Assembly (NCBI GenBank): GCA_028280405.1
Contig: JANQLW010000031.1
Coordinates: 1 to 64,000, forward strand
Direction: 5' to 3'
DNA from: Bacteroidales bacterium
GTDB taxonomy: Bacteria > Bacteroidota > Bacteroidia > Bacteroidales > GCA-2711565
Length of the DNA stretch: 64,000 nt
Numbering within the stretch: the first letter of the stretch is position 1; each line of letters starts with the position of its first letter. The translations under genes were made by a program, and so were the position numbers. A model generated the notes under the pieces. That model worked only from the letters and a program-made list of their open reading frames with translations, made no database searches and was not told the origin of the DNA. This document shows, piece by piece, positions 1 to 64,000 of this stretch.

Positions 1-193
1 TGATCGGAGAAATTAAAAAAGAAATAGATTTTTGATTGCATATTGGTAAAAAATCAGCATATGCAATAATGATAAATGATGATGTTTTTTTATTATTATG
101 AGATGCTAACCTATTGGATGGATTCGATGTCATTCCTTTATAATAAATCTGATGTGTAGGGGAGAAAATAATGTAAACGTAATAACTCATAAC
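1..193. other. left-edge non-coding stretch
   Basis: No full gene is visible. Bases 3-35 read as ten sense codons (Ile-Gly-Glu-Ile-Lys-Lys...) followed by TGA, so a rightward gene may end here, but too little is present to identify it. The rest is AT-rich and carries no clear signal. Confidence 0.3.
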
Positions 194-229
194 AAAAAAA
201 GGAGGAAAAATTTTGACTTTCCTCCTTTT
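194..229 (-). terminator. intrinsic terminator after tRNA-Asp
   Basis: On the minus strand a 12-bp stem (197-208 pairing with 218-229, core AAAAGGAGGAAA) with a short loop is followed by a run of T. It starts one base after the tRNA-Asp 3' end, so it fits as the terminator of that single-gene transcript. Confidence 0.85.
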
Positions 230-230
230 G

Positions 231-305
231 CGGTCCGGACGGGACTCGAACCCGCGACCCCATGCGTGACAGGCATGTATTCTAACCAAACTGAACTACC
301 GGACC
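231..305 (-). tRNA. tRNA-Asp (GTC)
   Basis: The minus strand folds as a full cloverleaf. The acceptor GGTCCGG pairs with CCGGACC, with G as discriminator. The anticodon stem CATGC/GCATG encloses loop CTGTCAC with anticodon GTC, and the T arm is GCGGG-TTCGAGT-CCCGT. CCA is not encoded. Aspartate identity follows from the anticodon. It is a single gene with its own terminator directly downstream. Confidence 0.95.
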
Positions 306-408
306 AATAATTTAAATAACGTTTCTGCTGTAAAGCGGTGCAAAGATAAATGAATTTTTAAAATCACAAAATATTTTTTTCACTTTTTCGAAAAATAATC
401 CTGACCTT

Positions 409-2286
409 TTAAAGATTGACTATATGATCATATTCATCATTTGCAAATAAGAAATTCATATTATTTATGCGAATAAATTTTTTGTACTTAAACAGTACCT
501 TATCATCGTAAATATTTATTTTCAAATCAATATTTATATTTTTTTCAATGCCATATTTCCTCCAATAAGGATGAAGTGTAAAATTCACAAATTGAGAATC
601 ATTAAGCAATATACTGTCTCCAATAGAATAACTACTCCTGCCATTTACCAGGTTAATTAACTTCTCATTTTTTCTATGATATACAATATATTTATATTGA
701 TGACTAACCTGATAAATTCTGTATGAATACAAGCTGCCCAACATCAATAAAAAAAACATGGAAAATATTAGCAATTTTCCTGACCTCAATGATAAAGACC
801 TAAAAAAGCAGAATATCATCAAATAAATCAGCATAACTGCCAGGCATGATAAAGTCAAATTATTTAATGTTGCCATTGGCAAGTCATTCACCATTCCAAC
901 GTATTCATGCAGAAACCAGAAACTAACTTTCAGTATCGTTGACAATATATCTCCAAGAAAAGGAATTCCGGCAAATAACAAATAAGTAAAACCTATATAT
1001 AGTAAAACACCTGCCATACTTACCACTACTAAATTGGTAAGCAGAAAATAATTAGGAAATTGATGAAAGTAATAAACAGATAAAGGGAAAGTCGCAATTT
1101 GTGCGGCTAATGAAACGATGATCAAGTCCTTAATTTTTTGAATTATTCTATTCTTTATCTTAATTGTATTATCCAGTATCTGATAGATAGCAACAATGCC
1201 TATAACTGCAATATAAGAAAGTTGAAACCCAACTTCCATAATCATAAGAGGGTTAATCAAAAGCAATAATAAAGCTGAAGCTGCAATTGAATTGTAAATA
1301 TTTATATTACGTTGTAAACACTTTCCAATAATGATCAGGCTAAACATAGTAGTCGCTCTTAATACAGATGGAGAAAAAGCAGTTATTAAGGCATAAATCC
1401 ATAGTAAAACTAAAATCAGGATGTATTTTATAATAATCCCTTTTTTAATTTTATGAAAAAAAGAAAGCAACTTTGTTAAGACCAAATAAATGATTCCTAT
1501 ATGCAAGCCGGAAACACATAAAATATGCATTGCTCCGGCATTGCTAAATTCAGATTGAGTTTCTTTATCCAGATTATCATCATAGCCTAATAACAAAGCC
1601 GAAGCAATTCCTAATTCTTCGCTTTTCAGTCCGGAATATTCAAGCCTGTTCAAAAGGTATTGGCGAATTTTTATTGCTTCGGAGATCATTCTATTTCCCC
1701 TGTCCCGAGAGATAATAGTATATGGCTTATTTTTCAAGAATGCCTGATAATGTATATTTCTATATCCCAAATATCTTTTATAGTTAAACATTTCCTTATT
1801 TAAGGGAGGCTCAATTTCTAACAGTTTGGAATAAGAATATAAATAATCTCCATATTGTAATTGCTTTGCTATAGTATCTTTTGGGAAGTAAACGATTACT
1901 TTAAGTTGCTCCTTCCTGATAGAATCAGTATCAAAAACAATATTCGTTTTACAGACTGCTCTTACATTCTTTCTCAAGACTTCAGGCTGAGCACAGATTT
2001 GAAACTCTGCAAGATATAAATCAGAATTGGATTTAGGAGGTGAGCTTAATTTGAGATCAGCCATTAACATTCCGAACAAAACAAATAAAACAAAACAATT
2101 AATTCCAAACAAATTTCTCCACTTATAGGATTTTATATTAAAAAAGAAGAATAAGCTTATAAGAAAGATTCCTATAAGGATAACTATAATATAAGAAAGC
2201 TTATTTGTCCAATTAATCACCACAATTATTCCGAAGAGGAAAGGAAGAAGTATTCTTACAAAAGGATATTTATGCCAATGGTTCAT
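409..2286 (-). CDS. comEC: ComEC/Rec2-family membrane protein
   Basis: This 625-residue polytopic membrane protein belongs to the ComEC/Rec2 family, which forms the inner-membrane channel for single-stranded DNA in natural transformation. N-terminal membrane segments (about 10-75) precede an extracytoplasmic DUF4131-like region (about 80-200). The competence-domain signature GAMHILCVSGLHIGI lies near 250-265 and is followed by many hydrophobic helices to about 520. The C-terminal 100 residues contain no recognisable metallo-beta-lactamase domain, so this is the short form common in Bacteroidota. It is the last gene of the leftward block, 77 bp after the small membrane gene. Its role in DNA uptake is inferred from the family. 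Confidence 0.85.
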   Translation of the reverse strand: MNHWHKYPFVRILLPFLFGIIVVINWTNKLSYIIVILIGIFLISLFFFFNIKSYKWRNLFGINCFVLFVLFGMLMADLKLSSPPKSNSDLYLAEFQICAQPEVLRKNVRAVCKTNIVFDTDSIRKEQLKVIVYFPKDTIAKQLQYGDYLYSYSKLLEIEPPLNKEMFNYKRYLGYRNIHYQAFLKNKPYTIISRDRGNRMISEAIKIRQYLLNRLEYSGLKSEELGIASALLLGYDDNLDKETQSEFSNAGAMHILCVSGLHIGIIYLVLTKLLSFFHKIKKGIIIKYILILVLLWIYALITAFSPSVLRATTMFSLIIIGKCLQRNINIYNSIAASALLLLLINPLMIMEVGFQLSYIAVIGIVAIYQILDNTIKIKNRIIQKIKDLIIVSLAAQIATFPLSVYYFHQFPNYFLLTNLVVVSMAGVLLYIGFTYLLFAGIPFLGDILSTILKVSFWFLHEYVGMVNDLPMATLNNLTLSCLAVMLIYLMIFCFFRSLSLRSGKLLIFSMFFLLMLGSLYSYRIYQVSHQYKYIVYHRKNEKLINLVNGRSSYSIGDSILLNDSQFVNFTLHPYWRKYGIEKNINIDLKINIYDDKVLFKYKKFIRINNMNFLFANDEYDHIVNL

Positions 2287-2363
2287 TTATTCGAGATCAC
2301 TTTATTATTAATCTCAAAAAATGAAAAAGGTCTATTCAATGCTAAAATAAAAACTCAGACAAC

Positions 2364-2642
2364 TTACGACTGAAGCCAGAAAAATACAATAACGTAAATG
2401 AAAGTAACCAACAGAATACTTCTTCCGGTAAGATCATACTTAAGCTTAACAAAATAATATCGCATAGGAAAAAGATTAACTGCAATACTAAGTAAGCGCA
2501 TCGCATCTAAAAAACCGGAAGTTTCGATTTTGAATAAGGTTTTCACGCCATATGCAATAACAATCAGAAGAAGATAAACGATTACAGGTAATGCCAGTGC
2601 AATAAGGCCCCCTAATGTATGTGAATTTTTTTTAAAGTCCAT
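2364..2642 (-). CDS. small membrane protein, unknown function
   Basis: This 92-residue protein is not assigned to a named family. Three hydrophobic segments (about 10-35, 42-60 and 72-90) make it an integral membrane protein. Its first codons overlap the 3' end of surE by 11 bp, so the two are probably co-transcribed and translationally coupled. The tight link supports a real gene; function is unknown. Confidence 0.7.
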   Translation of the reverse strand: MDFKKNSHTLGGLIALALPVIVYLLLIVIAYGVKTLFKIETSGFLDAMRLLSIAVNLFPMRYYFVKLKYDLTGRSILLVTFIYVIVFFWLQS

Positions 2643-3414
2643 AACCGTTCAGGTTCCAGGATTTTATTTTTTCTATTGACTGATGCGCCGTCATATCATA
2701 ATGAATTGGCACTACTGCAATATAATCATTTTCGATGGCCCATTGATCGGTTTTTTCATTTTCTTCCAGTTTTTCGAAATAACCGGTAAGCCAATAATAA
2801 TCTCTTTGTCTTGGATCAGTTCTTTCTTCATACTGTTCAACCCAACGCGCATTGGCTTGTCGGCAAACTTTCACACCCTTAATTTTTTCTTTTGGCACAA
2901 CAGGGAAATTAACATTTAGACAAACACCTGCAGGCAAGCCTTCTTCCAAAACTTTTGATGATATTTCTTTAATAAAGCTTCCACAAGCTTCAAAATTTGC
3001 ATCTTCAGCATAAGTGTTTAATGAAAATCCAATAGAAGGTACTCCTCCTATACAACCTTCAATAACAGCTGCCATTGTACCCGAATAAACGATATTGACC
3101 GAAGCATTGGAACCATGATTCACACCACTCACAATAATATCCGGTTTTTCACCTTTAAGAACGATTTGCTCTCCAAGTTTTACACAATCTACAGGTGTTC
3201 CATTTGAAACATATTCACGGTAACCCTCTTCTTCATGAACAAGGTCACAGCGAAGAGGAGTACGTACAGTAATTGAATGCCCCTGACCCGAGTTTGAATG
3301 TCTGGAAGCTACAACCAGCACATCCCCTAATTCTCTTACCTGAGAAATTAAATATCTTAATCCACCGGCCTTAATGCCATCATCATTTGTAACTAAAATC
3401 AAAGGTCTTTTCAT
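2632..3414 (-). CDS. surE: 5'/3'-nucleotidase SurE
   Basis: SurE removes phosphate from nucleoside 5'- and 3'-monophosphates in a divalent-metal-dependent reaction and is linked to stationary-phase survival. The N-terminal metal-binding motif ILVTNDDG (6-13) is present, as are the conserved Ser/Asn loop near residue 42 (SGQGHSIT), the SNGTPVDCVKLG stretch and VSGVNHGSNA (about 96-105). The 260-residue length is normal for the family. It overlaps the small membrane gene downstream. A 161-bp spacer without a gene separates it from maf. Confidence 0.95.
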   Translation of the reverse strand: MKRPLILVTNDDGIKAGGLRYLISQVRELGDVLVVASRHSNSGQGHSITVRTPLRCDLVHEEEGYREYVSNGTPVDCVKLGEQIVLKGEKPDIIVSGVNHGSNASVNIVYSGTMAAVIEGCIGGVPSIGFSLNTYAEDANFEACGSFIKEISSKVLEEGLPAGVCLNVNFPVVPKEKIKGVKVCRQANARWVEQYEERTDPRQRDYYWLTGYFEKLEENEKTDQWAIENDYIAVVPIHYDMTAHQSIEKIKSWNLNGYGL

Positions 3415-3575
3415 CTATCTTTAAATGCTAAATTTTTACTAAGTATAGACAAAAATATAACAAATTTTCCGATTCTTTCTTTGAAATTCAATCTTAATAA
3501 AAAGGAAATATAAATATTGTTGTGTGGTTATGCAGTTGTGCAGTTATGCGGTTGAGGTATAATAAAAGGATGGTG

Positions 3576-4157
3576 TTAAAACATTAAGAGTTCTTCATAT
3601 AACTTTTGGATTGGGAGGCCCATGACATTATAAAAAGACCCTTCTATTTTTTCTATAGCGACATACCCGATCCATTCCTGTATACCATAGGCCCCTGCTT
3701 TATCATAAGGCTGATACGTTTGAATATAATGATCAATTTCTTCCTGACTTAGTTCTTTAAAATAAACCTTAGTGCTTGCATAAAAGCTCTTCATTTTTGT
3801 TTTAGACCGGATACACACTCCCGAAATAACCTCATGTTTTTTCCCCGACAAACGTTTTAAGATTCTTTGAGCATCTTCAAAGCCTTTAGGCTTTTGCAAA
3901 ACCTCATCATCTAAACAAACAATGGTATCAGCTGCAACTAAAACTGAATCTTCGGGAATTTCAGTAATATCAAATGCATTTGCTTTTAATTCAGCCAGAA
4001 AAATGGCAATCTCTTTTCCTTTCAAATCATCAGGGAAGACTTCTTCTATATCCTTGGTTTTAATTTCAATGTTTAATCCTAAATCTTTCAACAAAAACTG
4101 CCGACGAGGAGAACCTGAAGCTAATATTATTTTTTTCTGCAGAAGATCTTTCAGCAT
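3576..4157 (-). CDS. maf: Maf-family nucleoside triphosphate pyrophosphatase
   Basis: Maf proteins hydrolyse non-canonical or UTP/dTTP-type nucleoside triphosphates to monophosphates and pyrophosphate as house-cleaning enzymes. The hallmark ILASGSPRR (11-19) binds phosphate near the N-terminus. AADTIVCLDDEVLQKP (about 75-90) and SGKKHEVISGV (about 109-119) are the other conserved blocks, and KAGAYGIQEW lies near 153-162. The length of 193 residues is standard. It lies 2 bp downstream of the UbiA-family gene in the same leftward operon. The exact subfamily (YhdE or YceF type) was not resolved. Confidence 0.93.
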   Translation of the reverse strand: MLKDLLQKKIILASGSPRRQFLLKDLGLNIEIKTKDIEEVFPDDLKGKEIAIFLAELKANAFDITEIPEDSVLVAADTIVCLDDEVLQKPKGFEDAQRILKRLSGKKHEVISGVCIRSKTKMKSFYASTKVYFKELSQEEIDHYIQTYQPYDKAGAYGIQEWIGYVAIEKIEGSFYNVMGLPIQKLYEELLMF

Positions 4158-4159
4158 AG

Positions 4160-5095
4160 TTAAGTAAATTGAATGAATACCATAGAAGCGATCCCAATTA
4201 ACATAATGTACTTAGTCAGCGAACTCAATTTATGATAATGTTCCTTTTCTTTAGCTTGTATCAAACTTATTATTAAAGATAAAAACAATGGGTGGATCAA
4301 CATAAAATACCAGAATATCAGTTTAAGATCAGCGACCCATAATTCAACCTGAATATAAAGCATCAATGCTATTGACATTAAAACAACTGCGATAATCAAA
4401 CCTTTAACCATTTTAGTTCCCAATAGAATAGGCAGGGTTCTGCAACCAACTACCGCATCTCCATCTTCATCTTCAAGGTCCTTGATCATCTCTCTAATTA
4501 AGGAAGTTAAGAATGCAAAGAACACATATCCCAAAACAATTCTGCTTATCACAAAAGTTGCAGAGTTCAAATAAGCAGTTTCAACACCTCCGTTCTTTAT
4601 AGATAAGTATTCAAATATCCAGACCATGAATAAAGTAAAAGCCGAAAGAGCTGCCACAACAACATTTCCTAAAAATGCTTTCCGTTTATAACGTGCAGAA
4701 TAAGCATATAATAAATAGGCTGTTAACGGGAAAATCAAAGCCAATTGTAAAAAATCAATACTTATGGCTACTTTAATGCCAAGTACGATTCCTACAACAT
4801 TTAAAACAAAGTAAATTCCCCTGGCAAGTTCAACGGAAATTGATTTTCCGATAATCATTTTATCAGGTTTATTGATAATATCAATATCCTGGTCAAAGTA
4901 ATCATTGATAATATTACCGGCTGCCATAATAAATACGGTAGCTAAAACCAATAGCATAAAATCAACTTCAGGAAAAAATAAAGGCCCATCATAAAACTCA
5001 AGCACCGGCTTAATCAGAAATAACCGCACAAAATACATTGTTGCGATTACAATTAAAATATTAGGAATTCGTATGAGCTTTAATATCGCTTTCAT
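4160..5095 (-). CDS. UbiA-family prenyltransferase
   Basis: This 311-residue integral membrane enzyme of the UbiA superfamily transfers an isoprenyl chain to an acceptor. The first Asp-rich motif is NIINDYFDQDIDIINKP (about 62-78), and a second Asp-rich stretch, REMIKDLEDEDGD, lies near 202-214. Eight or nine hydrophobic segments are visible. Bacteroidota homologues in this context (maf, KdsC-like, DUF2520) are commonly annotated as geranylgeranylglycerol-phosphate geranylgeranyltransferases; that acceptor is taken from annotation habit, not shown by the sequence. It starts 10 bp after the KdsC-like gene and ends 2 bp before maf. Confidence 0.85.
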   Translation of the reverse strand: MKAILKLIRIPNILIVIATMYFVRLFLIKPVLEFYDGPLFFPEVDFMLLVLATVFIMAAGNIINDYFDQDIDIINKPDKMIIGKSISVELARGIYFVLNVVGIVLGIKVAISIDFLQLALIFPLTAYLLYAYSARYKRKAFLGNVVVAALSAFTLFMVWIFEYLSIKNGGVETAYLNSATFVISRIVLGYVFFAFLTSLIREMIKDLEDEDGDAVVGCRTLPILLGTKMVKGLIIAVVLMSIALMLYIQVELWVADLKLIFWYFMLIHPLFLSLIISLIQAKEKEHYHKLSSLTKYIMLIGIASMVFIQFT

Positions 5096-5105
5096 CTGAA
5101 TGTAT

Positions 5106-5627
5106 TTACCATTGAAATGCCTCTTCAGTCAACCATTTATTTTGCACCTTTAATACCTGTTCAATTACATCCCGCACACAACCTTGCCCGCCACTCTGGT
5201 GGGAAATATAATGTACAATATCTTTGATCTCTTCAGCGGCATCAGCGGGACAAGTAGCAACTCCTACTTCTTTCATTACTTTATAATCCGGGATATCATC
5301 TCCCATATAAAGTACATTCTCAGGCTTTAAATTATGTTCAGTAACAAACTTTTTATAGACCTCCAATTTATTTCCGGCATTCAAAAAAACATCTTTCACA
5401 TTCAAAAGTTTGAACCTGTTTAATACGGATTCCGATCTTCCTCCCGAAATAATTACGATCCGGTAGCCTAGTTTTACAGCTAACTGAACAGCATACCCAT
5501 CTTTTACATTTGCCGTACGCAGGGGTTCTCCCGTTTCTTTTAAAAATACTGTTCCTCCGCTAAATACTCCATCATAATCAAAAATGAATGTATTTATTGT
5601 ACTCAATAATTCTTTATAATTATTCAT
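5106..5627 (-). CDS. KdsC-like HAD phosphatase
   Basis: This 173-residue HAD-superfamily hydrolase resembles KdsC, which removes phosphate from 3-deoxy-D-manno-octulosonate 8-phosphate in lipid A-core synthesis. The nucleophile motif FDYDGVFSGG (about 16-25), motif II IISGG (about 58-62), the Lys motif near 88 (GNKLEVY) and the acid motif MGDDIPD (about 108-114) are all present. There is no cap domain, which is normal for this class. It overlaps the DUF2520 gene by 8 bp. Kdo-8-phosphate as substrate is a family-level inference. Confidence 0.82.
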   Translation of the reverse strand: MNNYKELLSTINTFIFDYDGVFSGGTVFLKETGEPLRTANVKDGYAVQLAVKLGYRIVIISGGRSESVLNRFKLLNVKDVFLNAGNKLEVYKKFVTEHNLKPENVLYMGDDIPDYKVMKEVGVATCPADAAEEIKDIVHYISHQSGGQGCVRDVIEQVLKVQNKWLTEEAFQW

Positions 5628-6399
5628 CCTTGTGATACTTGTTTTTTATTTGTTCCGATAATAACCGATATATTTTCTGATATTCAGGATAATCATCTAA
5701 AATTGACAAATGATTCTGAATAATTTTCTGATCATTACGTTTGGCCGGTCCTGTTTGAACTTCATCCGGCTTATGATTTTTTAATTTAGTTACAGTTTCC
5801 TCAATTAGCGGCTTTAATATTTCAAATGGCAGGTCAAAATCCTTTAAAATCTCATCTGCGATATGATATAAATGGTTCGTAAAATTATTTACAAAGACAG
5901 CTCCAACATGCAATATTCTTCTTTGTTCAGAATTAACTTCCATAATATTCTTAGACAGCAGACTTGCCAAATCTTTTAATATCTCCAAACTCTTTTCTGA
6001 AGAGGCTTCCAGACAAATTGGAACATTATCAAAACTTACAGATTTTTCCTTAGAAAAAGTTTGTAAAGGATAAAACACACCATAATTTGAATATCCATTT
6101 AATACACTCATTGGAGTTGTTCCACTGGTATGAACAACCAATTTATCTCCTACACTAAATTTAAAATTAAACAATGCATCATCTGAAATTGATAATACAT
6201 AAAGATCTGCATTTTTAGTAATCTCATCAAATGAAGTGGTAAAAGGTACCTTAAGTTTATTCGCCAATTCTTTAGTATTATTTTTTGTTCTGCCAGCTAT
6301 CTGAACAATTTCCAGTCCGATCCGGTTAAACTCCATAGCCAGTCTGGTGGCTACGTTACCACTGCCTATTATAACTATTTTTTTTATTACTGATTCCAT
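5620..6399 (-). CDS. Rossmann-like / DUF2520 protein
   Basis: This 259-residue protein has an N-terminal NAD(P)-type Rossmann fold, marked by IVIIGSGNVATRLA (about 8-21), and an all-helical C-terminal half of the DUF2520 kind (about 140-250). The layout resembles 6-phosphogluconate-dehydrogenase-like or F420-dependent NADP oxidoreductase proteins, but no substrate can be named. It is the first gene of the leftward four-gene block ending at maf. The 181-bp space to the divergent aminotransferase should contain both promoters. Confidence 0.8.
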   Translation of the reverse strand: MESVIKKIVIIGSGNVATRLAMEFNRIGLEIVQIAGRTKNNTKELANKLKVPFTTSFDEITKNADLYVLSISDDALFNFKFSVGDKLVVHTSGTTPMSVLNGYSNYGVFYPLQTFSKEKSVSFDNVPICLEASSEKSLEILKDLASLLSKNIMEVNSEQRRILHVGAVFVNNFTNHLYHIADEILKDFDLPFEILKPLIEETVTKLKNHKPDEVQTGPAKRNDQKIIQNHLSILDDYPEYQKIYRLLSEQIKNKYHKDE

Positions 6400-6535
6400 A
6401 AGGTTTTATTCCCAGCGAAATTACAAATTTTAAAGAAACACATGCATTCAAAAAAATGTTACTTATACTTTTCAAAATAAATTACATAAAAGAAGTAAAT
6501 TATCAGTTACATCTAAAACAGGCATAAGATTTTCT

Positions 6536-6543
6536 TATCTTTG
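6536..6543 (+). promoter_or_regulatory. candidate -7 element upstream of the aminotransferase
   Basis: TATCTTTG matches the Bacteroidota -7 consensus TAnnTTTG exactly and lies 37 bp before the start codon at 6581. I do not see a convincing TTG at the -33 position, so this is a likely but incomplete promoter match. Confidence 0.45.
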
Positions 6544-6580
6544 CCTTCTGCTTTCAAACAATCAAAAATTAAAGCTTAGG

Positions 6581-7789
6581 ATGAGTACAGAATTTTTATC
6601 AAACAGGGTTAAAAACCTCAAAGAATCAGCGACTTTAAAAATGACACAAAAAAGTCGAGAACTGAAAGAACAAGGACATGATGTAATTGCTTTAAGTATT
6701 GGAGAACCTGATTTTAACACACCATCGGCAGTCAAAGAGGCGGCAAAACATGCCATAGATAATAATTTTACTCATTATACTCCGGTACCGGGATATGCAG
6801 ATTTACGTAAAGCCATTTCCCATAAATTCAAAAGAGATAACGATCTGGATTATTCTCCTGAACAAATTGTCGTATCTAACGGAGCTAAACAATCTTTAGC
6901 CAATATTATGTACGCCATTTTGAATCCGGGGGATGAAGTTATCATTCCTTCTCCGTACTGGGTATCTTATCCAAGTATGGTTCAATTAGCTGAAGGAACC
7001 CCTGTTGAAGTTCCAACCGGTATTGAATCGGACTTTAAAATTACGGTTCAACAACTTGAAGATGCAATTACTGAGAATACCAAAGCTATACTTTTCAGCT
7101 CACCCTGTAATCCTACAGGGAGTGTTTATACGAAAGAAGAACTTGAAGCTTTGGCCAATGTATTGGAAAAACATCCACGTATTTTTATTGTTGCTGATGA
7201 AATTTACGAAGTAATCAACTTCAAAGGAAAGCACGAAAGTATTGCTCAGTTTAAAAATGTAAAAGACAGAGTTATTACCGTAAATGGAGTTTCAAAAGGA
7301 TTTGCAATGACAGGATGGAGAATCGGATATATTGGAGCACCTCTTGAAATTGCAAAAGCTTGTAATAAAATCCAGGGACAATATACCTCAGGGGCCGGGT
7401 CAATTTCCCAGATGGCGGCTTTGGATGCCTTGAATATCGAACCGAAAAACTCTGAAGAAATTCAGGAAATGCTTAAAGCTTTTAATAGCCGAAGAGACCT
7501 GGTAGTTGGATTGCTTAAAGAAATTCCAGGCATTAAAGCCAATGTTCCGGATGGTGCATTTTATGTTTTTCCTGAAGTGAACTCATTCTATGGGAAATCA
7601 AATGGCAGCCATAAGATTGAAAATTCGAATGATCTTTGTATGTATTTACTTGAGAAAGTTTATGTAGGCTTAGTACCTGGTGAAGCATTTGGCAATCCTG
7701 ATTGCATCCGTATTTCTTATGCAACTTCTAATGAAGTGCTTATCGAAGCCATGAAAAGAATTAAAGCTGCATTGGCAGAATTAAAATAA
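6581..7789 (+). CDS. class I PLP aminotransferase (aspartate type)
   Basis: This 402-residue fold-type I pyridoxal-phosphate aminotransferase is of the bacterial Ib aspartate type, moving an amino group between aspartate and 2-oxoglutarate or related keto acids. The N-terminus has LSIGEPDFNTP (about 39-49), a PLP-contact VSNGAKQSL (about 97-105), the Asn-Pro loop SSPCNPTG (about 173-180), VADEIYEV near 204, and the Schiff-base Lys in VSKGFAMTGWRIGY (Lys about 239). The C-terminal substrate Arg is in the CIRISYA region. Length is normal. It is probably monocistronic: a 198-bp spacer with an inverted-repeat element follows. Confidence 0.92.
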   Translation: MSTEFLSNRVKNLKESATLKMTQKSRELKEQGHDVIALSIGEPDFNTPSAVKEAAKHAIDNNFTHYTPVPGYADLRKAISHKFKRDNDLDYSPEQIVVSNGAKQSLANIMYAILNPGDEVIIPSPYWVSYPSMVQLAEGTPVEVPTGIESDFKITVQQLEDAITENTKAILFSSPCNPTGSVYTKEELEALANVLEKHPRIFIVADEIYEVINFKGKHESIAQFKNVKDRVITVNGVSKGFAMTGWRIGYIGAPLEIAKACNKIQGQYTSGAGSISQMAALDALNIEPKNSEEIQEMLKAFNSRRDLVVGLLKEIPGIKANVPDGAFYVFPEVNSFYGKSNGSHKIENSNDLCMYLLEKVYVGLVPGEAFGNPDCIRISYATSNEVLIEAMKRIKAALAELK

Positions 7790-7820
7790 AAAACCGGCAT
7801 ACAAACGTCAAAATATAAAA

Positions 7821-7886
7821 AGAAGCTTCCAAAAAGCTACTTTAGTCGGCGGACAGAATGACCTACTATTACACTTTTTGGACAGT
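7821..7886. repeat. short inverted-repeat element, copy 1
   Basis: TCCAAAAAG (7828-7836) pairs with CTTTTTGGA (7874-7882). The interior contains 'ctactttag' and 'gaatgacctactattacac'. A longer relative with the same ends and the same interior words lies at 22502-22628. This is a MITE-like or REP-like dispersed repeat; here it may also act as a transcription stop after the aminotransferase. Confidence 0.6.
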
Positions 7887-7987
7887 TCCATCTTTTTTCC
7901 CAAATTCTAAATGCTTTATGCTAATCCAAGCTATTTAATTACATTTGTCATGTAATTAAATAATTATTTGAACCATATAAAAACATC

Positions 7988-8695
7988 ATGCTGCATAAAG
8001 GGGAAGAAAAAAAGGAACAGGTAAGAGATATGTTTAATAGTATATCGGGCAAGTATGATTTCCTGAATCATTTTTTATCCATGGGAATTGATATTCTATG
8101 GCGTAGAAAGATGATTAGAAAAATGGGCAAGCACCAACCTAAAGCAATTCTTGATGTAGCAACCGGGACCGGAGATTTGGCTATTGAAGGCTTGAAGATC
8201 AATCCTGAAAAAATTATAGGGGTTGATATCTCAGAAGGCATGTTGGAAGTGGGCCAACAAAAACTTAAAAAGAAAAATCTGGATCAAAAGATAAAACTAC
8301 AATTAGGTGACAGTGAAAACCTGCCTTTTGAAAACGGAACATTTGATGCTGCGATGGTTGCTTTTGGAGTCAGAAATTTCGGGAACCTGGATAAAGGGCT
8401 GGCTGAAATGCACAGATGCCTGAAACAAGACGGATATATTTGGGTACTGGAGTTTTCTATACCGACTAAATTCCCCATTAAACAATTGTATCGTTTTTAT
8501 TTCAAAAATATTTTACCCGGAATCGGAAGGCTGGTTTCAAAAGATAAAACAGCATATACTTATCTTCATGATTCTGTACAAGCCTTCCCGGATGGGAAAA
8601 ATTTTCTTTCACATTTAGAAAAGGTTGGGTTTAAAGAATTAACATTATATCCGGTAAGCTTTGGAATTGCAACAATTTATTGTGCAAAGAAATAA
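7988..8695 (+). CDS. ubiE: demethylmenaquinone methyltransferase
   Basis: This 235-residue SAM-dependent methyltransferase makes menaquinone from demethylmenaquinone in the last step of the pathway. The N-terminal signature VRDMFNSISGKYDFLNHFLS (about 11-30), SAM motif I LDVATGTGDLAIE (about 54-66), and the second UbiE signature VAFGVRNFGNLDKGL (about 120-134) are clear. The length is standard for UbiE/MenG. Menaquinone fits the DmsABC-type respiratory operon at the other end of the window. The porT-like gene follows, close or overlapping depending on its start. Confidence 0.93.
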   Translation: MLHKGEEKKEQVRDMFNSISGKYDFLNHFLSMGIDILWRRKMIRKMGKHQPKAILDVATGTGDLAIEGLKINPEKIIGVDISEGMLEVGQQKLKKKNLDQKIKLQLGDSENLPFENGTFDAAMVAFGVRNFGNLDKGLAEMHRCLKQDGYIWVLEFSIPTKFPIKQLYRFYFKNILPGIGRLVSKDKTAYTYLHDSVQAFPDGKNFLSHLEKVGFKELTLYPVSFGIATIYCAKK

Positions 8696-8733
8696 AAATT
8701 CAGTACATTCGTTTAGCTTTAAAAAATATTACA

Positions 8734-9501
8734 TTGAAAAAGAAATTAAGCATATTCATCATTATTTTAGCTTGCTTTACACTATCGGCAAATACTGTTT
8801 ATTCCCAGCATTTTAGATATAATCTGCAACAACACGATCAAAATCCCTATCATTTTGGATTTTATGTATCGGTGAATCAAATGAATTTCAGCATTCAAAT
8901 GGACAGAACCACTATTGGGCAAATTTCCAATATTAGTTCAATTACAACCAGGCCTGATTTCACCTACAGTGAATTTATGGGAGTCATTAATAAACCAACA
9001 GTGGGTTTTACACTAGGTTTAGTTGGAAATTTAAAGATAAACGAATTGCTGGACCTAAGATTTACTCCCGGCCTCGCCTTTGGTGAACGTACACTTGATT
9101 ATACATTTAAAAGTGTTTCTATAGAAAAAGACACAGTGATGCATCACCAAATCAATATAGTTTCCACTCATGTAGATTTCCCATTCTCTGTTAAATTCAA
9201 ATCCAAAAGAGCAAAGAATTTCAGGGCTTATGTATTAGGTGGTGGTAAGTTTAGTATTGATCTGGCTTCAAGATCCGAACGAAACCAAGACAACCTAGTT
9301 CAGTTAAACAGATATGATTTTATGGCTGAATTTGGGGTAGGTTTTGATTATTATATGAGTTTTTTCAAATTCGGAATTGAACTCAAAATGTCTTATGGCT
9401 TTAATGAACTAAAACAGGAACCTGAAGTAAATGATATTTTTAACCGGGGCATCAGGTCGTTAAGATCCAAAAATTTTATGATCTCATTAACCTTTGAATA
9501 A
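8734..9501 (+). CDS. porT: PorT-like outer-membrane beta-barrel protein (type IX secretion)
   Basis: This protein of about 255 residues has an N-terminal signal sequence (KKKLSIFIIILACF then cleavage near VYSQ) and alternating amphipathic strands of an outer-membrane barrel. The stretch LRFTPGLAFGERTLDYTF is typical of PorT/SprT proteins needed for gliding motility and type IX secretion, and the position just after ubiE is a common one for porT. The open frame runs back to a TTG at 8680 inside ubiE, but those 18 residues lack signal-peptide character. I therefore prefer the TTG at 8734, directly before the Lys-rich signal; neither start is an ATG. Confidence 0.8.
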   Translation: MKKKLSIFIIILACFTLSANTVYSQHFRYNLQQHDQNPYHFGFYVSVNQMNFSIQMDRTTIGQISNISSITTRPDFTYSEFMGVINKPTVGFTLGLVGNLKINELLDLRFTPGLAFGERTLDYTFKSVSIEKDTVMHHQINIVSTHVDFPFSVKFKSKRAKNFRAYVLGGGKFSIDLASRSERNQDNLVQLNRYDFMAEFGVGFDYYMSFFKFGIELKMSYGFNELKQEPEVNDIFNRGIRSLRSKNFMISLTFE

Positions 9502-9507
9502 ATTACC

Positions 9508-10194
9508 ATGGATAAGGAAAGCAAAAAAGAATTATTCAGCACGCTTGCACATAAAGCATGTTTGAAGCAGGATGTATATCAAAATACTTACAAAACTTTT
9601 GAAATGTTTAAACAAGGCATTTCAAACCTGGCTAAAGATTTTCAAAATGAAAATATAAATGCGAAACATGAAATTCCTTTTGAGTTTCGGAAGCGGGGGG
9701 ATTTTGAAATTGAATTAAAGTTTGCAGGAGATATCCTGATTTTTGTAATGCATACGAATGTTTTTGAAATTCCACGCGATCATTTTGTCAACAAATCTTC
9801 TTACGTAAAAGAAGATAAAGAAAGAGCCTTTTGTGGAATTATAAATGTCTATAATTTTCTGGGAGATTCTTTCAAATACAATCGTGTTAATGACAGTGGT
9901 TATTTAATAGGAAGAATATTTATTAATAAAGACATGCACTACTTTATTGAAGGCAAACGGGAGCTTGGGATGATCTATACTAATTTTGTGACTTCGGTAA
10001 TGAATAATGAAGCTGCATGTACTATTGTTGAATCTGCAATTAAATACACCCTGAATTTTGACCTTCTGACACCACCTTATGATACAGTAAAGGAAGTAAG
10101 TGTTTATGAGTTTTTAAGTAATATGGGCACAATGAGTTTAAAAACGGGCAAACGCTTAGGATTTAAATTTCAAGCTGATCCGGATGTAGAGTGA
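9508..10194 (+). CDS. conserved protein of unknown function
   Basis: This 228-residue soluble protein starts 6 bp after the porT-like gene, so it probably shares its transcript. No signal peptide or membrane segment is seen. The N-terminal 60 residues are Lys- and Glu-rich and helical, and the middle is rich in alternating hydrophobic/aromatic residues. I do not recognise a family. Codon use and base composition match the flanking chromosomal genes. It ends 300 bp before tRNA-Glu. Confidence 0.75.
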   Translation: MDKESKKELFSTLAHKACLKQDVYQNTYKTFEMFKQGISNLAKDFQNENINAKHEIPFEFRKRGDFEIELKFAGDILIFVMHTNVFEIPRDHFVNKSSYVKEDKERAFCGIINVYNFLGDSFKYNRVNDSGYLIGRIFINKDMHYFIEGKRELGMIYTNFVTSVMNNEAACTIVESAIKYTLNFDLLTPPYDTVKEVSVYEFLSNMGTMSLKTGKRLGFKFQADPDVE

Positions 10195-10495
10195 AACTAA
10201 AATTTTATAAACACAGTTCAATAAAATTTTTTAGTTGATTGAAAATTATAGCTCCGTCATGCTGAAACAACCCCGATAGGCATCGGGACAACATGACCAT
10301 GACAGCCAGATAAAAATTCACAACAACTGATTATTCAAAATCACTTTAAAATGTTCAATAATTTATTGACTACAAAACCCTGTACAAAGCGGTACGAAAG
10401 AGCTTCTGGGAAAAATAAAAAAATTTAGTCAAAAAATAAAAAAAACATTTTGCAAAAATAAAAAAGGTATTATCTTTGCACACGCAAAACGCAAT
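10195..10495. other. spacer before tRNA-Glu with a small palindrome
   Basis: No gene is visible. A small palindrome CCCGAT-AGG-CATCGGG lies near 10274-10289, of a kind repeated in this genome (compare 47794-47815). The last 50 bases are A-rich and contain the tRNA-Glu promoter. Confidence 0.5.
10448..10478 (+). promoter_or_regulatory. Bacteroidota-type promoter of tRNA-Glu
   Basis: TTTTG at 10448-10452 and TATCTTTG at 10471-10478 are separated by 18 bp, matching the -33 TTTG / -7 TAnnTTTG consensus. The -7 box ends 17 bp before the tRNA 5' end, a good distance for a stable-RNA gene. Confidence 0.75.
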
Positions 10496-10569
10496 GGTCC
10501 GTTCGTCTAGTCAGGTCAGGACGCCAGGTTTTCATCCTGGTAACAGGGGTTCGAATCCCCTACGGACTA
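10496..10569 (+). tRNA. tRNA-Glu (TTC), integration target
   Basis: The cloverleaf is complete. The acceptor GGTCCGT pairs with ACGGACT, with one G-T pair and A as discriminator. The anticodon stem CCAGG/CCTGG holds loop TTTTCAT with anticodon TTC. The 3' 15 bases (10556-10570) recur at 48011 and 51869 and mark the attachment core, so this gene is the integration site for the elements to its right. It is intact in the integrated state. Confidence 0.95.
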
Positions 10570-10570
10570 C
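10556..10570 (+). repeat. attachment site (left end of element A)
   Basis: TCCCCTACGGACTAC forms the 3' end of tRNA-Glu. Identical 15-mers occur at 48011-48025 and 51869-51883. An integrase gene starts 226 bp downstream. Extending leftward, the copy at 48011 matches 18 of 20 bases. Confidence 0.88.
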
Positions 10571-10595
10571 TTAAATGCAACGAACAAAAATGCAT

Positions 10596-10634
10596 AACCC
10601 TGTAAAACGCTCTTTTACAGGGTTTTTCTTTTTT
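10596..10634 (+). terminator. terminator brought in by element A behind tRNA-Glu
   Basis: AACCCTGTAAAA (10596-10607) and TTTTACAGGGTT (10613-10624) form a perfect 12-bp stem with a 5-nt loop followed by TTTCTTTTTT. It lies 27 bp after the tRNA, inside the element, so it replaces the tRNA's original terminator, which is now at 51884. Confidence 0.88.
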
Positions 10635-10795
10635 AGGGTTGCGGTGTTTTTAGCCTCTTTTCTATATATTGCTGTTGGACTTTCGATTGGACTTAAATTT
10701 TTTAAAAAAAGTCCAATAACAACACCTCTTATCTGTTGATAATCATTGCTTTATTTTGCTCAAACTTTCGTTGAACCAATTAAACAATTTTTATC

Positions 10796-12016
10796 ATGAA
10801 ACGTCGGACTTCTTACAATTTATTATTTTTCATAAAAAGAAAAAAACTCCTTAAATCAGGAAAAGCTTCCTTATTTGTTAAGATCACTGTCAATAAAAAC
10901 AGTGTAGAATTTGTATTAAATTGCACCGTTAATCCAGACTTATGGAGCGGCGAAACCGGTGCCGCTAAGGGGAATTCTAAAGAAGCCAAATTGGTGAATA
11001 AGTTTATCAACGCTGTTAATTTCAAATTTCAATCCATCATTAACGAGATGACTATAGATGATATTGAAATCACTGCTGAAAATCTTAAAAATAAGTACTT
11101 GGGAATTGAACCAAAAAAGAAAACCATATTGGAAATATTTAATGATCACAATCAGAAGATTAAGGCTTTGATTGGTATTGATTATTCAGATGGAACTTAT
11201 AAAAAGTATAAGACATGTTATAAATATATTGAGGAGTTTATTAATCATGAGTTCAAAAAAGACGATCTAGAAATAACTAAAATTAATCATGAATTTATTT
11301 CCAATTTCGAATTCTTTTTGAAAAACAATAACGAATGTAGTCATAATACGACAATGAAATACCTTAGTAATTTTAAAAAGATAACACGAATAGCCATTAA
11401 TAATGATTGGCTGGTAAGAGATCCTTTTGCAAACCACAAACTATCATGGAAAAAAGTTGATCGCGACTTCTTATCAGAAAAGGAACTGAAAAATCTGGCA
11501 AACAAAAAAATTTCCATACATAGACTAGAAATGGTGAAAGACTGTTTTTTATTTGCATGTTATACCGGTTTAGCTCATTCAGACTTAAGCCGTTTAAAAA
11601 AAGAAAATCTCATTATTGGGCTTGATAACAAGCCTTGGATAAGCGTGAAAAGAAAAAAGACCAATATTCAAAGTAACATTCCTCTTCTCCCCTCAGCTCA
11701 AAAGATAATTGAAAAATACAAAGATCACCCGATAGTACAAGAAAAAGGAGTTTTACTGCCGGTAAACTCTAATCAAAAAATGAATGCTTATTTAAAGGAA
11801 ATTGCTGATATCTGTGGAATAAACAAATCCCTAACAAGTCATGTTGCCCGTCATACATTTGCAACTACTATCACTTTAAATAACGATGTTCCTATTGAAA
11901 CTGTTTCAAAAATGCTTGGCCACAGCTCACTTGAAATGACAAAAATATACGCTCGCTTACTTGACAAAAAAGTAAGTAAAGACATGGAAAATATCGCTAT
12001 AAAATATTCTGGATAG
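10796..12016 (+). CDS. int: tyrosine recombinase (integrase) of element A
   Basis: This 406-residue tyrosine-type site-specific recombinase has an N-terminal arm-binding part (about 1-95), a SAM-like core-binding domain (about 110-200) and a catalytic domain (about 215-395). The HxxR motif is SHVARHTFAT, the second box is MLGHSSLEMTKIYARL, and the nucleophile Tyr is in KIYARL. The first catalytic Arg region reads CYTGLAHSDLSRL, with Ala where many integrases have Arg, a substitution seen in other Bacteroidota integrases. Placement directly next to the tRNA attachment site supports its role in inserting element A. Confidence 0.93.
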   Translation: MKRRTSYNLLFFIKRKKLLKSGKASLFVKITVNKNSVEFVLNCTVNPDLWSGETGAAKGNSKEAKLVNKFINAVNFKFQSIINEMTIDDIEITAENLKNKYLGIEPKKKTILEIFNDHNQKIKALIGIDYSDGTYKKYKTCYKYIEEFINHEFKKDDLEITKINHEFISNFEFFLKNNNECSHNTTMKYLSNFKKITRIAINNDWLVRDPFANHKLSWKKVDRDFLSEKELKNLANKKISIHRLEMVKDCFLFACYTGLAHSDLSRLKKENLIIGLDNKPWISVKRKKTNIQSNIPLLPSAQKIIEKYKDHPIVQEKGVLLPVNSNQKMNAYLKEIADICGINKSLTSHVARHTFATTITLNNDVPIETVSKMLGHSSLEMTKIYARLLDKKVSKDMENIAIKYSG

Positions 12017-12021
12017 TATCT

Positions 12022-12264
12022 TTAGTCTTTTTCGCTATTATCTACCTCATAATTTTCACCTTCTGATTTTAGCATCGATATCTTCTTCAAAGCATCATTC
12101 GCGTAATTAAACTTAAAACACCAATCTCTGCAATACTTCTTAACTTTTGCATCTATATACCTGTCAAATGTGTAATCATACTTAAACATTGCATAGGTAT
12201 TATTTTCATATAAACTTATAAACAAAGAGGTTACATTTCCAGTTTTAATTGAACTAATAATCAA
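12022..12264 (-). CDS. small protein, unknown function
   Basis: This 80-residue frame starts with ATG and runs convergent to the integrase, ending 5 bp after the integrase stop. It is rich in Tyr, Lys and Asp and has a CRDWCFKF stretch. No family is recognised and no partner is evident. It could be a real accessory gene or a chance frame; the absence of any larger gene in this 295-bp gap is the only support. Confidence 0.4.
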   Translation of the reverse strand: MIISSIKTGNVTSLFISLYENNTYAMFKYDYTFDRYIDAKVKKYCRDWCFKFNYANDALKKISMLKSEGENYEVDNSEKD

Positions 12265-12311
12265 ACTTGATGCTCCCCATCAAAAAAAGTCTTACACCTA
12301 ATTAATTATCT

Positions 12312-13358
12312 ATGAGCACTTCAATAAGGCAGGAACTATTAATTTATTTTGAAATCCTGCATGGGAAATTACAGCCAACCAGATCTCACTTAAATGATCA
12401 TGATTTATTAAAGAAACTAATTGAGTATGCAAACACACAAAAATTTTCAAATGAAGAAATAATACTTAACGATTATCTGGAATTTGGGTACCGAAGCATT
12501 GAAGATTTTATTATTACCAAATGCAATACGAATGGGATCGACTACTTTACCGTGATCCCCAATAAATACTATCTGCTGGGAGATAAATTGGATAATGATA
12601 TAAAGAAACCTGCTTGCTTCAAATCAAAATCCTATCTGCAATTAATCATGGATGAATTTGAGCGTATAAAGAACAGAGCGTTTTATTTGCTAAATTTCAT
12701 TACAGATTTGGATAATCTTAAAATAATCGCAACGAAAAACTTACGAACTGCAGAGTATTTATTGAGAGAAACCTCAGCATATTGCCATTACTTATTGACT
12801 CCTGGAAATGATAATCAAACCCAAACTCTTTTTTATATAAATGATTGCCTGAAAAAGTTCCTGATAAAAGTGATCCGTTTTTACCATAGATTGTTTAATC
12901 CTTTTATTACGGAATATTATGCAAATTCAAAAAAGCTAATTAACAATATTGATCAAACAACTTATTCAGATTGTATAAAGTATATTTATCAGGATCCCGC
13001 ATCAGCTAATTTTGAAAATGTAAACTTGCTGAAAGACAATTTTACTCCTCCATACTTAAAACATCCCAAAATCAAATGGACCTTAAAAATCAATCAGCTT
13101 ACAACTCTTTTCTTTGATCTCTATGAAAAAGGATATATTGAACTGTTCAATGAAAACGATAAAAAGTCCCAAAAAGTCACACAAAACTCAGAAAGTTCAG
13201 AGACCAACATGTTATTAGTGGAATTTATACATGCTAACTTTCTGGATTCCAATGGTCACGAATTCTCAAAAGACACTCTAAGAACTTACCTAAACCCTAA
13301 CCGTCCAGACAAAAGATCAAAAAAATCTCAAAGTATCAATATTAATAAATATACATAA
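12312..13358 (+). CDS. RteC-like regulatory protein
   Basis: This 348-residue protein has the layout of the RteC family, first known as the regulator of excision of Bacteroides conjugative transposons. The most telling part is C-terminal: a block around 'KIKWTLKINQLTTLFFDLYE' followed by 'SKDTLRTYLNPNRPDKR', a pattern of aligned Ser/Thr-Leu-Arg-Thr-Leu with an Arg-Pro-Asp-Lys-Arg end that I associate with RteC proteins. The N-terminal two thirds is helical. Position after the integrase fits a role in controlling element mobility. Assignment is by pattern only. Confidence 0.6.
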   Translation: MSTSIRQELLIYFEILHGKLQPTRSHLNDHDLLKKLIEYANTQKFSNEEIILNDYLEFGYRSIEDFIITKCNTNGIDYFTVIPNKYYLLGDKLDNDIKKPACFKSKSYLQLIMDEFERIKNRAFYLLNFITDLDNLKIIATKNLRTAEYLLRETSAYCHYLLTPGNDNQTQTLFYINDCLKKFLIKVIRFYHRLFNPFITEYYANSKKLINNIDQTTYSDCIKYIYQDPASANFENVNLLKDNFTPPYLKHPKIKWTLKINQLTTLFFDLYEKGYIELFNENDKKSQKVTQNSESSETNMLLVEFIHANFLDSNGHEFSKDTLRTYLNPNRPDKRSKKSQSININKYT

Positions 13359-13439
13359 ATGACACTTTTAGGGAGATAAATCATCACACTAACAACACTT
13401 TTTTGGAGATAAAAAAATAAAAGATTAAATTGTAGACAA

Positions 13440-13592
13440 ATGAAACGTAATTTATATACTCAATTGCTTGCTTGGAAGAATGATCAAAAACGTAAACCTC
13501 TTTTATTACAAGGAGCACGTCAGGTAGGTAAAACCTATCTTGTAAATGAGTTTGGAAAAAATGAATACTTCCACTTTATGCAGTATTTTTAA
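13440..13592 (+). pseudogene. truncated DUF4143-type AAA ATPase
   Basis: An ATG-initiated frame of 50 residues matches the N-terminus of the archaeal/bacterial AAA ATPases of the DUF4143 kind, including the Walker A region LLLQGARQVGKTYLV (about 21-35). Such proteins usually have about 370-400 residues, but here the frame stops at TAA right after the first 50. Roughly 45 further bases also lack a long frame. It is a fragment left by deletion or recombination inside element A. Confidence 0.7.
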
Positions 13593-13647
13593 TCGGGAAA
13601 ATAATTCAGAAAAAGAATCCAACATCTTATTAAAGTTTAATTGAATA

Positions 13648-14400
13648 ATGAAGATTCAAATTATAAGCGACATACATTTAGAATTTGGAATAAGGGACTT
13701 TGATTTCTCACAGGCTGAATTATTAATCTTAGCTGGAGATATACATGTTGGTAAAAAGGGATTGGATTGGATTTCTGACAAAGTGAAAGATGTTCCCGTA
13801 ATTTATGTTTTAGGAAATCATGAATATTATAAAAACTCTTACCCAAAACTTTTACATAATATTAAAAAATTAGCTGAGGGAACTAATATTCATATACTGG
13901 AAAATGATTTTGTTGTAATTGAAGGAATAGCATTTCATGGGGCAACTTTGTGGACTGACTTCAAATTATTTGGTGACCCCAAAATAGCTGGATTTGAATG
14001 TGAACAGAAAATGAATGACTATCAACTAATTCGACGAGCCCCTTCCTATTCAAAATTAAGAGCAATAGATACGCATGCCATGCACAATGAATCTTTAAAG
14101 TGGTTAAACGAAAGTTTGAATGAGAGTGCTACTAAAACGAATGTAGTAGTGACACATCATGCACCGAGTCTAAATTCTATCTCCGACCGATACAAAGATG
14201 ATTTGGTTTCTGCTGGTTTTGCATCAAATTTGGATTCATTTATTTTGGAAAAACAACCAGAGATTTGGATTCATGGACACGTTCATGAATGCTTTGACTA
14301 CTATATAGGTAAGACAAGAGTTGTTTGCAATCCGACTGGGTATCCAGGAGAGACATCAAATCACTATAAAGAACATTTTATATTAGAAATCAGTGCATAA
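13648..14400 (+). CDS. calcineurin-like metallophosphoesterase
   Basis: This 250-residue metal-dependent phosphoesterase has the full motif set of the family: ISDIHLEF (6-13), LAGDIH (about 27-32), LGNHEYY (about 54-60), VVTHHAPS (about 167-174) and HGHVHE (about 209-214). These residues bind a two-metal centre. There is no signal peptide, so it acts in the cytoplasm. It begins 55 bp after the AAA fragment. A membrane protein gene starts 37 bp downstream and may be its partner. The substrate (nucleotide, nucleic acid or protein phosphate) cannot be read from the sequence. Confidence 0.9.
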   Translation: MKIQIISDIHLEFGIRDFDFSQAELLILAGDIHVGKKGLDWISDKVKDVPVIYVLGNHEYYKNSYPKLLHNIKKLAEGTNIHILENDFVVIEGIAFHGATLWTDFKLFGDPKIAGFECEQKMNDYQLIRRAPSYSKLRAIDTHAMHNESLKWLNESLNESATKTNVVVTHHAPSLNSISDRYKDDLVSAGFASNLDSFILEKQPEIWIHGHVHECFDYYIGKTRVVCNPTGYPGETSNHYKEHFILEISA

Positions 14401-14437
14401 CAAACCGTAGCACTAAAGCAACGAAAAAATAACAACA

Positions 14438-15874
14438 ATGTCACATAACATAGATTTTCGACATAAAGAATTTAAGTTTCTCAAAATTTCAAGAACCAGA
14501 CTCTTTGTAGGATTAATACTTGGAATATCCTATGCTTTTATTTTTTACTCATTCTTATATCTGATCAGAGAAATACTTCGAATGTTTTCGGTAACCAAAA
14601 TTTATGATTTATGGATTTTATCAGATAATGAAGTCAATTTTTGTAATTTATTTTTCGCTTTCATCTCTGTAATAATTGCACAATCCATGTGTTTCACATT
14701 TTGGATAGAAAGACCCAAACGCATCTTTGACAAATTTAATTACAAAAAAACAACAATTATAAATGACCAAAGAGTATTGAACTATAGTTTCTTAAGTTGG
14801 TTTTCAAGAATATCCTTTGTAATAGCAATAATGTTTTTATTTACTTATCCAGGTGGGTACTATATTTTTAAACTTTACCCCGATAGTAATTACATTTTCA
14901 TACTCATCATCATTGTCCTGTTTTTTCAAACGTGGAATGCAATCAGTTTAACATTTAAAAGAAAGAGTTTTAAATGGCTATTAGTTTCAATGATCATCGT
15001 TTCTATTCTTTCTTTTGGATTGTCAAAAATCAATCTTATAGATTACAAAGCAATAAATAAAATAATTCTTAAGAAGAATGTTTTCAATAATTATACACTT
15101 CATTTACCCGAATCAAATACTTATAAATTCCCAACTAAACTCTCACTAATTGAGACCATTTACATTGCAGAAGCAAAAAATGGAACGTTCAACTCTGGAC
15201 CAATTATTATAGCTGATAATAAGGTAATAGAGCTATATGATTTACATAAAAAAATACACGAATGGCAATTAGGGAGAAATAAATATGACGTTAAAAAAAT
15301 GCTTATTATACTTTATATGCATAAGACTACTAAAATGAGTTTTGTTAATAAGCTTAAAAATGAATTATCAAAAGCTGGTGTCTCAAAAATTGGATATGCC
15401 GTCATTCCAATTCATCGGGAATTTGATGAACGAGTTTATCAATCATCTCTGTTAAAAATGAATTTACCAAATCCGAACTTTAAATTATTTAATAGTGAAG
15501 TCGTTTTCAAAAAATTTATCAAATCAAAGAATACTATTGAAATTAAACAAGAGATAGCAGGCTATTGCATTATTAATAACACAAAAGTAGAATCAAGCAA
15601 ACTCAAACTTAAATTAAAGAAGTTAATTAATAAAAGGCGTGAAACTTTTATTGTTCTATATATTAATGATAATCAAAATGTGTCGGAATATTTAAATATT
15701 TATGTTAGTATAAAAGAAGCTTTTCGTGAAGTAAAAAATGAATATGCATTAAAAACTTACTCAAAAGAATTTGATTGGCTCAGTTATGAAAAAAGTGAAG
15801 AAATCAATAAAATCTTTAAGCTTAAGCTAATGCAAATGACAACAGAAATGATTGAAACATTAAAAAACGAATAA
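14438..15874 (+). CDS. five-helix membrane protein with ExbD-like soluble part
   Basis: This 478-residue protein has five hydrophobic segments in its first 200 residues (about 24-45, 70-93, 118-143, 151-172 and 179-196) and a soluble C-terminal part of about 270 residues. The soluble part includes 'IIIADNKVIEL' and later 'LYMHKTTKM...LSKAGVSKIGYAVIP', an order of strand and helix that recalls the periplasmic ExbD/TolR fold, perhaps twice. No named family can be assigned with confidence. It follows the phosphoesterase by 37 bp on the same strand, and the pair is followed by a strong terminator, so they look like a two-gene transcript. Confidence 0.7.
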   Translation: MSHNIDFRHKEFKFLKISRTRLFVGLILGISYAFIFYSFLYLIREILRMFSVTKIYDLWILSDNEVNFCNLFFAFISVIIAQSMCFTFWIERPKRIFDKFNYKKTTIINDQRVLNYSFLSWFSRISFVIAIMFLFTYPGGYYIFKLYPDSNYIFILIIIVLFFQTWNAISLTFKRKSFKWLLVSMIIVSILSFGLSKINLIDYKAINKIILKKNVFNNYTLHLPESNTYKFPTKLSLIETIYIAEAKNGTFNSGPIIIADNKVIELYDLHKKIHEWQLGRNKYDVKKMLIILYMHKTTKMSFVNKLKNELSKAGVSKIGYAVIPIHREFDERVYQSSLLKMNLPNPNFKLFNSEVVFKKFIKSKNTIEIKQEIAGYCIINNTKVESSKLKLKLKKLINKRRETFIVLYINDNQNVSEYLNIYVSIKEAFREVKNEYALKTYSKEFDWLSYEKSEEINKIFKLKLMQMTTEMIETLKNE

Positions 15875-15942
15875 GACCGAAAAACCTGCTACGTTTCATA
15901 ATCAAACGATCTAAACATCTCCCCTAAAATAACAATACACTA

Positions 15943-15987
15943 AAAAAGGTCTCAAGCAAATCTAAGACTTCTGTGAGACCTTTTTTT
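15943..15987 (+). terminator. intrinsic terminator after the phosphoesterase/membrane pair
   Basis: AAAAAAGGTCTCA (15943-15955) pairs with TGAGACC followed by seven T (15974-15987). The GGTCTCA core reappears several times in the next 220 bp. Confidence 0.8.
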
Positions 15988-16062
15988 AAGAGCCGTTAAA
16001 CTCTGTAAGACAGATTAAAACACATTATAAAACCTCCCCAAAACCCATCTATTTCACACAAA

Positions 16063-16100
16063 AAATCCAAAAAGTCTCAAGAAATCCAAAAGGTCTCAAT
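16063..16100 (+). repeat. tandem 19-bp repeat with GTCTCAA core
   Basis: AAATCCAAAAAGTCTCAAG (16063-16081) is followed directly by AAATCCAAAAGGTCTCAAT (16082-16100), with two differences. The shared GTCTCA word also forms the stems at 15949, 15974 and 16163-16190. These may be protein-binding sites upstream of the HTH gene. Confidence 0.65.
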
Positions 16101-16162
16101 ACAAAACCCCGGACAAAAACACACTAATCTTATTGATAACACAGACTATCAGCACTTTAATT

Positions 16163-16190
16163 AAAAAATGGTCTCACGAGACCATTTTTT
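16163..16190. promoter_or_regulatory. perfect 13-bp GGTCTC palindrome
   Basis: AAAAAATGGTCTC (16163-16175) and GAGACCATTTTTT (16178-16190) form a perfect inverted repeat with a 2-nt centre. The T-run at the end makes it look like a bidirectional terminator, while the GGTCTC repeats around it suggest an operator. It lies 78 bp before the HTH gene. Confidence 0.6.
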
Positions 16191-16268
16191 CCCTCCCGGA
16201 CTTTTTTATTAATCCTAGTATTGCTCCAAAATTCACAAAAATGGAACTATTAACAAAAATTTAAAACC

Positions 16269-16556
16269 ATGGAAGTAATCACAATCGAATCCTCCGCTTT
16301 CAAAAAACTTATGGAAAATGTCGAGGAACTTAAACAAATTGTTAGAGACAATTTTGAAAACAAAACAAATACCAATAAAACCTGGCTCAACAAACATGAA
16401 GTCTGCAAAAAACTCATGATCTCTGACCGAACCTTACAAACCTATAGAGATAAAGGAATCATTCCATACTCTCGAATCCATGGTAAAATCTACTATAAAG
16501 CTGAAGATATCCAGGCTTATTTCGATGATCACTATACGAAGTCAGTGAGACAGTAA
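16269..16556 (+). CDS. excisionase-like helix-turn-helix protein
   Basis: This 95-residue protein has a short helical N-terminus and a MerR/excisionase-type winged helix (about 40-90): WLNKHEVCKKLMISDRTLQ is the helix-turn-helix, followed by YRDKGIIPYSRIHGKIYY as the wing. This form, common on Bacteroidota mobile elements just before primase genes, works as a recombination directionality factor or a regulator of replication genes. The upstream GTCTC repeats are plausible binding sites. The 134 bp after it hold only a small palindrome (ATCCCGAAT...ATTCGGGA). Confidence 0.85.
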   Translation: MEVITIESSAFKKLMENVEELKQIVRDNFENKTNTNKTWLNKHEVCKKLMISDRTLQTYRDKGIIPYSRIHGKIYYKAEDIQAYFDDHYTKSVRQ

Positions 16557-16690
16557 TTTTAAAAGTCGCAGACGCATTAAAATTACATTGTCGAACTCTT
16601 GCCTGCCGAAACGTAGTGTAGGTAGGGATCCCGAATGCGAAGCAATTCGGGAACTGTGTCACAACTATTTAAATCAAATTCAGAATAACC

Positions 16691-16936
16691 ATGAGTCAAA
16701 ATCACGATCGCATATATAAAACATTAAGAAAGAGAGCTTACCTTTCAGCACTCCTAATTTCTTTTCGAATTCACGGTTTCCACTTAAAAACAATTCACTT
16801 AGTTGTCCGGATGGCCAATAAAAAAGAAAGCTTTATAGAATCATGTATCGAATCTAACAGGTTCTTAATTCATTCACTTCGGCAAGATAAAAAACGACTA
16901 AACGCACTACTTCAGAAATATGCCAACGAAAAATAA
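16691..16936 (+). CDS. small basic protein upstream of the primase
   Basis: This 81-residue protein is rich in Lys, Arg and His (no acidic stretch), which suggests nucleic-acid contact. Its stop overlaps the primase start by 17 bp, so translation is likely coupled. I do not recognise a family. The overlap with a confident gene in the same orientation supports it as real. Confidence 0.6.
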   Translation: MSQNHDRIYKTLRKRAYLSALLISFRIHGFHLKTIHLVVRMANKKESFIESCIESNRFLIHSLRQDKKRLNALLQKYANEK

Positions 16937-19253
16937 GTTGTATGGTGAATACTTTACAAAAAGAATTATCAATGAACTAGGCATTGATGAAAATATAAAT
17001 ACGATCGATCTCTATGGTTATATGGACCGAAAGTACACAGATAAAGTATTTTCAGAAGACGACTTTGGTAATATTAAAATTCTGGTTTACTCACTGTATC
17101 GAAGAGCAATTGTTTATGATCACCCGGGAGCTTCTCCCTTAAAACCAAACATTAATAATAATCGTGAGCAAACCTATTACATTACCAGGCTCAAAGAACC
17201 ACTCATTGATAAAAATGGAAAAGAGAAAAAGTATCACATTCCAAAAGGAGCTGGTACCTTTCCTTTTTTCCCTCCTCAACTTATTGAAAAGTTTGAAAAT
17301 AAAATCCCCATTAAAACACTTGTTTTAACTGAAGGTTTCTTCAAAGCCTTTAAAGGCTGTATGCACAATATTGATGTAGTCGGCTTATCTTCTATTACCC
17401 ATTATCGCAATAAAAAAACAAAAACGCTCCATCCTGAAATCTTAGAACTCATAAAAGTATGTAAAGTTCAAAATGTGATCATTCTTTATGATGGTGATTG
17501 TCTTAACATCTCTGAAAAAGCAATTGAGAATAACGATGATTTATACAAACGCCCCGGCGGATTTTATTCATCTGCACGTAGTATCCAGGAACTTTTAAAA
17601 GATTATGAAATTAATATCTATTTTTCGCATATAATTAGTGCTAATCACCCTGACAATCCCAAAGGTCTCGATGATATTTTAATTGTACACAAAGGTGAAG
17701 AATGGAAACTAGCCAAAGATTTATCTTTGTTCAGCAAACCCGGAAAATATTTCTATAAACTCGATATCTCTCACTCTACTCATAAACTCCGAAAATACTT
17801 TCATATCAATACACCTGATGAATTTTATTCTTTTCATGAAGAAATAATAAAGGACCGGAAATTTATCTATAATGGCACCCAATATTGTTGGGACAATGAA
17901 AATGAAAAACTAAAGATAGTTATTCCTGCAGCAGCACGAAATTATTTCAGGGTGGGCGATTCTTATTATGAGTTTGTTGAGGTCCCCAATAAATTCCAAA
18001 GCCTGGAAAGAAGATTTGAACGGCGGCTAAAAAGTACCATCATCGATGATCATGGAAAAAAGTTCCTGGAGCATGTCCCAAAGTATAAATCTTTTTGCAA
18101 CGTTCCTGATCATAACAATTTTCACCTTGTGATCAGTAACTGTTTTAATATTTATGCTCCTTTTAGTCATGAACCGGAAGAAGGAAATTGTGATATTACC
18201 TTAAGCTTTATAAAACACATATTTAATGAGCAAATGGAACTGGGTTTAGATTATATCCAACTGCTTTTTCAAAAGCCCACACAAATACTCCCCATCCTTT
18301 GCCTGGTTTCAAAAGAAAACCATACAGGAAAAACAACCTTTGCGAAATACTTAAAAGAGATTTTCACTCAAAATGTTGCCATCGTTGGAAACGATGAACT
18401 TTCTGCAAGTTTTAATACCACTTATGCAAACAAACTAATTATTATTTCTGAAGAAACTTTCCTGGATAAAAAACAGATCATTGAAAAGATAAAAGCGCTC
18501 TCTACTGCTGATAAAATTCTGATGAACGCTAAAGGAAAAGATCAGATTGAACTTGATTTTTTCGGAAAATTTATTCTCCTTTCCAATAATGAAGATAATT
18601 TTATTTATGCTTCTCAAAATGACATTCGTTATTGGGTTAGAAAAATTCCTGTTCCGGAAAATGTAAATGTCAATATCCTGGAAGATCTTCGATATGAAAT
18701 TCCGGCATTTCTGGATTACCTTAACAAACGTAAATTAAGTACCCAACACGAAAGCCGTATGTGGTTCCATCCGGATCTTTTAAAAACGGAAGCTTTAAAA
18801 ATTGTACAGGAAAATAGTAAACCTTGGGCAGAGCAGGAAATCAAATCCCGGATAACGGAATTATTATATGATACCGGTGATGATCAAATTATGATGTCAG
18901 CATCCATCATAAATAAACAATTCTTTAAAGGACGTTACAACGAAAAATATATCAGTAAGATCATCAAAGAAAACCTGCAAATCGACAACCTCAAAAACAA
19001 CCAAGGACAATACATCGTAAAAACCTACAAATACCCTCAACTAACCCAGACATGGGATGAAGGAATACAAATAGAAAAAGTGATATACATTAAACACCGG
19101 GGGCGGCCATTTGAATTCAAACGTGAATTTTTTATTAAACCGGAAGAGGATAAAAATATTGAATACATTGCTGAAAAAGACAACATAATGGGCAGTGATT
19201 TAAACGTTCAACAAAAAATTTATTTTACCCAAACAAGTTCAAATAACCATTAA
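16920..19253 (+). CDS. primase-helicase replication protein of element A
   Basis: This 777-residue protein combines a Toprim-like primase-associated region (about 120-270, with VLTEGFFKAF and IILYDGDC as the Glu and Asp-x-Asp motifs; DUF3854-like) and a superfamily 3-like helicase region (about 430-620). The Walker A-type loop is SKENHTGKTTFAK and LIIISEET is the Walker B-like strand. A winged-helix-like tail of about 100 residues follows. Such proteins prime and unwind DNA for phages, plasmids and satellites. Together with the integrase and excisionase-like gene it gives element A a P4-like core. It overlaps the small gene upstream by 17 bp. Confidence 0.85.
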   Translation: MPTKNKLYGEYFTKRIINELGIDENINTIDLYGYMDRKYTDKVFSEDDFGNIKILVYSLYRRAIVYDHPGASPLKPNINNNREQTYYITRLKEPLIDKNGKEKKYHIPKGAGTFPFFPPQLIEKFENKIPIKTLVLTEGFFKAFKGCMHNIDVVGLSSITHYRNKKTKTLHPEILELIKVCKVQNVIILYDGDCLNISEKAIENNDDLYKRPGGFYSSARSIQELLKDYEINIYFSHIISANHPDNPKGLDDILIVHKGEEWKLAKDLSLFSKPGKYFYKLDISHSTHKLRKYFHINTPDEFYSFHEEIIKDRKFIYNGTQYCWDNENEKLKIVIPAAARNYFRVGDSYYEFVEVPNKFQSLERRFERRLKSTIIDDHGKKFLEHVPKYKSFCNVPDHNNFHLVISNCFNIYAPFSHEPEEGNCDITLSFIKHIFNEQMELGLDYIQLLFQKPTQILPILCLVSKENHTGKTTFAKYLKEIFTQNVAIVGNDELSASFNTTYANKLIIISEETFLDKKQIIEKIKALSTADKILMNAKGKDQIELDFFGKFILLSNNEDNFIYASQNDIRYWVRKIPVPENVNVNILEDLRYEIPAFLDYLNKRKLSTQHESRMWFHPDLLKTEALKIVQENSKPWAEQEIKSRITELLYDTGDDQIMMSASIINKQFFKGRYNEKYISKIIKENLQIDNLKNNQGQYIVKTYKYPQLTQTWDEGIQIEKVIYIKHRGRPFEFKREFFIKPEEDKNIEYIAEKDNIMGSDLNVQQKIYFTQTSSNNH

Positions 19254-19258
19254 GACAA

Positions 19259-20098
19259 TTATGAATAGGATATTCCTTTGCTTATTAAACTGAATATTCG
19301 CTTCACAGTTCTATAATTATCAAAATGATTTTGTTGTAAAAAGTATTCTCCGATTGACCCCGGTTCTTCTCCAAGTTCTTTATCTATGATTTCAATAATT
19401 TTTTGCTTTAAATAACTGCTTTCTTCAATAATGTTTTTAATTCCAATGCCAATCATAAATGCCCCTGACTCAATCATAAAATCTTCCTCATTCAATTCAT
19501 CTAAAATGGATGTGTATTTTTCATAAAACTCATCATTGGCTACATTAAAGTAGTCCCTGATAATTTCGTAAATATCATCTAAGTCTTTTGTTCTGTAAAG
19601 TTTTTCATCCCATGAGATTAATTTTAGTACAATAATCCCAACTAGAGGAGGGACTTTGATTTCAAACCCTTCATGTTCAAGCTTAATTGCTTTATCCAGA
19701 ACTTCTTCCATTCCAATAACTGAAAGTTCTGTTTTACGGTCAGTAAATTTTACGGTACCTTCTTCTTCAATTTGTCCAAATGGGAGTATGTCTACAACAG
19801 TATTGGTTTTGTCTAATATTACTCTATATGGTTCATTTACTTTTCTGAATCCCATATCAATTAAATCCGACATAAAGGAATCATAGCTATCAATATCCGG
19901 AATCATAATTGCAAAATCAATGTCTTTTGTTCCGCGGGCAGGTTCCAATCCTTCTTTCAGCATTAATAGAATTCTGGCATGTGCGCCAATCAAGTAAACA
20001 GGGATACCATGATTTCTGCAAACCTCCTCAATTATCGTAAATACATCTTTAAAATGTAATGATGCTAATTCTTTATAAGTCTTTTCCAACATATTCAT
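19259..20098 (-). CDS. AbiEii-type nucleotidyltransferase toxin
   Basis: This 279-residue nucleotidyltransferase is of the AbiEii/AbiGii kind, the toxin of type IV toxin-antitoxin/abortive-infection pairs. The N-terminal half has the polymerase-beta signature: LIGAHARILLML (about 36-47), the first metal Asp pair in TKDIDFAIM (about 57-65), and the third carboxylate in VVDILPFG (about 104-111). The motif with Lys-x-Asp (RTKDLDDI) lies near 180. It is the second gene of a minus-strand pair; its start lies 26 bp inside the antitoxin gene. Convergent to the primase with a 5-bp gap. Confidence 0.85.
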   Translation of the reverse strand: MNMLEKTYKELASLHFKDVFTIIEEVCRNHGIPVYLIGAHARILLMLKEGLEPARGTKDIDFAIMIPDIDSYDSFMSDLIDMGFRKVNEPYRVILDKTNTVVDILPFGQIEEEGTVKFTDRKTELSVIGMEEVLDKAIKLEHEGFEIKVPPLVGIIVLKLISWDEKLYRTKDLDDIYEIIRDYFNVANDEFYEKYTSILDELNEEDFMIESGAFMIGIGIKNIIEESSYLKQKIIEIIDKELGEEPGSIGEYFLQQNHFDNYRTVKRIFSLISKGISYS

Positions 20099-21068
20099 TA
20101 TAAATTATTTTGGCAGTTTCTATACATCTGCTGTCACCGGTATTAATAAGATCAGCATAGACCAATAATGGAGGAACTGTGTTCATGTTTTCCTGTGGAA
20201 GATCCCAGAACTTTTCATAGATGGTTATTTGGCCGTTCTTAGCAGGGATTAAGCGGTATTTAGTAATTAGATCATTAATTTTCTGGTTGGTATAAAGCGT
20301 TAGGTTTTCAGGATTTAAATGATTGGTAAGTATATCTGCTGCAGGCTCACCTCCCCATAATAACTCTTCATAGTTAAAATTGAGCTTTCTCCAATCATAG
20401 TCTTCGTTGGTATGTAGTTTAAATCTGCCTAATGTAATATTGGGCTTTAGTACTTCTTCATATGCTTCGACCCATTTATTAATGAGTTCATCTTTATTAA
20501 TAAGTTTTACTCTTTTATGATCTAATTTAATAAGATACCCTAATTCTGTTAGTGCTTCCCTTATTGGCAAGATTGTTCCTAAAGCAACACCTGCTTTTTT
20601 TGCAACTTCTCTGTATGGACGGTTTAGCCATTCCTGATCCAGTAAATACAAAAACAATACTTTTATACCTGTTTTGGTAAATGCCCTCTTGACTTTTACT
20701 TTGTTTTCTTTTTGTGTTTTATTTCCATCTATCCATAAAAGTACGTCTTGTTCCCTGATATATACATTTCCATTTGCTTCCAGATAAGCAATTCCTTCCT
20801 CCCTTAAAATCTCTTTAATTTTAGGATATATTTTATTCGCAATCAATATAGCAGGTTCTCGATATCTGGCTTTATTTATAAATGGTTCAAGTTGATAATT
20901 GCGAACTTCTCTTTTTACTTCAGCATTAAACGCAATCCTGGTTCCTTTAATATCAATAGTTAGGACTCCATCAAACTCATCATTTCTACCACCATCCCAT
21001 CTTGCTTCAATACCTAAAGCTTTTTTAAGATTTTCAATTGCTGTATGTACTATATATTCCTCTTTCAT
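20073..21068 (-). CDS. AbiEi-type antitoxin / transcription repressor
   Basis: This antitoxin of about 331 residues neutralises the AbiEii-type toxin and represses its own operon. The N-terminal 150 residues contain a restriction-like fold region (IAFNAEVKREVRNYQLEPF). A winged-helix follows (about 150-205; NRPYREVAKKAGVALGTI is the turn), and the C-terminal half resembles the antitoxin domain. The open frame starts with GTG at 21074, but the ATG at 21068 fits better because the upstream half-site overlaps the GTG. Four TGTTCA half-sites flank the start, consistent with autoregulation. Confidence 0.82.
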   Translation of the reverse strand: MKEEYIVHTAIENLKKALGIEARWDGGRNDEFDGVLTIDIKGTRIAFNAEVKREVRNYQLEPFINKARYREPAILIANKIYPKIKEILREEGIAYLEANGNVYIREQDVLLWIDGNKTQKENKVKVKRAFTKTGIKVLFLYLLDQEWLNRPYREVAKKAGVALGTILPIREALTELGYLIKLDHKRVKLINKDELINKWVEAYEEVLKPNITLGRFKLHTNEDYDWRKLNFNYEELLWGGEPAADILTNHLNPENLTLYTNQKINDLITKYRLIPAKNGQITIYEKFWDLPQENMNTVPPLLVYADLINTGDSRCIETAKIIYNEYVGKDL

Positions 21069-21120
21069 GTTCACTTCTTTTAAGTGTTCACGTTACGTGA
21101 ACATACAAATATAATGAACA
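21066..21120 (-). promoter_or_regulatory. operator of the AbiE-type operon
   Basis: TGTTCACG-TTA-CGTGAACA (21085-21103) is a perfect 8-bp inverted repeat. Two more half-sites, TGTTCAC at 21068-21074 and TGAACA at 21115-21120, flank it. The array covers the antitoxin start region. AbiEi antitoxins are known to bind inverted repeats in their promoters, so repression by the operon's own product is the likely use. Confidence 0.75.
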
Positions 21121-21285
21121 TATTTGTAATAAGCATTAGAGATTGCAATATATTTTAAATATTATTTATTAATAATCAGATATTTATATTTGTTTATAAT
21201 TGTAGTTCCTATTTTAATACTAATAACAAATCAAGAATTTGAATACATATTAATACTAAAAAATTCAATGTTGAACCCCATTTTA

Positions 21286-21484
21286 ACCTGTGCGATCTGT
21301 GCGTTCCTTTATATAATGTTAATAATCAATTAAATATAACGCACACATAATCCTAAACACTAAAAACCTGTGCACTACCTGTGCGTTACCTGTTCGTATA
21401 AAAACGCGCACAGGTAAAATCTGTGCACATGCTCCTGTGCGCTATTTGACGCTGTATATCAGTAAATTAAACAAAACGCACAAA
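21286..21484. repeat. iteron-like CTGTGCG array
   Basis: About ten copies of a CTGTGCG/CGCACAG word lie within 200 bp. Forward copies are at 21287, 21296, 21367, 21378, 21389 (CTGTTCG), 21421 and 21435; inverted copies are at 21339, 21406 and 21477. Three successive copies (21367, 21378, 21389) are exactly 11 bp apart, on the same helix face. The surrounding sequence is AT-rich and has no gene. This is the pattern of a replication-initiator or repressor binding array. Confidence 0.6.
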
Positions 21485-21725
21485 TAAAGACATTCAGAAA
21501 TTAAATATTTCATGTTTAATTCAAAGCGACAAATCCCCATTTTGGGTATTAATAATAAATGGACAACTGTAGACAGCAAAAAAAACAATCGAACAATATA
21601 ACAATTGAACAATCGAATCACTATCTTTGAATCACAAACAAAAAACAAAACATATGAAAACTTGTCCGCCTTGGGCGGAAACAAAAAACTAAAGACATAT
21701 AAAATATAGCGTTAGCTAAAAATCT

Positions 21726-21843
21726 TGATTTAGAAAACCACCAATTTTACTATTACTCACAAGAATTTTTAAGCGTAAACGCTCACGTCATGGCGTGGGC
21801 TTGCTTGTTTGTGAGTAAAGGTACTGGTGGTACCTCTAAATCA
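21726..21843. ncRNA. strongly structured non-coding segment
   Basis: Three nested helices enclose two hairpins: TGATTTAGA (21726-21734) with TCTAAATCA (21835-21843), ACCACCA (21737-21743) with TGGTGGT (21825-21831), TTACTCACAA (21753-21762) with TTGTGAGTAA (21809-21818). Inside are AGCG-TAAA-CGCT (21772-21783) and CACG-TCATGG-CGTG (21784-21797). All pairs are perfect, so the fold is not chance. Whether it acts as RNA or as a DNA cruciform, and which strand is transcribed, is not known. It matches no RNA family that I can name. Confidence 0.5.
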
Positions 21844-21870
21844 GATAAGCTAAGTTCCACGCTTTTTCAT

Positions 21871-22041
21871 TCTACGAAGCCCTGGCGAAGTAGAGTTTCT
21901 TTGTCCTCCGAAGCTTTAGCGAAGGAGGGTCTTATCTTAGCTGGCCAAAGTCAATTAAGAGTCTCCTCAAATCAATCAGTGGACCATAGCTAAAACATTC
22001 TCCCCACCAACTTCCTCCGCTCAATAAATTGAGCGGAGGAA
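21871..22041. repeat. cluster of short palindromes
   Basis: TCTACGAAG...CGAAGTAGA (21871-21894), TCCTCCGAAGC..GCGAAGGAGG (21904-21928) and a perfect 14-bp stem TTCCTCCGCTCAAT-AA-ATTGAGCGGAGGAA (22012-22041) follow the structured segment. The first two share the GAAGC...GCGAA interior, a REP-like form seen in Bacteroidota genomes. The rest of 21104-22077 shows no gene. Confidence 0.55.
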
Positions 22042-22077
22042 ATAATAATAATTAAATAATAACTTAAAACAGCAGCT

Positions 22078-22488
22078 ATGCAAAAACCAAAAACTGGTCA
22101 AACGACCACAAAGGCTCCCCAAGCCTTTATTGGCAAAACAATACTTCTAATTGATGTAGATGAAAAAAATCATCTAGTACATCAGCTCTATCTGGATCAG
22201 GCGAATTTTTTATCAACTCCAAGTATTCTTCATGGCATTTGGTTGGTCCAGGAACTGGAAATAGATCTGGTATTAACGGAGATCCATTTCAATGGTTACA
22301 CCCTTTATGATCACTTATTCATGATCCTAAAAGAACAAATGGTTCCAATCATCATCCAAACATGCCAGCTCCCCCAGCAACATAAAGAAATCTGCATCAT
22401 GCATGGCGCCGAGGCCTACTTCCAAAAACCAATACATTGGCCAGACTATCTTAAAAAAATAACAGAATGCTTAACCGCCAAAACTTAA
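22078..22488 (+). CDS. receiver-like domain with Glu at the phosphorylation site
   Basis: This 136-residue protein is a single response-regulator receiver fold. TILLIDVDEKNH (about 21-32) is the acidic-pocket strand, LVLTEIHFNGYTLYDHL (about 62-78) is where the phospho-acceptor Asp would sit, IIIQTC (about 95-100) holds the switch Thr, and YFQKPI (about 117-122) the conserved Lys-Pro. The acceptor position reads Glu (TEIHF) in place of Asp, so the domain is probably not phosphorylated and may mimic the active state. No output domain and no kinase are nearby. The gene stands alone between two non-coding stretches. Confidence 0.65.
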   Translation: MQKPKTGQTTTKAPQAFIGKTILLIDVDEKNHLVHQLYLDQANFLSTPSILHGIWLVQELEIDLVLTEIHFNGYTLYDHLFMILKEQMVPIIIQTCQLPQQHKEICIMHGAEAYFQKPIHWPDYLKKITECLTAKT

Positions 22489-22501
22489 CTATTACAAAAT
22501 C

Positions 22502-22628
22502 GAGGCTGTCCAAAAATCTACTTTAGCCGTCATCCTGAACTTGTTTCAGGATCTAAACATATTGATTACATGGTTGATAAGATTCTGAAACGAGTTGAAT
22601 GAAGTACTATTATACTTTTTGGATAGTC
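22502..22628. repeat. short inverted-repeat element, copy 2
   Basis: The ends GGCTGTCCAAAAA (22504-22516) and TTTTTGGATAGTC (22616-22628) are imperfect inverted repeats. The interior carries 'ctactttag' and 'tactattatac', matching the 66-bp copy at 7821-7886, plus an extra 60-bp hairpin (TCATCCTGAAC...GTTTCAGGATC) not found there. It is a MITE-like repeat shared by chromosome and element A. Confidence 0.6.
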
Positions 22629-22762
22629 TCCCGGAGTGGAACTTTACGAAATAAACGACATTACATCGCAAACAACAGCAAATATTCTCATAAACAACAT
22701 AATCAAGGGTACAAACCTCAAATTCCGGTATTAACTAATAAAGACATATAAATTCAAACTAT

Positions 22763-23557
22763 ATGAAACTTATAAAATTTCTTCAAAATCTTGTTAAAGC
22801 GGCGCGCTGGCCAAAAAATCCGCGATGTCAGGGAGTGGCGCCGAAGGCCTTAGGGAAGGTTTGGTTCGGATTTTTACAGATTTTTGGTTCTTTTCATCTT
22901 GGAAAAGAACATAAGAAAAAAAATCGATTAAGAATAAAAGACCATATACTTCTCCCCCAAACCGAAAACCCCAGAATATCCTATAAAATAACCCCAAACC
23001 ATTCTGGAGAATTCAAAAACAACCTTCCTGATATTATCATCCTCCACTACACTGCAGGATCCTCACTCCAGTCCTCTGCAGACTGGCTCTGCAATCCAGA
23101 ATCCAAAGCATCAGCCCATGTAATAATAGGTAAATCCGGAAACATCATCCAACTAGCCCCATTCAACTTCATTACCTGGCATGCTGGCAAAAGCAAATGG
23201 AAAGACCGCACCAACCTCAACAATTACTCCATCGGCATCGAACTAGATAATGCCGGCCAACTCGAAAAACGAGAAGACGGCTACTATACCTGGTTCAATA
23301 AAAAAATAGACAAAAAGAATGTTAAACTGGCCAAACATAAATTTGATGAAGAAATCCAACCATGGGATAAATACACTAAAATCCAATTAGAAGTTTTAGA
23401 AGAACTATGCAAACTATTATCAAAAACATACAACATCAAACAAATCCTTGGGCACGACGACATCTCCCCCGATAGAAAACGCGATCCCGGGCCAGCATTT
23501 CCCCTCCAACAACTCCAAAAAACATCCTTAAAAAATCATTACCCTAATCTTCAATAA
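22763..23557 (+). CDS. N-acetylmuramoyl-L-alanine amidase (Amidase_2)
   Basis: This 264-residue protein's amidase domain (about 85-255) cleaves the bond between muramic acid and the peptide in peptidoglycan. Zn ligands and catalytic residues appear in IIILHYTAGS (His about 97), SAHVIIGKSGNI (His about 115), FITWHAGKS, and the end motif LGHDDISPDRKRDPGP with His and Asp. The first 75 residues look unrelated to the family: they cover a repeat-rich stretch with the hairpin GTTCTTTTC-GAAAAGAAC (22887-22910). No clear signal peptide is seen. It could be an element-borne lysin or a housekeeping-like amidase. Confidence 0.82.
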   Translation: MKLIKFLQNLVKAARWPKNPRCQGVAPKALGKVWFGFLQIFGSFHLGKEHKKKNRLRIKDHILLPQTENPRISYKITPNHSGEFKNNLPDIIILHYTAGSSLQSSADWLCNPESKASAHVIIGKSGNIIQLAPFNFITWHAGKSKWKDRTNLNNYSIGIELDNAGQLEKREDGYYTWFNKKIDKKNVKLAKHKFDEEIQPWDKYTKIQLEVLEELCKLLSKTYNIKQILGHDDISPDRKRDPGPAFPLQQLQKTSLKNHYPNLQ

Positions 23558-24120
23558 TAACTTTCTCTATGCAAAAAGGAACAAAAGTAAATATTATAAG
23601 AACCAAAGGCGATTGAGCTTACTTAACTATTGCAACCAAGGAATAGGTGAATAATGAGTGGTTAAAAATATATTAATCATATCTTTAGATACAAGTCAAA
23701 TTGACTACAATGATAATTATTATAGACCTAAATAATTGTGAATCTCATTACTTTTCTTAAATTTACCTTATTCTTTCTAAAAACTTGATTTTAACATTAG
23801 AATGAATAATTGGAAGGCAAACTTATTATTATAACAGAAGATTTTTTGGCAATACTCCCCACGGATAATAATAAGTTCTCGAGACTGGTTTTACTGTGAC
23901 TACATAAATATTAATAGATGTTATCAAGTGTGTCTTATATATAATTTATTTTGTTAGCAATAAATATTTTGCAAAAAATCAAAGGTTCTCTTACCACCTA
24001 TAACTATTAAAGAGTATATTTTTAATAATTATCACATATATAAAATAAATACAATTAGCACTTACACAACGTAGACAACCTTAAAAACAGCATCCGTTCA
24101 TCAATCAAAATATAGTGAAA
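23558..24120. other. 563-bp AT-rich gap
   Basis: No gene, RNA fold or repeat is visible. The sequence is strongly AT-rich without long reading frames. It should contain the promoter of the helicase gene. Confidence 0.5.
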
Positions 24121-26295
24121 ATGGATAATTTAAACGAATTTCAAATAAAAGCAGCAGAATACAAAGGGAAACATTTGTTAGTATTGGCTGGTGCTGGAAC
24201 AGGTAAAACTAAAACGATTATTGCCCGTGCTGAGTATCTTTTGAATAATGGAATACAACCTAATAAAGTTGCAATACTTTCTTTTACACGAAAATCTGCT
24301 AAAGAAATTGCCGAACGACTAAAAATTTCAGTTACGGACAATGTAAATAAAAATGCAATCACTGGGAAAACTTTTCATTCTTGGTGCAATGAGATAATGC
24401 ATCATTATCCCGACTATTTTCCTCACCACAGTTATACTCCCTTAGATGAAGACGACAGATTAAGTGCAATGGCATTAGCTATTGGAAAAAATTTTAGAGA
24501 TAGCCAGAATGAAAAGGTTAAGAAAGAAACTGTAGTTGCAATTTATTCATATGCTTTAAATACGCTTTGTAGTTTATCCGATTCTATTCTTCATATTCGA
24601 TATACTAATACAGACAAAGATGACGAACAGGTAAAAAAATATGTTGAAGACGATAAAGAGTTAATTGCTCCTGTAATAAAAAAATACATTGATTATAAAA
24701 AAGTACGCAGATACATTGATTACGATGATATGCTTAATGTCGTTGCAAGTGTTTTGGGAAAAAATGAAGAAGTTAGAAATTCTGTTACAAGTCGCTATGA
24801 ATATGTTTTGATTGATGAGATGCAAGATACAAATCCTCTTCAATATAAATTATTGAAATCATTTATCGATAAATCCAATTTATTCTGTGTTGGTGATGAT
24901 GCTCAAAGCATATATGCTTTTCGTGGCGCAGATTTTAAAACGATACATTCTTTTACCGATATATTTCCAAATTCTGAAACATATAAATTGTTGTTGAACT
25001 ACCGTTCAACTCAAGAAATATTGGACCTTTCAAATTGGGTATTGGAACAATCGCCACTAAACTATGACAAAAAACTTGTAGCAAGTCGAGGAAACGGAGA
25101 CAAACCCAATTTATTCCATGTTGATGATGATTGGGAAGAAGCTGATATCATTACTGACGATATTATCAAATGTGTTTCTGAAGGTGGTAAATATACAGAC
25201 AATATGGTTCTTGGTCGCTCAGGTTGGTCTCTTTCCAAAGTAGAGGGAGCTTGTCTTAAAAAGAAAATACCATATATAAAACTCGGAGGAACTTCATTAA
25301 TGCAAAGTGCACACGTTAGAGATGTGGCATCAGCAATGAGGATAGTTGCAAATAATTATGATGAAATTGCATGGATTAGATTTTTGCAACTTTGGGAAGG
25401 AATAGGAGAAATTAAAGCTTCAAGAATAATTTCCAATATTATTATCCTTGACACATTTGAAAAAATGCTAAGCTTTCTTGAAAATTCAAATATTAAAGAA
25501 GTAATTGAAGATATTCCCATCACGTTAAAAAATGTTCATCGTTTTATAAATCATCCAGCACAAGCAATGAAAGAAGCTCTTAATTCAATGCAAAATATGC
25601 TGGAAAAAAAATACAAAAATGAATGGGAATATAGGGTTTCCGATTTTGAGGTTTTAGGAGAGGTTGCAAAATCAACTGGAAGTATAACAGAATTTATTAC
25701 AGAATATGTACTTGACCCAAAAGCTGAAACAACTTTTAAAATGGGACGAGTAACGAACGATGATGTAGTAACATTGTCCACAATTCATTCAGCAAAAGGG
25801 CTTGAAGCAAAAAATGTACATGTCATAACTTTAAATCCTTTCAATTACCCTTCTCCTCGTACAATTAAACAAGGAAAAGAAGCAATCGAAGAAGAACGAA
25901 GATGCTTATATGTTGCTTTGACAAGGGCAAAAGACAAATTGAATTTATATCGCTTAAGCCGTTCATTACATACTCAATTTGATAATAATTTTAAAGGCGA
26001 ATATATCTCTAATGATAATCAAAAAGTATACGTAATGCGACAAGAAAATTTGGAAAATGAAATTATCGTTTCATATTTTGATAGAAAATCAAAAGAGCTT
26101 AATAAGCTTCCTGCGAATGACTTTTTCGAACAGTACAAAAAAGTTGAAACCGAGGAAGAAAACTTGTATTTTCTTAACAAAATGCCTTCTGACTTGGTAA
26201 ATATTATTGTTAATGGTCAACAAAAAAGTGATTTTCCAGACCCTGACCAAAAAAATCAAGTAGAGGCAGATTTTCCAGATTTTGATTTTGAATAA
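24121..26295 (+). CDS. UvrD/Rep-type superfamily 1 DNA helicase
   Basis: This DNA helicase of about 724 residues unwinds DNA 3' to 5' with ATP. In order it carries motif Q (NEFQIKAAEY), Walker A LAGAGTGKTKT (about 25-35), motif Ia FTRKSAKEI, motif II VLIDEMQDTNP (about 228-238), motif III GDDAQSIYAFRG, motif IV LLNYRST, motif V TIHSAKGLEAKNVHV and motif VI YVALTRAKDKL. All helicase motifs are intact. A GTG at 24115 precedes the ATG at 24121; I take the ATG. It stands alone upstream of the intron and the restriction operon. Bacteroidota mobile islands often carry such helicases, but its job here is unknown. Confidence 0.9.
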   Translation: MDNLNEFQIKAAEYKGKHLLVLAGAGTGKTKTIIARAEYLLNNGIQPNKVAILSFTRKSAKEIAERLKISVTDNVNKNAITGKTFHSWCNEIMHHYPDYFPHHSYTPLDEDDRLSAMALAIGKNFRDSQNEKVKKETVVAIYSYALNTLCSLSDSILHIRYTNTDKDDEQVKKYVEDDKELIAPVIKKYIDYKKVRRYIDYDDMLNVVASVLGKNEEVRNSVTSRYEYVLIDEMQDTNPLQYKLLKSFIDKSNLFCVGDDAQSIYAFRGADFKTIHSFTDIFPNSETYKLLLNYRSTQEILDLSNWVLEQSPLNYDKKLVASRGNGDKPNLFHVDDDWEEADIITDDIIKCVSEGGKYTDNMVLGRSGWSLSKVEGACLKKKIPYIKLGGTSLMQSAHVRDVASAMRIVANNYDEIAWIRFLQLWEGIGEIKASRIISNIIILDTFEKMLSFLENSNIKEVIEDIPITLKNVHRFINHPAQAMKEALNSMQNMLEKKYKNEWEYRVSDFEVLGEVAKSTGSITEFITEYVLDPKAETTFKMGRVTNDDVVTLSTIHSAKGLEAKNVHVITLNPFNYPSPRTIKQGKEAIEEERRCLYVALTRAKDKLNLYRLSRSLHTQFDNNFKGEYISNDNQKVYVMRQENLENEIIVSYFDRKSKELNKLPANDFFEQYKKVETEEENLYFLNKMPSDLVNIIVNGQQKSDFPDPDQKNQVEADFPDFDFE

Positions 26296-26386
26296 ATGAT
26301 AAACAAAATGATTGACAAAAAAAGGCAGCCTATAACAAATTGTAAATTGTATTGCGGGCTTCGTGCGGTGTCGTACGCTGGATTCT

Positions 26387-26413
26387 CGCAACATTGTTCC
26401 GTCCTGCCGGACA
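26387..26413. repeat. small GTTCC/GGAAC palindrome
   Basis: The sequence gttccgtcctgccggacaggaac reads as an inverted repeat around CCGG. It lies between the helicase stop and the intron. Its function is unknown. Confidence 0.4.
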
Positions 26414-26457
26414 GGAACGAACTCCGAAATCCGCAACGACAACTTACAAGTGAACGT

Positions 26458-26820
26458 GTGCGCCCGGCATGTGTATTAACTATGGGGTGTAAGTCCCGAA
26501 CAGGCAGCGATAAACTGAACTGTTAGCAAGTGGCAAGTGTTACAGCGTGAGTTGTCGCATGAAGGAAGCCAGACTGCAAAATCCTGTACTGATGAACAAG
26601 AATAGCATATTGAGGCGAGTGTCTGCTTAGGATAAGGTGGCACGTCACACCGAAGTCCGTCATTTATCATATAGCAGACTACGTAGATGCGGTAGCGATA
26701 GGAGCACGGTTAATACCCTTACCCGGGGAGGTCTTGAATTAGCGCCGTATACCGGCCGGTACGTACGGTGGTGTGAGAGGGTGGAGATACGAAACATTTT
26801 CGTATCTTGCTCTACTCGAT
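26458..26820 (+). ncRNA. ORF-less group II intron
   Basis: The 5' end reads GTGCGCCCGGCATG, matching the group II start GUGYG, and is followed by 'ggggtgtaagtcccgaac' as in domain I. Domain V is seen at about 26737-26773, where AGCGCCGTATACC-GGCC-GGTACGTACGGTGGT gives the AGC triad, two helices and the bulge. Domain VI (26774-26812) is a long stem around ACGAAAC-ATT-TTCGT, and the end CTACTCGAT at 26820 fits the 3' splice site. The total length is about 363 nt, and no reverse transcriptase gene sits in domain IV or elsewhere in the window, so it would need help in trans to move. Confidence 0.82.
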
Positions 26821-26990
26821 TGTGCGGCATACTGAAAAGAGAGCCAACGCACAAATAGCACATTTGGTTTTTCAGCCGACACGAAAGCCAGACCCTGAAA
26901 AACCAAAAGAGCTATTTTTTAGCCAGCGCTCGTAAAAAAATGACAAAAGAATAGGTAATTTTGAAAATGATTAAAAGGAATTAAATATAT
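26821..26990. other. spacer between intron and hsdM
   Basis: The 170 bp downstream of the intron contains 'tttggtttttcagccgac...ctgaaaaaccaaaa', an inverted repeat of 13 bp (about 26862-26908) that can form a stem, and no gene. The hsdM promoter is expected here. Confidence 0.45.
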
Positions 26991-28568
26991 ATGGCAAAAA
27001 AGAACAGAAACGGAGAGAAAGTTAAATCCATGGAAAACTGGATTTGGGATGCAGCTTGCAGTATCAGAGGAGCACAAGACGCCCCAAAATACAAGGACTT
27101 TATATTACCCTTAATATTTGTAAAACGGCTTTGTGACGTATTTGATGATGAAATAGACCGAATTGCAGAAAAAGTTAAAACAAGGACAAAAGCTCTACAA
27201 TTGGTTGACTGTGATAAATCTCTGGTTCGTTTCTATTTACCGTTAAAACCAAAAGACCCGGAAACTGAACGAACATGGGATGTAATCAGAACCCTTTCCG
27301 ACAAAATAGGGCAAGAACTGACTGATATTTTAAGACAAATTGCCAAAGTAAACAAAGACCTGCAAGGAATTATTGACCGTATTGACTTTAACGCTACAAC
27401 GCATGGACAACGGGACATTGACGATGACCGCTTAAGCAAACTGATTGAAAAAATTGCAGAAAAACCACTAGGACTGAAAGATGTTGAACCGGACATTATT
27501 GGAAGAAGCTATGAATATCTGATACGCAAATTTGCAGAAGGAAGCGGACAAAGTGCCGGAGAGTTTTACACGCCTGCCGAAGTCGGAATTATCATGGCAA
27601 AAATAATGGATGCCGAACCCGGAATGGAAATTTACGATCCATGTTGCGGAAGTGGCGGTTTGCTCATTAAATGCGAACTGGAAATGGAAGCAAAAATGTC
27701 TTTGCGCTCCAAAGATAAATATGCCCCATTGCAATTGAACGGACAAGAGTTTACTCCTTCTACCTGGGCGATGAGTAAAATGAACATGGTTATTCACGAT
27801 ATGGAGGGCGACATTGAAATTGGCGACACCTTGAAAAACCCAAAATTCAGAGAAGGTAATTCTTTGCAAAAGTTTGACTGTGTAGTTGCCAATCCCATGT
27901 GGAACCAAGGCAGAGACAGTCTACCCTATATTAGTGATGACTATTTCATCAATGATGAACTGGAACGCTTTCCAGCCGGAAGTTGTGGAGGAAAAATTGA
28001 CTGGGGCTGGGTACAGCATATCTACAGCAGTTTGAACGAAACCGGAAAAGCAGCGGTTGTGCTTGATACCGGGGCAGCAAGCCGTGGAAGCGGCAACCAA
28101 AGCAACAACAAAGAAAAAGATGTTCGTAAATGGTTTATTGAGCACGACCTTATTGAAGGTGTGATTTATTTGCCTGAAAACCTATTTTACAATACTTCTG
28201 CTCCTGGAATAATTCTCTTTTTGAACCAACAAAAACCGGAAGACAAAAAAGACAAGATTTATCTACTACATGCCGGAAAAGAATTTGAAAAAGGCGATCC
28301 CAAAAACTTTATAACTCCCCAAGGCATAGAACGCATTGCTGAAACCTTTAAGCATTTTAAAGAAGAAGAAAAATTTGCCCGCCTGGTAAACAAGGGTGAA
28401 ATTGTTAAAAATGATTACAATATCAGTCCTAGCCGATACATACAAGTAAATGATGCTGAAACCTACCGCCCGCTTGCTGAAATTGTGGAAGAACTAAATA
28501 TGCTGGAAGAAGAAGCCGTTGAGATTGACAAAGAAGTAAAAACTATCTTGGAAAAATTGGGTGTATGA
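26991..28568 (+). CDS. hsdM: type I restriction-modification methylase subunit
   Basis: This 525-residue N6-adenine methyltransferase is the M subunit of a type I restriction-modification enzyme. After a helical N-terminal part (about 10-150), the SAM motif EFYTPAEVG and YDPCCGSGGLLI (about 217-228) are present. The catalytic motif IV reads VVANPMWNQ (Asn-Pro-Met-Trp in place of Asn-Pro-Pro-Tyr/Phe, a form seen in other HsdM proteins). It uses SAM to methylate adenine at the site set by HsdS. It heads a tight operon: hsdS starts inside its stop codon (ATGATG, 4-bp overlap). Confidence 0.94.
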   Translation: MAKKNRNGEKVKSMENWIWDAACSIRGAQDAPKYKDFILPLIFVKRLCDVFDDEIDRIAEKVKTRTKALQLVDCDKSLVRFYLPLKPKDPETERTWDVIRTLSDKIGQELTDILRQIAKVNKDLQGIIDRIDFNATTHGQRDIDDDRLSKLIEKIAEKPLGLKDVEPDIIGRSYEYLIRKFAEGSGQSAGEFYTPAEVGIIMAKIMDAEPGMEIYDPCCGSGGLLIKCELEMEAKMSLRSKDKYAPLQLNGQEFTPSTWAMSKMNMVIHDMEGDIEIGDTLKNPKFREGNSLQKFDCVVANPMWNQGRDSLPYISDDYFINDELERFPAGSCGGKIDWGWVQHIYSSLNETGKAAVVLDTGAASRGSGNQSNNKEKDVRKWFIEHDLIEGVIYLPENLFYNTSAPGIILFLNQQKPEDKKDKIYLLHAGKEFEKGDPKNFITPQGIERIAETFKHFKEEEKFARLVNKGEIVKNDYNISPSRYIQVNDAETYRPLAEIVEELNMLEEEAVEIDKEVKTILEKLGV

Positions 28569-29878
28569 TGGAAGGCTGGAAAGAAACAGAAATAGGCTTA
28601 ATTCCAGAAGATTGGGAGCAAAGTATACTCTCTGAATATGCAGAGAAACCACAGTATGGCTTTACTGATAGTTCCTCCAATTCTGGCAATGCAAAATTCT
28701 TGCGTATAACAGATATAACAGATACCGGTGTAGATTGGAATAATGTTCCCTATTGCACTTGTCCCGATATAGAAAAATACAAATTAGAAAATAGTGATAT
28801 TGTTTTTGCCCGAATAGGTGCGACAACTGGTAAAAGTTATATCATTAAAAATCCACCCAAAGCTGTTTTTGCTTCATATTTGATTAGAGTAAGAACAAAA
28901 TCAAAATTACTTTCTGAATATCTAATTTTCTTTTTCAATTCCGAATACTATTGGAAACAAATAAACTCTCAGAAAGGAAATAATTTAAAGGGTGGAGTTA
29001 ACGGTTCAATACTAAGTAATTTAAGAATAATAGTTCCACCACTCCCCGAACAACGAAAAATCTCCCATATTTTATGCACCTTACAAAAAGCCATTGGACA
29101 GCAAAACAAATTGATAAAAACCACCACCAAGCTTAAAAAAGCCCTGATGAAAAAACTCTTTGCAGAAGGGCTGTATGGCGAAAAACAGAAGGAAACAAAA
29201 ATCGGGCTTGTGCCGGAGAGTTGGGAACAAATTAAGATTGGCGAGTTAGGCAGGTGCGTTACAGGAACGACCCCTCGAACAAAGATTGAAGAATATTGGA
29301 AAAATCCAGAATATGATTTTATTGCACCAGCAGATATAGGAGCTACGAAATATATTTATAAATCAGAAAAACAAATCTCTAAATTGGGTTTAGGAGTGAG
29401 TAGAGTGCTTCCTAAAAATAGTGTGATGTGTGTTTGCATAGGTTCAAGTATTGGGAAGGTTGGATTAACATTTAAGGAACAATCAAGTACCAATCAGCAA
29501 ATAAACTCTTTAATTTGTTCTGAAAGTTATCATCCTGTTTATATCTATTATCTGCTTGTACAATTAAATGAATATTGGCGAAATCATGCAACATTTGGAC
29601 CTGTTCCGATTTTAAATAAAGGGCAATTCGAACAAATCAAAATCTATGTGACGAAAATAGAAACAGAGCAAAAAGAAATCGCTGATAGTTTAGAATTTCT
29701 TGATTTAAAAATCGAATTTTACGAAAAGAAAAAACATACCCTAATCGACCTGTTCAAAACCATGCTCCATGAACTTATGACTGGACAAAGAAGGGTAAAT
29801 GAAATTGATTTTGAAGATGAAAAAGAGGAACTGTTGTTAGCAGCAGAGCCTGAAATAAAATATAATACTGGAAAATAG
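28565..29878 (+). CDS. hsdS: type I restriction specificity subunit
   Basis: This 437-residue protein has two target-recognition domains (about 10-165 and 215-390), each followed by a conserved helix: PPLPEQRKISHILCTLQKAI near 157-176 and EQKEIADSLEFLDLKI near 370-385. The repeat of 'IGLIPEDWEQ' and 'IGLVPESWEQ' marks the start of each half. Such subunits read a two-part DNA sequence and hold the M and R subunits in the complex. It starts in hsdM and ends 5 bp before the SIR2 gene. Confidence 0.93.
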   Translation: MMEGWKETEIGLIPEDWEQSILSEYAEKPQYGFTDSSSNSGNAKFLRITDITDTGVDWNNVPYCTCPDIEKYKLENSDIVFARIGATTGKSYIIKNPPKAVFASYLIRVRTKSKLLSEYLIFFFNSEYYWKQINSQKGNNLKGGVNGSILSNLRIIVPPLPEQRKISHILCTLQKAIGQQNKLIKTTTKLKKALMKKLFAEGLYGEKQKETKIGLVPESWEQIKIGELGRCVTGTTPRTKIEEYWKNPEYDFIAPADIGATKYIYKSEKQISKLGLGVSRVLPKNSVMCVCIGSSIGKVGLTFKEQSSTNQQINSLICSESYHPVYIYYLLVQLNEYWRNHATFGPVPILNKGQFEQIKIYVTKIETEQKEIADSLEFLDLKIEFYEKKKHTLIDLFKTMLHELMTGQRRVNEIDFEDEKEELLLAAEPEIKYNTGK

Positions 29879-29883
29879 TAAAA

Positions 29884-31239
29884 ATGGAAGAAAGTAAATT
29901 ATTTGACAGCAACGAGAACAAGGCATTTGTCGGTAATACAGACAAACTCGCTGAATGGTTAAGAACCGATGACAATAATCAAGAGAAAGCACTTGAACGA
30001 ATAAAACTTCTTATTAAAAATTATCTTGAACTTGATAATGTTAGTTTTCTTTTTGGCTCCGGTTCATCTATCCATCTCGGGGCGGTTTCCATAAGAAATT
30101 TTCCGGTAGAAGTTGAGAAATATATCAATACCAAGGAAGAGGAAATATCAACTGAATTTACAAATACTATTAAGCATCTTCAAAATATTGGGGATGGAGA
30201 TGATATTTTTCGGGAAGGAACTGATATAAAGATTGAATATGAAAAAGTATTAAATTATCTAATTGCAAAGGATTTTACACTCGATGAAGAAAATGCCGAT
30301 AGAACGGATAAAATAAAAGAATTAATTATCGCAATAAAGGAAGGACTCTTTTCTGTATGTAATATCGATACTCGGAATATTCCAACAGCAGTTTTAAGAA
30401 AGATAGTAAAACAGAATAAGAAAGAATTATTCAAACCGGCTTTATCGAATAAATATCATTTCCATGAAAAATTTGTAAAAGCACTTTTGCAACGACCTTT
30501 AAATCTGAAAAGAGCAAACATTTTTACATTAAACTATGATTTAGCATTTGAATACGCTTTTGATAAGTTAGGAGTTTTCTACATTGATGGCTTTGCCGGT
30601 TTTCACAAAAGATATTTTAAGCCGGAGACTTTTGAATATGATATGTTTTATCCCGGTTCCACAACAGCCGGAAAAGTGCAACGAATTGAAAAGGTAGTCA
30701 GATATTTTAAACTCCACGGTTCAATTTCATGGATAAACTCTGAAAAAAGAGATGCAAATAATCTATATGGTATAGAAGAATTGCCAATTCCATTAATAGA
30801 AAAATCTAATAAAAAAGGCGATACGATCATTTATCCATCTGCTGTAAAAAAGTCATACACTTTAGATTTTCCCTATTCCGAATTATTCAGACAATTTGCA
30901 TCAACTATCTCTCATTCTCAATCGGTATTGGTAACAGTAGGATATGCTTTTGCAGATGAGCATATCAATGACATCATTTTCCAAGCTTTATCAAATCCTT
31001 CATTTACATTAATAATTTTGGCGTATAGCAGCAATCCCGAAATTGAGCGAATAAAAAAACTTAACGATTCAAGGATAATAATTCTGGAAGGGAATTATAT
31101 CAGCGATTTCATTGTGTTAGCCGATAAAATAATGCCGGACTTTTATGATATAAAAACCAAAGAGAAAGTTGCGAAAACACTCGAGGCATATTTTAAAAAT
31201 GGTAAAACAACGACAGAAAACGAAATTGAAGAGCTATGA
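29884..31239 (+). CDS. SIR2-domain protein of a SIR2-HerA pair
   Basis: This 451-residue protein has a SIR2-like NADase/deacetylase fold. FLFGSGSSIHLG (about 57-68) is the NAD-binding loop with Gly-Ser, IFTLNYDLAFEYAF (about 214-227) carries the catalytic Asn, and YFKLHGSISW (about 276-285) the catalytic His. VTVGYAFADEHIND (about 347-360) is the C-terminal conserved stretch. SIR2 proteins in defence systems consume NAD+ when phage is sensed, and the paired HerA gene next door matches the known SIR2-HerA (Nezha) system. It lies inside the type I operon, between hsdS (5-bp gap) and herA (ATGA overlap of 4 bp). Confidence 0.85.
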   Translation: MEESKLFDSNENKAFVGNTDKLAEWLRTDDNNQEKALERIKLLIKNYLELDNVSFLFGSGSSIHLGAVSIRNFPVEVEKYINTKEEEISTEFTNTIKHLQNIGDGDDIFREGTDIKIEYEKVLNYLIAKDFTLDEENADRTDKIKELIIAIKEGLFSVCNIDTRNIPTAVLRKIVKQNKKELFKPALSNKYHFHEKFVKALLQRPLNLKRANIFTLNYDLAFEYAFDKLGVFYIDGFAGFHKRYFKPETFEYDMFYPGSTTAGKVQRIEKVVRYFKLHGSISWINSEKRDANNLYGIEELPIPLIEKSNKKGDTIIYPSAVKKSYTLDFPYSELFRQFASTISHSQSVLVTVGYAFADEHINDIIFQALSNPSFTLIILAYSSNPEIERIKKLNDSRIIILEGNYISDFIVLADKIMPDFYDIKTKEKVAKTLEAYFKNGKTTTENEIEEL

Positions 31240-33374
31240 GTGAAAGAAAAATTGGCAAAGTAATTTCAGTAGATAGTTTTCGAGTTTTCATTAAGCTGGA
31301 TGGAGACCTTAAAAGCCTGTATAAAAGTGGTTATGAAGATATTTACGAAGTTGCTAGGATTAATTCATACTTAATAATACCCATTGGTTCTGACAAAATC
31401 GTTGCAATGGTTACAAGAGTAAAAGCTATTGATGAAACCGAATTATCAAAAGACAAGGAAGCAATATTTCTTACAGATTCCGCAAGATATTTAGTAGCCA
31501 CAATGATCGGTACTATCGAAGGAGATAAAAAATATATTCAAGGAGTTTATAATTATCCGGTGTTAGATAATCCTGTTTGGTACGTCACGAAAAGAGACCT
31601 AGATAACATTTTTGACCAGAAGGAAAAAACTACTATTGATTTTGAAAAAGATTATTACTTACCAATTGGGTCATCACCTTCGTTTTCAGATTACAAAATT
31701 AAAATCAATCCTGATAAGTTTTTTGGGAAACATGCTGCAATTCTTGGAAATACCGGTTCCGGAAAATCATGTACATTAACTTCAATTGTACACAGCTTAT
31801 TTGAGTTTACTTACAATGACAAGAATCTAAAAAATGCTCACATCATAATTTTTGATACAAACGGAGAGTACAAACAAGCATTTCAAGGTAATCCAGACAA
31901 AGATATTTCTCCCTTCAAAAAACTTGAATTGATAAATCCATTTCATATTGACAAAATGGGTATGAAAGTCCCCTATTGGTTTATGAATTTTGATGATTTC
32001 GATTATCTTTTTGATCCGAGTGCTGGTACTCAAGCCCCTATTCTTAAGCGAGCAATAGCTCTTTCAAAAGGTGATGAATTATCGATTATAGTTAATGAAA
32101 TCCCACCGACTTATATACAGTGGATATATTCATTATTGAACTTTACAGAAAACATAGATGACTACTGGAAAATAGACAACTTCAAAATACCTGAATATTT
32201 AAATTATTTTAATGAATTAGACTTGGGGGAATATGACATCCAAGCTTTAAAAGATGCAATTCAAAAGCTTCTTGATATAAAACCAGCAAATTATAACAAA
32301 GTTGACATTAAGGAGTTAGAAACAGCTAAAGGTGAGATTAAGAATGAACTGGCTAAATATGAATCTTACCTTCAAGAGATGAAAAGCACACAAGAACAAA
32401 ATATTGACTTACCCATTTGGTTTCCTTTTCAAAAACTTATTAATGAAGACATTGATAATGCTATAGATGAACAAGAAAGCTCAAGCAATAGAATCAGAGA
32501 GTTTGTTTCTACTTTGAGATTAAGGTTACAATCTTATTTAAATGACGAACGCATTGCAGAGCCTTTACTTTTAAAGCAAAGTGAAAACATAACTGATTCA
32601 TTGGCGAAGTTTTTAGCTTTTGTTCTTGGTGATTTTTGCAAGGTTTATCAAGATGCAGATAGTGATTCCTTTACTTCATATTACGAAGAAAACCTAAACA
32701 AAACAGCGAATGAGAAACTTCAAGAAGATAGAGTCAGCCAGATAACAATAATTGACATGTCGCTTCTTCCTTATGAAGTATTAGAAACAATTACTGGCTT
32801 GGTTGGCAGACTAATTTTAGATTTTGTTTCAAGATTCCCGGAAAAAGACAGAGGGAAAATGCCAATCATTTTAGCGTTGGAAGAAGCACAGAATTATATA
32901 CCGGAAAAAAACAAAAAGGATAAAGAATCAATTTCCAAAAAGGTATTTGAACGTATTGCACGTGAAGGTAGAAAATATGGCATATCCCTTTTAGTTTCCA
33001 GCCAACGTCCTTTTGAACTTTCAAAAACCGTTTTGTCTCAATGTAACTCATTTATTATACATAGGTTGCAAAATCCCGAAGACCAAAAGTATGTTCGTCA
33101 GTTAGTATCTTCAGCGAATGAAGATATTTTGCAGCAGTTGCCAATTTTGCCGCAACAACATGCAATAATTATGGGTGATGCAGTAAGAACACCTGTTCAA
33201 GTAAAAATTAGAACAGTATCCCCGACCCCTAATAGCAATGATCCGAAGTTCATTCAAAATTGGTTGTCTGAAAACGAAGAAGGATTTCCAAATTACAAAG
33301 CTATTTCAGAAGCATGGCAAAAGGGAGAAAAGTATGAAGGTGAAAATGAGCAAAATCAAAATAATGAAGATTAA
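31236..33374 (+). CDS. HerA-type ATPase of a SIR2-HerA pair
   Basis: This 712-residue HerA/FtsK-like ATPase opens with a beta-rich HAS-barrel-like region (about 1-110). The Walker A motif AAILGNTGSGKSCTL (about 167-181), an acidic ILALEEAQNYIP (about 546-557) as Walker B, the sensor-like SSQRP (about 588-592) and the Arg-rich end are conserved. A long helical insertion (about 330-450) lies between. HerA ATPases form hexamers that associate with SIR2 partners and act on DNA ends. It overlaps the SIR2 gene by 4 bp and is followed by hsdR after 2 bp. Confidence 0.86.
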   Translation: MSERKIGKVISVDSFRVFIKLDGDLKSLYKSGYEDIYEVARINSYLIIPIGSDKIVAMVTRVKAIDETELSKDKEAIFLTDSARYLVATMIGTIEGDKKYIQGVYNYPVLDNPVWYVTKRDLDNIFDQKEKTTIDFEKDYYLPIGSSPSFSDYKIKINPDKFFGKHAAILGNTGSGKSCTLTSIVHSLFEFTYNDKNLKNAHIIIFDTNGEYKQAFQGNPDKDISPFKKLELINPFHIDKMGMKVPYWFMNFDDFDYLFDPSAGTQAPILKRAIALSKGDELSIIVNEIPPTYIQWIYSLLNFTENIDDYWKIDNFKIPEYLNYFNELDLGEYDIQALKDAIQKLLDIKPANYNKVDIKELETAKGEIKNELAKYESYLQEMKSTQEQNIDLPIWFPFQKLINEDIDNAIDEQESSSNRIREFVSTLRLRLQSYLNDERIAEPLLLKQSENITDSLAKFLAFVLGDFCKVYQDADSDSFTSYYEENLNKTANEKLQEDRVSQITIIDMSLLPYEVLETITGLVGRLILDFVSRFPEKDRGKMPIILALEEAQNYIPEKNKKDKESISKKVFERIAREGRKYGISLLVSSQRPFELSKTVLSQCNSFIIHRLQNPEDQKYVRQLVSSANEDILQQLPILPQQHAIIMGDAVRTPVQVKIRTVSPTPNSNDPKFIQNWLSENEEGFPNYKAISEAWQKGEKYEGENEQNQNNED

Positions 33375-33376
33375 CT

Positions 33377-36301
33377 ATGCCCAGACCATCAGAACATAAA
33401 AACGTACAAGCCCGCATACTAAAATATGCCAATGAAATCGGCTGGACTGTTGTTTCCCAAAGTGAAGCTGAAGGACGAAGGGATTTTGATGCAACTGGTG
33501 TATCTCCGAGAGAGAAAGCAAAAAATGCTTCATGGTTTTTTGTTGATACCCTTTTCGAGAAAGTAAAAGAATTTAATCCTAAGTTTAAAGAGAGCAAAGA
33601 AGAACTACTACGAAAACTAAATCTGCCTTTGCCCACCATTCAAGGCAACCGTGACTTTTTACAGCATCTGCAAGGCGAAAGAACATTTTTCAGCACAGAT
33701 GAAAACCGGGAATTCAATCTTGTTTTGATAAACTATAGTGAACCGGAAAAGAACATTTATGAAGTAACCGAAGAATATTATTTGTTCAACGGGCAATACG
33801 CCAACCGTGAAGATGTAGTTTTTCTTATAAACGGCATCCCTGTTTTAGTTATTGAATGTAAAAATGCAACCAAAGATGAAGCTATAGCCATCGGCATTGA
33901 TCAGATAAGAAGATACCACAGAGAAACCCCGGAATTTTTTGTTCCGCAACAATTATTCACGGTTACTGAAAGTATTGGCTTCTCTTATGGTGTTACCTGG
34001 AACACAATCAGACGAAATATTTTCAATTGGAAGGAAGAAGAAATAGGGAATCTGGAAGCAAAGATTAAATCGTTTTGCAACATTCAAAGCATTCTCGATT
34101 ATTTGAAAAAGTTTATTGTTTTTGCAGAAGCCAATGAAGAACTGAACAAATACATCCTTCGCCAACATCAGAAAACTGCCGTTGAAAAAGTTGTAGAGCG
34201 TGCACATGATGCAACAAAGACAAGAGGATTGGTCTGGCACACTCAAGGTAGCGGCAAAACTTATACAATGATAAAAACAGCGGAATTGCTGTTTAAAGCC
34301 CCTGAAAGTGAAAAGCCAACAATTCTATTAATGATTGACCGCAACGAACTGGAAGACCAGATGTTGAAAAATCTTTCTTCTGTTGGTGTAAATAATGTTG
34401 TTCAAGCGGAGAATATCAGAGACCTTCAGAAACTGCTTAAAAACGATTACCGGGGAATTATTGTCAGCATGATTCACAAATTCCGTGATATGCCAGCAGA
34501 AGTGAATGAAAGAAAAAATATTTACGTTCTGATCGATGAAGCCCATCGAACAACCGGAGGCGATTTAGGCAACTATCTGATGGCTGCTATCCCGAATGCA
34601 ACTTACATTGGATTTACTGGAACACCTGTTGACAAAACCGTTTACGGAAAAGGCACATTCAAAACTTTTGGTATTGATGATAAAAGCGGTTACCTGCACA
34701 AATATTCAATAGCCGACAGTATTGAAGATGGAACCACTTTACCCCTTTTCTACGGAATGGCTCCTAATGAATTACTTGTTCCAAAAGAAATATTGGAAAA
34801 GGAATTTCTTGAGTTAGCGGAAGCCTATGGAGTGAATGACATAGAAGAACTGAATAAAATTCTGGAACGAGCAGTCAATACACGCAACTTTTTAAAGGGA
34901 AAAGAACGAGTTGAAAAGGTGGCTGAATATGTGGCGAAACATTATACAGAGAATGTTGAGCCAATGGGCTACAAAGCATTTCTGGTAGGTGTTGACCGTC
35001 CGGCTTGTGCCATGTACAAAAGAACTTTGGATAAGTTTCTACCATCTGAATATTCAGAAGTGGTTTACACCGGCAACAACAATGATACAGAGGAACTCAA
35101 AACATTTCATAATGATTCTAAAACAGAAAAAGAGATTCGGAAGAACTTTACCAAATTAGAGGAACAACCTAAAATCTTAATAGTAACTGAAAAATTGTTA
35201 ACCGGTTTTGATGCTCCGATTCTTTATGCCATGTATCTTGACAAACCCATGCGAGACCATACTCTTTTACAAGCCATTGCAAGAGTAAATCGTCCATACG
35301 AAAACGAGCAGAAAGATATGGTGAAACCACACGGTTTTGTTTTGGATTTTGTAGGCATATTTGAAAATCTGGAAAAAGCACTTGTATTTGACAGCGAAGA
35401 AATAAACGCAATTGTAAAAGATATTGCTTTGTTAAAACATTTGTTCAAGGCAAAAATGGAAGAGAATGTTCCACCGTATCTAAAACTGATCACACAAAAT
35501 TTTAATGATAAAGACACCGATAATCTGATTTCTCATTTCAGAGATAAATCAAAACGGAAAGAATTCTTCAAACTCTACAAAGAGATTGAAATGCTTTATG
35601 AGATTATTTCACCAGACAAGTTTTTACGTCCATACATTGATGATTACACGACTTTGTCAGCTATTTACAAAGTAGTCAGAAATGCCTACGCAAAAAGAAT
35701 TCAAGTTGATAGAGAATTTCAGCGTAAAACTAATGAGTTAATCCAGAAAAGAGTGTCCGGCACATATCCGTTGTCTGGTGATGAATATTTCGAGGTTAAC
35801 GAAAAATCTATTGAGTATATCAAAAGCCAGAATAAAAATGAGAATACAAAAATTATAAACCTTATTAAAAGCATAGAAAAAATAGCTGAAGAAAAATCTG
35901 ATGATCCTTTCTTAATCGGCTTACTTGAAAGAGCAGAAGCAGTTGAAGAACAATACGAGAACAGACAAGTAAGTACACAAGAGGCTTTGGATGAAATCCG
36001 AAAGATTTACGAAGATGATGTAAAACGAAAAAAAGAGCAAGCAGAAAAAGGATTTGACGGTTTGACTTTCTTTATCTATCGGACATTAATTGACAAAGGT
36101 TTATCAAATTCCGAAGAGACAACAAAAGAGATAAAAGAGGAATTTGTAAAAAACCCAAACTGGAAAACGAGTGAAAAAGAATTAAGAGAATTGCGGAAAG
36201 GTGTTTATTACGCAATACTTTCAGAGGAAGATGATATTGACAAAGCTGCATCCATTATTGAAGCTCTATTTAACCATTTATTCATCGCATACGACTTATA
36301 A
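33377..36301 (+). CDS. hsdR: type I restriction endonuclease subunit
   Basis: This 974-residue motor and nuclease subunit carries an N-terminal PD-(D/E)xK nuclease in which IPVLVIECKNA (about 155-165) gives Glu-Cys-Lys. The superfamily 2 helicase follows: Walker A WHTQGSGKTYTM (about 284-295), DEAHRTTGG (about 385-393), FTGTPVD, and motif VI region LLTGFDAP (about 608-615) and IARVNRP. A helical C-terminus (about 700-970) contacts the M and S subunits. It cleaves unmethylated DNA after translocating it. Start is 2 bp after herA, so this is the fifth gene of the operon. Confidence 0.94.
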   Translation: MPRPSEHKNVQARILKYANEIGWTVVSQSEAEGRRDFDATGVSPREKAKNASWFFVDTLFEKVKEFNPKFKESKEELLRKLNLPLPTIQGNRDFLQHLQGERTFFSTDENREFNLVLINYSEPEKNIYEVTEEYYLFNGQYANREDVVFLINGIPVLVIECKNATKDEAIAIGIDQIRRYHRETPEFFVPQQLFTVTESIGFSYGVTWNTIRRNIFNWKEEEIGNLEAKIKSFCNIQSILDYLKKFIVFAEANEELNKYILRQHQKTAVEKVVERAHDATKTRGLVWHTQGSGKTYTMIKTAELLFKAPESEKPTILLMIDRNELEDQMLKNLSSVGVNNVVQAENIRDLQKLLKNDYRGIIVSMIHKFRDMPAEVNERKNIYVLIDEAHRTTGGDLGNYLMAAIPNATYIGFTGTPVDKTVYGKGTFKTFGIDDKSGYLHKYSIADSIEDGTTLPLFYGMAPNELLVPKEILEKEFLELAEAYGVNDIEELNKILERAVNTRNFLKGKERVEKVAEYVAKHYTENVEPMGYKAFLVGVDRPACAMYKRTLDKFLPSEYSEVVYTGNNNDTEELKTFHNDSKTEKEIRKNFTKLEEQPKILIVTEKLLTGFDAPILYAMYLDKPMRDHTLLQAIARVNRPYENEQKDMVKPHGFVLDFVGIFENLEKALVFDSEEINAIVKDIALLKHLFKAKMEENVPPYLKLITQNFNDKDTDNLISHFRDKSKRKEFFKLYKEIEMLYEIISPDKFLRPYIDDYTTLSAIYKVVRNAYAKRIQVDREFQRKTNELIQKRVSGTYPLSGDEYFEVNEKSIEYIKSQNKNENTKIINLIKSIEKIAEEKSDDPFLIGLLERAEAVEEQYENRQVSTQEALDEIRKIYEDDVKRKKEQAEKGFDGLTFFIYRTLIDKGLSNSEETTKEIKEEFVKNPNWKTSEKELRELRKGVYYAILSEEDDIDKAASIIEALFNHLFIAYDL

Positions 36302-36303
36302 TT

Positions 36304-36636
36304 ATGACTAAATGGAAAGATAAAATAGAATTCAAAAAGCAAGTCAGAGAGATTGCTGATAAAATGGATATTAAAATCAATTCATTGGCAATTCGTCCCA
36401 TGAAAAATAAATGGGCGTCCTGTTCAACAGACGGAAACCTGAATTTTAACAAACAGCTTTTAGACCTGGACAAAAAATTAGGAGATTATGTAATTGTACA
36501 TGAATTATTGCATTTCAATATTCCTAATCATGGGAAATTATGGAAAAGCTTAATGACTGCTTATTTAGGAGACTACGAAAAAATAGAACAGAAACTAAAA
36601 CATATAGCGACTGATGAAAAGAAAAACCAACGCTAA
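36304..36636 (+). CDS. YgjP/DUF45-type metallopeptidase-like protein
   Basis: This 110-residue protein has the Zn-binding HELLHFNIPNHGKLWK motif (His-Glu-x-x-His plus a third His, about 63-78) of DUF45/YgjP proteins, preceded by the WASCS stretch near 38. Family members often sit next to type I restriction operons, and this one begins 2 bp after hsdR. Function is unknown: a peptidase role is suggested by the motif. It closes the six-gene operon. Confidence 0.85.
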   Translation: MTKWKDKIEFKKQVREIADKMDIKINSLAIRPMKNKWASCSTDGNLNFNKQLLDLDKKLGDYVIVHELLHFNIPNHGKLWKSLMTAYLGDYEKIEQKLKHIATDEKKNQR

Positions 36637-36818
36637 AGTCATACACATTTGCAATTCAAACAAGCCAACGCTTCAACCAAAAATTGCAAAAGAGTATGTC
36701 TTGACAACGTATTAGCGGTTTGAAAGTGAAGTGCTTCGAAATGCTCAACGCTTCATACACAGAACCGTTACCAAACATATATAAAGTCAATATTAATCAA
36801 TAAAACAATTAAGTTCTT
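36637..36818. other. 182-bp spacer with an imperfect inverted repeat
   Basis: An imperfect inverted repeat of about 25 bp arms spans about 36714-36776 (AGCGGTTTGAAAGTGAAGTG ... CGCTTCATACACAGAACCGTT). Such folds resemble integron attC-like or repeat elements, but the 7-bp boxes do not match cleanly. Confidence 0.35.
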
Positions 36819-37349
36819 ATGAAAACAATATTATCTGATCCTGAGTTAACTATTGCATCAATCGCTGTTTTAATTGCAGTTTTTTCAATAATTATTGGTA
36901 CACTTTCACTTAATGTTCAGAGGAGGCATAATAGAAAAACAGTTAAACCAATTAGCAACCTCATGTTTTCAGATTATGAAAACCATATTGCAGTAAATAT
37001 CAAAAATGCAGGGGTTGGCCCTCTAATCATAAAAAGTTTTACCGTAAAAAACAAACTTGGACAAGCAAAAAAAAATATTATAGACTGGATGCCAGATCAT
37101 CCTAACAATTTACCTTGGTCAAGTTTTTTTGTTAATTTGACTGGGGTCGTAATACCCGCTGGTGATTCTTTAAATATTATTAGCCTGAAGACTGATCAAT
37201 CAATAACGCAGACATTTGCAGAATTCCGGAATAAAGTAAGAAAAGCTCTAAGCGAATTAGAAATTGAGCTTTCATATATGGATGTTTATGAAAGAAAACT
37301 ACCTACCAATAAAAAGGATTTAAAATGGTTTGGAAGAAACATAACATAA
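36819..37349 (+). CDS. single-pass membrane protein, unknown function
   Basis: This 176-residue protein has one N-terminal membrane helix (about 11-30) followed by a soluble part of about 140 residues with beta-rich character ('SFTVKNKLG', 'VVIPAGDSLN'), as in an Ig-like or phage-tail-like domain. No family is recognised. It sits alone, 183 bp after DUF45 and 170 bp before the pentapeptide gene. No partner can be named. Confidence 0.6.
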   Translation: MKTILSDPELTIASIAVLIAVFSIIIGTLSLNVQRRHNRKTVKPISNLMFSDYENHIAVNIKNAGVGPLIIKSFTVKNKLGQAKKNIIDWMPDHPNNLPWSSFFVNLTGVVIPAGDSLNIISLKTDQSITQTFAEFRNKVRKALSELEIELSYMDVYERKLPTNKKDLKWFGRNIT

Positions 37350-37519
37350 AAAAACTGTTGCTAAAAGCCAAAATACATCTCTACGGAAATCTATAATTTA
37401 AACTTTAATAATTATATATTTTTCTTGTCCTCGGTGAACAAGAAAGCGTGCATCCGCACGTTCCTTAGCAAGTAACACCAGACTAAAAATTCGTTAGCCA
37501 CTATAAGAGCATAAGTAAA

Positions 37520-39133
37520 ATGACAAAAATGTATAAACAAATTAGAATTTGTAGCAAAGATGGGTGTGGAAAGCAAACATTAAGTTTTTCAATGTTTTGT
37601 GGAGAACATTCGGATATAAACTTGATAAAGCAAAAACTATCAAAAATTACAGATCGGGCAGAGAATCTTTATTTTTCTGGAATTCATTTAGAATCATTAT
37701 CATTAAAAGGAATTGACTTTATCCAGCTTATCATTATTGACTCCGGATTAGAAAATTTAATTTTTGAAAATTGCTTGTTTGACAATTTGATTATTTCAAG
37801 CTCAACCTTACGTGAAGTAAAGTTTATTAATTGTATAATTAAAGATACGGAATGGAATGATGTGAGAATAGAGAATGATTCAATGTTTTATAAATCATCA
37901 ATTACATATTCTAATTTTAACACTTGCCATTTTAATGACCAACCTATTATAGATCAGTGTAAATTTGAATTCAATGGATTTTTGTCTTGTACATTTTTCG
38001 ATATTGATAAATTTAGAAAAGTCAATTTTTCGAATTGTGATTTTTTAAACAGCAGTTTTAGTGAAGTTTATGGAAAACTATTGTTTTTTGATAAATGCAC
38101 TTTTGAAAGAACCAATATTGAAGACACCTGCTTAATTAGCTCAACTTTTCAAAATATTGACAATGATTTTGACCAAGGTGAATACCCCAAATTATGTGAT
38201 TTTACGGATTCTAACTTCAGTGATACAAATTTACCTCCTGAATTTTATATTTGGAATCATATACAAGGAGATAAAATTCAATTTTACTTACGAATAATTT
38301 CACGGATTTCATCTGAAAACCATGCTAATAATTTATGGGTAATTAGTATCTGTATTGGGTGGCTCATCAAACTTGACTATCAATATGGCAGGTCATTTAT
38401 TGATTCTATAATTTCCATATTTAGGGAAAAACTGAATTTGTTTATTGATAGTCGTGACTATGGAGTTCTTGGTAACATAATGGAAGAAATGGGCAATCTC
38501 CCACCGGATTTCAAAAATGCCCCTTCACTTTTACCAGCAAGTATTGACAAATCAATTGAAAATGATGCAAATTGTCAAATAACAATAACGGTTGAATGCA
38601 AAAATTGGACAATTACTAAAATATCATCATTCTACAATAAATTACTTTCTATCCAAAACACACTTCATACTGCCAATGAATTAGAAGTATCACCAATAAG
38701 AAGAGGTAGTATTATCCAAACTATCATTGGCGAATGCATCCCTCTTGTTAAGATAGCAGGGATCCTTGCTGGATTCATTAGTTTTACAATCGCAACATCT
38801 AAAGGTATTCTCCTTTTAAGGGAAAAATATTTAACTATTAAGCAATGTGAAATCAACTTAAAATATCAAAATGAACTTAATCAAGAACAGTTAAATGGTA
38901 TTAAGTTAGATAATGAAATTAAGGAAATCGATATAAAAAAGTTAAAAAAACAATATCAAGATGAAATTCGCCAAGAGTTATATTCTTATGCGCTTGATAA
39001 TGGAGTTAACTTAGAAAATTTTATAGAGAGTGAAGAAGGCTTGGAATTACAAGAAATAATAATGAAATTTCATAAAGAATTTCCAATCAAAGAATTCAAG
39101 ATAATTATAGGAGAAGATAAAAATAATACCTAG
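37520..39133 (+). CDS. pentapeptide-repeat membrane protein with Cys/His zinc site
   Basis: This 537-residue protein starts with a Cys-x4-Cys-x11-Cys-x2-His stretch (residues about 11-31), a likely zinc site. Residues about 55-245 hold degenerate pentapeptide-like repeats (the F/L-N-x-C/S-x pattern, for example 'FENCLFDNLI' and 'FSNCDFLNSS'), expected to fold as a right-handed quadrangular helix. A helical region follows, then one membrane segment near 411-430 and a Lys/Glu-rich coiled coil to the end. Family is unknown. This order of zinc site, repeat solenoid and membrane anchor is uncommon. It is monocistronic and followed by a 1.4-kb gap. Confidence 0.7.
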   Translation: MTKMYKQIRICSKDGCGKQTLSFSMFCGEHSDINLIKQKLSKITDRAENLYFSGIHLESLSLKGIDFIQLIIIDSGLENLIFENCLFDNLIISSSTLREVKFINCIIKDTEWNDVRIENDSMFYKSSITYSNFNTCHFNDQPIIDQCKFEFNGFLSCTFFDIDKFRKVNFSNCDFLNSSFSEVYGKLLFFDKCTFERTNIEDTCLISSTFQNIDNDFDQGEYPKLCDFTDSNFSDTNLPPEFYIWNHIQGDKIQFYLRIISRISSENHANNLWVISICIGWLIKLDYQYGRSFIDSIISIFREKLNLFIDSRDYGVLGNIMEEMGNLPPDFKNAPSLLPASIDKSIENDANCQITITVECKNWTITKISSFYNKLLSIQNTLHTANELEVSPIRRGSIIQTIIGECIPLVKIAGILAGFISFTIATSKGILLLREKYLTIKQCEINLKYQNELNQEQLNGIKLDNEIKEIDIKKLKKQYQDEIRQELYSYALDNGVNLENFIESEEGLELQEIIMKFHKEFPIKEFKIIIGEDKNNT

Positions 39134-39378
39134 TTCTATACTTTAAATCCTACATTACCCCGTTAGGCTAAGGCTCCTGCCTTAGTCTATCTATCTTAAA
39201 AGGCTCTGCCTTGTTACAGATAACACTAACCTACAAACGAAAAAAATACTTTTTAGTACATATTTTCAAACAATTATAACACTTTTTGATAGATAATATA
39301 GCTGAACTAAAAATAAAAAGCAGGCCTTAGCCTAAAGCCACTTAACCCCTTGCCGACAAAAAGAAGATAGTATAAGAT

Positions 39379-39478
39379 TTCAGTAATATGTCAATTTATA
39401 CTCCACTCAAAGAAATCAAACATTGATACCTTTCTATGTTCTGTTTCAGTAATGTCTCAATTTATACTACACTTAAAG
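39379..39478. repeat. 34-bp direct repeat pair
   Basis: TTCAGTAATATGTCAATTTATACT... (39379-39412) and TTCAGTAATGTCTCAATTTATACT... (39445-39478) match over 34 bp with a few changes, 66 bp apart. They could be ends of a decayed insertion element or regulatory repeats. No transposase is present. Confidence 0.55.
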
Positions 39479-39906
39479 GCTATGATTTTATATCGAACTG
39501 ATATTGTGACTTTTAAGTGCTATTTTTGTCCCGCTAATATGGCCTTATTCGTCATTGGCCTCATTTTTACCCTTCTTAATACAAAAGTTGTCAAAGAACA
39601 TTTTTCCATAAAAAAAGCATGCTAAAGTTAGTAATAATCTAATAATATGCATAAAAATATTTTCCTGTTAAACTAAGGCTCCGGGGTTTAGCCTGATTTA
39701 TTTTATAGGCCTTGGCCTGTATGCTTATAATCCTCCCCACGCCTGCCCTTCTGTAATTTTTACTGTCATGCTTTTTGTTTCCACCCAAAAGCAGCCTATT
39801 GTTTTTTTCTTTTAGTATAAATACATCTTTAAGGTAAAAGAAAAAAACAAAACGCTACCCCTACCCTTCAACAAAAAGACACGCCAGTAAAAATTACCCA
39901 AAGCTG

Positions 39907-40036
39907 CATTAACATAATGGCTTCTTATAAAACTCCACCGCCACCTCTTGGAAATCCTATATTTTTTTGTAATAAGGCTTTGTCCGCCATAACTGCTAAA
40001 TGCGGTGTAGGTGGGTCTTATAAGGCAATTATGTTA
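39907..40036. repeat. large imperfect inverted repeat
   Basis: The left arm TTAACATAATGGCTTCTTAT... (39909-39945) pairs with the right arm ending ...ATAAGGCAATTATGTTAA (to 40036), with about 70 bp between. The right end GTTAAGT fits the attC box GTTRRRY, but the left box fits poorly. A MITE-like or attC-like structure is possible. Confidence 0.4.
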
Positions 40037-40540
40037 AGTAGCCCCACAGGCCTCCCCACGGTCATCCTTAGCTGGTAGCGGCAAATACCAAAAATCCCAC
40101 ATGCTAACCCTCAGCCAAAATTTTGGTAATTGCCTTTATCGTTTAATAATCATAAGGTTCTATCTTGCAAAAGCTGCAACCATTCCGGCTAATTTTTCCA
40201 GCTCTGTACCCCTGCCAATAAAATTAGCCTCCATTAATGCAGCCTTTGCCGCACAACCCATCACACGGGTCGCAATTTCACGACACGCATTTTTGCGCAA
40301 ACTTCGGTTTATTTCATTTTTTCTCACTTTATGTCTTCCCCAGCGCCAAACCCAACCCACGCCAAAAGATGCTCAAAAACTCATAAGCCCTTCATTTTGC
40401 TTAAAAAGGCAAGTCTTAACCATTACCCAATAACATAGCCTACACGTCCAAACTAATCCCAACATTCCCCACCCCCCAATTAACAACTCAACCTCGCATA
40501 ACCTTCTTCCATCCCTAATGTAAATCCTACTTCCTCAAAC

Positions 40541-41473
40541 CTATTTCATCCATTTTTGATATCTAATCCACACACGTAGCCAAACCTTAGAAATAGAATC
40601 GATTGCATCAATAAGAAGAAACTTGCTATAATCATCAAATAAATACTCGGTATTAAGGCCTTTAAAAGTCTCCCAATCCAAATTATCTTCATTATAAGAT
40701 TCCGGAATCATCTTATAAGCTGTTAAATAAGAATATTGAGTAATAGCGGATATAAAATCCCAGATATTTCCATTTCCTGTACCCCGGCTCAAGCTAAACT
40801 TTCTATTAATAATTTCTTGTTCTAACCAATCAATAACAGGATTACTGTCAACCTTTAACGGATACCCTTCCGGGTCATAAAAAAAACGTTCATTATCAAA
40901 ATCTATAGAATAGCAATCTCTTAGAGCTTCATCCCATTCTTTTTCTATATGCGCATGAATATTATCTCCATCTGAAAATGACCTACTGTCGCAGTGTAAG
41001 GGCATATGCGCATCAGCAATATAATGGCTTAACATAAAAAAGATAGTAGCCACATGATTGTCAGTAGGGCTAATGGGAGATCCTTTTTCCTCACTCTCCT
41101 GCATCTTTAAATTATCAATAATACTATGAGCTAAAGATTCACACCTGTCTGGCAAATTCCCTTTTACAATCTTATAAGGTTTCCTGTAAAATTTACTTTC
41201 CTTTCCAATCTTATACAAATGGTAAGTACTAGGTAACTTCTTAAAAGTTGAATTCTTTCCTGTTGGATCAAACTCATACTTCAAAATATGACTTGTCGCC
41301 ATATCCTTTATAATAGCATCAGGATACCAGGCCCCTTTTACTACAGAATCGCGGTTATTTTTAAACCACTTAATTAAACTATTGGCATGTTTTCTGTAAT
41401 TATTAGAAAGATTTGTTTTTTCTAACCTTTTTATGGCCATAAATGCTAGCCAGGCATGTGAATACTGTTTCAT
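40541..41473 (-). CDS. S1/P1 nuclease or zinc phospholipase C-like protein
   Basis: This 310-residue protein resembles the zinc-dependent phospholipase C / P1-nuclease superfamily. HAWLAFMAIK near the N-terminus, HIL near 62, and MLSHYIADAHMPLHCDSRS (about 147-165) with HAHIEKEWDE (about 173-182) supply the His and Asp ligands seen in that all-helical fold. There is no signal peptide, unlike most family members, so it would act inside the cell. It faces away from the isoprenoid-synthase gene and shares its 261-bp upstream region. Substrate is unknown. Confidence 0.65.
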   Translation of the reverse strand: MKQYSHAWLAFMAIKRLEKTNLSNNYRKHANSLIKWFKNNRDSVVKGAWYPDAIIKDMATSHILKYEFDPTGKNSTFKKLPSTYHLYKIGKESKFYRKPYKIVKGNLPDRCESLAHSIIDNLKMQESEEKGSPISPTDNHVATIFFMLSHYIADAHMPLHCDSRSFSDGDNIHAHIEKEWDEALRDCYSIDFDNERFFYDPEGYPLKVDSNPVIDWLEQEIINRKFSLSRGTGNGNIWDFISAITQYSYLTAYKMIPESYNEDNLDWETFKGLNTEYLFDDYSKFLLIDAIDSISKVWLRVWIRYQKWMK

Positions 41474-41734
41474 TGCAAAGATTTTTTAATTATTATTGAA
41501 TATATTAATAATTAGTATATTATACAATTACAGACACTTTTTTACATTCATATCTATCAATAAAACCTTAATTTAATCTAAAAACCTTTAAGAAACTTCC
41601 CCAATAAAAGCTATAGGTCTTATTTAAAACGAGATAAATATCATTTTTTTGAGAATATTAGGTATACTTTTAAGGTTTTTGGGAATTAATATATATAAGG
41701 CATATACTTTTTTTAAAAGATATTTTTTCATATT

Positions 41735-43645
41735 ATGTTACCGCTAGTTAGTAAAGATTGTTATTTAAAACAGTTCGCAAATAGCCCGGAAAGTCAATTT
41801 TTGAGTAAAAAATACGATTTAGGTGATGAAGTGCTGAATAGACATTCATTTTATATAAACCTTACAGATTATTTTTCCCCTTTATTTAATATTGAAGAAT
41901 CTAATCTGGTTAAATTATCAGGTGCAAGTTATTTATATTTTAAAGCATTGATTCATTTTGATAAGATAGCTGATAATGATGAAAATGAAGGTTCTTTACC
42001 TGATCTTATTGTAATCTTTCAGGAATCAATTAGAATACTTTCAGGTCTCTTTCCTGATAAAGAATTTTGGGAAAATCTATATAATAGCTTTAGGGTTTTT
42101 GTAGAAACTAATAAATTAGAAAAAACACTATTAATCGAACCAGAAATTAACGAAAGCCTCTTTATCAAAATTGCAAAGAATAAATCTATAATGACCCATG
42201 CAATGGTTGATGCCTTAACCATTTTAGGGAAAAATAAAAAACATGAGGTACAACTGAAAAGTCTTCTTGCTCATATTCATATTGCGTTTCAGATCAGGGA
42301 TGATATAGATGATTTTAAGAAAGACAAAGATAATAAGCAATTTACTTTGGCAATTTTTAAAGTTGAAAACTATATTAAAAAAAATGGTCTAAACTATGTA
42401 TCTACAAATGATTTATATAAAGTATTGTATGGGAGTGGGATATCAGTTTCACTTATTGAACTCGCAATTGAGCATTATCAAGTCGCCAATTCAATTGTAA
42501 AAGATTTAAACTTGATAGAACTCGAAACATTTATTGAAAACGAAATAGAAGATTGTAAATGCCAGATTAAAGAAATAAACTTAATTAAAAGAAAATCGAT
42601 TGATTGCAACAAAAGAAGTAATGAACCATTATTTAACAAAATTACCTTGAGTGAGAAAGCAATTTTAACTTCTTTAAAGTCCACTTTATTACTATTTGAC
42701 AAAGAACAGAAATCAAATGGTTGGAATGATTTTATTACTTCTGCCGGAATTTCAACAGGTTGGGCAACATTTTTTATTTGCTTGAATTTATTTGAAGCAG
42801 ATGAAATAGAAATTGTAAAAGACTATTTAGCAGATAATAAAAAGAACATTTATGCTTATAATGAAAGCTTAATTCAAGATTGCGATTCTTTATCCTTTCG
42901 CATAAATGCAGATCTTAAATTAAGCAAAAATACGGATAAACAATTGTTGGCACTATGGAAATCCTATGAACATAATGGACAATGGTCTACATATAAATAT
43001 GATGAAAAACTAGTTAAATATCTTAAACTGGAAAATGAAAACGACATTAAAGGATGGACTTCAAAACATGATTGTGTTTCTTCTTATGCTGCTTTTGTTT
43101 TAAGTGAAAATAACATAGATAAAAGTTTACTGAATAAAACTATTAATTCACTTGTAAATAAGTTCAAAGTTGAACATGGGCTTCTATCTTATTGGTGGAC
43201 CAGTTCATTGTATTCATTATACTTTTTTCTAAGAGCCTTAATGAATATAAAATATGAAATTGGTTTTATCCAAAATATCATTGAAGATAAAATTATTCAA
43301 CAGCAAAACAAAGATGGATCATGGAAAGATGAGTTTAATCAAAAATCTGTTTTTTATACAGCTATGATAACTCATTTATTGATCTTAAATGACTTTAATA
43401 AATATGAAGAATACATTTCTAATGGAATCTCTTTTCTTTTAAAAAGCCAGAAAAGAGATGGAAGTTATGAAACTATACCAATTCTTAAAATACCAGCACC
43501 TGATATATCAGAACTAAAAAGAATAAAACATTGGAGAAAAGGATCTTTAGGGACGAATACAATTGTTGATGATCACAAAAGGCTTTTTACATCATCCATG
43601 GTTTATAAAACAATGAAGTGCTATTACATACAATTATGGGGTTAA
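41735..43645 (+). CDS. isoprenoid-synthase/toroid-cyclase-like fusion protein
   Basis: This 636-residue protein appears to join two folds. Residues about 1-290 resemble an all-helical class I isoprenyl diphosphate synthase; FQIRDDIDDFKKDKDN (about 186-201) is a second Asp-rich motif, while the first is weak (FDKIADNDEN, near 76). Residues about 300-636 look like the alpha-alpha toroid of terpene cyclases and protein prenyltransferases, with repeat motifs QNKDGSW and QKRDGSYE and a late VDDHKRLFTSSM block. No class II DxDD motif is seen. It heads the cluster and overlaps the M50 gene. A role in making or attaching an isoprenoid group is an inference. Confidence 0.68.
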   Translation: MLPLVSKDCYLKQFANSPESQFLSKKYDLGDEVLNRHSFYINLTDYFSPLFNIEESNLVKLSGASYLYFKALIHFDKIADNDENEGSLPDLIVIFQESIRILSGLFPDKEFWENLYNSFRVFVETNKLEKTLLIEPEINESLFIKIAKNKSIMTHAMVDALTILGKNKKHEVQLKSLLAHIHIAFQIRDDIDDFKKDKDNKQFTLAIFKVENYIKKNGLNYVSTNDLYKVLYGSGISVSLIELAIEHYQVANSIVKDLNLIELETFIENEIEDCKCQIKEINLIKRKSIDCNKRSNEPLFNKITLSEKAILTSLKSTLLLFDKEQKSNGWNDFITSAGISTGWATFFICLNLFEADEIEIVKDYLADNKKNIYAYNESLIQDCDSLSFRINADLKLSKNTDKQLLALWKSYEHNGQWSTYKYDEKLVKYLKLENENDIKGWTSKHDCVSSYAAFVLSENNIDKSLLNKTINSLVNKFKVEHGLLSYWWTSSLYSLYFFLRALMNIKYEIGFIQNIIEDKIIQQQNKDGSWKDEFNQKSVFYTAMITHLLILNDFNKYEEYISNGISFLLKSQKRDGSYETIPILKIPAPDISELKRIKHWRKGSLGTNTIVDDHKRLFTSSMVYKTMKCYYIQLWG

Positions 43646-44823
43646 TCGTTGAAAATATAAATGTAAGAAAGGAATCAGAAAATAAATGGGTTCTTTCATC
43701 TCCGCATAAAAATCTTTTAGTATCTGAGAATGTTTATTTGCTCTTTAAACAATTGTTACATTCTGAAAGTTTTGAAGAATCATATCAAAAATTTAAGAAC
43801 CATTTCAAACAAGATATATCTTATGCGAAATACCATAAGTTGATTGACGATCACTTCAAAGGTAAAGGATTCCTTACTAATGAAAGAACAACAAATAAAA
43901 AGAAATCCTATCTAACACTAAAAATAGATTTAATACCAAAAAGATGGGGGGAAAAAATATCATATCTCTTTGAATTTTTGTTTTACCCTAAAACCTTTAA
44001 AATCCTTTCAACTTTTCTTTTGCTATTCATAATATATATATGTTATAAATACAATGCACATAGTTATAATTTTAACGCTACTGATATATTAGTATCAATT
44101 ATTATAGTCAACTTGTCTATTGTTTTTCATGAGTTCGGGCATATATCAGCTTATAATTACTTTATAAAGAATTTCAAACTTAATTCATATAATACAAGTG
44201 GACAAATTGGCTTTGGCTTCTATTTTATATTTCCTGTTTTTTATTCAAATGTTACTCAGGCTTGGAGCTTAGAGAAAAACTATCGTCAAATTATCAATAT
44301 TGCTGGTATTTATTTTCAGATAATCATTTCAGCCATTCTATTTATATGCTTTTTAATATTTAATTTAAACTATTTATTACTTTCATCTTATTTAGTTTTC
44401 CTATATGCCCTGTTTGAGTTAAACCCATTTATTAGAAGTGATGGATACTGGATATTGTCAGATGCAACAAATAAACATAATTTAATTCAAAAATCTAAAC
44501 TAAAATTAATTGAGTTTTTAAAAACAAAAAATGGTAAAAATTTTAACTGGCTGGTAATCTATGCTTCGGGTAATTATATGTTAATGCTAATCTTTGTCCT
44601 GGGAATATTATTATATTCCGGGCAGAGCTTTTTAAAATTTCCTTATGTACTCGCTAAATCTTTATATAGTGCCTTATTATTTGACTTCTCAAAAATCGAA
44701 TTTGATAGTTCAATGATATATTATCTAGGAATTTACATAATAGTTTTAACCTATGGATATAGGTTGATTCGAATGATATTTGGTAATAGTAAACGGAAGA
44801 AACTATTAGCAATTAATAAATAA
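43636..44823 (+). CDS. M50-family membrane peptidase with a PqqD-like N-terminus
   Basis: The first 85 residues of this protein of about 395 residues look like a small winged-helix (PqqD/RRE-like) peptide-binding domain. Membrane helices follow from about 125. The catalytic motif IVFHEFGHISA (His-Glu-x-x-His, about 168-178) and the second motif ELNPFIRSDGYWILSD (about 264-279; Asp-Gly) are those of M50 peptidases found in ribosomal-peptide clusters. A GTG at 43618 is in frame; I prefer the ATG at 43636, which overlaps the stop of the preceding gene by 10 bp. Likely role: cleavage of the small protein encoded next, at or in the membrane. Confidence 0.78.
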   Translation: MGLIVENINVRKESENKWVLSSPHKNLLVSENVYLLFKQLLHSESFEESYQKFKNHFKQDISYAKYHKLIDDHFKGKGFLTNERTTNKKKSYLTLKIDLIPKRWGEKISYLFEFLFYPKTFKILSTFLLLFIIYICYKYNAHSYNFNATDILVSIIIVNLSIVFHEFGHISAYNYFIKNFKLNSYNTSGQIGFGFYFIFPVFYSNVTQAWSLEKNYRQIINIAGIYFQIIISAILFICFLIFNLNYLLLSSYLVFLYALFELNPFIRSDGYWILSDATNKHNLIQKSKLKLIEFLKTKNGKNFNWLVIYASGNYMLMLIFVLGILLYSGQSFLKFPYVLAKSLYSALLFDFSKIEFDSSMIYYLGIYIIVLTYGYRLIRMIFGNSKRKKLLAINK

Positions 44824-44853
44824 AAATATCTTCCTTAACTAAATTTTTAAATT

Positions 44854-45024
44854 ATGGATAACAAATTTATTGAAAATTTCAAGTCTGAAGAACTTGAAGA
44901 AAGGTTAGAGTTTGGTAAATGGCGCTTAAGACCTAGCACAATTGAGGCACCTATTGAAACGGAAGATGGATGGGTTGAAGGTAAATTCTATGGTGGTAAA
45001 TTAACCATTAACTTTGAAGAATAA
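44854..45024 (+). CDS. small 56-residue peptide, candidate precursor
   Basis: An ATG-initiated 56-residue frame sits 30 bp after the M50 gene on the same strand. It has an acidic helical first half (MDNKFIENFKSEELEERLEF) and a second half rich in Gly, Trp, Tyr and Thr (GKWRLRPSTIEAP then GWVEGKFYGGKL). No Cys is present. Size, position and the two-part layout are typical of a precursor with leader and core. It was not tested against any family. If the M50 protein cuts it, the C-terminal 20-25 residues would be the core. Confidence 0.6.
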   Translation: MDNKFIENFKSEELEERLEFGKWRLRPSTIEAPIETEDGWVEGKFYGGKLTINFEE

Positions 45025-45034
45025 CAAAAACTTA

Positions 45035-45073
45035 TTAACTTAGGAGTTAACATTTAATTAACTCTTAAGTTAA
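45035..45073 (+). terminator. 16-bp hairpin after the small peptide
   Basis: TTAACTTAGGAGTTAA (45035-45050) pairs with TTAACTCTTAAGTTAA (45058-45073), with one G-T pair and a 7-nt loop. It has no long T-run, so it may be a weak terminator or an mRNA stabiliser that sets the small-peptide level above that of the next gene. Confidence 0.55.
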
Positions 45074-45088
45074 TTTACTTAAACCAAA

Positions 45089-46444
45089 ATGAAAAACATA
45101 GTATTACTATTTCTTTTATTGATCTGTTTGAATTCTTTTTCCCAATCCAGTAAAATAGTATACGTATATGATAGAGAAACTCCAATCTCATTTGCTCATA
45201 TTTCGATTGAAGGTGAACTTAAACTGATTAGTGGTGCTAATGGAGAGTTTATAATTAATTTAAATAATCTAATAAAAGAAGAAATTACAATTTCACATAT
45301 TGCATATCACAACAAAACGCTTAATGTAAATAAAATTAAAGATACAATTTATCTTATGCCAAAATCTTTTGAGCTTGATGAAATAGTAGTATCCTCTATT
45401 AATATCAGAGCACTTCTGGAAAATGCCTTTCAGAAAGTAAAATATCAGAAAAACTTAAACTATTTAAGTGCACGCTTAATTGCAATAAATGATTCACTAG
45501 TTTATTATACAGAAAAGCAGTTCAAATACATAAAACATGAAAACAGGAACTTAAAAAGAAAATTATTTCACACGATTAGTTTTAAATCAAGCGAATCAGA
45601 TACAAGCAGAGTAAATTTCCCTTTTATAAGCACTTTGTTAAAAAACCCTTATGAAACTTACCAAAAAAAGGAAGCCCTAAACAGATTAATTAAAAATATT
45701 GTTATTGATAAAATTTTTACTAACACCATAAAGCTGAAATCAATTACGGACTCAACAACGACCTATCTATTTATTGATAAAAAAAGTAAACGATTACTCA
45801 GGCTCGAGAAAAAAATTAACCTTAAAAACAAACAAAGTAATCCTTACGTTGATGGAGGTATAAACTTATCATACAATTTTAATACAGATAATAGTAAAGT
45901 TTTTATAAAATCATTTAAATATGAACATTTGCTCTATGCAAAAACAAAAAATGGCTTTGCTAAAATAAAAATGGAAATTTTTGATATAAATATTCCCAAT
46001 ATTAAATATGTAAATAGCTTTAATTTTAAAACACTCAGAAAATTAAAAGAGTATAAGCAAAATCAAAAAGTTATTGATGCCGGTTTATATAGATATTTTG
46101 AGAAATCTGAATTAAGCAAGGATAAACCAAAAAGAGACTCGATATCAGTTTCATATTTTATGTTCCGTAATAAATCATTTGACAAACTTAAGTTTAATAA
46201 ATCTTCGTTAAACTTGAATCTTCCAAAGCCTTATTATATGGCCATATATAATAAGAATGCAATGATGTATGATTACTATCCTTCAAAATTTAAAATAAAT
46301 TTTGATTTGAATTCAGTTGATGTTAACCAAAATTTTAATTATCCCAAAAGAGATAGCTTCAATCCTTATGGGACGAGGCATGACCCTAAAGCCACATTTT
46401 TAATGGGTATTACTAATCTTATTTTTGAAAAGCTTTTTGAATAA
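45089..46444 (+). CDS. secreted carboxypeptidase-regulatory-like domain protein
   Basis: This 451-residue protein has a clear signal peptide (KNIVLLFLLLICLNSFSQ, cut near residue 19). A carboxypeptidase regulatory-like (beta-sandwich) domain spans about 20-95, with the pattern 'ISFAHISIEG...GANGEFIINL'. The long remainder is rich in Lys, Asn and aromatic residues, as in DUF5686/outer-membrane-associated Bacteroidota proteins. It lies 64 bp after the small peptide and closes the cluster. It could transport, receive or protect against the product, but this is not shown. Confidence 0.72.
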   Translation: MKNIVLLFLLLICLNSFSQSSKIVYVYDRETPISFAHISIEGELKLISGANGEFIINLNNLIKEEITISHIAYHNKTLNVNKIKDTIYLMPKSFELDEIVVSSINIRALLENAFQKVKYQKNLNYLSARLIAINDSLVYYTEKQFKYIKHENRNLKRKLFHTISFKSSESDTSRVNFPFISTLLKNPYETYQKKEALNRLIKNIVIDKIFTNTIKLKSITDSTTTYLFIDKKSKRLLRLEKKINLKNKQSNPYVDGGINLSYNFNTDNSKVFIKSFKYEHLLYAKTKNGFAKIKMEIFDINIPNIKYVNSFNFKTLRKLKEYKQNQKVIDAGLYRYFEKSELSKDKPKRDSISVSYFMFRNKSFDKLKFNKSSLNLNLPKPYYMAIYNKNAMMYDYYPSKFKINFDLNSVDVNQNFNYPKRDSFNPYGTRHDPKATFLMGITNLIFEKLFE

Positions 46445-46827
46445 AGCATTATTAATACTGAAAACGAGTAAGAAAAGTAGTTCTGCTTATTAATGTAAAA
46501 CTCTCTATAACTGAATTTGAATCTGATTAAACAAAACCTTAACCAAAAATATTGCCCCTCACACCCTGCAAGGCCAGGCCCTGCGGGTTTTTACTATTTA
46601 GCTCCCCACAAGGCCTTCACACCTTAAACCGTAAAAAGCCTTGCATTCCACCCCTCGCTCCGCAATTCCGGATGCTTAAGCTTTTATTAATGCTTTATGC
46701 TGTTTTAAGCACTATGCAAAACAATGCAACAGAAAGTAAAGATGTGTAAATTGCTGTTATTCATAAAATTAACTTCATAAAAAATTGTTTTAGCACAATC
46801 TATATCATACTTTTATCAAAAAAATCT
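46445..46827. other. gap with GC-richer repeat-like patches
   Basis: The segment has short GC-richer stretches (CACCCTGCAAGGCC, CCACAAGGCCTTCAC) like those near 40.03 kb. The one long frame (46552-46749) looks like repeat-derived sequence and I do not call it a gene. Confidence 0.4.
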
Positions 46828-47058
46828 ATGAAAAGCATTAGTGATTTCTTTACCGGTACCTTAAGCTCATACGGATTATTCATTTCCGTAGATCACTTAT
46901 GCTTCATCGATTCTGGCCTGATCAACCAGTTATTCAGTACAATAATTGCAATAATTGGAGGAGTTATTTCCACAATTGTTTTGAATATAATCAGATCTCG
47001 TTATCCAAATCTATTCAAACCGATTTCTTCCTTCAAAAAGAAGAATACTTCTAACTAA
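46828..47058 (+). CDS. small membrane protein of element A, unknown
   Basis: This 76-residue protein has one long hydrophobic segment near 33-53 (LFSTIIAIIGGVISTIVLNII) and a basic tail with several Lys residues. It precedes the DUF6266 gene by 75 bp on the same strand. A holin-like or adaptor role could be imagined but no family is recognised. Confidence 0.5.
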   Translation: MKSISDFFTGTLSSYGLFISVDHLCFIDSGLINQLFSTIIAIIGGVISTIVLNIIRSRYPNLFKPISSFKKKNTSN

Positions 47059-47133
47059 GTCCTAATTAACTCCTAGTTATTCAAATTCTCTTGTACACCA
47101 ATTAACTGTTTTATTAATTAAATTCTTATTATC

Positions 47134-47781
47134 ATGGGAAAAATTACAAAAGGGATCCTTGGAGGGTTCTCAGGACGTGTAGGAACTGTTGTTGGTTCTT
47201 CAATCTTTGGAATTGATATCATGCGATCTTATCAACCTAATGTTGAAAACCCTCGCTCTCCTGGGCAGGTATCTCAACGAACTAAGTTTAGCTTAGTTGT
47301 TAAATTCTTAAGATCATTTCTGATTATTATCAAAATAGGATATGCTCTTAAGGCTATTAAACAAAGTGCATTTAATGCATGTGTTTCTTACAATGTTCAA
47401 AATGCTGTAACCGGCAATTATCCTGATCAAACAATTGATTATCCTAAACTCAAGATTGCTGAAGGATCCAGGCTTATTCCAAATAGTGTTGTGATACAGG
47501 ATAGTCCATTTAGTGAAATTACTATAAATTCTGTAGTTGGAGTATCAGCAGAAGAAGCTGAATACAATGACCTTGCTTATGCTTTGGTATATAATCATAC
47601 TAAAAACAAATTTGCGACCTCTATGGGCGTTAATAAACGCTCTGACGCTGAAATCAGAATAACCCCAAGCGATTGGGAAGAAGATGATGTTGTACATGCA
47701 TGGTTATTTTATACCTCTCCTGATGGAAACCAAATTTCCGACTCTGTTTATGCTGGCACTATCACCCTAACCAGCGCTTAG
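47134..47781 (+). CDS. DUF6266-family protein
   Basis: This 215-residue protein starts with GKITKGILGGFSGRVGTVVG, the hallmark opening of DUF6266 proteins of Bacteroidota, followed by SPGQVSQRTKF near 43-53. The family has no known function. It is the last gene of element A before the attachment site, and a strong terminator follows directly. Confidence 0.85.
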   Translation: MGKITKGILGGFSGRVGTVVGSSIFGIDIMRSYQPNVENPRSPGQVSQRTKFSLVVKFLRSFLIIIKIGYALKAIKQSAFNACVSYNVQNAVTGNYPDQTIDYPKLKIAEGSRLIPNSVVIQDSPFSEITINSVVGVSAEEAEYNDLAYALVYNHTKNKFATSMGVNKRSDAEIRITPSDWEEDDVVHAWLFYTSPDGNQISDSVYAGTITLTSA

Positions 47782-47787
47782 CCTTTT

Positions 47788-47828
47788 AGCCCTGAATCCC
47801 GATAGTTATCGGTACGGGGCTTTTTCTC
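47788..47828 (+). terminator. terminator after DUF6266
   Basis: AGCCC...GGGCT forms a stem around the palindrome CCCGATAGTTATCGG, and is followed by TTTTTCTC. The inner palindrome is the same type as at 10274-10289. Confidence 0.7.
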
Positions 47829-48010
47829 TCCAAAATAGAACAAATTCCCATTAATAAATATTTTCCTTTAATTTCTTCGTTTTTCCCTTTATTTTCAGTA
47901 TCTTTGAGTAAAAGACAGTAGTTAAAACTACAAAGGACTAACTATTGGACTTACGTTTTTTACATTTTTGTATTTACCTGATAAAGTGATAATTACAGCT
48001 TATAATTGAG

Positions 48011-48025
48011 TCCCCTACGGACTAC
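48011..48025 (+). repeat. attachment site (junction of elements A and B)
   Basis: This is the same 15-mer as the tRNA-Glu end (TCCCCTACGGACTAC), preceded by TTGAG in place of the tRNA's TCGAA. It marks the right end of element A and the left end of element B. Confidence 0.85.
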
Positions 48026-48036
48026 CAAAAGCAATC

Positions 48037-48072
48037 ATAATCCGCTCTATATCAGAGTGGATTATTTTTTTG
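48037..48072 (+). terminator. terminator of element B behind the attachment site
   Basis: AATCCGCTCT (48039-48048) pairs with AGAGTGGATT (48054-48063), with one G-T pair, followed by a T-rich run. It begins about 12 bp after the attachment core, so it would stop tRNA-Glu transcription when element B alone occupies the site. Confidence 0.8.
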
Positions 48073-48213
48073 GACCAACTTTAGACCCCACAAATAACAT
48101 TTTGTACAATTAAACTAGATGATTTTAATTTTTGTTTCATCTAACTTTTGTAACTTTCATCATGTATCTGTACAGGTATATAGTTTAGTTAAAACATGAT
48201 CACATTGAGTTAA

Positions 48214-48756
48214 ATGTATTATCACAAAACATGGAAGCAAATAGCTCCACTAGACAAAGAAACGTTTTATAACGATATTGATGAATACATTATACGTATT
48301 TCTTCTATACAATGGACTAATAATATACCCAAGTTAGTTTTTGATCAATGGATTCTTCACTTATACAAACATGAACTAACAAAAAATTATTCGTGGATAG
48401 ATTTGAGTAAAGTAAAGTTCGAAGTAGAAATATGGGACACTGATAAATTATTAAATATAAATTTTCTACGTGATGATTATATTGAAGATTTAACTACAAT
48501 GTCTACTGACGAAATAAAGAAATACACTAGAAACTCCGACAGAGCTTACTGGGAGAAAAATGGAACATGGAAGATACCTCCAATAATTGCTAATACTTTA
48601 TCTTTCGGCAATATCCCACCCAATGTAGAATTTCATTCACCCTTACAACTAATAGAAGGTCACACAAGGATTGGTTTATTAAAACGATACTATAAATCAG
48701 AACTTAAAATAAATAAAGAACATTCTATTTATTTAATGACAAACTCCCAGCAATAA
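48214..48756 (+). CDS. unknown protein with an EGHTR motif
   Basis: This 180-residue soluble protein is rich in Trp and Tyr. The C-terminal stretch LQLIEGHTRIGLLKRYY resembles the loop in ParB/Srx-like proteins where a 'GxHRxxA' type box contacts nucleotide or DNA, but the match is partial. It may be first in the cargo of element B. No clear family. Confidence 0.55.
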   Translation: MYYHKTWKQIAPLDKETFYNDIDEYIIRISSIQWTNNIPKLVFDQWILHLYKHELTKNYSWIDLSKVKFEVEIWDTDKLLNINFLRDDYIEDLTTMSTDEIKKYTRNSDRAYWEKNGTWKIPPIIANTLSFGNIPPNVEFHSPLQLIEGHTRIGLLKRYYKSELKINKEHSIYLMTNSQQ

Positions 48757-48789
48757 AAGCAATCACCTAATTTAAAAACCCCCTAACTT

Positions 48790-48870
48790 ATGAGCAAGAT
48801 AAAATTAATTGAAGCTGCATTAGAGCAAATTAATGGTTGTCTTTATACGTTTTTTCTTATATTTATCTAA
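48790..48870 (+). pseudogene. truncated N-terminus of a larger gene
   Basis: ATG begins a frame reading MSKIKLIEAALEQINGC, a start seen in large Bacteroidota accessory proteins (often NACHT-type or nuclease-linked), but it stops after 26 residues. No continuation is seen in the following 150 bp. Probably a deletion remnant. Confidence 0.45.
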
Positions 48871-49028
48871 ATATTAAATTAATACCTGTTGTTATACATC
48901 AGGACTCCCCTGTTAATTTAAATTGTTTTATTCATTTTTTATTGAGATACGCCTATTAAAGATAAATGGCTATATAGTCAACAATCTTATTTAATAAAAT
49001 AATTTAAAAACCTTATAAACCTAAGAAA

Positions 49029-50369
49029 ATGACACATATTTGGAATGCATTACTTAACTCCAAAAGATTAAGAAAATCATCTAGAAGCAGTAATATAGAC
49101 CCAAGAAATCCATTTGAAAGTGATTTAGGACGGGTTATTTTTAGCCCAGCAGTAAGAAGAATGCATGATAAAACACAAGTTTTCCCATTAACCACAAATG
49201 ATAATATTCATTCTAGATTAACACATTCGTTAGAAGTTATGACCATTGGTTATTCATTAGGATTACGGCTAATAAAAGAAGATGAATTTCTAAAAAAATC
49301 ACAATTAACTGAAATAGAGACTCTACGTTCGATACCGATAATACTAAAAACTATTTGTGTTGCGCATGATATAGGGAATCCGCCTTTTGGTCACTTTGGA
49401 GAAGAAATAATACAGAATTATTTTAAAAAGCTATTTAAGAAAAATAAATATGGACTAAAACCAACACAAAGAACAGATTTCACATCTTTTGATGGCAATG
49501 CTCAAGGATTTAGAGTTTTAACAAAACTTCAAGTATTAAATGACTGCTATGGACTAAACCTAAGTTATGCAACATTAGCTTCATATTTGAAATACCCTAA
49601 TCCAAATGAAATTGATAAATCAAAAGTTAATTTAAAAAAAAGAGGTGTTTTTAGATCGGAAGCAAATTATTTAAAAAAAATTGCAAAGGGATGTGGATTA
49701 ATTAATAAAGATAATGTAGTTATTAGACATCCATTGTCATTTCTAATGGAAGCAGCAGATTCCATATGTTATTATATTATGGATATTGAAGATGGGTTTA
49801 ATAAGGGTTGGTTTAGTTTTGATGAAATCTACAGCCAGCTTAAAAAATATAAATCCATAGAGTCTATTTTAAAAAAAGCTAAAGATAAAGAAAATAATAG
49901 CCATAAAATGGTTACTTTAAGGATTGAACTCATTTCGTATTTAGTCGACCTTGCAATTAAGAACTTTATAACAAATTATGAACTGATATATTCAGGGGAA
50001 TATCATAAGGAATTAATTTTTGATGATCCTAACGGAATAGCTAAATTTTTGGATAAATTCAATTTTGAAAAAGTTTATCCAAATAGAGAAATTACATCAT
50101 TAGAGTTAACAGGAAACTCCGTTTTAGTAGGTTTATTAGATTATTATATTAATTTTATATTCCACGAAAACAAACATTACAAGAAAAGAGCATTAGGACT
50201 AATTTCATCTAGTTTAAAGAAAGCAGCATTACTTGAAAATAATATTAGTAATTTTGATGATTTAAATAATTATTCTAAATTTAGAATTATTGTAGATTAT
50301 ATATCTGGCATGACAGACCAATATGCATTAAACCATTATCAAAAATTAAGTGGACAAAAAATTATCTGA
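49029..50369 (+). CDS. dGTPase-like HD-domain triphosphohydrolase
   Basis: This 446-residue protein is of the dGTPase family, which cuts dNTPs to the nucleoside and triphosphate. The opening RVIFSPAVRRMHDKTQVFPL (about 36-55), the metal His in HSRLTHSLEVM (about 61-71), the HD motif AHDIGNPPFGHFGEE (about 115-129) and a conserved Tyr/His region near 175 are typical. It has the length of dGTPases (about 440-500). It overlaps the next gene by 20 bp. In other bacteria, dGTPases that drain dNTPs act as anti-phage defence; that role is inferred here. Confidence 0.9.
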   Translation: MTHIWNALLNSKRLRKSSRSSNIDPRNPFESDLGRVIFSPAVRRMHDKTQVFPLTTNDNIHSRLTHSLEVMTIGYSLGLRLIKEDEFLKKSQLTEIETLRSIPIILKTICVAHDIGNPPFGHFGEEIIQNYFKKLFKKNKYGLKPTQRTDFTSFDGNAQGFRVLTKLQVLNDCYGLNLSYATLASYLKYPNPNEIDKSKVNLKKRGVFRSEANYLKKIAKGCGLINKDNVVIRHPLSFLMEAADSICYYIMDIEDGFNKGWFSFDEIYSQLKKYKSIESILKKAKDKENNSHKMVTLRIELISYLVDLAIKNFITNYELIYSGEYHKELIFDDPNGIAKFLDKFNFEKVYPNREITSLELTGNSVLVGLLDYYINFIFHENKHYKKRALGLISSSLKKAALLENNISNFDDLNNYSKFRIIVDYISGMTDQYALNHYQKLSGQKII

Positions 50370-51114
50370 CATAAAAGACCAAATTGAAGATTCAGTATTA
50401 GCTTTTGAAGACTATTTAAAAAGCTTAAACACCGATTTTTATGGTATACTTAACAATATAAAAAAAGAAACTGATGTATTAGTTTTCAGTGGAATTATTA
50501 GAAATTTTTTCTTAAATATTAATGAGAATAGAGATATAGATATTATTTTAATTAATAAGATTAAGATTGAAAAATATTTTAATAATTATAATATTTCTAA
50601 GAATAATTATGGTGGTTATAAAATATCAATGAACAATATAACAATTGATTTATGGTATTTGAAAAACACATGGGCTTTAAAACACCAAAAGACTATTAAT
50701 TATAAGTTAGAAAAATATATCCCATCAACTTCTTTTTTTAATTTTTCTGCAATTTATTATTCATTAAGGAACAAACAATTTACATTCACAAAAGACTTTT
50801 GTAGGTTTCTACATTCTAAAAAAATTGATGTAGTATACAAACCTAACATGAATTATTCATTATGTGTAGTAAATACATATTACTATTCTAAAAAATTAGA
50901 TGTCAAAATATCAATTAAATTAAAAAAACACATTAGACTATTACACAATTCTGGTAATAGAAATTATGATATAGTCCAAAGGAAGCATTTTGGCAAAGTT
51001 CTCTATTCAAATGAAGAAATTGATGATTTTGTTAATGAGAAAAATAGAGTTAGTAAAAATTTGGCAACAGATAACAATGATGTAAATATTGGTTTGTTTT
51101 CTATATCAAATTGA
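50350..51114 (+). CDS. nucleotidyltransferase-like protein coupled to the dGTPase
   Basis: This 254-residue protein begins with a GTG that overlaps the dGTPase gene by 20 bp. FSGIIRNFFLNINENRDIDIIL (about 48-69) has the Gly...Asp-x-Asp form of polymerase-beta-fold nucleotidyltransferases; ITIDLWYLK (about 97-105) may be the third carboxylate strand. The remainder is very Lys-, Asn- and Tyr-rich with no known domain. No ATG lies close to the start. The overlap implies co-translation and a joint function. Substrate is unknown. Confidence 0.75.
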   Translation: MDKKLSDIKDQIEDSVLAFEDYLKSLNTDFYGILNNIKKETDVLVFSGIIRNFFLNINENRDIDIILINKIKIEKYFNNYNISKNNYGGYKISMNNITIDLWYLKNTWALKHQKTINYKLEKYIPSTSFFNFSAIYYSLRNKQFTFTKDFCRFLHSKKIDVVYKPNMNYSLCVVNTYYYSKKLDVKISIKLKKHIRLLHNSGNRNYDIVQRKHFGKVLYSNEEIDDFVNEKNRVSKNLATDNNDVNIGLFSISN

Positions 51115-51786
51115 TATTTTAATTGTTTTTAACATCTTTTTTATGAATATTTTGATAGTGATGAAGCATTTTCTCATCTTTGTGTCCTGTAAATTCCATA
51201 ATATGCTTATCTAGAAAGCCTAGCTCACACAGAATTGAAACAGCACAATTCCTAGCCAACTTATTAGATATCTTCTTATAGATAGGGTAATATTTTATAG
51301 TTGCTTGATTATCTTTTGCATATTCATAGCGAAAAGGTAGCTGTCTATCTACCCCTGCAATTTCACATACCTTTTTTAAGGTTTTATTATAGCAATTTGA
51401 ATCAGGAAACTATGGTAATTTAAACTTATACTTATTTAGTATCGGTAATAAATAATTTGTATTAGCTGGATTCACAACTTCATTATCTGTTTTTTGCTGA
51501 TCAAATCTCACACTGACATTACCATTTCTATCTTTATTAATATTTATATTCCCTAAATTAAAAAAACCACATTTTCTAAGCCCCCTAACCATGATTGAAG
51601 TATAAATAAGTCTCTTACTAAATCAAGATCTTTGTTTTCAAAATTATGAAAAAACAATTTATCGAATTCAGATTTCAGTAAAGCATGTGTATTCTTGAAT
51701 GAAGTATGGTCATACTTAATAGATGATTTTTTCTTTTTGCTTTCATACCTTTTTAAAGTAAGGGTAATTTTGAATGGAGTTTTCAT
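51115..51786 (-). pseudogene. decayed tyrosine recombinase of element B
   Basis: Three minus-strand pieces make one broken integrase. Residues 'LVRDLFILQSWLGGL' (first piece, from 51786) run by a frameshift near 51570-51590 into 'GLRKCGFFNLG' (second piece), which carries the catalytic Arg. The second piece ends at an in-frame TAG (51410), but the same frame continues through 'NKLARNCAVSIL' and 'FTGHKDEKMLHHYQNI' with the GH box and the Tyr nucleophile to the end at 51115. The N-terminal domains are mostly absent. At least one frameshift and one nonsense change inactivate it. Confidence 0.82.
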
Positions 51787-51868
51787 TTAGACACCAGTTT
51801 TGGACATCTTTAATATAGGTAATATTCCTATAAAATAGGCATTACAGGAGATCTATTTTATCAATTCC

Positions 51869-51883
51869 TCCCCTACGGACTAC
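51869..51883 (+). repeat. attachment site (right end of element B)
   Basis: This is the third identical copy of the tRNA-Glu end (TCCCCTACGGACTAC). The DNA to its right is chromosomal and begins with the tRNA's original terminator. Confidence 0.85.
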
Positions 51884-51918
51884 AAAGCCTCTCTAAAAAC
51901 AGGGAGGCTTTTTTATTT
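51884..51918 (+). terminator. original tRNA-Glu terminator, now displaced
   Basis: AAAGCCTCTCT (51884-51894) pairs with AGGGAGGCTTT (51901-51911), with one G-T pair, followed by a T-run. It starts at the first base after the attachment core, the place where a tRNA terminator belongs, so it is likely the ancestral stop signal pushed about 41 kb away. Confidence 0.82.
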
Positions 51919-52024
51919 GATACGCTTGCCTTTTATAGTTAATATGGCTTTGATTTCCGATTGTCGATATAAGATTCCTTGTAGCTTACATCCCCCTTAA
52001 ATAAGAAATGAAGTGTCTTATGAA

Positions 52025-52120
52025 CGGTCATTGAGTGAAGCAAAGCGGAGTCGAAATGCACTTCGACAGGCTTAGTGACCAGAGGGGTCATTGAGCGGAA
52101 CGCAGTGGAGTCGAAATGAA
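52025..52120. repeat. GGTCATTGAGCGGAGTCGAAATG repeat pair
   Basis: Two tandem copies (about 52025-52058 and 52086-52118) share GGTCATTGAG...GGAGTCGAAATG, and the text between them contains 'cttcgacaggcttagtgacc', the reverse-complementary form. This is a dispersed palindromic repeat family typical of Bacteroidota genomes. More copies lie at 52742-52858. Confidence 0.7.
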
Positions 52121-52122
52121 GT

Positions 52123-52359
52123 TCATTTTTTGGGTTTTATTCTCTTCAAGCTATACTGAATCTGCTTTTTTTCAAAAGCATCGATTTTATCTTTCAATTT
52201 TTTATTAGCTTGGTGTAAGAGTTTGTTTTGATACTCCATAATGCTTAGCAGATCATGCATGGCATTCAGGTTTTCCAATTGGGTGAAAACAATTTTTCCT
52301 AAATCTGTTTTAGTACATCTTTTGGTCATACGACTATTATATATCAAAATACAATACAA
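52123..52359 (-). CDS. small coiled-coil protein
   Basis: This 78-residue frame has a long helical, Lys/Glu/Gln-rich second half (HQANKKLKDKIDAFEKKQ) and could form a coiled coil. A second possible start (MTKRCTKTDLG) lies 10 residues in. It is divergent from the HTH gene at 52461 with a 101-bp AT-rich space between. Function is unknown; a partner role for the regulator is possible. Confidence 0.5.
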   Translation of the reverse strand: MYCILIYNSRMTKRCTKTDLGKIVFTQLENLNAMHDLLSIMEYQNKLLHQANKKLKDKIDAFEKKQIQYSLKRIKPKK

Positions 52360-52460
52360 ACATATACTATTTTATAATATTTCACAATATGTATTTGTAT
52401 TGTAATTTAACACATCAAAAATGAGCATCTGATATTTAAAAGAATTACGGGTACATTTAT

Positions 52461-52655
52461 ATGAACAGAATAAAAGAGATACTTAAAGAGCAAGGTAGAA
52501 CACAAACATGGTTAGCTGAGAAAATTGATAAAAGCTATGTTGTAGTTACGAATTATTGCAATAATAATACTCAACCAACCATACCCGTACTAAGAAAAAT
52601 TGCGAAAGTTTTGGATGTAGACATTAGAGAATTATTGGTTCCTACTAAAAAGTAA
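52461..52655 (+). CDS. Cro/C1-type helix-turn-helix regulator
   Basis: This 64-residue protein is a single HTH_3 domain: RTQTWLAEKIDKSYVVVTNY (about 13-32) is the two-helix motif, and LRKIAKVLDVDIRELL the following helices. Small phage-repressor-like regulators of this kind bind operators as dimers. It faces the small coiled-coil gene across an AT-rich region that could carry its operator. Targets are unknown. Confidence 0.85.
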   Translation: MNRIKEILKEQGRTQTWLAEKIDKSYVVVTNYCNNNTQPTIPVLRKIAKVLDVDIRELLVPTKK

Positions 52656-53058
52656 ATTATAAACTTTTCTTCATGTAGTTAAAATTTGTGGTCAACCTAT
52701 TTCAGGATGACACACCATATGGCATTTCTTTTTAGCAATCACGCTTCGACAAGCTCAGCGACCGAGTCATTGAGAGGAAGTTGGGTCGGAATGCACCTCG
52801 ACAAAAACCTGGCAACTAAGGAGGTCATCGAGCGGAGCAAGGCGGAGTTGAGATGCATTTTATACCTTTCTTCCAATTCACTATCGTAATTTCCTAAGGA
52901 TGAATATTTTCTGAATTATAGCAATGAGACGACTTTTCCCAGAATGGGAGCTACCTGGATTTTCAATTTACAAGTAACCACTTTTTTTTCAACGACTTAT
53001 GTCTCTTGGAGCATAAATTGCTTCATGTATGTTGGAAAAATAGGTAAAAGAAAGAGCT
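52656..53058. other. gap with dispersed repeats
   Basis: It contains the second cluster of the GGTCATCGAGCGGAGCAAGGCGGAG repeat family (52742-52858). Otherwise no gene is visible. The remaining 200 bp before the lipoprotein gene should hold its promoter. Confidence 0.5.
52742..52858. repeat. GGTCATTGAGCGGAGTCGAAATG family, second cluster
   Basis: The forms CTTCGACAAGCTCAGCGACC, GTCATTGAGAGGAAGTTGGGTCGGAATGC and GGTCATCGAGCGGAGCAAGGCGGAG are three degenerate copies in both orientations, related to 52025-52120. Confidence 0.65.
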
Positions 53059-55068
53059 ATGAAAAAACGTTATATATTTTTAGGATTAATCTTCATGTTA
53101 GTTTTATCTGCATGTCAAACAACTGTGGAGGAAAACACTGATATTCCTGAACAAACAAATAATGGGAATATCGAAGATTTAGAGATTAGTGAAAATTTTA
53201 ATTGGCGTTTGACAAAGGATGTTAAACTACAAATTACAAGTGATCATGATCTTGTAGCAGAAGTGAATTCTTCAGATGGTTCGGTTGTTTATCATAAGGC
53301 TCATATAAATAGTGAAGAAACTTATGATGCGAATATTTCAGTTCCTTCATCTGTAGAGGAATTAATTATAAATGGTGAGCGTGTTCAGTTGAATTCAAAT
53401 GAAATTGCAGTTCACATATCCGATGTTAATAATCTTAAATTTTTAAAAGCAAGTACAGTATATTCGCTTTATTTCGATGGAAGCAATGATTTTGTTTTTA
53501 TCAATGATGGTGATTTAAATGGTGAGATACCAGCGGCCACTTCATGGTCGAATACTGATTTCACTATTTCTGCCTGGATTTATTTACAAAGCACTTCTGA
53601 TCGAAAACCGATTGCTTCAAAACAAGGGAATTCGGTTTCCGGAAATGCACGTGGTTTTATGTTTAGTGCCACAAATGGCGGGCTTGAACTGGAGGTATTT
53701 ACTTCTGATGGCGGAGCACCTTCCGATAAAACTTCAGTTACTTCTTCCAGTGGACAAATGAGTACCAATACCTGGTATCATGTGGCTGCAACTTATGAAT
53801 ATGTTAGCGATGGTACTTCCAAAATAAACCTGTTTATTGATGGAGTTAATGTCGCCTCTTCCAATACTGCCGTTGGCCCCATTCAAACAAACCCTCAACC
53901 TTTACACGTAGGGCGTTATTATTGGAGCAGTGGTTACAGCAGGTATTTTCATGGCTATATGGATGACTTTAGAATTTATAGTGTGGCCCGGTCAGAAAGT
54001 GAAATTGCCGGAGACAGATCTACAACAGTTCCTTCTAATTCACCAAATCTGGAATTGAATTGGTTATTTGAAGAAGGTTCCGGTACAACTGCAGGAGACG
54101 AAACCTCAAACAACAATGATGGTACTATATCGGGAGCAGTATATAGTTCTACAACCGTACCTTACATTTTTACCGATACTGATGGCGACGGTGTAACAGA
54201 TGATGATGATGACTATCCCAATGATCCAACCAAAGCTTTTAATAATTATTTTCCTGCTGCAGGTTTTGGTAGCCTAGCATACGAAGATTTATGGCCTGGT
54301 AAAGGTGATTATGATTTCAATGATGTAGTCATTGATTATCAATTCAACACTATTACAAATGCATCGAATGTAGTAGTTGAAATAATCGCAAGCTTTAAGG
54401 CAAAAGCCAGTGGTGCTACTCTTGAAAATGGTTTTGGGTTTAATTTGCCGGATGCAAGTACTGCCTTTACAGGAAGTCCTGAAAAACTAAATGTAACAGG
54501 TTACGACCTACAGGAAGGCTTTATTACTCTAAATGCCTATGGGCATGAAGATAATCAGACAAAGCCGACGATCATTGTTTTTGACAATATTTTCAATTTA
54601 TTGGAAAAAACAGGAGGAGGAATCGGGGTCAATACCGAACCCGCTCAAGCATTTGTAGATTATGAAGACATTATAATTACAATGGTACCAAACGGAACCT
54701 TTACAATGGCTGATTTCTCATTAACTACCTGGAATCCGTTTATCATCGTTGATAAAACCAGAGGACATGAAGTTCATCTTCCGGATTATGCTCCGACGGA
54801 TTTAGCAGACCATTCATTATTCGGGCAATGGGAAGATGATAGTAATCCTTCTGTTGATAGATACTATAAAACAGAGACAAATCTGCCATGGGCACTTGAT
54901 ATTCCTATAGCCTTTGAATGGCCGATTGAGAAAAATGAAATTACATTGGTGTACCTGCATTTTGCAGAATGGGCTGAAAGTGGAGGCGTACTATATACGG
55001 ACTGGTACTCCAACACTGCTCCAAGCTATAGAGACGATGCAAAAATATATATGGTACCCCTACCTTAA
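53059..55068 (+). CDS. LruC-domain lipoprotein with LamG domain
   Basis: This 669-residue lipoprotein has the lipobox LVLSAC with Cys at 19. A linker is followed by a LamG/concanavalin-like domain (about 138-305; 'FTISAWIYLQS', 'WYHVAATYEY'), then a calcium-binding DTDGDGVTDDDDDYP stretch (about 373-387). The LruC domain (about 390-669) opens with YEDLWPGKGDYDFNDVV. LruC proteins are Bacteroidota surface proteins of unknown function. The signal and LamG suggest binding of a surface polysaccharide or protein. A terminator follows. Confidence 0.88.
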   Translation: MKKRYIFLGLIFMLVLSACQTTVEENTDIPEQTNNGNIEDLEISENFNWRLTKDVKLQITSDHDLVAEVNSSDGSVVYHKAHINSEETYDANISVPSSVEELIINGERVQLNSNEIAVHISDVNNLKFLKASTVYSLYFDGSNDFVFINDGDLNGEIPAATSWSNTDFTISAWIYLQSTSDRKPIASKQGNSVSGNARGFMFSATNGGLELEVFTSDGGAPSDKTSVTSSSGQMSTNTWYHVAATYEYVSDGTSKINLFIDGVNVASSNTAVGPIQTNPQPLHVGRYYWSSGYSRYFHGYMDDFRIYSVARSESEIAGDRSTTVPSNSPNLELNWLFEEGSGTTAGDETSNNNDGTISGAVYSSTTVPYIFTDTDGDGVTDDDDDYPNDPTKAFNNYFPAAGFGSLAYEDLWPGKGDYDFNDVVIDYQFNTITNASNVVVEIIASFKAKASGATLENGFGFNLPDASTAFTGSPEKLNVTGYDLQEGFITLNAYGHEDNQTKPTIIVFDNIFNLLEKTGGGIGVNTEPAQAFVDYEDIIITMVPNGTFTMADFSLTTWNPFIIVDKTRGHEVHLPDYAPTDLADHSLFGQWEDDSNPSVDRYYKTETNLPWALDIPIAFEWPIEKNEITLVYLHFAEWAESGGVLYTDWYSNTAPSYRDDAKIYMVPLP

Positions 55069-55077
55069 ATTATAGAA

Positions 55078-55110
55078 AGAAGCTGTCTCAAAAAGGCAGC
55101 TTTTTTTATT
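55078..55110 (+). terminator. terminator after the LruC lipoprotein
   Basis: AAGCTGTC and GGCAGCTT form a short stem around TCAAAAA and are followed by TTTTTATTTT. It lies 10 bp after the stop. Confidence 0.7.
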
Positions 55111-55207
55111 TTCCATATATCAGACATGAAATATGAATACACTCATTAATAAAAAAAACCTCCTACCATTACAGTAAGAGGTTCTGGTCATGTTGCTAAC
55201 AAGGTGC

Positions 55208-56611
55208 TTATTTCATCACCAGGTCGGCTGGCACACTTTTAGCTTTTGCTTGCGGATCCTGAATAATTTTCCCATCCACATTAAATACATACGATTTAAT
55301 TTTATCCTTTTCAATATCAGTATAATATACCCATCCATCATTTTCTTTTCTCATTAAATGATGCATTTTTCTCCATCCGTCGTTTGCCATCATTACGGTT
55401 ACAACTCTGGCATTTTCATAACCTTTTAAATGAAGCTTCGTTTTTCCATGCTTCTTCGGAATATTCAGCTGAGTTAACAAACGGCTGGCAAATTTATTAT
55501 CCGGATTGATATATAAAGACCTTTTTAAAGCGCGCTTTGCTTTCCCTTCATTTTTATTATACAAAGCAAGTACTGCTTGTTGATAATAGGCATCTGATGA
55601 TTCAGGATAATAGGATAATGTTTTGTTTAAAACCTGAAAGGCATGTTCGTATTTTCCTGTCATGAGAAGATGTTTCGCGAAGATACAAAGTTCACTTTCG
55701 CTAAACCCCCATTCTCTATTTCCTTCCATTTTTGAGAACAAAGCCAAGCTGCCTTTGATTCCTTTTTCATAATAAGTTTTAATCAACTCAGGAGCAACAC
55801 GCTTTGGAAATAAATCAGTAAAAGCATATTCATGAGCACCTTTTTTCAATTCTATATTGATATTTAAAATACATGGATGCTCAAAATTATGGTGCTGATA
55901 CAAATAAATAATCCCATTTTTCAGGTTACAAATTTGAGAGTAAATAGTAGAAATATTATAGCCGGTATTTTTTGAACCATCCAATATTTTCTCAAAATTT
56001 TTAGCACTGGCTTCATTATTAATATTTAAAGAATAAATCGCATTTGTAAATTCAATTGAAGGATATCCTCCCAAATCAATATTTGACCTTCTGAATTTTG
56101 TAAGTACGAAATAATCTTCAACCGTTTTACGGGTAATTAAATTGTTTTCAATAACAGCATAATCACCACTTTTATCAGCGACCAGTATTTGACATTCTTC
56201 AAAACCTACCAAATTAAGTTTACTGACTTTACTTACGACCTCATCAACTGTTGAGGATGTTTTAAAAATTTTTATAAAGGTTTTAATATCACAAGTATTT
56301 CTACCGGGCTGAGGTTCCAGTTTAGAATAGGGAGCAACGGTTTTATCAAAAAATAAACCCTTTTCATTCATTCCACCCTGAGGGTAATCCTTGGCTTTTA
56401 CATTTTTATTATCATATCCCCAAAAGGCACATCCGTATTCATTTCCATTAGCCATAGTAAACCAGATTTTAGAATTTACTTTCGATTTAAAATCCTCATT
56501 ATTACCAACTAATACATTATTATTCTGATCTTTCGAAACGATGATGGTGTTACTGTACACCAAACATGGCAGTATAATGGCCAATGCCATTGCAAAGACA
56601 ATTTTTTTCAT
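55208..56611 (-). CDS. NTN-hydrolase-like protein with TPR and CBM48-like parts
   Basis: This 467-residue secreted protein (signal MKKIVFAMALAIILPCLVYS) has three parts. Residues about 20-260 resemble acyl-transferase/penicillin-acylase-like NTN hydrolases (VLVGNNEDF near 33-41, GGMNEKGLFFD near 80-90). Residues about 310-385 form TPR-like helices. Residues about 392-465 look like an early-set/CBM48-type module (VVTVMMANDGWRKMHHL). The position usually occupied by the nucleophile Cys reads Asn (NTIIVS after the signal), so catalysis is doubtful. It is monocistronic on the minus strand. Confidence 0.7.
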   Translation of the reverse strand: MKKIVFAMALAIILPCLVYSNTIIVSKDQNNNVLVGNNEDFKSKVNSKIWFTMANGNEYGCAFWGYDNKNVKAKDYPQGGMNEKGLFFDKTVAPYSKLEPQPGRNTCDIKTFIKIFKTSSTVDEVVSKVSKLNLVGFEECQILVADKSGDYAVIENNLITRKTVEDYFVLTKFRRSNIDLGGYPSIEFTNAIYSLNINNEASAKNFEKILDGSKNTGYNISTIYSQICNLKNGIIYLYQHHNFEHPCILNINIELKKGAHEYAFTDLFPKRVAPELIKTYYEKGIKGSLALFSKMEGNREWGFSESELCIFAKHLLMTGKYEHAFQVLNKTLSYYPESSDAYYQQAVLALYNKNEGKAKRALKRSLYINPDNKFASRLLTQLNIPKKHGKTKLHLKGYENARVVTVMMANDGWRKMHHLMRKENDGWVYYTDIEKDKIKSYVFNVDGKIIQDPQAKAKSVPADLVMK

Positions 56612-56824
56612 TTTACTAAGTTTTTAAGTTTTTACGATTGATTGATTACTTATATAGACGACATGATTTATATTGTGTTACAGCTTATACAGTCTTTATC
56701 GATGTATAAGAAATATTTCCGGATGTATTTGTATGAAAAGTTCTACCATTCATATTCTGCCTGTTTAAAAAAAGATTCTCAATTAAATAAACCAATAAAA
56801 GATTAACATTTAAATTCAACAACA

Positions 56825-56968
56825 ATGAAAAAAGGATATATACTAATACTAGCTGTTTTTATAGCTATATTTAATTTAAGATGTTCAAAGGATTCTATTC
56901 AGGAATCTAACTTTAAAATAGATCCCGATACAAATTACTTCGTTAAGAGCTATATTAAAAATCAATAG
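56825..56968 (+). CDS. small lipoprotein (47 residues)
   Basis: A short frame with signal MKKGYILILAVFIAIFNLRC and lipobox Cys at 20, then 27 soluble residues. It could be a genuine small lipoprotein or the beginning of a truncated longer one; nothing in the following 130 bp continues it. Confidence 0.45.
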   Translation: MKKGYILILAVFIAIFNLRCSKDSIQESNFKIDPDTNYFVKSYIKNQ

Positions 56969-57097
56969 TTTGAAAGCAGGCACTAATTTAGGACATAGTA
57001 GCACCCCCATCAACTAAAACCAATTATGATTAAAGGTGCAAACTAAATTCGAAATATTGTTTTTTTTACTAAGTTTGAAGCTTTTAATTCAAAATCA

Positions 57098-57358
57098 ATG
57101 CGAAATAAAAGTTGGCAATTTAAGTTGGGGATCATATTAATCATTGTTTCAATTCCTCTGTTTTTAATGCTTCCCGTAATTCCTTTTCTTAATTTAAAGA
57201 ACAAAGCATTATATACCACAATTATTTTTATTAGTGCAGAAGTCATTTTTTACTCCGGAGGGTTTTTAGTAGGAAAAGAATTATTTTCAAAATACAAATC
57301 TTACCTGAATCCAAAAAACTGGTTTAAGAAAAAAGAAAACAAATCTGAGGCTGAATAA
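57098..57358 (+). CDS. transporter-suffix-type small membrane protein
   Basis: This 86-residue protein has two hydrophobic helices (about 9-30 and 37-58) and a Lys-rich tail (NWFKKKENKSE). The pattern fits short proteins with a 'transporter suffix' domain found in Bacteroidota. No transport function can be assigned. It stands 79 bp before the DUF3179 gene on the same strand. Confidence 0.65.
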   Translation: MRNKSWQFKLGIILIIVSIPLFLMLPVIPFLNLKNKALYTTIIFISAEVIFYSGGFLVGKELFSKYKSYLNPKNWFKKKENKSEAE

Positions 57359-57437
57359 TCTTATTTGGAATTTCTCTAAATAATATTTACTTTCGTTTTC
57401 AATGAGCTTAAATTTATTCATTTGAAAACTAAAGACC

Positions 57438-58580
57438 ATGAAAATAAAGCCGAGCCTGTTTACTTTTATTGTTTCATTATCTATTCTAAGCTTTCCTCTC
57501 TATTCTCAAATACAAAATCCAAGAAATGTAAAATATGATTGGAAAACAGACACGACGATTAAAACAGTTGACTTGTCGGAAATTATCATGGTTTTGCCAC
57601 GGGGGGCTTTCCCTAAAATAGATTATCCGGTATTCATCGGACGAGAAGAAGGAGAAAAAAGCTTTTTCAAGCATGAGCCGGTAATTGCGATTGAAATAAA
57701 GGGTAAGGCAAAAGCTTATCCTTTAAGTATGCTTACCATGCACGAAATTTCAAATGATACTTTATCCGGAATTCCAATCTTACCAACCTACTGACCATTA
57801 TGTAACTCAGGCATCGTGTATGACCGAAGATTAGTTATAGATCAAAAAGAAACAATTTTAGAATTTGAGGTTTCCGGCATGCTTCGAATGAGTGATATGA
57901 TAATATCAGATAAACAAACAGAAACCTGGTGGCAACAAATATCAGGTTCAGGCTTGGCCGGAAAACTGGCAAAACAGGAACTTAAAATTCTTCCTTCCCT
58001 GTTAATTTCTGTTGAAGACTTTTTCAAGGCTTATCCAAACGGGAAAATTTTATCGAAAAAAACCGGTACCAGTGCTGAAAGCAGATATGGAATAAATCCT
58101 TATCAAAATTATGACAAGTTGGATAATAAACCATGGGGGCACTTCTTTGATTTATCAAAACTCGATAAACGCCTGCAACCCATGGATCGAATTATTGACA
58201 TCAAAGGAAATAATTCTTATAAGATTTATCCTTTTACAATCATCAGCAAAAAGGGAGTCATTAATGACCATCATGATGGAAAAGATATTGTGATCTTTTA
58301 TAAAAAAGGAACTGTATCCGTAATGGATAAAAGAATCATCAAAGATTCAAAAGATATTGGATCAGCTACGGTATTTTCTTCAAAATTAGATGGAAAAATA
58401 TTAAGTTTTAAAAAGAAAAAAGATTTTTTTATTGATAAGCAAACTAAAAGTGTCTGGAATATTTCAGGAAAATGCATTGAAGGTAAACTTAAAGGCAAAT
58501 CCCTTAAGCCCGAAAACCATGGCAATCATTTTGCTTTTGCCTGGCTATATTTTTATCCGGACTCTGAGATCTACAAATAA
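57438..58580 (+). CDS. DUF3179 protein with in-frame TGA (possible selenoprotein)
   Basis: A single frame of 380 codons is broken only by TGA at 57792-57794. Both sides read as DUF3179: AIEIKGKAKAYPLSMLTMHE before, and PLCNSGIVYDRRL, FEVSGMLRMSDMI and TETWWQQISG after. The TGA stands exactly where the family has the first Cys of the motif Tyr-Cys-Pro-Leu-Cys. It may be read as selenocysteine (giving U-P-L-C) or be a nonsense change from TGT/TGC. A weak stem GGCAU/AUG(A)CC with loop CGUGU sits 15-30 nt after the TGA. The N-terminus carries a signal peptide (FTFIVSLSILSFPLYSQ). The second part is intact to its stop. Confidence 0.75.
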
Positions 58581-58598
58581 ATAATCCAATTAAGCAAA

Positions 58599-58730
58599 GA
58601 TTATTCTTTAACAAAAATTGTCAAAATTAAAGAACATATCAAAAAAGAATTACTGGCTCTAAATATTCATCATGCTATTATTGAAGTTGACAAAAACGGA
58701 GACATCGAAGAAGCCCAAAATTGCAATTAA
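58599..58730 (+). pseudogene. C-terminal remnant of a cation diffusion facilitator
   Basis: The frame from 58599 to TAA at 58728 reads DYSLTKIVKIKEHIKKELL and then NIHHAIIEVDKNGD, matching the cytoplasmic end of cation efflux (CDF/CzcD) proteins, where 'IHHATIEIE' is common. The rest of the gene is missing, so this is a deletion remnant. Confidence 0.55.
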
Positions 58731-58843
58731 TCTTTTCAGCATCAATAGTTAAATAGAATTTTTATAAATTACGATCTCTCTTCTTAAAGCTGTCTTTTTC
58801 ATCTTCATTTTTTCTACTTTTATCTTTCGAATCAAAATTTAAA

Positions 58844-61219
58844 ATGAAGCGTCGGGATTTTTTAAAATGGGGATCCATCATAACAGGTGGAACATTATTT
58901 AGCAGCTATCTGGTTTCGGAATTATTAAAAGATGATGAAATCCTGCATGCTGTAAAATCCCATACATCATTCGAAAAAATGATCAGAGTAGGTTGTCCAT
59001 CACATAATTGTGGCGGACGCTGCTTATTAAAAGTTTATATAAAAGAAGGAGTAATTGCCCGAATAGAAACGGATGACCGGCCTAATGATTCCGTTGAAGA
59101 TCCTCAATTAAGAGCTTGTTTAAGAGGAAGAGCTTACCGCCAGCGTCAGTACCATCCCGATCGCTTAAGATATCCCATGAAAAGAATTGGAAAAAGAGGT
59201 GAAGGGCAATTTGAACGTATTAGCTGGGATGAAGCAACGAACTTAATGGCTGAAAAGCTTGCTTATTTCAAGGATAAATACGGAAACGAATCGATTTATG
59301 TACCATACGGCACCGGAAGCTATAGTCAAACAAATGGCAAATGGTCGGCAAATAGATTAATGAATCTCTTCGGTGGTTCATTGGGTTATTATAATTCTTA
59401 CAGCTGGGCATGCATTAGTAAAGCCACACCATATGTATATGGTACTAATATTAGTGGCAATCAAAGGCAAGACTGGCTTAACTCAGAGTATATTATCATG
59501 TGGGGATGGAACCCATCTGAGATGAGAGATGGTACTAATAGCGAGTTTTTCCTGAAAAAAGCGAAAGAAAAAGGGGCTAAAATTATTTGCATAGACCCAC
59601 GCATGACCTTAAGTGCTGTTTCACTGGCTGATGAATGGATTCCTATTCGCCCCGGAACTGATACGGCACTTATGAGTGCGATGGCATACGTCATGATCAC
59701 AGAAGGAATACATGATAAAGATTTCCTGGAAAAATACTGTATTGGTTTTGATAAAAGTCAAATGCCTCCCGGATTTGAACAGGAAGAAAGTTATAAAGAT
59801 TACATATTAGGTTTAACAGACAAAATTCCCAAAACACCCGAATGGGCAGAAACTATTACAGGAATTCCAACAAGCAACATTATAAAAATTGCCCGTGAAT
59901 ATGCGACTGCAAAGGCAGCTGTTCTTTATCAGGGCTATGGGATGCAACGGCGTGCTTATGGAGAACAAGCAGTAAGGGGCGGATGTGTATTAGCAGCTAT
60001 TACAGGGAATGTAGGGATCTCCGGTGGTTGGGCGAGTGGGATAGCTTTGCAGGCTGATGATGGTGGCCCACTCTGGAATGTCTTTCCCATGGGATCAAAT
60101 CCTGTCAAAGCTCAAATACCTTGTTTTCTTTGGTCGGAAGCAGTACTAAGAGGTACTGAAATGACTGAAGAAGAAGGGCTAAAAGGTGCTGATAAACTAA
60201 ACAGCAATATTAAAATGATCTGGGCAGTGGCTTCTAATGCAATTATTAATCAGCATGGAAACATCAATCGCACTGTTGAGATTATGAAAGATGAATCCAA
60301 AGTTGAATTTTTTGTTGTACAGGATAACTTCCTTACGCCTACTGCAAAATTTGCAGACCTTCTGCTACCTGCATGTACACAATTTGAAACCTGGGGAATG
60401 GAGGACGGTTGGAAATATGGAGAAGAATTAATTCTTCAGCCTAAAATAACTGATCCTCCATGGGAAACGAAGAGTGACTATCAGATTTGTGCTGATATAG
60501 CTGAAAAACTTGGACTAAAAGAAAAATTTACAGAAGGTAAAAATGAAAAAGAATGGGTGGAAGAGTTAATTGAAACTTATAGAAAATCGAGGTTTCCGGA
60601 GATTCCCAAATTGGATGAATTTGAAAAATCCAATATTGGGGTTTACTCTGTACCTGTTACAAAACCCCGAATAGCATTTCAAGATTTCCGGAAGGACCCG
60701 GAAAAAAATCCCTTGTCTACCCCCTCTGGGAAAATTGAGATTTTCTCATCCCGCTTGTTTGAAATGAATAAACCGGAAACGATTCCGGCAGTCCCTAAAT
60801 ATATTCAGGAATGGGAAAGTCCGTTTGGTGAAGAAGCCAAAAAATTTCCTTTACAAATTATTGGGCCACATTATATGCCCAGAGTACATTCCACTTTGGC
60901 AAATAATGATTGGCTCAATGATATTTTCCCTCAAAGGGTATTTATCAATGCGATTGATGCCCAGGAACGGAAAATTAAAAACGGACAAAAAATAAGAGTT
61001 TATAATGAGAGAGGCAGTCTGATATTGCCATGTCGGATTACCAAAAGAATTTTACCCGGAGTAGTTGCCATACCTCAAGGAGCCTGGTGGGAACCTGATA
61101 AAAATGGGAACGATGTAGGAGGTTCTGTAAATACCTTAACTTCTGAAAAATGGACACCGCTTGCATTTGGGAATGCGCAACATACAATTATGGCCGAAGT
61201 AGAAATTTATAATGGATAA
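58844..61219 (+). CDS. molybdopterin oxidoreductase, DmsA-like catalytic subunit
   Basis: This 791-residue enzyme of the DMSO-reductase family is exported by the Tat path: MKRRDFLKWGSIITGG carries the twin-Arg motif. The Fe-S motif CPSHNCGGRCLLKV (about 51-64) and a fourth Cys in LRACLRGRAY (about 87-96) hold a 4Fe-4S cluster. Molybdopterin-binding blocks follow (WGWNPSEMRDG about 222-232; IDPRMTLSA; RPGTDTALMSAM; NWLNDIFPQRVF near 697). Substrate (DMSO, TMAO, tetrathionate or other) cannot be told from sequence. It heads the dmsABC-like operon. Confidence 0.9.
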   Translation: MKRRDFLKWGSIITGGTLFSSYLVSELLKDDEILHAVKSHTSFEKMIRVGCPSHNCGGRCLLKVYIKEGVIARIETDDRPNDSVEDPQLRACLRGRAYRQRQYHPDRLRYPMKRIGKRGEGQFERISWDEATNLMAEKLAYFKDKYGNESIYVPYGTGSYSQTNGKWSANRLMNLFGGSLGYYNSYSWACISKATPYVYGTNISGNQRQDWLNSEYIIMWGWNPSEMRDGTNSEFFLKKAKEKGAKIICIDPRMTLSAVSLADEWIPIRPGTDTALMSAMAYVMITEGIHDKDFLEKYCIGFDKSQMPPGFEQEESYKDYILGLTDKIPKTPEWAETITGIPTSNIIKIAREYATAKAAVLYQGYGMQRRAYGEQAVRGGCVLAAITGNVGISGGWASGIALQADDGGPLWNVFPMGSNPVKAQIPCFLWSEAVLRGTEMTEEEGLKGADKLNSNIKMIWAVASNAIINQHGNINRTVEIMKDESKVEFFVVQDNFLTPTAKFADLLLPACTQFETWGMEDGWKYGEELILQPKITDPPWETKSDYQICADIAEKLGLKEKFTEGKNEKEWVEELIETYRKSRFPEIPKLDEFEKSNIGVYSVPVTKPRIAFQDFRKDPEKNPLSTPSGKIEIFSSRLFEMNKPETIPAVPKYIQEWESPFGEEAKKFPLQIIGPHYMPRVHSTLANNDWLNDIFPQRVFINAIDAQERKIKNGQKIRVYNERGSLILPCRITKRILPGVVAIPQGAWWEPDKNGNDVGGSVNTLTSEKWTPLAFGNAQHTIMAEVEIYNG

Positions 61220-61835
61220 GATGGAGAGATTAGCATTTTATTTCGATTCCGGTATTTGTTCAGGTTGTAAGACCTGTCAGATAGCATGCAAGGACAAAAA
61301 TGACCTGGCTACATCCATTAATTGGCGAAGAGTTTATGAAGTTACTTCCGGAGATTGGGAAAGAAAAGGCAATGCCTGGATATCGAATGTAAAAGCTTAT
61401 AATATTTCCATGTCATGCAATCACTGCGAAGATCCTATATGTATGAGATCATGCCCGGCAAAAGCCATTCGAAGGTCTGAACAGGGAATCGTTCTTATAG
61501 AAGAATCGAAATGCATGGGATGTAAATATTGCGAATGGACTTGTCCGTATAGTGCCCCACAGTTTAATAAATCAAAAGGGATAATGAGTAAATGCAATTT
61601 ATGCTTTGATTATGTAGAAAAGGATAAAAATCCAAGCTGTGTGGATGCTTGTCCTACAAGAGCACTGGATTTTGGAGACTATGAAAAATTGAATCATAAA
61701 TACACCAATAAGGAACACCTGTATCCATTGCCAAGTGATAAAATCACAAATCCTTCAATGATCATAAGCCCTCATAAAGATGCACTATGTGAAGAGAATA
61801 CGAATGCACAAATATCTAATATGGAAGAAATTTGA
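61212..61835 (+). CDS. DmsB-like 4Fe-4S ferredoxin subunit
   Basis: This 207-residue electron-transfer subunit has four Cys clusters for 4Fe-4S centres: CSGCKTCQIAC (about 17-27), CNHCEDPICMRSCP (about 67-80), CMGCKYCEWTCP (about 100-111) and CNLCFDYV...CVDACP (about 126-147). It passes electrons from the quinol-oxidising anchor to the catalytic subunit. It overlaps the catalytic gene by 8 bp and is followed directly by the anchor gene. Confidence 0.92.
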   Translation: MDKMERLAFYFDSGICSGCKTCQIACKDKNDLATSINWRRVYEVTSGDWERKGNAWISNVKAYNISMSCNHCEDPICMRSCPAKAIRRSEQGIVLIEESKCMGCKYCEWTCPYSAPQFNKSKGIMSKCNLCFDYVEKDKNPSCVDACPTRALDFGDYEKLNHKYTNKEHLYPLPSDKITNPSMIISPHKDALCEENTNAQISNMEEI

Positions 61836-61836
61836 T

Positions 61837-62709
61837 ATGAATAATGAATGGTCATTAATTGTATTTACTTTATTAAGCCAAATATGCATTGGGCTGATAT
61901 TGTTATTTTCGTTTTTTCAAATTAGCAATAACTTCAATCCTGATTTAACAACAGTTTCCAAGCTAAAATTCCCTGAATTACCAGTATTGATAGCTATTGG
62001 TATTGCTATGCTAGTATCCCTTTTACACTTAGGTGCTCCTAAAAATGCTATTAATTCTTTGAATAATATCGGATTTTCGTGGATCAGTAAAGAAATTCTT
62101 GCTATTGGTATTTTTGGATTCTCAGTTGCGGTATTATTTGTACTCAGGCATATTACAAAATCACCGGAATGGGCTATTAAAATCCTTACTTATATCAGTT
62201 CGCTAAGTGGCATATACTTATTGTTTGCCATGATAAAACTTTATATGGCCCCTACTATATTGAGCTGGTCAAACTGGTATACCCCTTTAAGCTTTATCAA
62301 CACCACTCTGGTATTGGGAATATCTACCTATTTTTTAATCATGTTTTATACTAAAACGGATTTTCATTTTACATTAAAAGGAATAAGCTTAATACTGGTT
62401 ATTTTATTACTTATTGAATTAGGTTCTTCCTTTATACACTACCATTACTTAAAAAATCTTGTTGTTCATAATGCCAGTAATTCATTTTTGAAGGAAGGCA
62501 GATATTTTTTATTCTTAATGATCAGAGCCAGCCTCATTCTTTTAAGTTTAGTCATACTTATTACTTTAATTAGCAGTAACCATTCAACAGAAAATATATT
62601 CTCTTCTCAGTATCATTTGGTTATTAGCATCACATTATTTCTCATTTTTGCAGAAGAAGTTATTGGCAGATACCTATTTTATGGAAGTTTTCTTTGTACA
62701 GGCTTATAA
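61837..62709 (+). CDS. DmsC-like membrane anchor subunit
   Basis: This protein of about 290 residues has eight hydrophobic segments and LVSLLHLGAPKNAINSLNN near residue 55-75, the typical start of DmsC anchors that bind menaquinol and the ferredoxin subunit. The open frame extends upstream to 61780, but the ATG at 61837 (MNNEWSLIVFTLL) directly follows the dmsB stop and is the better start. It ends the dmsABC operon; the next gene is 194 bp away. Confidence 0.88.
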   Translation: MNNEWSLIVFTLLSQICIGLILLFSFFQISNNFNPDLTTVSKLKFPELPVLIAIGIAMLVSLLHLGAPKNAINSLNNIGFSWISKEILAIGIFGFSVAVLFVLRHITKSPEWAIKILTYISSLSGIYLLFAMIKLYMAPTILSWSNWYTPLSFINTTLVLGISTYFLIMFYTKTDFHFTLKGISLILVILLLIELGSSFIHYHYLKNLVVHNASNSFLKEGRYFLFLMIRASLILLSLVILITLISSNHSTENIFSSQYHLVISITLFLIFAEEVIGRYLFYGSFLCTGL

Positions 62710-62903
62710 ACTTCCTCTTATCTAATACACGATCATACAAAAAATTTCCAGGTTCCATCCAATTTACTAAGACCTATATAAGCGATGCCTGATGTCCCAT
62801 CCTATAGGATAGCTCGATTCCCTTCTAAATCCAGGCTATCATTGCAACTCAAAACATAAAAAAGTACAAAGTCAAAAAATTAAATTTTTAAAAATTATTA
62901 CGT

Positions 62904-63470
62904 ATGAAAAAGATTACAATTTTATTCGCATTACTATTTACAGTAACATTTGCATTTGCGCAACAAGGGAGTATTGAAGTAACAGCAAACGGACAATTTC
63001 AATTTACCAAGGGGAAAGATTTTATTACAGACTATGCAGGATTACATGAAAAATTTGAAACTGGATTTGGAGCAAATATAGAATTCGCATACTATTTACA
63101 AGATAATTTATCTGTAGGCCTGGAAGGTGGTTTTAACATCGTTGAGACATTTGAAATGGAGCAAGCGGAATATAAACCAAAAGTATTCTCTTTATTAGTT
63201 AAACCTAGATTTTATTTTATGGATGGTAGCATTCGTCCATTCGTTGACGCAGGAGTTGGTTTAGCTTTTATGAAAATGGATATTGAAGGAACGGTTCCAA
63301 CCGGTGCTCCGGCAGATTTAGATAACGAAACCAAATTTCAATTTGCACCCGCAGCAGGAGTTAGATTTGGACTTAGTGAAAAATTTGATATCAATGCCGG
63401 GCTAAGATACAATATCATCAAAGATTTTAACTACCTCCAGGCTTTTGCAGGTATTAGCTTTAAACTTTAA
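62904..63470 (+). CDS. outer-membrane beta-barrel protein
   Basis: This 188-residue protein has a signal peptide (MKKITILFALLFTVTFAFAQ) and repeated strands with aromatic ends (NLSVGLEGGFNIVE; FSLLVKPRFYFMDG; IRPFVDAGVGLAFM; FDINAGLRYNI; FAGISFKL at the end), as in OmpA/OmpW-type small porins of the 'porin family' group. The C-terminal Leu-preceded Phe-Lys-Leu fits an outer-membrane barrel. Function unknown. A terminator lies about 90 bp downstream. Confidence 0.82.
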   Translation: MKKITILFALLFTVTFAFAQQGSIEVTANGQFQFTKGKDFITDYAGLHEKFETGFGANIEFAYYLQDNLSVGLEGGFNIVETFEMEQAEYKPKVFSLLVKPRFYFMDGSIRPFVDAGVGLAFMKMDIEGTVPTGAPADLDNETKFQFAPAAGVRFGLSEKFDINAGLRYNIIKDFNYLQAFAGISFKL

Positions 63471-63557
63471 AGACAAGTCTTATCAGAAGCTAATCTTTTA
63501 AGTACTTTGATATATGTTTTATTGATGCTGTTTAACTTAATTGTTACTAGGCTTCTT

Positions 63558-63595
63558 AAAGAGGGAAAACAAATTGTTTTTCCTCTTTTGTTTTA
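63558..63595 (+). terminator. terminator after the barrel protein
   Basis: AAAGAGGGAAAACA (63558-63571) pairs with TGTTTTTCCTCTTT (63575-63588), with one G-T pair, followed by TGTTTTATAAT. Confidence 0.75.
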
Positions 63596-63673
63596 TAATA
63601 CATCTTGTACCGAATATTGGTGTTGAATAAATTATATATTTAGCCCCTCAATAAAACATCAATCAGTACGATA

Positions 63674-64000
63674 ATGAACATCTTAAATACAATAATATTT
63701 GCCGGAGGCATCCATGCACTCTATCTGGCATTTTTCATTTTTACCAAAAGAAAAAAAACACTATCTGACAACTTATTGATCAGTTTATTTCTATTATTTT
63801 TTATAGTGTATATTACAGGCTTTCTTGCATATAACTATCAATTTGATTTATTGATATTAAGTTTTTTGCCTAATGTAAGCTTATTAATTCCTCCTCTTCT
63901 GTTCATATACTTTTCTTCATTAATGGAAGAAAACTTCATACTGGATCAAAAACATTTATTCCACTTTATTCCTTTCCTGGTATCTTTTATTTTCATTGCA
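63674..64000 (+). CDS. N-terminal part of a membrane-bound AraC-type regulator (partial)
   Basis: The frame starts with ATG at 63674 and runs off the window. The first 109 residues show three or four hydrophobic segments (LNTIIFAGGIHALYLAFFIF, LLISLFLLFFIVYITGFL, LNSLLIPPLLFIYFSS-like) as in the 7TM-like sensor part of Bacteroidota AraC regulators. The DNA-binding end is outside the window, so the assignment is provisional. Confidence 0.55.
   Translation, partial: MNILNTIIFAGGIHALYLAFFIFTKRKKTLSDNLLISLFLLFFIVYITGFLAYNYQFDLLILSFLPNVSLLIPPLLFIYFSSLMEENFILDQKHLFHFIPFLVSFIFIA

Follow-up and report, generated by a model that had tools for sequence, protein, structure and literature searches.

A sequence-divergent gene cluster in a Bacteroidales bacterium, very probably of the ChrPC kind of terpenylated ribosomal peptides

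Organisation of the locus and domains of its enzymes

The window, that is the whole stretch of 64,000 nucleotides that was analysed, carries on its forward strand a gene cluster in the order fusion enzyme, M50 metalloprotease, precursor peptide and secreted companion, with a hairpin behind the precursor gene. These five elements had been named in an earlier note on this DNA, and each was found where it had been placed. Upstream of the cluster, the window encodes an HsdR protein of type I restriction (33377-36301) and a protein with pentapeptide repeats (37520-39133).

The fusion enzyme (41735-43645, + strand), a protein of 636 residues containing FQIRDDIDDF, joins a trans-IDS-like domain (P domain) to a monodomain class II terpene cyclase domain (C domain). 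In a single-sequence search it gave weak Pfam matches under cut-off, and its sequence without alignment matched MstE at 4e-7. With a profile from a 20-row homologue alignment, the N half matched the trans-prenyltransferase 8hdl (2.5e-6) and the C half matched MstE (8e-23) and 8pak (2e-26), the matches to MstE and to two solved monodomain "squalene-hopene cyclases" spanning these last two values. In the AlphaFold model (pLDDT 75, pTM 0.52), residues 1-275 superpose on polyprenyl synthases with a Z of about 21 and residues about 302-634 superpose on MstE with a Z of 29 and an rmsd of 3.0 Å over 309 aligned residues; because the pTM is that low, the arrangement of the two domains is unsure. The MstE-like toroid covers residues about 302-636 (42638-43642, + strand; model range 301-634 in VIA-align against MstE). 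Profile and structure searches therefore both find the domain combination of the ChrPC type, in which a trans-IDS-like domain is joined to a monodomain class II cyclase of the MstE kind.

Both Asp-rich motifs of trans-IDS-like peptide prenyltransferases are present in the P domain. The first, D76-KIA-D80 (41960-41974, + strand), is a degenerate DDxxD in which Lys replaces the second Asp while the first and last Asp are kept, D76 and D80 being invariant in 20 aligned homologues. In the second, D189-D190-I-D-D193 (42299-42313, + strand), D189, D190 and D193 are invariant in the same number of homologues, and Q186, three residues upstream, is conserved in at least 90% of them. The genome also encodes an ordinary isoprenyl synthase that has this Gln, a position associated with Trp recognition, and the residue is therefore not diagnostic. 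Since two ordinary polyprenyl synthases are encoded elsewhere in this genome, an isoprenyl donor is likely to be available. In the C domain, the alignment of homologues places the class II acid motif at D382-C-D384-S385 (DxDS; 42878-42889, + strand), and the catalytic Asp residues expected of such a cyclase, D382 and D384, are invariant (n=20). D384 falls on the second Asp in the DADTT motif of MstE and is, by this alignment, the putative counterpart of MstE D109, the residue replaced by A and by N in PDB 6sbd and 6sbe (MstE residues were counted, with an offset of one fixed by Y157 of 6sbf being construct position 158).

The open reading frame of the M50 metalloprotease, listed from a GTG at 43618 to 44823, overlaps the fusion gene, and the ATG at 43636 (ATGGGGTTAA), which spans the fusion stop codon, is the likelier start (43636-44823, + strand). 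The protein contains FHEFGH and ELNPFIRSDGYW, and its HExxH and NPxxRxDGYW motifs are near invariant among 18 relatives. It matched the daptide HExxH protease family NF041824 at 1.5e-23 and 83.6 bits (cut-off 300), the YydH/LiaK epipeptide protease family NF058609 at 54.5 bits (cut-off 225) and Pfam M50 at 0.0011, under cut-off. Like these two families of RiPP clusters it is an M50-type protein with HExxH, but with scores below their cut-offs it is related to them and not a member of either. The N-terminal domain (43639-43881, + strand), which the earlier note had described as PqqD-like, consists of beta strands and three helices in the model (pLDDT 82). Its top structural matches are of the RRE type (TigE, a TbiB1-leader complex, PqqD, TruD and McbB), each weak with E > 0.6; as Foldseek returned no significant match to the M50 model, these names are suggestive of a PqqD/RRE-like domain and of a putative leader binder.

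The motifs and these weak structural matches suggest that the M50 protein likely binds and cuts the leader of the adjoining peptide. That the peptide would be modified in the same way with another protease cutting its leader, the M50 protein serving for example as a membrane anchor or in trimming after export, is rather unlikely: the daptide protease match is below cut-off only, which leaves some room for this alternative, but the near-invariant HExxH and NPxxRxDGYW and the resemblance of the N-terminal domain to leader-binding RRE domains speak against it.

The precursor peptide and its conserved neighbourhood

The precursor peptide of 56 residues (44854-45024, + strand) is composed of a leader, M1-E19, and a core from about F20, with W23 (44920-44922) as the candidate acceptor and a second Trp at W40 (44971-44973). 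BLAST of this peptide against the neighbourhoods of fusion homologues revealed adjoining leader-like peptides, and motif and profile searches defined a leader family, F-x-V-E-E-L-E-x-R-x-E, with five invariant columns in 26 sequences. The leader recurs next to homologues of the fusion and M50 genes in about 20 further genomes, many of them unrelated, so that the 56-residue frame, whose conservation beside the M50 gene the earlier note had left to be checked, is beyond chance. Pfam and NCBIfam searches with the precursors matched nothing useful. In its own genome the window peptide is the only precursor matched by the peptide profile (E 3.1e-12). Members of the leader family also occur as six copies in tandem in Chryseobacterium defluvii (L024).

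Trp is the acceptor for all characterised trans-IDS-like peptide prenyltransferases (PMC13290415). Among 31 precursors, Trp is present in 30 cores and in none of the leaders, and it lies at most 12 residues after the leader in 29, about 4 being expected at background frequency. The sole Trp-less core (L020), with ten Cys, is paired with a free-standing P domain without fused cyclase. The window core resembles an Apibacter core, their endings being YGGKLTINF and YGGKWTINF.

Four families recur in the compared loci: the precursor, the secreted CarboxypepD_reg-like protein, the fusion and the M50 protein. The companion was found in 20 loci, the fusion in 26 (counting two toroids and one P domain that stand alone) and the M50 protein in 22, the compared loci containing near-duplicates (L029-L032 and L038). 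The window companion (45089-46444, + strand; 451 residues), which had been noted as a secreted regulatory-like protein, matches CarbopepD_reg_2 at E 1e-6, slightly under the curated cut-off, and the recurrence of its gene in the module makes it part of the system. The usual order elsewhere, precursor, companion, fusion and M50, differs from that of the window.

The hairpin after the precursor stop (45034-45074, + strand) has a stem of 17 bp and a folding energy of -17.3 kcal/mol, with a z of -6.0 and none of 200 dinucleotide shuffles as good. Its position is kept in relatives: a strong hairpin follows the precursor stop, ahead of the next gene, in 15 of the 17 places tested (intergenic gap of at least 20 nt, mononucleotide shuffles), with unrelated sequences. 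This arrangement is compatible with a partial terminator or with stabilisation of the mRNA in favour of the precursor.

The fusion was detected by BLAST in 10 of 395 genomes of the phylum and, by profile, at full length in 3 cases among 395 genomes of the class, the window included; the family is rare. The scan of genome contigs used a Chryseobacterium-like subset of the alignment, and the resulting set is biased to that clade. The peptide profile matched only 11 of the 395 phylum genomes; in nine of them BLAST also detects the fusion, and in a tenth a profile does, a pairing that is partly circular as those loci had supplied the peptide profile. The independent cases are three, of which two, both found by the peptide profile alone, were positive. 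In G004, of the same genus as the window's genome and the only one matched among 20 relatives, a 4-kb contig carries the peptide, then the companion, then a truncated fusion; the M50 gene was not found in this assembly of 1050 contigs, which breaks inside the fusion gene. In G149, one of the two genomes among the 11 that BLAST with the fusion had not detected, the fusion (4e-136) and the M50 gene (1e-110) lie beside the peptide. A precursor with a candidate Trp acceptor adjoins the enzyme in these two held-out cases as in the window. In the third case, G425, the other of those two genomes, no fusion or M50 gene was found near the leader-like peptide (L082:7867-8004), which contains Cys and lacks Trp, and another RiPP class may use this leader too.

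Radical SAM genes are added to the module in L016, L034, L039, L040, L042 and L081. L016 (1635-10379) also has a P450, the only Trp of its precursor is near the C-terminus, and in its enzyme the Gln that is conserved ahead of the second Asp motif is a Cys. In L020 (21-6439), a free-standing P domain and an M50 gene stand with a gene resembling TonB receptors and with two peptides that are rich in Cys, bear the leader and have no Trp, which must mean either an acceptor other than Trp or a different chemistry. L029, L030, L031 and L032 are near-identical clusters with identical precursors, from Epilithonimonas lactis, bovis and tenax and Chryseobacterium ureilyticum, a likeness due either to recent transfer between genera or to mislabelled genomes. 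In Chryseobacterium mucoviscidosis (L038:7923-10852), the fusion gene is in pieces around a 305-residue ORF that is related to one in L015 and is probably a transposase. An in-frame TAG splits the fusion gene of L014 (6049-8037; G111), a pseudogene or a sequencing error, and L060 (7270-8388; G155) has, beside an open frame of 2412 residues, a second, C-terminal fusion-like piece with stops, possibly what is left of another cluster that has decayed. The toroids of L017, L023 and L061 were set aside as free-standing and cyclase-like, with no precursor or M50 gene found nearby.

Relation to known systems and competing explanations

The earlier note had read the locus as a hybrid isoprenoid and ribosomal-peptide cluster, a reading for which the conserved precursor, the identities of the domains and the catalytic motifs now give strong support, and had added that no such system was described, which is outdated. 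The first description of RiPPs with polycyclic isoprenoid groups dates from 2024 (Hubrich et al., Chem 2024, cited in PMC13290415), and in ChrPC, according to PMC13290415, a trans-IDS-like prenyltransferase domain fused to a class II terpene cyclase domain, as in the window, prenylates a Trp of a ribosomal precursor and cyclises the chain. Homologues of the module are present in Chryseobacterium genomes (L024, L032 and L038), and these stood in for ChrPC itself in the comparison, in which the window enzyme has DxDS and WWTS against DxDD and RWYYG.

Other systems share features with the cluster. NctPC, too, fuses a prenyltransferase to a cyclase, modifies the Trp of a peptide and has a C domain like MstE, but its P domain is an ABBA-barrel prenyltransferase and not of the trans-IDS fold (PMC13290415). 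ComQ/ComX and PalQ/PalX resemble the window in that a trans-IDS-like enzyme prenylates the Trp of a short ribosomal peptide, but they are without a cyclase domain, and ComQ lacks the second Asp-rich motif that is intact in the window enzyme (PMC10853753); the fused cyclase and the intact motif rule out an enzyme of the ComQ type. MstE shares the fold and the acid motif of the C half, whereas it is a free-standing enzyme whose substrate is a small-molecule meroterpenoid precursor.

It is accordingly very likely that the cluster makes a RiPP of the ChrPC kind, in which the P domain would prenylate a core Trp, the C domain would cyclise the attached chain and the M50 protein would bind and cut the leader. 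This reading follows from domain identities established by sequence and fold, from motifs invariant in 20 homologues, from the leader conserved beside the enzymes, from the placement of the Trp, from G004 and G149 and from the precedent of ChrPC; against it stand the identity of only 20-22% to the Chryseobacterium-like homologues, the DxDS motif, the Lys in the first Asp motif, the Gln that does not discriminate, the unsure domain arrangement of the model and the lone peptide of G425.

A prenylation without ring closure, with the C domain of the window clade inactive as a cyclase or merely binding the chain and a linear product as in ComX, is improbable. It would agree with the Ser at the last acidic position of DxDD in this clade and with the single-domain P relative of L020, where a cyclase is dispensable, but both key residues, D382 and D384, are invariant, the solved monodomain cyclases 8pak and 8paj have D-A-D-S and MstE has D-A-D-T, and the cyclase fold is fully kept in the model. 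That the fusion makes a free small-molecule terpene, the adjoining peptide belonging elsewhere, is very improbable: both domains are terpene-enzyme folds and bifunctional class I/class II fusions yield free terpenes in other organisms, but the precursor leader and the PqqD-M50 protein travel with the fusion over large distances, with the Trp adjoining the leader, the first Asp motif is degenerate, and the fusion matches a peptide pathway, that of ChrPC (PMC13290415), and not a known non-peptide one.

A separate enzyme clade and the proposed pathway

In the homologue tree, two clades are joined by a 100/100 branch. The window clade, with DxDS and WWTS, comprises the window, G004, L014, L015, L016, the first copy of L033 and L059, and the other clade is Chryseobacterium-like, with DxDD and RWYYG; the window sits on a long branch, and its grouping with L014 may be artefactual. 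In Tenacibaculum (L033:5705-12343), tandem fusions, one per clade, occur with three precursors and one M50 protein of 691 residues. Because the window enzyme belongs to a separate clade, is 20-22% identical to the Chryseobacterium-like homologues and has DxDS and not DxDD, its product is not readable from the known system. Tentatively, the window clade could make a terpenyl peptide different from the ChrPC kind, with another ring system, possibly with both core Trp modified and with the companion in a role that has yet to be reported for such peptides, that of a dedicated receptor in the envelope or of a factor for self-protection, although this is the less likely case.

The identities of the genes, their motifs, the conserved module and the placement of the Trp are established by the comparison; for the ChrPC-kind reading, the chemical steps and their order, the donor length and the roles of the M50 protein and the companion are what we infer. 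The acidic leader of the precursor would be recognised by the PqqD/RRE-like domain of the M50 protein, and possibly also by the fusion itself. The P domain would then take an isoprenyl group, of a likely length of C15-C20, from its diphosphate and attach it to W23 of the core, W40 being a second candidate acceptor. In the C domain, D384 would protonate the far end of the attached chain, which would be folded into rings, after which the membrane M50 protease would cut in or next to the leader, so that a terpene-bearing, amphipathic peptide is freed. How much precursor is made relative to the downstream products is probably set by the hairpin, and the secreted companion may be a dedicated envelope partner in export, as a receptor or in self-protection.

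Taken together, the window very probably holds a sequence-divergent case of the already described ChrPC-kind peptides, the kind itself not being new. Terpenylated ribosomal peptides are a very young class, and the comparison finds the four-gene module of precursor, secreted companion, fusion and M50 protein scattered in Bacteroidota, Balneolota and Ignavibacteriota, locates the Trp that is the likely acceptor, distinguishes a second clade of the enzyme and provides in FxVEELExRxE a leader motif that is usable for mining.
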